Shown: one piece after another, positions 1-22,381 of the stretch
How positions within the stretch are numbered: position 1 is the first letter of the stretch
Layout: every line of letters starts with the position of its first letter
Source: a virus
IMG/VR virus record: IMGVR_UViG_3300031886_000050
Location: 1 to 22,381 of that record
Length of the DNA stretch: 22,381 nt
Direction: 5' to 3' (one strand)
Program-made: the position numbers and the translations under genes
Notes under the pieces: generated by a model
Database searches by the model: none
Seen by the model: the letters and a program-made list of their open reading frames with translations, nothing else
Told to the model about the DNA's origin: nothing

Positions 1-198
1 TTTGTTCTTGCTTTTAACTACTTTTAATGTAGGTATAGCTGCAAGCAGCTTTTCTATATTAGCTTTTGCTGTAAGCATATTGTTCATATCAAAAGCAGCA
101 CCATGAATATTTCTTCCAGTGCCAATTACTTTTATAATTGCCTCTATACTTATATTAAGCTTTTCTAAAGCTAATACTAATTTTGCCTTGTCACTCAT
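1..198 (-). CDS. Hypothetical protein, 3' end outside window
   Basis: The frame is open from an ATG at 198-196 to the left edge, giving at least 66 residues. It begins MSDKAKLVLALEKLNIS and contains a Gly-Thr-Gly-Arg-Asn segment followed by Ala/Leu-rich helix-like sequence. Its start overlaps the stop of the next upstream gene in an ATGA arrangement, which points to translational coupling in the leftward late operon. I do not recognise the family. It lies distal to portal, so a head-assembly or virion role is possible by position only. Confidence 0.7.
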   Translation of the reverse strand, partial: MSDKAKLVLALEKLNISIEAIIKVIGTGRNIHGAAFDMNNMLTAKANIEKLLAAIPTLKVVKSKNK

Positions 199-524
199 TC
201 ATCTGTCTCCCGGCTTTGTTTTTCTTGTTGGACTTTATTGTCCTTTGCGATAATAGCTTTATCTATATTGTTCATTACCGCACCCTGACTTATAGCTAAC
301 TTATAGATAAACTCTCTACGTTCTGTTTCATAGTGCTTAGTACTTAACCACTCTTGAAAAAGATTATTGAGTATATCTTCAGTTACCATTGTCATAGTAT
401 CTTTTATCTCAGTACACTGATATCCTTTATTAAGGACTCTCTGTGCATCATCATATGGTGATACTTTTTTTGGTTTACCACTGTCCCCAACTTTATAAGC
501 TGGTTGTCTTTTATAATTACTCAT
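195..524 (-). CDS. Hypothetical 109-aa protein of the packaging/head operon
   Basis: A charged soluble protein of 109 residues. The N-terminus is basic (KRQPAYKVGDSGKPKK) and the C-terminal 20 residues are rich in Lys, Gln and Glu. The middle (about residues 25-90) looks helical. No motif is recognised. It overlaps the following gene by four bases (ATGA), and a short gap separates it from the 56-aa gene before it, so it is co-translated with its neighbours. The N-terminal KVGDSGKPKK faintly recalls the SGNPKGR motif of the TerS candidate at 4993-5367, but this is too short to claim homology. Confidence 0.75.
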   Translation of the reverse strand: MSNYKRQPAYKVGDSGKPKKVSPYDDAQRVLNKGYQCTEIKDTMTMVTEDILNNLFQEWLSTKHYETERREFIYKLAISQGAVMNNIDKAIIAKDNKVQQEKQSRETDE

Positions 525-532
525 CAGTCATC

Positions 533-703
533 TCACATGTTATTATGTTCGTCTATAGTTATCTTTTTAAAACCTAGATCTTGTAATATTCCTAGAGTTT
601 TTAAAGCTGCTGTTGAACTTAGAATAATTTCTAAATCTTCAGTTTCTGTTGCAAGCTCTGCAATTCTATCAATAGCCTCCGATATTTCCATTCGCTTGTC
701 CAT
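533..703 (-). CDS. Small hypothetical protein, 56 aa
   Basis: The reading frame begins MDKRMEISEAIDRIAELATE and ends DEHNNM. The ATG is at 703-701, with an alternative in-frame ATG at 691-689 preceded by ATATCGGA. It overlaps the 3' end of the portal gene by 35 bases and ends nine bases before the start of the next gene. The composition is acidic and helix-forming (EIILSSTAALKTLGILQDL). It fills an otherwise unexplained gap in a tightly packed operon, which is the main support. No family recognised. Confidence 0.6.
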   Translation of the reverse strand: MDKRMEISEAIDRIAELATETEDLEIILSSTAALKTLGILQDLGFKKITIDEHNNM

Positions 704-2897
704 TTTGCATTCCTTGCTGTTGCATCATCTGTTGTTGCATCATTTGCTGCTGCATCATTTGTTCAGCCTCTTCTTTATCTCTCTCTTCTGAATCCTGATA
801 CAAGGATAAAAAGTCAACAGGAATTTTTGTAGGTATTTCTGCTCCTTCTGTTCCTTCTGCTTTCACTTTAAGTTCCGCCCACTCTCTGTTTGATTCATCG
901 TTTGCCTGCAATAATTGACGTTTGTTGTCAATCTTCTTATTATCAGACTCTGCACGTATCAAACTGATGTTGGCTTCTTTGGTTGCAATATCCAATTTTA
1001 TTGCAGCCTGTTCAGCTTGTTCTTGTAAATCTTCTTTTTGTTGTTTCTTTTGTGAAGCTTGTTGTTGTTCTTGCTGAAACTCTGGTGTAGCTGGATCGTT
1101 CAAGAATCTAGTAGGATCCATACCCATATTCTTTAAAATATCCAATGCCAAGTTATAAGAGGACATAGGATTTATATAAGACTCTGATGTTGGGCTTTGA
1201 GCCATTTGTGGAAGTAGTTGAGTTAATTGTAATAATTTCTCAGCCAAGGATTGATTGGAGTTTTCTCCAATGTTCGCTTGGATATCTAAATCCATATTTG
1301 ATGGCATCATTTGTAACTCCTGTGGAGATATTGATGCATATCCTTGGTCTGTTTTATACATACTTGGATTTTTAAGATTGCTTTTCATCTCTCTCAGAAC
1401 TCCTCGACATAAATCTTTAATACCAGTCTCTACAAATCTACGGGCAATATGCTCAATTCTTATTTGAGCTGCATTCTGTGCTCCCGTCATTTTCTGTTCT
1501 GAGTTTCCTGATACATATAATGTATCGTTTAATCCCATTGCAGTTTTGCTAAGCCCAGTAGATTGCTCTTTTTGTAGCCCCAGGAATTCCAATATACCTG
1601 CAGTTCCAGTGCTCATTGGCTCTGGCTGGAGTTGTTGTACAGCTGCAGCAGGGTTTCCATTAGTAGGAATAATCTGTTTTGGAACTGGATTTTGTAAAGC
1701 TTGAAAGTCTACAACATTAGGATCTGCTAAAGTTCTGCCATAGTTGCTGAAATATACATTCTCTACAAATCCTCTAAGAATTGCTGTAGTTGCTTGTGTC
1801 TGTGGGCGAGCCATATCAAGAAGAGATAGTCCGTAAAACTCATGTGGAATCTCTATTGGGTTTAATACTGCCACAGGAACATATGCCACATCATCTTCTT
1901 CTAAGATTGTGTTTCCAGCTTTAATAACATGTTTAAGTTCTGCAATACCATCGCCATCTCTGTCTGTTCTAATCCAGCATTCAATAACTGTAATACTAAT
2001 ATTCGCTTCGTCTTCATCGTCATCATTGTTAGTTAACCAGTTTGTAATGCCAGCAGCATCCTTTCTAGCAAATGATTCATAAGACCAATCAGAACTTCTA
2101 ACGGTTGCCTCTTCACCAATTTCATTGAAGTCTATATCAAGATCAGACCATGTTCGTCTGACATCAGAACGAGTCATTTCTGTAACAATACCGATAAAGG
2201 TTGCATCAGTTACAGATGAAGCTGCTCTGTCAATAAGAAAAGATTCTGGTGCAATATTACGAAGCTTTACTCCGGATTTATCTATCTTTCTACGAAGTCT
2301 TACATCTACAAATTTAACTGGAGTAGTTCCGTCTGCCTCCATTGTAAGCTCTTCTAAAATATTTAAGTCTCCAACAACCTCTATATCAGGGTCTGCTAAA
2401 AGTTGGTCCAATACGTCTTGGTTTATTTCTTCATATTCTTCTACAACATAGTCATATTGTTCTTCCCAACCCCATGTAAGAGCACTATTGCCGAACACAA
2501 CTGCTGATTTAAGCCAAGTAGATAGCTTTGACCATCCATCTGGATTAGAGTTGAATAAACAATAGTTAACAACATCCGATGCAATTTGAGACGCTTTAAC
2601 TGCAGCCATCTCATTACCATATGGAATAAATAGTGCCAACTTATTGTTATCTAATAATAGTTTGGTCAATAGTGCAGTATATCCCTCAGCTATCTCTGCC
2701 GAGTCTGAGGATACAATTGAGCTTACGCCTTGTGGCTTTAAATCGCCTTGGGCTTCTAAGCTCATTTCATATACAGCGTTTTCTCTTCGTTTGCTGACGT
2801 CTGATGATCCAGTATAACCACCCGTAGCATTACGCATATGGCGATCAATCGACTGAATTAACATGTCATCATCAATCTTTTCGATTTTATTTTTCAT
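669..2897 (-). CDS. Phage portal (head-tail connector) protein
   Basis: A protein of about 742 residues directly downstream of the large terminase, the usual place for a portal. Portal dodecamers form the DNA entry channel of the capsid and dock the terminase. The N-terminal third contains helix-rich sequence with LLTKLLLDNNKLALFIPYGN and a Trp-rich segment (WLKSAVVFGNSALTWGWEEQY) typical of long podovirus portals. Residues after about 440 are rich in Gln and Ala and fit the helical barrel. The C-terminus is low complexity, with three repeats of a Met-Met-Gln-Gln-Gln unit followed by a Gly/Asn tail, encoded at about 709-770. I start at the ATG at 2897; a GTG two codons upstream at 2903 is the alternative. 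The identification rests on length, position and general sequence character rather than a single signature motif. Confidence 0.85.
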   Translation of the reverse strand: MKNKIEKIDDDMLIQSIDRHMRNATGGYTGSSDVSKRRENAVYEMSLEAQGDLKPQGVSSIVSSDSAEIAEGYTALLTKLLLDNNKLALFIPYGNEMAAVKASQIASDVVNYCLFNSNPDGWSKLSTWLKSAVVFGNSALTWGWEEQYDYVVEEYEEINQDVLDQLLADPDIEVVGDLNILEELTMEADGTTPVKFVDVRLRRKIDKSGVKLRNIAPESFLIDRAASSVTDATFIGIVTEMTRSDVRRTWSDLDIDFNEIGEEATVRSSDWSYESFARKDAAGITNWLTNNDDDEDEANISITVIECWIRTDRDGDGIAELKHVIKAGNTILEEDDVAYVPVAVLNPIEIPHEFYGLSLLDMARPQTQATTAILRGFVENVYFSNYGRTLADPNVVDFQALQNPVPKQIIPTNGNPAAAVQQLQPEPMSTGTAGILEFLGLQKEQSTGLSKTAMGLNDTLYVSGNSEQKMTGAQNAAQIRIEHIARRFVETGIKDLCRGVLREMKSNLKNPSMYKTDQGYASISPQELQMMPSNMDLDIQANIGENSNQSLAEKLLQLTQLLPQMAQSPTSESYINPMSSYNLALDILKNMGMDPTRFLNDPATPEFQQEQQQASQKKQQKEDLQEQAEQAAIKLDIATKEANISLIRAESDNKKIDNKRQLLQANDESNREWAELKVKAEGTEGAEIPTKIPVDFLSLYQDSEERDKEEAEQMMQQQMMQQQMMQQQGMQNGQANGNIGGY

Positions 2898-2912
2898 TCT
2901 CACTCTCTCTAG

Positions 2913-4547
2913 TTATAACCATTTAGTTTCTGGTTGAGTATATAGTGTATTCATCTCTCCCCAACTAAATGATTTGTTGGTTAAAGCATGACCATGTGTT
3001 CTATAAACTTCACAAGCAATAGCTAATGACATTACCATATCATCATAATGACCGGTTGAAGCTTCCGCTTTACCACTCTCTGTAACAATAAAGTTTCTAA
3101 GTTCGTCCAATACCAAACTACAAGGAATCAAGATATCCTCGTCCTCAATCATTCTTCTAAGATTGGATATGATTGGAGGTCTGGTAGCGACTGTTGTCTT
3201 GAACCCAAGATGGGTAACATTGTCGCCTGCAGTATTAGCAGTTTTCTTTTGTTGATATATATTCGGATAATTCATACCGAATATTTGTTGTACTGTGGCT
3301 AAACCGACAGCATTACTTTCAGGACAGATCAGGGCATTGTTATACCATCTGCCCAAATAGAACAATAGTTTCCCATATCTAACAGGGTCTATTCTATTGC
3401 TTCTATATATAGCACAAATCTCTCTATCCTTATTAAGGACAGTTGCAACTGAATAGTCGCCCCTGACTCCAAGTGCTACATCAGCACCAATGATATATTT
3501 CTGTTCTCTCTCTGGTGCTTCCCAAATTTTTAAGCTCCCTTCTTGCCCTTCATCAAAAGAGCTAAACGCTTCGTTGAACTCTCGAATAGATTCTGGAGCA
3601 TAGGGAACATATTTGTCAAGGGTTTCCTTACTGAAGACTGAAGAACCTGATTGTATGAAAGATTCTTCCGCAGTAAAAGGATACTCTTGTTTAAACGTTG
3701 AGCTTGAAGTTTCAGATATTTTAATCCGTCTCCAATATATTTGCCCATTGGTAAGTTCATATTTTTCCTTTAATTTCTGTTCATCCAGAGTCAATTCAAT
3801 ATTGTCTGGAGGATTTAATGTATATTCGTCCTGTAGATACCAAGGTACAAACAGAGGGCTGAATATTCCTTCACCCTTCTCTGCCTTATTCCATAGATCG
3901 TAATAGACTCCTTGAGCACCGTGAGAGGTACTATTAATTATAATAATGCTTCCTTTCTGTAGTGCAATAGACTGGAACATACCAGCAAGGATTCTTTCAC
4001 CTTGCAGCCAGAACGCAGCCTCATCAGCCAGAAGGCAAGTGTTTGTTGTTCCTCTTCCCGGGTTGTCTGCTCCTGCAGTCCATACTCGGTACTTACTCCC
4101 ATTGCCCTTAAAGCCCATTTCTCGGACATTAGATTTGTCCAGTATCGGCTGTATCTCTTTTGGAAGCTCTGCCCAGAATGTCTGGGACATGCTAAAGATA
4201 CTTTCCGTGGTCGGCTTGTCAAGCGATATAATTACCGCTTTGGTATTACCATAGAACAAAGCTCTATGAAAGATATAGGCAGAACTGATTGTTGAGAATC
4301 CAGCCTGTCTATACTTCGAGATAATCAATCTGACATATCCCGCTTCTTTCATTTGTTTGTTGAGTTGCTCAAGAACTAACTTCTGAGCACTATTAACATC
4401 TAGTGGTATCAATCCTAGTGAGGCATCTTTCGGATATATTTTCAGGCATTCGCTAAAGAACGCCTCTGGGTTTTCTTTCCAGAACTCCCACCTCTTCCGC
4501 TTTTCAAGTTCAACAATCAGCTTAGCGGCTTCTTTGGTATTTCCCAT
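2913..4547 (-). CDS. terL: Terminase large subunit (ATPase and nuclease)
   Basis: The packaging motor: its N-terminal ATPase drives DNA into the procapsid and its C-terminal RNase H-like nuclease cuts concatemers. The ATP-binding loop is KYRQAGFST (residues 78-86), a Walker A variant of the R-Q-x-G-x-S/T kind seen in phage terminases. Walker B is LLADEAAFW (172-180), ending in the catalytic acid. The nuclease centre has Asp355 in IIGADVALG, Glu410 in CPESNAVG and Asp502/Asp503 in GHYDDMV. At 544 residues it is full length. It lies one base after the 144-aa gene, so translation is probably coupled, since its own Shine-Dalgarno is poor. Portal follows directly. Confidence 0.95.
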   Translation of the reverse strand: MGNTKEAAKLIVELEKRKRWEFWKENPEAFFSECLKIYPKDASLGLIPLDVNSAQKLVLEQLNKQMKEAGYVRLIISKYRQAGFSTISSAYIFHRALFYGNTKAVIISLDKPTTESIFSMSQTFWAELPKEIQPILDKSNVREMGFKGNGSKYRVWTAGADNPGRGTTNTCLLADEAAFWLQGERILAGMFQSIALQKGSIIIINSTSHGAQGVYYDLWNKAEKGEGIFSPLFVPWYLQDEYTLNPPDNIELTLDEQKLKEKYELTNGQIYWRRIKISETSSSTFKQEYPFTAEESFIQSGSSVFSKETLDKYVPYAPESIREFNEAFSSFDEGQEGSLKIWEAPEREQKYIIGADVALGVRGDYSVATVLNKDREICAIYRSNRIDPVRYGKLLFYLGRWYNNALICPESNAVGLATVQQIFGMNYPNIYQQKKTANTAGDNVTHLGFKTTVATRPPIISNLRRMIEDEDILIPCSLVLDELRNFIVTESGKAEASTGHYDDMVMSLAIACEVYRTHGHALTNKSFSWGEMNTLYTQPETKWL

Positions 4548-4548
4548 A

Positions 4549-4983
4549 TTATGTTACCCAGTTTCCTGCTTTGCCTTGTAATAATTGATTATAATAGTCA
4601 TTAAATTCTGGTCGTGTTGTTGGTTCTTGACTAGGCTCTCCCCAGAACTTCCACGATGGTCTTATATATTCCATGTCTTTAACATTATTCCAAAGTCCTT
4701 CTTTTGATATTCCTCCAAAAGCAGGAGTGTTTTTCCAACCTCCCATATAGTCCATCTGATCTTGAGTTAATTCCGCTAGCTGAATTCCTGATGGATTTAA
4801 AGGTCCATTCATAGTTAATTGCTGTAACATATTAGGATCGTTTAAAGGTTTGCCATCGTTCCAAAACATTTCAGGTGGATTTTGTTTAAAGGGTTTTGGT
4901 TCATTTGGAAAATTGGGATTCATCCATCTTCCTCCCCCGTATAGAGGTCCTTTTCTATCTTGATGTGGATTTCCTGTATACAT
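4549..4983 (-). CDS. Hypothetical protein between TerS candidate and TerL
   Basis: 144 residues, rich in Pro, Asn, Gly and Trp, with long segments that look extended or disordered (for example FPNEPKPFKQNPPEMFWNDG). No membrane segment, signal peptide or catalytic motif is visible. An ATTAGGAGAATAAT sequence just upstream gives a good ribosome site. Its place between the small and large terminase candidates suggests a packaging-associated or virion protein, but I do not recognise it. Confidence 0.8.
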   Translation of the reverse strand: MYTGNPHQDRKGPLYGGGRWMNPNFPNEPKPFKQNPPEMFWNDGKPLNDPNMLQQLTMNGPLNPSGIQLAELTQDQMDYMGGWKNTPAFGGISKEGLWNNVKDMEYIRPSWKFWGEPSQEPTTRPEFNDYYNQLLQGKAGNWVT

Positions 4984-4992
4984 ATTATTCTC

Positions 4993-5367
4993 CTAATGTT
5001 TTGCTGTGCCTTTAGAATCAGCTTTCGTGAGCTCTAATAGACGAGTCATCAAATCTTCTTCCGACATATCTTCAACCTTATCCTCATTCGCAGTCTTTGC
5101 ATCCTGAGTAGGTTCAATATATTTATTGGCTTCAGTAATAGCTTTAATAGCCATAGCATCCCCATTCGTAGTCGATTGAGCAAACTGACGCTGAGCTATC
5201 ATCGCAAGCATCTCTCCGGGAGATATACCAGCGATCTCTTCAAAAGCCTCTTTGGTTAATTTTAATTTATTTTTTGCACCAAGAGGGCGTCCTTTAGGAT
5301 TTCCAGACTCCCCCGGCTTCCATGCATATTTCCTTAAGTGCCCTGCCGGATCTTCTTTGTTTGGCAT
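4993..5367 (-). CDS. Candidate small terminase subunit (DUF5681-like N-terminus)
   Basis: 124 residues. The N-terminus carries WKPGESGNPKGRPLGAKNK (residues 16-34), matching the W-x-P-G-x-SGNP-x-GR-P-x-G-x-x-N-K signature of DUF5681-type phage proteins, which are often encoded beside TerL. The middle has a helix-rich segment (KEAFEEIAGISPGEMLAMIA), and the C-terminus is acidic then basic. Small terminase subunits recognise the packaging site on DNA and hand it to TerL. Position (two genes upstream of TerL), size and basic motif support the call. It remains an inference because TerS proteins diverge strongly and no helix-turn-helix is obvious. Confidence 0.6.
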   Translation of the reverse strand: MPNKEDPAGHLRKYAWKPGESGNPKGRPLGAKNKLKLTKEAFEEIAGISPGEMLAMIAQRQFAQSTTNGDAMAIKAITEANKYIEPTQDAKTANEDKVEDMSEEDLMTRLLELTKADSKGTAKH

Positions 5368-5369
5368 AG

Positions 5370-5570
5370 TTACTCCTCTTCGTAAGTTCCAATACCCACG
5401 CCTTCTTCTATCTTTTCAAGGCTGGAACCCAATTCTGTTGTAAGGACTTCTTCTATAGATACATCAGAATTATTTTTGGCATAAGGTTTGTCAGTTGCTG
5501 AGTCTATACCCTTGCCGAAAAATATTTCAGTTAATGTTGGTAATTTTTGAAGGCTTGTTAATGTAGTCAT
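5370..5570 (-). CDS. Small hypothetical protein, 66 aa
   Basis: A 66-residue reading frame starting MTTLTSLQKLPTLTEIFFGK and ending in an acidic Glu-rich tail (GIGTYEEE). It lies two bases before the TerS candidate and five bases after the 236-aa gene, so it fills an operon gap exactly. No family recognised. The amphipathic N-terminus and acidic tail could suit a virion or scaffold-like role, but there is no direct support. Confidence 0.65.
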   Translation of the reverse strand: MTTLTSLQKLPTLTEIFFGKGIDSATDKPYAKNNSDVSIEEVLTTELGSSLEKIEEGVGIGTYEEE

Positions 5571-5575
5571 CTTGC

Positions 5576-6286
5576 TTACCAGTCTCTTTTAAAAGAGTCT
5601 GTCCATTTTTGCCATTCTGTTCTGTCGTCAGATACAGTAATACTTCTTCCGTCTTGTAGAGGACCTCTTCTCCAATCGTCCTGATTGTTTGCATAGAATG
5701 CATCATCTATTCGTTTTTGCTCTATTGCTGCTCTCAAAGTGTCCTCTTCATACGTTTCCCACGGATAATAAGTCGTGTCTACTGGATGTTGTATCATAGC
5801 TTCCGGTCCATGAAGATCCTGTATTCCACGTCTTACCATATTTTTTCCAGCGTATGGTCCTTCAGTTATAACCGGATACCCTCTATCATCTAGAGCCGTT
5901 TTTAATCCTTGGTCCATTGCTTTGTCTTCGGTTCTAGCTGAAACTAAATCTGCTATTGTCTGAGCATGTTTTTCTGTTGGTCCTGATAATACACCTTCTG
6001 TTCCTCTAAAACCGTCTATCCAGTTTCCAACCGCATCTTTGGCTTTTCCAAAAACGTCATATTTTCCACCGAGATATCCTATACTTCCTGCAGCTAGAAC
6101 CCATGGGGGTATCATTCCAGAAGCAAGAGGTGCGTCTACTAATGTGCCTGCTTGATAAGGTAAGTTGTTTGACATTGCTTGAGGAACTATATCTCCATAA
6201 GATCTGTTTACCATGTCTTCTGTCATACCATACATATTATAATTTCCATCTCGATTTAGATAAGTATCTATACTATAATCTGCCAT
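5576..6286 (-). CDS. First gene of the leftward late operon, 236-aa hypothetical protein
   Basis: The promoter-proximal gene of the leftward unit, with a strong AAAGGAG ribosome site just before its ATG. The protein has one weak hydrophobic stretch (about residues 60-75, PPWVLAAGSIGYLGG) and is otherwise polar, with many Asp, Asn, Gly and Tyr residues. No enzyme motif is visible. The N-terminal MADYSIDTYLNRDGNYNMYG has the look of a phage structural or internal virion protein with a short membrane-active segment, which is inference only. Its leader contains the long-stem RNA structure at 6328-6452. Confidence 0.8.
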   Translation of the reverse strand: MADYSIDTYLNRDGNYNMYGMTEDMVNRSYGDIVPQAMSNNLPYQAGTLVDAPLASGMIPPWVLAAGSIGYLGGKYDVFGKAKDAVGNWIDGFRGTEGVLSGPTEKHAQTIADLVSARTEDKAMDQGLKTALDDRGYPVITEGPYAGKNMVRRGIQDLHGPEAMIQHPVDTTYYPWETYEEDTLRAAIEQKRIDDAFYANNQDDWRRGPLQDGRSITVSDDRTEWQKWTDSFKRDW

Positions 6287-6327
6287 ATTGTCTCCTTTAG
6301 TACTGTAAGTTCTTGACGTAATGAAAA

Positions 6328-6452
6328 ATCCTTTAAGACATCAATGGATTATAAGAACTTTTTGATTTCTTACTTTCCCCTTGTGTTTTAATGCACTCAA
6401 CGGAGTACCTTAATGGGCACTATCGTGAACCCATCAATGTCTTAAAGGATAT
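6328..6452 (-). promoter_or_regulatory. Long-stem structured leader of the late operon
   Basis: Perfectly complementary 14-base arms, ATCCTTTAAGACAT at 6328-6341 and its complement at 6439-6452, extend inward through two G-U pairs (on the RNA) into ATGG/CCAT, giving a 20-bp helix. The helix encloses about 85 bases with two further hairpins: ATGGG-CAC/GTG-AA-CCCAT at about 6413-6434 and ACTC/GAGT around an AACG loop near 6393-6404. It sits between the leftward promoter and the ribosome site at about 6293-6298, so it would be in the 5' leader of the late mRNA. Possible roles are mRNA stabilisation, processing or translational control. Confidence 0.6.
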
Positions 6453-6614
6453 AACATTTCTCAGCCAAGATTGTTCCTGTCAAAAATTAAATGTCTTTTA
6501 AGAGCAGGGTCGTCTGTTATAAACTCTAATGTGAACCATCTGGATCATGATGGATAATGCCCTGCATCCATATAAACGCTATTCACAAATTGCCTGTTTA
6601 TACAGCTTCGTATA

Positions 6615-6637
6615 TTTCCTATAGGGTTGGGAACAAA
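6615..6637 (-). promoter_or_regulatory. T7-like phage promoter, leftward
   Basis: Read on the minus strand, this 23-bp element has a CCCAACCCTATAGGAAA core and is identical over all 23 positions to the plus-strand element at 21197-21219. Like T7, T3 and SP6 promoters it has a TATA box directly followed by initiating G residues, with a specificity region just upstream. The predicted start is 6619. It points at the packaging genes. The opposite reading (TATAGGG, rightward) also looks promoter-like, but the leftward reading places both copies upstream of genes in the correct direction. Confidence 0.65.
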
Positions 6638-6663
6638 ATTATGGTTTTATTTTTTAGATCCTT

Positions 6664-6692
6664 TTGTCGCATATAGGTAATAAATATAGTAT
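6664..6692 (+). promoter_or_regulatory. Possible host-type early promoter
   Basis: TTGTCG (6664-6669) and TAGTAT (6687-6692) are spaced by 17 bases, each matching four of six positions of the sigma-70 boxes. It lies upstream of all rightward early genes and its hairpin-rich leader. The match is weak and AT-rich DNA yields such hits by chance, so this is only a candidate. Confidence 0.25.
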
Positions 6693-7008
6693 CTACCACC
6701 CGTAAAAATTCACACCCCCCTAACTCCTCACACCCACGTAAAGCGACCATTTTGCCTCTATAAGTCGGCAAAAAGGTAAAATGGTCGCAACAGAGCCTTG
6801 CCGAGGAGCACATCAAGAGCAGTTACAGCACGTTACCGTGGTAATTGGTAGTATCTTGACTGTTCTCATAGTACTTAAAGAGTGAGAATAGTACTTATAG
6901 TGTCACTCACCTTTACTCTCTGGTTCTTCTAGTTATCATCCTTATTCTTTCAGAATAAGCACGGGTGAATTAAAAGCACAGCATAGTGCTTCTAGTTCTC
7001 TGGTAGTG

Positions 7009-7106
7009 CAATGATAGCGTTCCTCTCATTGTATGATAATCTATTCCTACACGAAAAATAAGTGTATGGTCTTAACATAGCAATGTCTATGTCGATAACG
7101 AGGAAC
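7009..7106 (+). promoter_or_regulatory. Candidate long-range pseudoknot in the early leader
   Basis: A 6-bp hairpin CAATGA/TCATTG (7009-7014/7026-7031) has a loop ending GTTCCTC (7019-7025). This is exactly complementary to GAGGAAC at 7100-7106. The intervening bases fold into two small hairpins (TACAC/GTGTA and ACATAG/CTATGT). A competing partner, GGAACG, lies in the loop of the next hairpin, GTGGG/CCCAC at about 7113-7130. Confidence 0.4.
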
Positions 7107-7131
7107 ACCTAAGTGGGAAGGAACGCCCACT

Positions 7132-7169
7132 CCACACCCGAGCACGTGTGGTTAAACATTAAACTGCTC
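7132..7169 (+). promoter_or_regulatory. H-type pseudoknot leader, copy 1
   Basis: Stem 1 is CCACAC (7132-7137) with GTGTGG (7146-7151). Loop bases GAGCA (7140-7144) pair with TGCTC (7165-7169). The linker is 13 bases and ends AAAC, as in other copies. The ribosome site AGGAG (7186-7190) and the start of the first early gene (7197) follow. Member of the recurrent family described in the findings. Confidence 0.65.
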
Positions 7170-7196
7170 ACTTTTTTTTAACTTTAGGAGAAATAT

Positions 7197-7487
7197 ATGT
7201 TCTTAACTTGCTCACATATTATTGATTCACCAAAAGATGAGTGTTCGTATCACTCATCAGTAAATGGTAAAGTATTCATTATAGATGAATGGTCTAAAGC
7301 ATACCAATCTAAAGATACTGGTATGCTTAAGAGTATTGAAGATGACTTACTTGAATTCTTCGATATTGCTATTGAAGATATTGGTGGTACATTTGTTGCC
7401 ATCCAATACAGACACTTTGGTGACTACCATCCAGACTTCACTGGTAGTAGAGAAGAACTAAAACGTACCTTATGGTATGTAAAGTAA
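7197..7487 (+). CDS. Hypothetical 96-aa early protein
   Basis: The first gene of the rightward arm, with an AGGAG ribosome site seven bases from its ATG. The protein is acidic in the middle (SIEDDLLEFFDIAIEDIGG) and aromatic-rich near the C-terminus (IQYRHFGDYHPDF). It has Cys5 and Cys16 but no clear metal site and no membrane segment. No family recognised. First-expressed early genes of lytic phages often encode host-takeover or anti-defence proteins, and that position is the only hint of function here. Its stop codon lies inside a stem that reaches to the ribosome site of the next gene. Confidence 0.75.
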   Translation: MFLTCSHIIDSPKDECSYHSSVNGKVFIIDEWSKAYQSKDTGMLKSIEDDLLEFFDIAIEDIGGTFVAIQYRHFGDYHPDFTGSREELKRTLWYVK

Positions 7488-7534
7488 AAGTCAAGACTGT
7501 TCATTCGAGCAGTCTTTATCGTTTACTTTAGGAG
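7481..7534 (+). promoter_or_regulatory. Two-tier hairpin joining stop codon and next ribosome site
   Basis: Outer arms AAAGTAAA (7481-7488, containing the stop codon TAA) and TTTACTTT (7522-7529) form 8 bp. An inner stem AAGACTG/CAGTCTT (7493-7499/7510-7516) adds 7 bp. The structure ends one base before AGGAG (7530-7534) of the AlkB-like gene. Ribosomes terminating on the upstream gene would melt the outer stem, which could couple the two genes. Confidence 0.45.
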
Positions 7535-7540
7535 AATGTT

Positions 7541-8089
7541 ATGAAAACATTGTACTACGATAAACAAAGCAACGCTGTACTCAAAAGAGATAAACTTGTA
7601 TTGAACAGTCAGTTCAAACAAGATTTACTCAATGAGTTAACCAAATTAAACTACAAGTTTGAATTTGGTCGTAATACAGCGTGGCTCGGCTCGAAAGGTC
7701 TAGACTATAGATATACTGGCTCAAGCCATATCGCTACAGGCTGGACACCTGCTACTGAAATACTAACAGATAAAGTAAGAGCATTTCTATTAACAAACAA
7801 TAGAAATGCATACTTTAACCATCTGTTAGTAAATCAATACAAAGCAGGAATGTCCCTCAATAAACATCGGGACAACGAGCCTGAATTGCGTTCAGTTATT
7901 GCATCACTGAGCCTTGGTGATGACGCTTATTTCCACTACGGCAATCAAGACGGTTGGTCAAAGACACTGCTCTCTGACTCAGACCTTTTGATTGGCAATC
8001 GTTCTTTCTTCAACACTGTTACTCACAGTGTCTCGGAGCCAAAGAACGGTGGAATACGCTACAATTTAACTTGGCGTACAATTGTTTAA
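7541..8089 (+). CDS. AlkB-like 2-oxoglutarate/Fe(II) dioxygenase
   Basis: 182 residues of the AlkB superfamily, which oxidatively removes alkyl groups from nucleic acid bases using Fe(II), O2 and 2-oxoglutarate. The iron triad is visible: His109 and Asp111 in NKHRDNEPEL, and His162 in VTHSVSE. The family signature R-x-N-x-T-x-R is RYNLTWR at residues 173-179, whose first Arg binds 2-oxoglutarate. The preceding NHLLVNQYKAGMSL segment matches the conserved strand before the HxD motif. The likely role is repair of alkylated phage DNA or RNA, or removal of a host-added base modification. It has an AGGAG ribosome site and is followed two bases later by a strong terminator hairpin. Confidence 0.93.
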   Translation: MKTLYYDKQSNAVLKRDKLVLNSQFKQDLLNELTKLNYKFEFGRNTAWLGSKGLDYRYTGSSHIATGWTPATEILTDKVRAFLLTNNRNAYFNHLLVNQYKAGMSLNKHRDNEPELRSVIASLSLGDDAYFHYGNQDGWSKTLLSDSDLLIGNRSFFNTVTHSVSEPKNGGIRYNLTWRTIV

Positions 8090-8090
8090 T

Positions 8091-8127
8091 ACCAAGAGAT
8101 ACTTTGAAATATCTCTTGGTTTTTTTT
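8091..8127 (+). terminator. Intrinsic terminator after the AlkB-like gene
   Basis: A perfect 11-bp stem, ACCAAGAGATA (8091-8101) with TATCTCTTGGT (8110-8120), has an 8-base loop and is followed by a T8 tract (8120-8127). The next start codon is only 17 bases further, leaving no room for a promoter, so the DUF4326 gene must be reached by readthrough, antitermination or a polymerase that ignores the hairpin. Confidence 0.9.
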
Positions 8128-8143
8128 AATATAGGAGTTAATT

Positions 8144-8443
8144 ATGAAAATAGTTAATCTAAGAAATGCTAAAGAATGTTTTAAAACTGATTACTACTCT
8201 TCTCTAAATATAAAGATACAAAGAGTTGACAGAAGTACAGCATTTGGAAATCCATTTAGGTTGCATAAAGAGTCTGATAGAGGTTTAGTATTAGACCAAT
8301 ATTGCGAATGGATTTATGCTCCCGAACAGAAATGGTTGAGAGATAAAATGCGTACTGAAATACCTAAAGACGCTACTTTAGGTTGTTGGTGTTATCCAAA
8401 ACTATGTCACGCTATGGTTATCGCTTGCATAGTTTCAGAATAA
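8144..8443 (+). CDS. DUF4326 family protein
   Basis: 99 residues matching the DUF4326 pattern: an N-terminal strand, then VDRSTAFGNPF (residues 28-38; the FGNPF motif), a helix, and a C-terminal Cys/His cluster GCWCYPKLCHAMV (80-92) with Cys81, Cys83, Cys88 and His89 that probably binds a metal. The biochemical role of DUF4326 is unknown; members are common in phages and often lie near DNA-metabolism genes. Here it sits between AlkB-like and SSB genes, enclosed by two strong terminators, with a TAGGAG ribosome site. Confidence 0.88.
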   Translation: MKIVNLRNAKECFKTDYYSSLNIKIQRVDRSTAFGNPFRLHKESDRGLVLDQYCEWIYAPEQKWLRDKMRTEIPKDATLGCWCYPKLCHAMVIACIVSE

Positions 8444-8455
8444 CTTTTTCTCTTC

Positions 8456-8506
8456 CTTTATCAGAGCCTTCCTGAATTCTCAGGAAGTGCTGATAGAGTT
8501 TTTTTT
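8456..8506 (+). terminator. Intrinsic terminator after DUF4326 gene
   Basis: Outer stem CTTTATCAG/CTGATAGAG (8456-8464/8490-8498, one G-U pair on the RNA) and inner stem CTTCCTGA/TCAGGAAG (8468-8475/8480-8487) close an ATTC tetraloop. A T8 tract (8499-8506) follows. A strong Rho-independent terminator directly before the SSB leader. Confidence 0.92.
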
Positions 8507-8518
8507 ATATCGAATTCT

Positions 8519-8568
8519 ATCAATGCAAGTTCATTGAGTCGCTTGCATTGATTTCATTAACAGGCTCA
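8519..8568 (+). promoter_or_regulatory. H-type pseudoknot overlapping the SSB ribosome site, copy 2
   Basis: An 11-bp perfect stem ATCAATGCAAG/CTTGCATTGAT (8519-8529/8542-8552) presents a 12-base loop containing TGAGTC (8535-8540). This can pair with GGCTCA (8563-8568; five Watson-Crick pairs and one G-U). The last base of that arm is the first base of the Shine-Dalgarno AGGAG (8568-8572) of the SSB gene. This resembles in principle the pseudoknot leader through which T4 gp32 represses its own mRNA. Confidence 0.65.
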
Positions 8569-8582
8569 GGAGAAAACATTGT

Positions 8583-9023
8583 ATGGGTTTAAATTCTATC
8601 AATGAAGTAAAACTAATAGGACATCTCGGCATTGACCCTGAGCCTCTTAATGACAAGTCTGGCAAACTTGTGGGAACTCGTGTAACCGTCTACGTAGATG
8701 ATTCGTATATGAAGAACGGTACACAAGTTAAACGCACGTACAAACATCAAGTTTCGCTTTTCGGAAAACTTGCTGAATTTGCACGTCTATACAGTAAGAA
8801 AGGTAACCAAGTCTGGATTAACGCCAAACTTACCACTGCCAACTATCTTAACAAAGATAATCAGACTGTATATGTAACACAGGTCGTAGCATCAGACTAT
8901 GGTCACCAATTCGTGAACCTTACACCTAGAGGTTACGTATCTCAAAATGCTCAGAACCAACAAAATGAACAAGAAACACCGTTCATTAATCACGAAGTTG
9001 GTGAACCAAATCCAGCATTTTGA
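8583..9023 (+). CDS. ssb: OB-fold single-stranded DNA-binding protein
   Basis: 146 residues of the bacterial-type SSB family, which coats ssDNA during replication and recombination. The N-terminal NEVKLIGHLGIDPEP (residues 7-21) and the HQVSLFGKLAEFARLYSKKGNQVWINAKL segment (about residues 58-86, containing the FGK-x-AE and KG turns) are diagnostic of the OB fold. A Gln/Asn-rich linker follows from about residue 120. The extreme C-terminus, GEPNPAF, resembles the acidic P-x-F tail by which SSB recruits partner proteins, although it has few acidic residues. It has its own terminator-isolated leader with a pseudoknot reaching the ribosome site and is followed by a 14-bp hairpin. A second, unrelated SSB-like gene lies at 21426. 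Confidence 0.93.
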   Translation: MGLNSINEVKLIGHLGIDPEPLNDKSGKLVGTRVTVYVDDSYMKNGTQVKRTYKHQVSLFGKLAEFARLYSKKGNQVWINAKLTTANYLNKDNQTVYVTQVVASDYGHQFVNLTPRGYVSQNAQNQQNEQETPFINHEVGEPNPAF

Positions 9024-9026
9024 ATA

Positions 9027-9068
9027 AATTGGCACATAACGAAAGACCTGTTATGTGCCAATTATTTT
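9027..9068 (+). terminator. Hairpin terminator after SSB
   Basis: A perfect 14-bp stem, AATTGGCACATAAC (9027-9040) with its complement at 9050-9063, has a 9-base loop and starts three bases after the SSB stop codon. The downstream tract is only ATTTT, so termination may be partial; it could also protect the SSB mRNA 3' end. Confidence 0.7.
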
Positions 9069-9499
9069 AGGCGGACACCACAAATTATGAGGGTGTGCAA
9101 TGACGTTACAAGTAAAGAAAACTAGATTAGTTAAAAACGACTAAAAAGGCTTTACATATGCGAACAACTGGATAAAAACGACTGTCAGCGTAAACGTAAC
9201 AAAGCAATTCGACAAATGTCCCAATGAGTGGATAAGGTGCGTATCCTTTTGTCGATAACCCTCGCCAAATTGCGTCAAGTTGAACCATATAACATATGGC
9301 TATTATGGTGTGTGCACACACACGTATGGTTTGTTTAGAGAGGATATCTCTTCAAAAACTTTAATCCAATATTAAACTGCGTTATGATGTATACCTGATA
9401 CATAGATAAGAGGTTACTTAAAAGTATGATTTATGTAGAGTAACACAAGGACTTCATAATCGGGGGTGCTCCAAACATCTAAGAACTATTGGAACCGAT

Positions 9500-9529
9500 A
9501 GTCTTGAGTCAGGACTTAAACTTGGCTCA
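9500..9529 (+). promoter_or_regulatory. H-type pseudoknot, copy 3
   Basis: Stem 1 AGTC/GACT (9500-9503/9513-9516); loop TGAGTC (9505-9510) pairs with GGCTCA (9524-9529; one G-U) across the 7-base linker taaactt. A 6-bp hairpin with a GAAC tetraloop stacks directly on its 5' side. The nearest gene starts 107 bases downstream. Confidence 0.55.
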
Positions 9530-9600
9530 TTATTTACAAGATAAACAGCACGTAACGTTTCAAGTTACGTGAACGTTGTTTTGGACGAACCATAAGCAAG

Positions 9601-9610
9601 ATAAGGGTGC
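9601..9610 (+). repeat. ATAAGGGTGC repeat, copy a
   Basis: Exact decamer found also at 10351-10360 and 13098-13107, with shortened versions at 17859-17867 and 17901-17908. Here it begins 36 bases before the start codon at 9637. Function unknown; it could be a leader element or a polymerase signal. Confidence 0.5.
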
Positions 9611-9636
9611 TCTATTATAAATTTTAAGGAGGTAAT

Positions 9637-9918
9637 ATGAGGCTATTTGAACATCAAGAATTCAAAGAAGAATTAAAAATAACCAAAGAATGGTTACAAA
9701 CAAGCCAATCTACTCGTGAAAGTTTAGAAGAACAGTTTGAAGAACTTATTAGAACCGACCCAGACTTTAGTGAACAATGGAATTATTGTGAGGGTTCACA
9801 AACAAAAGTATGTCCATATGACACTAGAGTTTTAACTGCTGGTCAAGCCAAAGAAGAACTCAAGAAGAGTTTTTACGAATGGGTATGGCATTATTACATA
9901 CTATATCCCGGTCAATAA
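9637..9918 (+). CDS. Hypothetical 93-aa protein
   Basis: Preceded by an excellent AAGGAGG ribosome site. The N-terminal 55 residues are highly charged and helical (EFKEELKITKEWLQTSQS), possibly a coiled coil. The C-terminus is aromatic (SFYEWVWHYYILYPGQ). Two Cys residues (about 51 and 59) do not make an obvious metal site. No family recognised. It lies 19 bases before the SLOG-type gene and is probably co-transcribed with it. Confidence 0.75.
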   Translation: MRLFEHQEFKEELKITKEWLQTSQSTRESLEEQFEELIRTDPDFSEQWNYCEGSQTKVCPYDTRVLTAGQAKEELKKSFYEWVWHYYILYPGQ

Positions 9919-9937
9919 ATAAATATTAGGAGGGTTT

Positions 9938-10318
9938 ATGAAACAATTAAAAGTAATAGTTGCAGGTTCTAGAGATTTAACAGGTAGTCATAATTTTATT
10001 AATTGGAATTTAGATTACTTACTGCAACAATATGAACCACAAGATGTATTAATTATTTCAGGTGGTGCTAGAGGTGTCGATAAATGTGGCGAAGTATATG
10101 CAAAACGAAACGACATCAAGTGCAAAGTATTTCCTGCCGATTGGAATAAACACGGTAAACGGGCAGGCTATATCAGAAATGAGCAAATGGCAGATAATGC
10201 AAATGCTTTAATCGCTTTTTGGGACGGTCATAGTAGAGGTACTAAACATATGATTGATATCGCAAAAGCAAGAGATATAAACACAAAGGTCATAATATCA
10301 CCATCAGTTAATATGTGA
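9938..10318 (+). CDS. DUF2493/SLOG (YspA-like) nucleotide-binding protein
   Basis: 126 residues of the DUF2493 family, part of the SLOG superfamily of Rossmann-like proteins that bind or cleave nucleotides and nucleotide-derived ligands. Characteristic motifs are GSR (residues 10-12), SGGARGVD (41-48), the ADW triplet (67-69), AGYIRNEQM (76-84) and FWDGHSRGT (94-102). Phage copies are common but their function is unproved; related SLOG proteins sense or process signalling nucleotides, so an anti-defence or NAD-related role is possible. The 3' end, including the stop codon, forms one arm of a 14-bp hairpin. Confidence 0.9.
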   Translation: MKQLKVIVAGSRDLTGSHNFINWNLDYLLQQYEPQDVLIISGGARGVDKCGEVYAKRNDIKCKVFPADWNKHGKRAGYIRNEQMADNANALIAFWDGHSRGTKHMIDIAKARDINTKVIISPSVNM

Positions 10319-10329
10319 TGGTGATATTA
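10293..10329 (+). other. 14-bp perfect hairpin spanning the DUF2493 stop codon
   Basis: TAATATCACCATCA (10293-10306) pairs with TGATGGTGATATTA (10316-10329) around a 9-base loop. The stop codon TGA (10316-10318) opens the 3' arm. No T tract follows, so it is not a classical terminator. It may be a 3' stability element or a processing site. Confidence 0.6.
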
Positions 10330-10350
10330 AATAGGCGAACTCCAAGCACA

Positions 10351-10360
10351 ATAAGGGTGC
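10351..10360 (+). repeat. ATAAGGGTGC repeat, copy b
   Basis: Second exact copy of the decamer, 22 bases after the DUF2493 hairpin. No gene follows for over a kilobase, so here it cannot be a gene-proximal ribosome or start element. The flank forms GCAC/GTGC around it. Confidence 0.5.
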
Positions 10361-10540
10361 GATCAACAATTTCATATCTACTAAGATTGACCTTCTTAGT
10401 AGTCTCTCCAAACATAGTTAATGCCTTAGACGCTGTTTAATTTTAGTTGCTACTCCCAAAAAGTATCTTATTAAAATATAAAACAGAAAATTTAAAAAGA
10501 GATGGGGTTACGAATGTAGTTAAAAGATTGACTATGTTAT

Positions 10541-10584
10541 AGTCCTGAGCAAGACTGTTGCTGTAAAGCAATAAAAAAGGCTCA
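10541..10584 (+). promoter_or_regulatory. H-type pseudoknot with inserted GNRA hairpin, copy 4
   Basis: Stem 1 AGTC/GACT (10541-10544/10553-10556), extendable by one A-U and one G-U pair. Loop TGAGC (10546-10550) pairs with GCTCA (10580-10584). A hairpin TTGCT-GTAA-AGCAA (10558-10571) is inserted in the linker, and its GTAA loop is a GNRA tetraloop. A competing TGAG just downstream (about 10593) could pair with the same CTCA. Confidence 0.55.
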
Positions 10585-10897
10585 CTTAATTATGAGAAAG
10601 GTTCAGGCTAAAACTACCAATTTCTGGTTATATAACTAATATAATTCTGAACTATATGTTCACTAACAGTAACTGTAATAATATGATTAAAGCCAAGAAT
10701 AAAACCGCTTGCTTAGTGCTACCGGTCATCATATTAAAGCGTAGTCCTTTCTCACCAAACTCAAACTATACTAGATATCGTATACGGGTATATGTTTGAT
10801 ATCTATTCAGTCTTAGAGATTCTCACGTGGGTGCTGAATAGGTTGTCGCTATTAACACTTGTGGGCGACAAAATTAAACTGCTCATTTAATATGACT

Positions 10898-10974
10898 GTC
10901 CTGAGTAAGACTCTAGTGAAATTGATTAAACGAAATAACTAATCAATGGATACTTAAGACAAAGTAATCACTAG
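10898..10974 (+). promoter_or_regulatory. Elaborated pseudoknot, copy 5
   Basis: Short stem GTC/GAC (10898-10900/10909-10911) presents TGAGTA (10902-10907), which pairs with TACTTA (10951-10956; five Watson-Crick pairs and one G-U). The partner differs from the usual TGCTCA yet still pairs. Between them lies an 8-bp hairpin (10921-10928/10940-10947), and a 7-bp helix CTAGTGA/TCACTAG (10913-10919/10968-10974) encloses that hairpin and the 3' pairing arm. Confidence 0.5.
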
Positions 10975-11109
10975 GAACAACAATGTAACGGTTACTATAT
11001 TGCTTTACGAGATACTAACCACTATATGCGTTAGGAATGTGCAAATGCCTCTAGGAGTTTATCTCTAGGAGGAAATGGTCGTCCGAGTGTATGATGTAAA
11101 GAAATAGTA

Positions 11110-11199
11110 ATGAGAAGTGAAATAACAGTTTGGCAGTCTGAGTACTACGCTAGGAAACACTTGGAAGAATACGGCATAGATACCTTATCGGTTAGGTAA
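11110..11199 (+). CDS. Possible 29-aa ORF inside the structured region
   Basis: The frame begins MRSEITVWQSEYYARKHLEE and ends DTLSVR. Amino-acid composition is protein-like, but there is no good ribosome site, and the ORF overlaps potential RNA helices. A 10-codon frame (11075-11107) with AGGAGG only two bases before its ATG ends immediately upstream. Both may be chance. Confidence 0.25.
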   Translation: MRSEITVWQSEYYARKHLEEYGIDTLSVR

Positions 11200-11428
11200 G
11201 GTTTAACAATCTACTATGAATCAACCGAAAAAACTGCTACTTTAATTACTGATTAAACCTAAGGAGGTCGCAAATCTCACAACAAGTGAAGATATAGTAA
11301 TTAATAAACAATCAAAAGAGAAGGATAAGGCAAAGACACTCATTAAAAAGTCTTGAAGTCAAACCTTGAAAGCGTCTTTAAGGACTGGTCGAACACATAG
11401 TTACCATATCCAAAACGTTAGTCTTTCA

Positions 11429-11456
11429 CAACCCGAGTAAGTTGAAAAACTGCTCG
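11429..11456 (+). promoter_or_regulatory. H-type pseudoknot leader with compensatory change, copy 6
   Basis: Stem 1 CAAC/GTTG (11429-11432/11441-11444); loop CGAGTA (11434-11439) pairs with TGCTCG (11451-11456) across the 6-base linker AAAAAC. Relative to the TGAG/CTCA copies, both pairing partners have changed (T to C and A to G), preserving the pair. AGAGG and the start codon at 11483 follow. Confidence 0.7.
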
Positions 11457-11482
11457 CCTAATTTAATAAAAGAGGAAAACAA

Positions 11483-11665
11483 ATGAATCCACATTTAAAA
11501 TATGATGATGAAGTATGCACTATAAGTGAACCTTCACAAATGTCAAACGAGGAACTAAATACAATAATAAGATTGATACCACACGCTTCAACAAGACAAA
11601 CATCAATCATAGAAGGGCAAATACAGATACACAAACAACTAAATAAAGCAAATGAAAAGAAGTGA
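11483..11665 (+). CDS. Hypothetical 60-aa protein, paralogue-like to 12140-12412
   Basis: First gene of the small-gene array, behind a pseudoknot leader, with an AGAGG ribosome site. Residues about 22-60 (EELNTIIRLIPHASTRQTS onward to the C-terminus) resemble residues 4-39 of the protein at 12140 (DELNSITGLIRSATHKQLG onward), in spacing and in the pattern of helical hydrophobics. It lacks that protein's C-terminal SH3-like part. It overlaps the next gene by 14 bases. Function unknown. Confidence 0.7.
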   Translation: MNPHLKYDDEVCTISEPSQMSNEELNTIIRLIPHASTRQTSIIEGQIQIHKQLNKANEKK

Positions 11666-12005
11666 TAAAGCAATAGACGATACAAGAGATATTGCTATAC
11701 GTATAGTTGATAAATTTGTACATTGGGGCTTATGTCCAGATTGTACAGATACCAACAACAGTACAGAATTTGACTTTCAAGATATTATTTTTGAAGAATT
11801 AATCAAACATAAAATAATGCCATATAAAAAAGCAGAACTTAGATGGTTTATAAATTCTTTACCAGAAGAAACTATGAAATGGAAAAAGAAACTTGATAAT
11901 GTCTTATACGAAAAGACTGTAAGAGAACACAATGAATATATGTTGGACTTTAACAAAGAACAAAAAGAAAAGAACAGAATTTTATATATGAGGAGGAAAT
12001 TCTAA
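11652..12005 (+). CDS. Hypothetical 117-aa basic helical protein
   Basis: A Lys/Glu-rich, probably all-helical protein. A CPDC pair at about residues 28-31 could hold a metal but has no visible partner pair. The C-terminus is strongly basic (MRRKF), and the codons for it (AGGAGGAAA) double as the ribosome site of the next gene, whose ATG overlaps the TAA. No family recognised. Confidence 0.7.
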   Translation: MKRSDKAIDDTRDIAIRIVDKFVHWGLCPDCTDTNNSTEFDFQDIIFEELIKHKIMPYKKAELRWFINSLPEETMKWKKKLDNVLYEKTVREHNEYMLDFNKEQKEKNRILYMRRKF

Positions 12006-12130
12006 TGATAGAAGGAGCAGTACTAATACAACAGATTACAAGTCTGTTGTTAGCAACATTTATGGCACTCTCAGCGTTATTTTTGGGAGTTTTAATAACA
12101 ATTATGTGTAAATACTATTTATTTAAATAA
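12005..12130 (+). CDS. Small membrane protein, 41 aa
   Basis: Begins MIEGAVLIQQITSLLLATFM. One transmembrane helix covers about residues 13-35 (SLLLATFMALSALFLGVLITIM), with a short basic-aromatic C-terminal tail (CKYYLFK). The start overlaps the upstream stop in a TAATG arrangement, with AGGAGG ten bases upstream. Such tiny phage inner-membrane proteins may serve as lysis helpers, superinfection-exclusion factors or toxins, and nothing here decides between them. Confidence 0.7.
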   Translation: MIEGAVLIQQITSLLLATFMALSALFLGVLITIMCKYYLFK

Positions 12131-12139
12131 GGAGCAAAA

Positions 12140-12412
12140 ATGAAAGATGATGAATTAAATTCAATTACAGGATTAATTAGATCGGCAACACACAAACAAT
12201 TAGGAATAATCATTGAACAAGTAAAATTACAACGTGAAATATTAAACAAAAGAAAGATCACGCAATTCAGCGTAGATGATAAGGTAGAGTTTGAAAGCAA
12301 TGGCAAAATTGTAAAAGGTACTATAATAAAAGTTAAAATTAAAAGGGTATCTGTAAAAACAGACCAAGGAAGATGGGACGTACCTGCAACAATGCTGGAG
12401 TTCAGTCAATGA
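12140..12412 (+). CDS. SH3/KOW-like small protein with helical N-terminus
   Basis: 90 residues in two parts. Residues 1-40 form a helix-rich segment similar to the protein at 11483-11665. Residues about 43-90 (FSVDDKVEFESNGKIVKGTI and so on, to WDVPATMLEF) show the V-x-D-x-V-x-F...G-x-V-x-x-G...V-P-x-x-M-L pattern of small beta-barrel SH3/KOW-like domains often found in phage proteins. A nucleic-acid or protein adapter role is likely by fold only. It has a strong AAGGAG ribosome site, and its stop overlaps the next start (ATGA). Confidence 0.75.
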   Translation: MKDDELNSITGLIRSATHKQLGIIIEQVKLQREILNKRKITQFSVDDKVEFESNGKIVKGTIIKVKIKRVSVKTDQGRWDVPATMLEFSQ

Positions 12413-12546
12413 AATATTTAATAATACTGTTATTCTTAACTTCTTGTGCAAACTTTCCAGAAGTAATACAAGAACATCAGAATCAACTCAATTGCGAACC
12501 TGCAGAATCAGATGGTTGTGCAGGTTGGCTACCAAAGGAGGAATAA
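12409..12546 (+). CDS. Small putative lipoprotein, 45 aa
   Basis: Residues 1-13 are MKYLIILLFLTSC: a short basic n-region, a hydrophobic core and a lipobox-like LTSC whose Cys13 would be lipidated after signal peptidase II cleavage. The mature part is 33 residues with Cys33 and Cys42-region residues and is acidic (PEVIQEHQNQ, PAESDGC). Possible roles are an outer spanin subunit or a superinfection-exclusion lipoprotein (as T5 Llp). No inner spanin partner was recognised nearby, so both are inference. Its start overlaps the upstream stop (ATGA). Confidence 0.7.
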   Translation: MKYLIILLFLTSCANFPEVIQEHQNQLNCEPAESDGCAGWLPKEE

Positions 12547-12933
12547 ATGGGACTAGATATGTGGGCAACAATATCAAAAGAAACAGGTAAACAAGAAGGT
12601 GAACAAATAGCGGACTGGAGAAAACATAACAGATTGCACGGTTGGTTCACTGAACTATGGGTAGACAAAGGCTGTCCATATGACGGTGAGGGCGACCCTG
12701 ACGCATTTAATTGTGTACCATTAACATTAAATAGAGATGATTTACTACAATTAAAGCACGATATATTATCTAAAGCACTACCAGAAACACAAGGATTCTT
12801 CTTTGGTCACGATAGTTATGACTGGCACGAAGATGAAATCGATGAAACAACTAAATATGATTTAGAGTTCGTTGATAAAGGATTAGAGGCAATAGACGAA
12901 GGATACACTGTCATATATAACTCTTGGTGGTAA
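12547..12933 (+). CDS. Conserved phage protein of unknown function (GLDMWA family)
   Basis: 128 residues. It has the conserved features of a phage family that I recognise by pattern but whose function is unknown: N-terminal GLDMWA, WRKHNRLHGWF at about residues 24-34, FNCVPLTLNRDDL near 54-66, ETQGFFFG near 79-86, and a C-terminal YTVIYNSWW. Members are sometimes annotated by automatic transfer with enzyme names that the sequence does not support. It starts directly at the stop of the lipoprotein gene, with AAAGGAGG as ribosome site. It is the last gene of its sub-operon; a pseudoknot leader follows. Confidence 0.85.
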   Translation: MGLDMWATISKETGKQEGEQIADWRKHNRLHGWFTELWVDKGCPYDGEGDPDAFNCVPLTLNRDDLLQLKHDILSKALPETQGFFFGHDSYDWHEDEIDETTKYDLEFVDKGLEAIDEGYTVIYNSWW

Positions 12934-12939
12934 CTTGCA

Positions 12940-12967
12940 GTCCTGAGTAGGACACATAAACTGCTCA
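12940..12967 (+). promoter_or_regulatory. H-type pseudoknot leader, copy 7
   Basis: The most compact copy: stem GTCC/GGAC (12940-12943/12950-12953) with a 6-base loop TGAGTA (12944-12949), all of which can pair with TGCTCA (12962-12967; one G-U) across acataaac. AAAGGA and the start codon at 12989 follow. Confidence 0.7.
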
Positions 12968-12988
12968 TTAATTTAACAAAGGAATAAT

Positions 12989-13123
12989 ATGATAATAACA
13001 ATTCCAGAATACATACTACTAGCAATGATGGCAGTAATCGTAATATCTTTTTTACCGATTATCCATTATTATTTAATTCAGGCAAACCCAAAAAAAGATA
13101 AGGGTGCTAATAAACAAATATGA
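12989..13123 (+). CDS. Small membrane protein, 44 aa
   Basis: Begins MIITIPEYILLAMMAVIVIS. A single transmembrane helix spans about residues 7-30, followed by a polar, basic tail (QANPKKDKGANKQI). It is the first gene after the pseudoknot at 12940-12967, with AAAGGA as ribosome site. The last codons contain the ATAAGGGTGC repeat, which also lies in the leader of the next gene. Topology is probably N-out/C-in by the positive-inside rule. Function unknown. Confidence 0.65.
   Translation: MIITIPEYILLAMMAVIVISFLPIIHYYLIQANPKKDKGANKQI
13098..13107 (+). repeat. ATAAGGGTGC repeat, copy c
   Basis: Third exact copy of the decamer, at the end of the 44-aa ORF and 26 bases before the start codon at 13134, similar to the spacing of copy a (26 bases before 9637). 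Confidence 0.5.
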
Positions 13124-13133
13124 GGATCACAAA

Positions 13134-13445
13134 ATGAATACAGACAGACATAGATATAAAATGTATAAAAAATATGGATATGATGAAGAAAAGATACCTT
13201 TTCCAATGATGGACATTGGTGACGATGATGAAGAAATAATGAATCCATACAGTGAAGTAAAAGTAACTTTAAATCCTGTAGAAACTGCAATTTATGATTG
13301 CACAATGGGTTCATATCAAGCACATCTAATGGCAGGTAACGCTGGAGAAAAACAAGTTGCCAGTAAATTATATAAAGATTTTTACAAAGGCAAGATTTGG
13401 TTTATCGAAAATAATCCAGAGGCTTATTTCAAACTAATAGATTGA
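13134..13445 (+). CDS. Hypothetical 103-aa protein
   Basis: I choose the ATG at 13134, which has AGGA at a good distance, over an upstream in-frame GTG at 13104. The N-terminus is basic and Tyr-rich (TDRHRYKMYKKYGYDEE), then an acidic DIGDDDEE segment, then a helical C-terminus (AGEKQVASKLYKDFYKGKIWF). No family recognised. Confidence 0.7.
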   Translation: MNTDRHRYKMYKKYGYDEEKIPFPMMDIGDDDEEIMNPYSEVKVTLNPVETAIYDCTMGSYQAHLMAGNAGEKQVASKLYKDFYKGKIWFIENNPEAYFKLID

Positions 13446-13454
13446 GGAATAAAT

Positions 13455-13850
13455 ATGAAACTTGACACAGACAGTGTATTAGAACTGAATAACATATTAT
13501 TGAATCTAATAGAAAAATGTAAAAAGGAAAATGCAGATGTAGAACTTGCTACTGCACTTACAAATGCACTAATAGAAATGCTTGAAAACAAAGAAGAAAT
13601 TACTGAAATGAAGAAATATGAATTTGCTTGTGAAATTGAACTATACCCTATGGTGCAATATATAGAGGCAAATTCAGCAGATGAGGCAATTGAACTAATG
13701 GAACAACAATTAGAAGATTCAGCGTTCTTACAAGATTTAACTGTTGACGATTTTCATTGTCAAACTGCAGACCAAATAAAAGTAACAAAAGAATATAAGA
13801 AATATATAGATAAACATAAAATTACATTGGAGGACAAAATATGTCAATAG
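13455..13850 (+). CDS. Hypothetical 131-aa acidic protein
   Basis: The N-terminal half is helical (NNILLNLIEKCKKENADVEL; NALIEMLENKEEI). From about residue 55 it has a strand-helix pattern, KYEFACEIELYPMVQYIEAN then SADEAIELMEQQLED, which recurs in several small proteins of this array (15535, 16524, 16855). That pattern is a beta-strand pair followed by an EEA-type helix. Overlaps the next gene by 10 bases. Function unknown. Confidence 0.75.
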   Translation: MKLDTDSVLELNNILLNLIEKCKKENADVELATALTNALIEMLENKEEITEMKKYEFACEIELYPMVQYIEANSADEAIELMEQQLEDSAFLQDLTVDDFHCQTADQIKVTKEYKKYIDKHKITLEDKICQ

Positions 13851-13981
13851 ATAAAAAGAAAAGAGAAAGTTACGTAGAAAGGTATAAAGTTCCAAGAAGT
13901 AAATTTTGGGACGGATTATTCTACGGAATAATAATAGGTTATGTACCTTACATAGTACATATGAATCAATGGCTTAATTAA
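13841..13981 (+). CDS. Small membrane-associated protein, 46 aa
   Basis: Begins MSIDKKKRESYVERYKVPRS: a highly basic N-terminus, then a moderately hydrophobic helix at about residues 22-40 (FWDGLFYGIIIGYVPYIVH). An N-in single-pass topology fits. The start overlaps the upstream gene by 10 bases with TTGGAGG as ribosome site. Function unknown. Confidence 0.65.
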   Translation: MSIDKKKRESYVERYKVPRSKFWDGLFYGIIIGYVPYIVHMNQWLN

Positions 13982-13990
13982 GGAGAAATT

Positions 13991-14362
13991 ATGAGAGGCA
14001 AAATAAACTTTGGTGTTAACGAAATAACAGATATAAGAGATTTGAAAACTACTAATTATAGTTTATCTTATCAAAACAAAGAAACAATAGATAAATTTAA
14101 CAAATCAATTGACAATAGAAATGACATAGGAAGTGCAGAACTTTTATATCGTCTAAGTTTATTAGAATACAAAAAACAATTTGTTACATTCTGCCTCAAA
14201 AACCATTATGAAATATGTATGGACTCCATACAAAAAAGAAAAGAAGAAGAAAGGAGATATCACGAATGGTTGAACAATCAGCCTACCGTAGAAATGGAAC
14301 TAGGATTGAATGAACCTACTTGCTATGAAGACGCAACTATGAGATATTCAAAGAGAGAATAA
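13991..14362 (+). CDS. Hypothetical 123-aa protein
   Basis: A soluble charged protein with a long helical centre (SAELLYRLSLLEYKKQFVTF; CMDSIQKRKEEERRYHEWL). AAGGAG directly precedes the ATG. It ends a sub-operon: an inverted repeat and a pseudoknot leader follow before the next gene. No family recognised. Confidence 0.7.
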   Translation: MRGKINFGVNEITDIRDLKTTNYSLSYQNKETIDKFNKSIDNRNDIGSAELLYRLSLLEYKKQFVTFCLKNHYEICMDSIQKRKEEERRYHEWLNNQPTVEMELGLNEPTCYEDATMRYSKRE

Positions 14363-14367
14363 TTTTT

Positions 14368-14419
14368 TAGATACTTAATCTCCTTAGTATCTAGACCTGA
14401 GTAAGTCAGAAAACTGCTT
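14368..14419 (+). promoter_or_regulatory. Hairpin plus H-type pseudoknot leader, copy 8
   Basis: An 8-bp hairpin TAGATACT/AGTATCTA (14368-14375/14386-14393) abuts stem GAC/GTC (14394-14396/14405-14407). Loop GAGTA (14399-14403) pairs with TGCTT (14415-14419; two G-U) across agaaaac. The pairing is weaker than in other copies. The T tract lies 5' of the hairpin, so it is not a rightward terminator. The next gene starts at 14455. Confidence 0.5.
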
Positions 14420-14454
14420 CAATTTTAATTAACTTAATCATATAAGGATAAAAA

Positions 14455-14718
14455 ATGGAATTATATATAAATGTAAAAGATAAGTTTTTATTGTGGGACT
14501 ACCTACACTTAAATAGTCAAATATTTGATATAAACTTTAGTAATGTAAAAGTACAAAACCCTGATACCGACAAATATAAAGATGTAACAGACACAATAAA
14601 AGTTACACTCAAAGACAATCGACAAGACGAATGGGCTCAACGTAGACAACTAGATAAACTATTTGCTACTTTAAAGTTATTTGCCCAACAACACGAAACA
14701 TTAAAAGGAGAACAATAA
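14455..14718 (+). CDS. Hypothetical 87-aa protein
   Basis: Small, polar, with alternating hydrophobic strands at the start (ELYINVKDKFLLWDYLHLN) and a helical Gln-rich end (LFATLKLFAQQHETLKGEQ). Its last codons contain the ribosome site (AAAGGAG) of the next gene, whose ATG overlaps the stop. Weak ribosome site AAGGA before the start. No family recognised. Confidence 0.7.
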   Translation: MELYINVKDKFLLWDYLHLNSQIFDINFSNVKVQNPDTDKYKDVTDTIKVTLKDNRQDEWAQRRQLDKLFATLKLFAQQHETLKGEQ

Positions 14719-15191
14719 TGGGTAGATATTACGAAGGCGACATAGATGGTAAATTCTGGTTTGCTGTACAAAGTTCTGATGACGGAGAATTCTTCGGTGC
14801 TGAAGAACAAGAATCTAACTGGATAGATTATTATCTAGACAAAGAATCATTTATAGAAAGTGACGGAATTAATAAATGCAAGAAAGCATTAAAATATAAA
14901 TACAATGATAAGAATATAAACTTATTAACATTAAGTAAAAAGCACGATAAATATTCAAAAGAAAATCCTTGGACAATAAAAGATCCAAAAGATAAAGATA
15001 TAAATATAAGAAACCCTAAATATTTAACATTTGAAGAATATTTACAAAAGATACACAATGTATCATTACCAGAAAAAGTTATGAGTGACACTTGGGAGTG
15101 GTTAGCAAGACTGCATATGGGTATGAAAATGAAAAAATTCTTCGATAATAATCCAGAAGAAGATTACTTGTCATTTCAAGCAGAATGTTAA
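14718..15191 (+). CDS. Conserved phage protein of unknown function, 157 aa
   Basis: Starts MGRYYEGDIDGKFWFAVQSS and continues with an acidic, aromatic segment (DDGEFFGAEEQESNWIDYYL), which I recognise as a recurring N-terminus in phage hypothetical proteins. The middle is Lys-rich, and the C-terminal third is helical with Trp residues (DTWEWLARLHMGMKMKKFF). Coupled to the previous gene by a TAATG overlap. Function unknown. Confidence 0.8.
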   Translation: MGRYYEGDIDGKFWFAVQSSDDGEFFGAEEQESNWIDYYLDKESFIESDGINKCKKALKYKYNDKNINLLTLSKKHDKYSKENPWTIKDPKDKDINIRNPKYLTFEEYLQKIHNVSLPEKVMSDTWEWLARLHMGMKMKKFFDNNPEEDYLSFQAEC

Positions 15192-15195
15192 CTAA

Positions 15196-15267
15196 ATGCT
15201 ATTAGGAATAGAAATATTCATAGGAGTTCTAATAGCAATAATAATTATACAAATATTTCTATTTTAA
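15196..15267 (+). CDS. Ile-rich 23-codon leader ORF or micro-membrane protein
   Basis: A 23-codon frame begins at 15196 with MLLGIEIFIGV and continues with LIAIIIIQIFLF: nine Ile (eight ATA) and five Leu, with no charged residue except Glu6. Its TAA (15265-15267) falls within the helices of the leader described separately. There is no clear ribosome site; reinitiation from the upstream stop five bases earlier is possible. It could be a leader peptide whose translation changes the RNA fold, or a very small membrane peptide. ATA is common in this gene array, so the codon bias alone means little. Confidence 0.4.
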   Translation: MLLGIEIFIGVLIAIIIIQIFLF

Positions 15268-15287
15268 CTCCTATTACAAACAAGGAG
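15198..15287 (+). promoter_or_regulatory. Candidate translational switch before the zinc-ribbon gene
   Basis: Three long helices compete. A: GCTATTAG (15198-15205) with CTAATAGC (15229-15236). B: AATAGAAATATT (15207-15218) with AATATTTCTATT (15252-15263), 12 perfect bp. C: ATAGGAGTT (15220-15228) with AACTCCTAT (15266-15274), 9 perfect bp. B and C cross each other and both cross A, and the 2-base gap between the 3' arms makes full B plus C sterically unlikely. CTCCT (15268-15272) within C can instead pair with the ribosome site AGGAG (15283-15287). Helix C would therefore free the ribosome site and its loss would hide it. Confidence 0.5.
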
Positions 15288-15292
15288 AAATA

Positions 15293-15535
15293 ATGAGCAC
15301 AGAAGAAACCGAATGGATACTTCTAGAAAAAAGATTAGAGCAAGAAAAGGCTTGGAAAAAAAAACAGTTGGAAAAAGAGCAAGATAGTACTTGTCCTAAA
15401 TGTAGTGAAGAACTAAATTGGGACAGAGGTTCATCTATGGAATGGGAAATATGGTATTGTGCACAATGCGATATAGAATATGAAGTAGATGTAGAACTAG
15501 TAAGATATTGGGAAACTTTAAAGGAAAGATACTAA
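15293..15535 (+). CDS. Small zinc-ribbon protein, 80 aa
   Basis: The N-terminal third is a charged helix (LLEKRLEQEKAWKKKQLEKE). Two Cys pairs follow: CPKC at residues 34-37 and CAQC at 56-59, spaced as in a zinc ribbon, with a Trp-rich segment between them. Likely binds nucleic acid or acts as an adapter, by analogy with other short phage zinc ribbons. Its ribosome site (AAGGAG) can be sequestered by the upstream leader structure. Its stop overlaps the next start. Confidence 0.75.
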   Translation: MSTEETEWILLEKRLEQEKAWKKKQLEKEQDSTCPKCSEELNWDRGSSMEWEIWYCAQCDIEYEVDVELVRYWETLKERY

Positions 15536-15798
15536 TGCCAATAAGAAAAGGAAAACCTATAGAACCCTATGGATACAATTCAATTAAAGGTAAAAACCCA
15601 AGAGCATATAAAACAAGGAAGGAATATATAAATATTGATACAAAAACAGAAGAAACTAAAGAAATTAAAAAATATACAGTATGGGTAGGTGGTACAGAAA
15701 TAACAGATTTCTTTGTCACATACTCTATCGCTAAAGAGTTACTTAAACAATATAATGCTTTAGGATATACTGATGTAATAATACAGGAAGGTAGATAA
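15535..15798 (+). CDS. Hypothetical 87-aa protein with YTVWVGG strand motif
   Basis: I choose the ATG at 15535, overlapping the previous stop (TAATG), with AAAGGA upstream, over an upstream TTG in the same frame. The N-terminus is basic and Gly/Pro-rich (PIRKGKPIEPYGYNSIKGK). The C-terminal half, KKYTVWVGGTEITDFFVTYS then IAKELLKQYNALGYTDVIIQE, is a compact beta-beta-alpha-beta unit resembling others in this array. Function unknown. Confidence 0.72.
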   Translation: MPIRKGKPIEPYGYNSIKGKNPRAYKTRKEYINIDTKTEETKEIKKYTVWVGGTEITDFFVTYSIAKELLKQYNALGYTDVIIQEGR

Positions 15799-16037
15799 TG
15801 ATGTGGATCGAAACACCCTATCACGGGTATTTAAAAGTAAATGTAAAGAACAAAGAACTGATTGAATCTAAATTCATACCAACAAAATATTCATTTATAC
15901 AAAATGGACACTGGTACTTTGAAGAAGATATAGACGCAATTAGATATATGAAAAAAGTATGGAAAGGAAACTGGCGAGATATATTTGAAAAACTACCAGT
16001 TGAACATCACGAAAACTTATTATGGGAACCGAAATGA
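15798..16037 (+). CDS. Hypothetical 79-aa protein
   Basis: Starts at an ATG overlapping the previous stop (TAATG); a second ATG follows immediately. The preceding gene's end carries GGAAGG as ribosome site. Aromatic-rich and mixed-charge (TPYHGYLKVNVKNKELIESK; NGHWYFEEDIDAIRYMKKVW). No family recognised. Confidence 0.7.
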   Translation: MMWIETPYHGYLKVNVKNKELIESKFIPTKYSFIQNGHWYFEEDIDAIRYMKKVWKGNWRDIFEKLPVEHHENLLWEPK

Positions 16038-16297
16038 TAATATATGAAGTAACTAATAAATATATAACAATAGAAGAGCAACTTTGTTTTAGTAAATACT
16101 ATGCTACAAAAGATGTAGCATTACTTAATAAAAAGCCTACTAATGAAGTGTATAAACTTGAATTAAATTCACTTGGCAGAGAAGATATAGCATCAATTCT
16201 ATCAATGGATCACGTTAGAATGAATAAAACACAACAAGGCTGGCACGAAATACACGATATTTCAAACATAACTAAAACAGAGGAGAAAATACAATGA
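16034..16297 (+). CDS. Hypothetical 87-aa protein
   Basis: I choose the ATG at 16034, which overlaps the upstream stop as ATGA; an in-frame ATG at 16022 would add four residues. The sequence alternates short strands and helices (IIYEVTNKYITIEEQLCFSK; LNSLGREDIASILSMDHVRM). The last codons contain GAGGAG as ribosome site for the next gene, which overlaps by four bases. No family recognised. Confidence 0.68.
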   Translation: MIIYEVTNKYITIEEQLCFSKYYATKDVALLNKKPTNEVYKLELNSLGREDIASILSMDHVRMNKTQQGWHEIHDISNITKTEEKIQ

Positions 16298-16524
16298 AAA
16301 ATTGGGAAAAGAATGCAACAAAAATATTCAAAGGTAAAACTATTAAAAGAATTAAATATATGACAAAAGAAGACGCAAAAAAATGGGATTGGAAACAAGC
16401 ACCAATTATAGAATTCACTGACGGTCACGAAATAATGGCTAGTGCAGATGATGAGGGTAATGGTTGTGGTGCTTTCTTTACAACACATAGAGATATGTCA
16501 ATAATACCTCAAGGAGATTGGTAA
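16294..16524 (+). CDS. Hypothetical 76-aa protein
   Basis: A basic N-terminus (KNWEKNATKIFKGKTIKRI) is followed by a compact domain with KWDWKQAPIIEFTDGHEIMA and a Gly-rich, acidic turn (SADDEGNGCGAFFTTH). The D-G-H-E and D-D-E-G-N-G-C-G segments look like a conserved active or binding site of a small phage family, but I cannot name it. Coupled on both sides (ATGA and TAATG overlaps). Confidence 0.7.
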   Translation: MKNWEKNATKIFKGKTIKRIKYMTKEDAKKWDWKQAPIIEFTDGHEIMASADDEGNGCGAFFTTHRDMSIIPQGDW

Positions 16525-16853
16525 TGATAGATGAAGATATAATACTAGCAGATGAACAAGATGAAGTACCTGTTGAAAGAGATAAAGAAGGAAATATATT
16601 AGCCCCAGAGGGGTTAGGACATTATAATGTAACTATAACTTGTTCAATTACTTTTGAAGATACATTTGCATATAGTAAAGAAGAGGCAGAAAACCTAGCA
16701 TCAAATAGTTTTTATTGTGGTGGTGGACAAGGTTCAATGGACATAAATGATGCAGAATTTGAGGCACACTTACAATTTGATGATAGAAAAGAAGTCCAAG
16801 AGGCATATGATGCTTGTTGGGGTGAAGAAGAAGTAGCAGAACCTAGAGGTTAA
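16524..16853 (+). CDS. Hypothetical 109-aa acidic protein
   Basis: I choose the ATG at 16524, seven bases after AAGGAG, over a TTG two codons upstream. An acidic N-terminus (IDEDIILADEQDEVPVERDK) is followed by the strand-strand-helix unit HYNVTITCSITFEDTFAYSK then EEAENLASNSF, as in the 131-aa protein at 13455. The C-terminal part is acidic, and YCGGGQGSMD is a distinctive Gly-rich turn. The strong negative charge is reminiscent of DNA-mimic anti-defence proteins, but this is speculation. Confidence 0.72.
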   Translation: MIDEDIILADEQDEVPVERDKEGNILAPEGLGHYNVTITCSITFEDTFAYSKEEAENLASNSFYCGGGQGSMDINDAEFEAHLQFDDRKEVQEAYDACWGEEEVAEPRG

Positions 16854-16854
16854 T

Positions 16855-17208
16855 ATGAAAATAGATGACTCAAACAAAGATGATATTGCAATAGCAATGA
16901 ATGAAAAAAACGAAATAGAAAACAAATGGACAATTACTGCACCTTCTGATAGTTATTCTTCAGAAGAAACTTTTGATGATTATGAAGACGCATATCAATA
17001 TTGTATAGAAACAGAAATCATTTATTATAATAAAGCAATGGAATACCTAAGTGAACACGACTGGTCATTAAGAGAATCAGCAGAAATAGCATCAGACTTA
17101 GGTTTTGAATTAAAGAATATCAATAGTGAAATGCTAGCAACTTTACATTTACAAAATGAATTAATAAACAGCATTAAGGAGATTGAATATGAGCAAAGTG
17201 AAGATTGA
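16855..17208 (+). CDS. Hypothetical 117-aa acidic protein
   Basis: Strongly acidic, with few basic residues. It has NKWTITAPSDSYSSEETFDD followed by YEDAYQYCIETEIIYYNKAM, the same strand-then-helix layout as nearby proteins. The ribosome site AGAGG lies at the end of the previous gene. It overlaps the next gene by 20 bases. Function unknown; the acidity could suit a DNA mimic or a protein-binding inhibitor. Confidence 0.72.
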   Translation: MKIDDSNKDDIAIAMNEKNEIENKWTITAPSDSYSSEETFDDYEDAYQYCIETEIIYYNKAMEYLSEHDWSLRESAEIASDLGFELKNINSEMLATLHLQNELINSIKEIEYEQSED

Positions 17209-17680
17209 TGAATACAGAAGAAAATTCTATGATGTACAAGTTGACTTAGATATAGCATCCTTTGTTACTAAAAGGATATATCTAGATGAACTAGACCAAT
17301 ATAGAAATGATATGAATAAAGAAATGCTAGAATATTATGGTATAGATAAAGACTATGAACATAAAGATGAATTTAATGATACAAATAGAATGTTAGCAGA
17401 AGATTTAGCACTAGATGATGTAGAAGAAGTAGATTGGAACGAATTTGTAGAAATACAAGCGAAAAATGTAATACACGAACCAGAAACTGGTGAAGAAAAT
17501 ACAGCAAAACAAGAAATATGGCGTTGTGTTATATGTCACGAACACTTTACAGGGTGGGGAAATAATCCCGACCCAGTAAAGAAATATGGCGAATGTTGTG
17601 ATTCTTGTAATACAAATGCAGTAATTCCTGCTAGATTAGGACAAATAATAAATGATGAAAACTTAAAGGAGGTAATATGA
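17189..17680 (+). CDS. Zinc-ribbon protein with GWGNNPDP motif, 163 aa
   Basis: I choose the ATG at 17189, seven bases after AAGGAG, over a TTG two codons upstream. The N-terminal two thirds are acidic and helical. The C-terminus holds WRCVICHEHF (Cys113, Cys116), a GWGNNPDPV loop (about 122-130) and GECCDSCN (Cys137, Cys140), forming a treble-clef or zinc-ribbon site. The CxxC...GxGNNPxP...CCxxCN pattern is familiar from short phage and bacterial proteins of unknown function. The AAGGAGG near its end serves the next gene, which overlaps by four bases. Confidence 0.8.
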   Translation: MSKVKIDEYRRKFYDVQVDLDIASFVTKRIYLDELDQYRNDMNKEMLEYYGIDKDYEHKDEFNDTNRMLAEDLALDDVEEVDWNEFVEIQAKNVIHEPETGEENTAKQEIWRCVICHEHFTGWGNNPDPVKKYGECCDSCNTNAVIPARLGQIINDENLKEVI

Positions 17681-17796
17681 GTATACCGTTAATAATTGGC
17701 TTAACTGCCTTTTGTACATTCTTAGGTGCTTCAATCTTTAACCTTCACGAGGCTAAAGCAGAGAAAGAACTAAAGAAAAGAGATAATCAACTATAA
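17677..17796 (+). CDS. Small membrane protein, 39 aa
   Basis: Begins MSIPLIIGLTAFCTFLGASI: one transmembrane helix over about residues 3-23, then a charged helical tail (LHEAKAEKELKKRDNQL). AAGGAGG lies six bases before the ATG. It is the last gene of the small-gene array; a terminator hairpin begins four bases after its stop. The form (N-terminal anchor plus short coiled tail) resembles small phage membrane proteins such as holin-like or exclusion factors, without proof. Confidence 0.7.
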   Translation: MSIPLIIGLTAFCTFLGASIFNLHEAKAEKELKKRDNQL

Positions 17797-17800
17797 GAAC

Positions 17801-17840
17801 ATTCGTGTCAATAGAAATATTGGCACGAATCAACTTTTTT
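17801..17840 (+). terminator. Intrinsic terminator before the RNA polymerase gene
   Basis: A 13-bp stem with one G-U pair, ATTCGTGTCAATA (17801-17813) with TATTGGCACGAAT (17818-17830), is closed by a GAAA tetraloop and followed by CAACTTTTTT. It separates the small-gene array from the polymerase gene. Confidence 0.8.
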
Positions 17841-17858
17841 AAGAAAACAATCAAGACT

Positions 17859-17908
17859 ATAAGGGTGTTCCAGAGGTTTTTTAAGGAAAAGAACAGAAAG
17901 ATAAGGGT
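17859..17908 (+). repeat. Two shortened ATAAGGGT repeats
   Basis: ATAAGGGTG (17859-17867) and ATAAGGGT (17901-17908) lie 42 bases apart between the terminator and the polymerase promoter. They match the first eight or nine bases of the ATAAGGGTGC decamers at 9601, 10351 and 13098. Confidence 0.4.
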
Positions 17909-17924
17909 TCGACTATCCAACTTC

Positions 17925-17933
17925 TGCTATAAT
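17925..17933 (+). promoter_or_regulatory. Extended -10 promoter for the RNA polymerase gene
   Basis: TGCTATAAT is a perfect extended -10 element (TGnTATAAT) for a host sigma-70 type polymerase. No good -35 box lies 17 bases upstream; TTCGAC is present at a short 14-base spacing, and extended -10 promoters do not need one. Predicted transcription starts near 17940, just before AAGGAGG (17944-17950) of the polymerase gene, and directly downstream of a terminator. Confidence 0.55.
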
Positions 17934-17954
17934 AAATCCAAACAAGGAGGAATC

Positions 17955-20408
17955 GTGGAAAAAAACAACATATTTATACTTTCAGACATACTAGAATATA
18001 AAATATCTTCTAGAGGAAACAACCGTTCTATTGCTGCTAAAATTTTTAGAGAAAATAATTGCACTACAAATGATTACAGAACCCCCAAGATACTTACAAA
18101 TGTATTTAATTTTCTTATAGCAAAATTTAAACAGAATGAAGGCGTTCTTAAATTAACTAATACATCTAAACGTACTGGTGATATTGCACTTGATATACTT
18201 AACGCAAAAAAGGACAATCCAAGTGATGCCATAGCAATAATGACAGGTGATTTTATAATCGACATGCTTCTAGAAGAAGAATATCTAACACTTCATAGAG
18301 AAGAATACTTTAGAGTAGAGGAAGTTTTATACAAAAAAACAAAGAAGAAAATAAACTTTAACCCTTATACTCTAGAAATTGGTAAAAATTTTCCTAATAT
18401 AAACATAAATCCATCAGAAAGAACTGGTATATCCCTTCGTAGATATGCTCCTTGGTACAAAGGTAGAAGAAAAATCGAAAATATTTCAGAAAAACTCATA
18501 AAATCCAATGTAGATGTAGATCAATCATTAGATGAAACAGAATTTATGAAATCAATAACATTTTTAGAAAATGTCAAATGGACTATCAATTCAGATGTTG
18601 CTGCAATTAGCGATAAATTAAAAGCTGCACTTATAAATACTATAATTGAACTACACGACTTTGAAAACAATAAAGTTCTATTTGATACTATAGATATCAG
18701 AAGAGATAATATAAACAAAAACTATAAAGGTATAGATCTATACAGAAATGGGGACATATTTGAACCACATTTAGGCAACTCCAGTGCTGTTCCTATCATC
18801 GAAAAAGCACTAGAACAGCAAACAAAACGCTTAAATAGGCTAAAAAACAAAGAAAATATAGACAAAACCAAGAAAATTCTCCATAAACTACATGTTTTGT
18901 ACAATATAGAGAACAGAAGATGGACAGATAAGCAGTTTTGTCTAAGAACTCAGTCACAAGCCATGAGAAACAAGGCTATATTGGAGACAATTAGTGGCGA
19001 TCAAGAGAATCCCGGCTGGCTTGGATATAATTTCTTTCAGTCGATGTATTTGGATTATAGGGGGCGAATTTACAATAGAGATCCATACTTCAGCTATCAA
19101 TCCAATGATTTGGTTAGAGGGCATTTCTTATTTGCAGATAAAAAAGAAGTTACACAAGAAGGTGCTGAATATACTTTTATACATATTGCCTGTTCTTACA
19201 ATCAAACATATACAATAAAAGAAATCAAGAAAGCTTCTTGGCTTGAGCTTGATTACGTAACAGAATTAGAAGCAGATGGACTAACAGATATATCAGTAGA
19301 TAAAATGGGAATCAATGATAAACATAATTGGACAATTGAACATATAGAAATGCTTCTAGATATAGCAGAAGATCCAATTAAACATATAAATATTTGGATG
19401 AATGCAGAAAAGCCTTGGGTATTCTTGTCATTATGTTATGAGATTGGTGGAATTATAGGCTCTGCCCTGACCGGAGAGCCCTATTATTCAGGAATGCCGA
19501 TATCAATTGATGGCGTTAACAATGGGACTCAACATTTATCAGCAATGTCAAGAGATGAAAAGGCAGGACTTCTCGTTGGCTTGATACCTTTAGAGATACC
19601 TAAAGATTTCTATTTAAAAATAGGCAAAGAGATATTAAAAATAAATGAAAACAATGAAATAAATAATAAACTAAAGAAAATACCAATGAAGTTAGTACGT
19701 AAAGGCATCAGTAAAAGAGGCTCAATGACACGTGCCTATGACGCTGGCTCAAATAAAATTGGGCAAATAATATATCAAGACTCATATGATGCAGGCATAA
19801 CATCAAAATATAAAATAAATAAATCAGATTGTAGGCAGCTAGGTAAAGACTTAGTAAATGCTTACGACAAAGTTTGTCCCGGACCTGTAATGATAAAGAA
19901 ATATTTACAATCTATTGTTAAACATAAAATACAAGAAATGGAAATGAAAGATATTTCATGGCACTCTCCATCAGGTTTTCCTGTACTCACACAAAAGTGG
20001 GTAGCACGTAAAAAAATATGTTATGGTAGTTTACAGGGCAAAACTATTGGTCATGTGTATCTGGAGATAACAGATTTTCCATCATTATCAGATCATTTGT
20101 CAGCAATTGGTGCTAACTGGGTTCATTCTTATGATGCTGCTCATATGTGTCTTACTGTAAATAAACTGGCAGAAAAGGATATAAAATCATTTGGAGCTAT
20201 ACATGATAGCTTTAGTGTACATGCTTCAGATGTACCACTTCTCATTCAAACAACTAAAGAAACATTTATATCACTGTATGATAAAGATATCTTTTCAGAA
20301 ATGAGACAAGAAATAATATATAACGACAAATTATTTCAAGATGAAGAACCAGAGCTAGGTAACTTAGACCTAAATGAAATATTAAAATCAAACTTTTTCT
20401 TTTGCTAG
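17955..20408 (+). CDS. T7-like single-subunit DNA-directed RNA polymerase
   Basis: 817 residues (T7 RNA polymerase has 883). It transcribes phage promoters independently of the host enzyme. Visible landmarks: LDYRGRIYNRDP (about residues 366-377, matching T7 DWRGRVY); motif A SIDGVNNGTQHLSAM with catalytic Asp519; motif B VRKGISKRGSMTRAYD (581-596) with the nucleotide-binding Lys587 and Tyr595; motif C AIHDSF with catalytic Asp751. The C-terminal NFFFC resembles the hydrophobic foot FAFA of T7. T7 has Tyr-Gly at the end of motif B; here it is Tyr-Asp, as I recall in some marine podovirus enzymes. I start at GTG 17955, five bases after AAGGAGG; the in-frame ATG at 17805 lies inside the terminator hairpin and is rejected. 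Confidence 0.96.
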   Translation: MEKNNIFILSDILEYKISSRGNNRSIAAKIFRENNCTTNDYRTPKILTNVFNFLIAKFKQNEGVLKLTNTSKRTGDIALDILNAKKDNPSDAIAIMTGDFIIDMLLEEEYLTLHREEYFRVEEVLYKKTKKKINFNPYTLEIGKNFPNININPSERTGISLRRYAPWYKGRRKIENISEKLIKSNVDVDQSLDETEFMKSITFLENVKWTINSDVAAISDKLKAALINTIIELHDFENNKVLFDTIDIRRDNINKNYKGIDLYRNGDIFEPHLGNSSAVPIIEKALEQQTKRLNRLKNKENIDKTKKILHKLHVLYNIENRRWTDKQFCLRTQSQAMRNKAILETISGDQENPGWLGYNFFQSMYLDYRGRIYNRDPYFSYQSNDLVRGHFLFADKKEVTQEGAEYTFIHIACSYNQTYTIKEIKKASWLELDYVTELEADGLTDISVDKMGINDKHNWTIEHIEMLLDIAEDPIKHINIWMNAEKPWVFLSLCYEIGGIIGSALTGEPYYSGMPISIDGVNNGTQHLSAMSRDEKAGLLVGLIPLEIPKDFYLKIGKEILKINENNEINNKLKKIPMKLVRKGISKRGSMTRAYDAGSNKIGQIIYQDSYDAGITSKYKINKSDCRQLGKDLVNAYDKVCPGPVMIKKYLQSIVKHKIQEMEMKDISWHSPSGFPVLTQKWVARKKICYGSLQGKTIGHVYLEITDFPSLSDHLSAIGANWVHSYDAAHMCLTVNKLAEKDIKSFGAIHDSFSVHASDVPLLIQTTKETFISLYDKDIFSEMRQEIIYNDKLFQDEEPELGNLDLNEILKSNFFFC

Positions 20409-20417
20409 GAGGTAAAA

Positions 20418-20990
20418 ATGGAAAATATTAATTATGATGATTGTGTTAGAAAATATAGCCCCACTTTTGTCAAGATAATTTTAAACAATACTAAAGTTGA
20501 AACAGTTAAAAACTTTGTAAAGAAAGTAATACAAATAAAAACAAATGAAAGCCATCATGTTATTGACTCAGGCATGGAAGAAAAAAGATGGACTACAGGA
20601 TTTTTAGGAGAGGCTGCTGTAGAAAAGTTTCTTGACACTGAGTTCATTGATTTTTCAGTAGGATCTTCCAACAAATATCATGTTTCAGATTTGAAAAAAA
20701 TTGGATATGATTGTGGAGTTAAAACTGTTGAGAAAGAAAAATTCCCAGTCATTTTTCGTAAATCATATAAGCCTGAAATTATTGTTGTCAAACAATCTGA
20801 TAGGGTATTTTATATTTGCGGATTAGCAACCGTTAATGTTCTTAATGAGCATCAATCTTTAAATTTAATTCTTAGTCCAAGCTTGCGAAAAAGAGGAACA
20901 AAAACTGGATTCTATGGATTTCATAAATTAATAACACCTGATAATATTAAAAAATATTTGGATGAAAGGAGCACAACATGGAATGGATAG
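20418..20990 (+). CDS. Putative PD-(D/E)xK-like nuclease, 190 aa
   Basis: The segment GFLGEAAVEKFLDTEF (about residues 62-77) has the conserved Glu helix of restriction-endonuclease-like folds. The downstream SDLKKIGYDCGVKTVEKE (about 90-107) contains an Asp followed by a strand with V-K, compatible with the D...x-K active site. The next strand, PEIIVVKQSDRVFYICGLATV, fits the core sheet. The likely role is phage or host DNA degradation or junction resolution during replication, next to the polymerase. The motif is read by eye only. AGGAGG gives a good start, and the last 13 bases overlap the next gene. Confidence 0.5.
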   Translation: MENINYDDCVRKYSPTFVKIILNNTKVETVKNFVKKVIQIKTNESHHVIDSGMEEKRWTTGFLGEAAVEKFLDTEFIDFSVGSSNKYHVSDLKKIGYDCGVKTVEKEKFPVIFRKSYKPEIIVVKQSDRVFYICGLATVNVLNEHQSLNLILSPSLRKRGTKTGFYGFHKLITPDNIKKYLDERSTTWNG

Positions 20991-21196
20991 ACCCACCAGA
21001 TGAAGAAAAATTAAACCCTAATCACTACAAGCAGGGTAAAATAGAGGTCATAGATTTTATACTAGACCAAAAGATGGATTACCTAACAGCTACAATAACA
21101 AAATACATTAGTCGGTGGAGATTTAAGGACGGGGTGTGTGACTTAAAGAAAGCTAGATGGTTCCTAGATAAACTAATAGAACAAGAGGAAAAATGA
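20978..21196 (+). CDS. DUF3310 protein (nucleotide kinase-like), 72 aa
   Basis: Matches the short DUF3310 domain: LNPNHYKQGKIEVIDFI (residues 12-28), YLTATITKYISRWRFKDG (about 35-52) and CDLKKARWFLDKLI (about 54-67). The family occurs in many phages and includes parts of proteins annotated as nucleotide kinase-like. At 72 residues this is the bare domain without extra catalytic modules. The start overlaps the preceding gene by 13 bases with AAGGAG. Its stop codon lies immediately before the phage promoter at 21197. Confidence 0.9.
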   Translation: MEWIDPPDEEKLNPNHYKQGKIEVIDFILDQKMDYLTATITKYISRWRFKDGVCDLKKARWFLDKLIEQEEK

Positions 21197-21219
21197 TTTG
21201 TTCCCAACCCTATAGGAAA
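21197..21219 (+). promoter_or_regulatory. T7-like phage promoter, rightward
   Basis: 23-bp element with core CCCAACCCTATAGGAAA, beginning right after the DUF3310 stop codon. It is identical over its whole length to the minus-strand element at 6637-6615. TATA followed by initiating GG (predicted start 21215) and a conserved upstream specificity region fit T7-family promoters. It would drive the SSB-like and helicase genes, the expected class II position downstream of the polymerase. Confidence 0.7.
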
Positions 21220-21230
21220 ATAACTAAAAC

Positions 21231-21283
21231 GGTTCGTGGTAGAACCAAGAAAAATAAAAAGCCATACTTGACCTCACTACCAC
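21231..21283 (+). promoter_or_regulatory. Leader hairpin whose loop matches the terminator loop
   Basis: GGTTC/GAACC (21231-21235/21242-21246) closes the 6-base loop GTGGTA (21236-21241). This is exactly complementary to TACCAC (21278-21283) in the apical loop of the terminator hairpin just downstream, so a loop-loop kiss or pseudoknot is possible 16 bases after the predicted start of the phage transcript. Confidence 0.45.
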
Positions 21284-21318
21284 ACCTCCGGAGGTCCTGT
21301 ATGGCACTATTTTTTTTT
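21261..21318 (+). terminator. Strong terminator between early and class II genes
   Basis: Stem GCCATAC/GTATGGC (21261-21267/21299-21305) stacked on GACCTC/GAGGTC (21270-21275/21291-21296), with a 15-base loop, then ACTA and a T9 tract (21310-21318). Placed after the polymerase and DUF3310 genes, it is in the position of the T7 early terminator that stops the host polymerase. It lies downstream of the phage promoter, so the phage enzyme must pass it or give a short RNA of about 100 bases. Confidence 0.85.
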
Positions 21319-21330
21319 ACAAAATCCTGC

Positions 21331-21396
21331 CTGCTTCGCAAGCAGCAATGGTAGTAGTTCTTAATTGAACGAAACGGAGGTGAGAAAAAACTCACC
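21331..21396 (+). other. Post-terminator hairpins before the gp2.5-like gene
   Basis: CTGCTT/AAGCAG (21331-21336/21340-21345) and GGTGAG/CTCACC with an AAAAAA loop (21379-21384/21391-21396), with a weaker GTTC/GAAC between them. TGGTAGT (21349-21355) between them is complementary to ACTACCA (21276-21282) of the terminator loop. They could be processing sites, as the RNase III hairpins of T7 early mRNA, or part of a larger fold. Confidence 0.45.
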
Positions 21397-21425
21397 ATTT
21401 ATAATAATAAAAAAAGGAGAAGTAT

Positions 21426-21902
21426 ATGCTTCTTAAAAATGTAAAAGTAATGTGGACCAAGATTGGTTCTAACCCTGACTCTAACTATAATGAGGACGGG
21501 CATGAATGGACAATCGATTGTCTTTTAAATGAAGAGCAAGTAACAGAGCTCACATCTAAAGGAGTTCAAACAAAGACTGATCCAGAAGGCAGAACTTATG
21601 TAAGGCTTAAAAGACCTACAACATATGCCAAATCTGGAGATCCAATGCCAGCACCTAAGGTTGTTGACAAGTTTGGAGAGCCACATAATCCTGACAACAT
21701 AGGAAATGAATCTGTATGCAATGTACAGGGACGTATAAGAGAATGGGAATACAAGAAAAAGAGTGGTGTTTCCTTTGATTTAGTTGCCGTTCAAGTAATG
21801 GAACTAAATGAATACAGCCCTGACGCTTCAGTTGAATTTGAATATGAAGAAAAGAAAGAGGTTGAATTCAGTGTCGCAGACGATGAAAGCATTCCCTTTT
21901 AA
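21426..21902 (+). CDS. gp2.5/DUF2815-like single-stranded DNA-binding protein
   Basis: 158 residues. The N-terminus (LLKNVKVMWTKIG), a central KSGDPMPAPKVVDKFGEP segment and GRIREWEYKKKSGVSFDLVAVQVMEL fit the OB-fold ssDNA-binding proteins of T7-like phages (gp2.5 and DUF2815 relatives). The C-terminus is acidic and ends ADDESIPF, strikingly like the D-D-D-I-P-F tail of bacterial SSB that docks replication partners; T7 gp2.5 also ends in an acidic tail with a terminal Phe. It probably coats ssDNA at the phage fork and recruits polymerase, primase-helicase or host proteins. It has a strong AAGGAG ribosome site and comes first after the phage promoter. Confidence 0.8.
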   Translation: MLLKNVKVMWTKIGSNPDSNYNEDGHEWTIDCLLNEEQVTELTSKGVQTKTDPEGRTYVRLKRPTTYAKSGDPMPAPKVVDKFGEPHNPDNIGNESVCNVQGRIREWEYKKKSGVSFDLVAVQVMELNEYSPDASVEFEYEEKKEVEFSVADDESIPF

Positions 21903-21916
21903 TTTCTAATCCAATG

Positions 21917-21943
21917 GTCCTGAGCATGACAGAAAACTGCTCA
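21917..21943 (+). promoter_or_regulatory. H-type pseudoknot leader, copy 9
   Basis: Stem GTC/GAC (21917-21919/21928-21930); loop TGAGCA (21921-21926) pairs perfectly with TGCTCA (21938-21943) across agaaaac. AAGGAG and the helicase start codon at 21960 follow. The only copy in the right-hand phage-polymerase unit. Confidence 0.7.
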
Positions 21944-21959
21944 CCTATAAGGAGTAAAG

Positions 21960-22381
21960 ATGGCATTAAGACAGTATCAAAAAGACACTCTTAATAATGT
22001 CATACGGTCACAAAGAAAAGGAAATAAAAATATATTACTTCAAGCAGCTACAGGGTCAGGTAAAACTGTCATGGCATCTGCATTTGTAAATCATTCAATA
22101 AAACAAAATCAAAAAGTTCTATTTCTTGCACATAGAAGAGAGTTAATAAAGCAATGCTCAGAGAAATTAACATTAGAAAAAGTAAGACATGGAATTATTA
22201 TGGCTGGAGAGCCTAACCATTTTTGGCACACTACTCAAGTCGCCTCAATAGATACGCTTAGATCACGTTCAATAACTTCTCAAAGAGAAAAGTTACCTGA
22301 AGCTAATCTTGTTATCATAGATGAGGCACATAGATGCTTGAGCAATACCTATTTAAAAATTATTAGTTTATATAAGCACAG
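21960..22381 (+). CDS. DEAD/DEAH-box superfamily 2 helicase, N-terminal part
   Basis: The gene runs off the right edge; 140 codons are visible. MALRQYQKDTLNNVIRS is the Q-motif-like start of COG1061-type helicases; ATGSGKT (about residues 34-40) is Walker A (motif I); FLAHRRELIKQ is motif Ia; ASIDTLRSR is motif Ib; VIIDEAHR with DEAH is motif II. It would unwind or remodel DNA or RNA in replication, recombination or repair using ATP. AAGGAG precedes the ATG, and a pseudoknot sits 16 bases before the start. Confidence 0.92.
   Translation, partial: MALRQYQKDTLNNVIRSQRKGNKNILLQAATGSGKTVMASAFVNHSIKQNQKVLFLAHRRELIKQCSEKLTLEKVRHGIIMAGEPNHFWHTTQVASIDTLRSRSITSQREKLPEANLVIIDEAHRCLSNTYLKIISLYKH

Follow-up and report, generated by a model that had tools for sequence, protein, structure and literature searches.

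Very few families of large RNAs are known from phages, and their functions are unknown. GOLLD is a large RNA found in phages; its function is unknown, it has many helices and pseudoknots, and one part of it is conserved and another variable (PMC12286853). ROOL, whose model comprises 574 positions, is a large phage RNA with several pseudoknots that encodes no protein. In phage ICP1 the most abundant transcript, of about 800 nt, originates from an orf-less space of about 1 kb between gp139 and gp140 (PMC7567579). The RNA analysed here resembles the GOLLD/ROOL kind in that it is a long phage RNA without coding function in which helices covary and pseudoknots are present. It has the large size, the many helices and the pseudoknots in common with GOLLD, but appears here as a modular leader in front of a gene array. 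Size, pseudoknots and the lack of a protein also connect it with ROOL, and like the ICP1 region it is an orf-less phage stretch of about 1 kb. However, the ICP1 region has no sequence similarity to this RNA and contains neither the hairpin D6 nor the pseudoknot PK-A, which are described below.

No catalogued family is matched by this RNA. A scan of the region against Rfam yielded only chance matches, at the gathering score as well as at relaxed E-values. The GOLLD model (RF02032) found none of eight records (the window and seven relatives) at E <= 10. The ROOL model (RF03087) was negative for all eight records as well, a search which is weak if taken alone because its controls gave no signal either. 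According to ARAGORN there is no tRNA in the window, L025, L026 and L050, so that the frequent but non-obligatory tRNA association of GOLLD is absent from these four. T-arms in relatives had suggested a tRNA or a tmRNA, but this reading was rejected, since ARAGORN was negative and the resemblance to tmRNA is confined to the T-arm, with 17 matching nt in L077. Group I introns, group II introns and tmRNA gave no match with the Rfam or ARAGORN models. In the open-licence papers searched, neither PK-A nor this RNA is described.

The window, i.e. the whole stretch of DNA analysed, is a 22.4-kb virus record (22,381 nt) of a marine-type phage which carries an SU10-type portal gene and a T7-like RNA polymerase gene at 17943–20408. 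The closest relative of this polymerase among cultured phages, with an identity of only about 25 %, is that of Roseobacter phage CRP-7, which also leads the portal matches (42 % identity). Scans of viral contigs uncovered relatives with polymerase identities of 44–48 %, 56 % and about 63–69 %, and scans with neighbouring genes added more. Two of them, L025 and L026, emerged from a blastn comparison of the region with these relatives (68–72 % over about 540–570 nt), together with several shorter pieces in an order changed with respect to the window. Further homologues were obtained from the reading of neighbouring genes and from scans, namely the compact forms L050, L175, L176 and L178 as well as L077, L078 and L079. 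These nine relatives carry the signature hairpin D6, which results in ten loci including the window. Defined by a single D6 and a gene-free stretch with PK-A before an array of small genes, the D6-bearing phage leader RNA family was found at all ten. A blastn search of the region against annotated phages gave no match, and against relatives with a polymerase identity of 44–47 % nothing convincing; an unrelated structured stretch is present there. In more distant relatives a different conserved non-coding stretch (AACTAAGTAGACTGTATTGAATCTTCACAG...CTACTTAGTTA, with repeated CCTCTATAAGGACACAATAGGAATT) was noticed in L009 (11926–12589) and on the minus strand of L017 (13420–12700). The window itself also contains a perfect 23-nt inverted repeat, TTTCCTATAGGGTTGGGAACAAA, at 6615–6637 and 21197–21219, the arms of which are 14.6 kb apart.

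The window and its six best relatives share one layout: an SSB gene (sometimes followed by one or two genes), usually a hairpin, the motif AATAAGGGT, the RNA, a Shine-Dalgarno sequence and the first small gene. The length of the RNA varies between about 0.4 and about 1.1 kb across the phages, the one of the window being the largest (about 1.1 kb). The gene on the 3' side differs; a gene of 57–69 aa is present in the window, L025 and L026, and a 105-aa type in L050, L175, L176 and L178.

The original prediction, made from the sequence of the window alone, had described 10319–11482 as a gene-free and highly structured region and as a candidate large non-coding RNA that could be assigned neither to GOLLD nor to ROOL. 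The comparative data support a large, structured and conserved non-coding phage RNA that matches neither of the two. Between the stop codon of a YspA-like gene (10318) and the start of a 60-aa gene (11483) there is no ORF of at least 60 aa, with the one exception of a minus-strand frame overlapping only the very end, and the longest stop-to-stop frame has 67 codons. The two objections foreseen at that time, that helices might not be conserved or that proteins might be encoded here in relatives, do not apply; the helices are kept and no protein is encoded at this position. As a statistical statement the term "highly structured" is weak. Eight non-overlapping perfect stems of at least 7 bp stand against 4.4 ± 1.8 in shuffled sequences (1 of 60 shuffles reaches eight), and equal-length stretches elsewhere in the window hold 0 to 13 of them. 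The mean local folding-energy z-score is −0.90 inside the region and −0.96 outside, and a 1000-nt piece of the region reached −1.8. As a detector of structure, energy z-scores no lower than those of the surroundings were uninformative here, and the region stands out because of covariation and conservation and not because of its folding energy. It is a genuine conserved RNA locus, the support for which is comparative and not energetic.

The features described in the following lie on the plus strand of the window. A 14-bp hairpin (10293–10329) covers the stop codon of the YspA-like gene, and its arms (10293–10306 with 10316–10329) are exact, as predicted. The 120 nt from 10280 onwards have a local folding z-score of −5.5, and in L025, L026, L050 and L176, too, a strong hairpin stands 5' of the promoter-like site. 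Possibly this hairpin is the end or a processing site of the upstream transcript. The promoter-like site follows at 10333–10360, belongs to a 28-nt repeat family (D2) and ends in AATAAGGGTGC. A longer repeat which includes the motif occurs at 9583, 10333 and 13080 of the window, and ATAAGGGTGC has five matches where 0.84 are expected. In this clade the strict motif AATAAGGGT lies on the sense strand, mostly in intergenic positions, and is found mainly before the RNA and before the RNA polymerase gene, there often as a tandem pair. Such tandem AATAAGGGT-like sites are located just 5' of the polymerase gene in the window (17859/17901), L023 (486/507), L034 (2606/2628) and L050 (6775/6789), which suggests that the polymerase may drive its own gene. 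The AATAAGGGTGC site is best regarded as a candidate promoter of the phage T7-like RNA polymerase. The RNA itself more likely begins behind the promoter-like repeat at about 10350–10360 than at 10319, and would end near 11460, ahead of the Shine-Dalgarno sequence at about 11472. A 9-bp hairpin in the 5' part (10378–10402), identified by the stem count, occurs only in the window; six relatives carry another hairpin there, D1, with six pairs changed on both sides among five distinct sequences, and this one is missing in the window.

Three members of a pseudoknot family had been recognised in the region, and all three were confirmed. The common form of this pseudoknot, PK-A, is NNN-C-UGAGYA-N-N'N'N', followed by AAAC-UGCUCA. 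Copy 1 (10541–10584) consists of stem S1 (10541–10544/10553–10556) and stem S2 (10546–10550/10580–10584), the latter with five pairs, and the likewise confirmed GUAA-capped hairpin (TTGCT-GTAA-AGCAA, 10558–10571) is situated in its last loop. Its position matches the self-contained PK-A of L025, L026, L050, L175, L176 and L178. Copy 2 (10880–10911) has a circularly permuted strand order and would pair, following the family consensus, at 10880–10885/10902–10907 and 10898–10900/10909–10911; this arrangement recurs in L025 and L026. Copy 3 (11429–11456) adjoins the Shine-Dalgarno sequence and comprises S1 (11429–11432/11441–11444) and S2 (11434–11439/11451–11456), and it ends in a C-G pair instead of the U-A pair of most copies. 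Four other copies in the window were noted at 7135, 12940, 14394 and 21917, and no copy of the window matches an Rfam family.

In the relatives 31 intergenic copies of PK-A compare with 5 in ORFs. S1 occurs in the variants GTC/GAC, GTG/CAC, GAC/GTC, TTC/GAA, ACC/GGT and AAC/GTT. For S2, 171 of 186 pairs were observed against a shuffled mean of 165.5 and maximum of 171, a modest excess, as the motif hardly varies; moreover, letters able to pair were favoured by the pattern used for the search. Beyond these, at least 120 further stretches of viral contigs and 47 stretches of genome assemblies contain PK-A (L180–L259, L300–L346). A stop codon is located within 40 nt upstream in 101 of 164 cases (182 listed copies from other phages). 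Among the matches listed, 28 of 179 have a tRNA within the next 250 nt, compared with 49 of 1585 controls, the control windows differing in some respects from the PK-A windows, and 26 of these 28 tRNAs, most often tRNA-Asp, sit 4–14 nt behind the pseudoknot. The distance from stop codon to tRNA is mostly 38–53 nt with PK-A in between and spreads over about 0–163 nt without it. Because of this placement behind stop codons and before tRNAs, PK-A can be read as a barrier to RNA decay that would leave a protected 3' end; a barrier to 3'–5' exonucleases would be the simplest explanation of where it is found. RNase P cutting at an adjacent tRNA would then make the pseudoknot the 3' end of the upstream mRNA.

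The leader of T4 gene 32, a phage mRNA, contains a compact pseudoknot of the H type, the first loop of which is very short, and through this pseudoknot the gene is autoregulated. PK-A is similarly compact but differs in sequence, and it lies behind many genes and before tRNAs instead of forming one operator. In tobamovirus RNAs a row of pseudoknots, the upstream pseudoknot domain, adjoins a tRNA-like structure. This resembles the succession of PK-A and a T-arm-like element in L050, L176 and L178, where the element takes the place of the tRNA shortly behind PK-A; the tobamovirus structure, however, forms the 3' end of a plant virus RNA, whereas the phage elements are internal to a leader, and the window is without a T-arm. 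The T-arm-like hairpins (GTGGGTTCGAATCCCAC or a one-letter variant), which have no recognisable tRNA around them, are confined to L050 (982–998), L176 (5669–5685), L178 (5728–5744) and L077 (5849–5865 and 6004–6020), and a hairpin with a GACG loop precedes in most cases.

The conserved kernel is composed of PK-A, D4, D5 and D6. Domain D4 (10593–10754) is closed by an outer helix (10593–10601/10746–10754) and an inner helix (10613–10617/10741–10745) and contains the conserved GCTAAAAC. In a hand alignment two of nine outer and two of five inner pairs are changed on both sides, with all positions paired; from L178 the domain is cleanly absent. Inside D4 lies a second pseudoknot, PK-B (10690–10732; S1 10694–10697/10708–10711, S2 10704–10707/10723–10726), the S1 of which changes from CAAG/CTTG to CAGG/CCTG in L077 and a dozen other contigs (hand alignment). 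PK-B alone was seen inside a GGGGAGT/ACTCCCC-type stem in other viral contigs (L158, L160–L162, L164–L169, L172); in the T4-like contig L166, the one examined, it is placed between SSB and UvsX-like genes. Domain D5 (10755–10798), which the window shares with all of its six best relatives, comprises CACCAAAC and a hairpin formed by AACTATAC and GTATATGTT; in the compact subfamily two of six stem pairs are changed on both sides and all are paired (hand alignment). A hairpin D6' (10804–10840; TATTCAG/CTGAATA with CACGTG in the loop), recognised in the sequence and the same in L025, leads to the signature hairpin D6 (10838–10877), which has a stem at 10843–10849/10865–10871 and an inner CAC/GTG helix at 10856–10858/10861–10863. 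D6 is 98.9 % paired in nine phages, five pairs are changed on both sides, and its covariation amounts to 0.61 compared with 0.21 after shuffling. With the D6 covariance model each of the ten loci gives exactly one copy, and the remaining sequence searched, about 2.4 Mb from other phages and from bacteria, gives none. The domains were aligned singly because a whole-length MAFFT alignment of seven RNAs misaligned the moved modules, which are also the reason why RNAalifold recovered only part of the helices of D4.

Between the kernel and the small-gene array the window shares a 3' core (10909–11238) with L025 and L026, containing GGTTACTATATTGCTTTACGAGATACTAA, TGATGTAAAGAAATAGTAATGAGAAGTGAAA and AACACTTGGAAGAATACGG. 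Over 10864–11250 the identity at aligned positions is 91 % to L026 and 90 % to L025, with a longest exact run of 86 nt; the RNA polymerase gene reaches 71 % and a nearby gene 89 % (L026). The core is thus at least as conserved as the neighbouring coding DNA. No reading frame is preserved in it, and the matches occur in all frames and on both strands, as would be expected if DNA and not a protein were conserved. Covariation is slight here (among three sequences, both-sided changes affect three of the 74 predicted pairs) and conservation is the main support; part of the high identity could stem from recent exchange between phages. An exact-match scan with the core returned L025 and L026 only. 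Within the core a 49-nt module (GTGCAAATGCCTCTAGGAGTTTATCTCTAGGAGGAAATGGTCGTC..., 11035–11083) has copies elsewhere in L025 (3858–3906, 100 % identical) and L026 (3953–4001, 98 %), in both cases in a second non-coding stretch. The core is followed by module iv (11244–11302), a three-helix element with P1 at 11244–11250/11296–11302, which is completely paired in six phages; both partners have changed in 8 of its 17 pairs, and none of 500 shuffles scored as high. Seven phages contain it as a single copy, inside this RNA only in the window and near earlier genes in six relatives. The motif AAGATATAG in module iv raised the thought of a group I intron, which was discarded as no model matched and the motif is part of this different covarying element. 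The Shine-Dalgarno sequence and the start codon of the first small gene (11472–11485) were assigned from the sequence. Little or no comparative support for structure exists for the 5' 190 nt of the RNA in the window and for 11305–11425.

Across the phages the order is promoter, (5' hairpin), pseudoknot, (T-arm-like element), D4, D5, D6 hairpin, pseudoknot and start codon, and modules drop out or move while the order of the remaining ones persists. In the window PK-B and the 49-nt module belong to the RNA; in L025 and L026 they are found in the second non-coding stretch, which a small gene separates from the first. The RNA of the window is the largest because modules placed elsewhere in relatives have joined it. 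This relocation speaks against one rigid architecture of the full 1.1 kb. The RNA is a mosaic of exchangeable modules and not one fixed architecture, which could not be seen by the original prediction.

On balance we favour, with somewhat more confidence than doubt, a modular structured non-coding leader RNA of an uncultivated phage clade that would start at AATAAGGGTGC and combine folded units with exonuclease-barrier pseudoknots. Transcription would begin at about 10350–10360 and run through the region into the small-gene array. The chain would fold successively into PK-A, D4 with PK-B inside, D5, D6, the permuted PK-A, the 3' core, module iv and the last PK-A before the ribosome-binding site. 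Covariation supports the fold for D4, D5 and D6, for module iv and for both pseudoknot families, PK-A and PK-B. Several helices covary, with up to eight pairs changed on both sides and 98–100 % pairing. To judge from the placement of PK-A elsewhere, the compact pseudoknots would block exonucleases, and the leader, or a piece cut near the last pseudoknot, would stay stable while the downstream mRNA is used. The task of the stable D4-D5-D6 kernel might be the binding of a protein, an RNA or a metabolite, or else assembly. Most likely the whole region is a stable leader RNA, which is perhaps cut free.

The choice between such a leader and a free-standing RNA is close. In the latter case a separate, abundant and ornate RNA similar to GOLLD and ROOL, perhaps a homo-oligomer, would be released from the primary transcript, and the downstream genes would be incidental. 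Its size, the many pseudoknots, the missing reading frame and a signature hairpin in every copy would agree with this, as does the precedent of ICP1 with its top transcript of about 800 nt from about 1 kb of orf-less space (PMC7567579). In L050, L175, L176, L178, L077, L078 and L079 the apex of D6 is a self-complementary 8-mer (CACTAGTG, CACATGTG, CTCTAGAG, CTCATGAG), as a kissing dimer needs, and such an apex is possibly a dimer site; in the window (10856–10863), L025 and L026, however, it reads CACTTGTG and is not fully self-complementary. Moreover, modules are gained and lost and the length ranges between about 0.4 and 1.1 kb, neither the GOLLD nor the ROOL model matches, the copies continue into the Shine-Dalgarno sequence and no terminator was found in the window. 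Because of the last two points and the promoter-like motif at the 5' end, a leader, possibly processed, is the simpler reading, and a free-standing RNA appears rather unlikely.

A mere pile-up of independent intergenic elements, such as 3'-end pseudoknots and processing hairpins without a joint function, is similarly doubtful. PK-A, PK-B and module iv do occur alone elsewhere, and in L025 and L026 a gene splits the same modules. Nevertheless, D4, D5 and D6 keep their order and adjacency in the relatives that have them, D6 never appears outside this RNA, and the window, L025 and L026 retain the 3' core as a single block. Control of the translation of the first small gene or operon by a regulatory leader, comparable to a riboswitch or a protein operator, seems improbable. 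It would suit the position directly 5' of the Shine-Dalgarno sequence with a pseudoknot beside it, the aptamer-like conserved unpaired stretches GCTAAAAC, CACCAAAC, GATTAAA and TCNCAAATCT, and, with the autoregulation of T4 gene 32 in mind, the upstream SSB gene; yet the downstream gene differs between relatives, no conserved alternative pairing with the Shine-Dalgarno sequence was seen, and PK-A is found near many unrelated genes and tRNAs. A decayed coding sequence or functionless spacer, with which the ordinary energy z-scores would be compatible, can practically be dismissed, as no frame is conserved, the relatives have no ORF there and helices covary in D6, D4, D5, PK-B and module iv. The preferred reading remains the stable leader, favoured by the continuity with the Shine-Dalgarno sequence and the lack of a terminator.

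For the biology of these phages we tentatively propose an uncatalogued large RNA that evolves by exchange of self-contained pseudoknot and junction modules between transcripts, the pseudoknot module being perhaps a general phage device for the protection of the 3' ends that RNAs acquire when RNase P or another activity cuts them. Between about 0.4 and 1.1 kb in size, the natural variants separate the indispensable modules (D6, D5 and the flanking pseudoknots) from the optional ones, so that structure and function can be tested directly. The widespread PK-A may be a frequent constituent of phage mRNAs that has not yet received a name.
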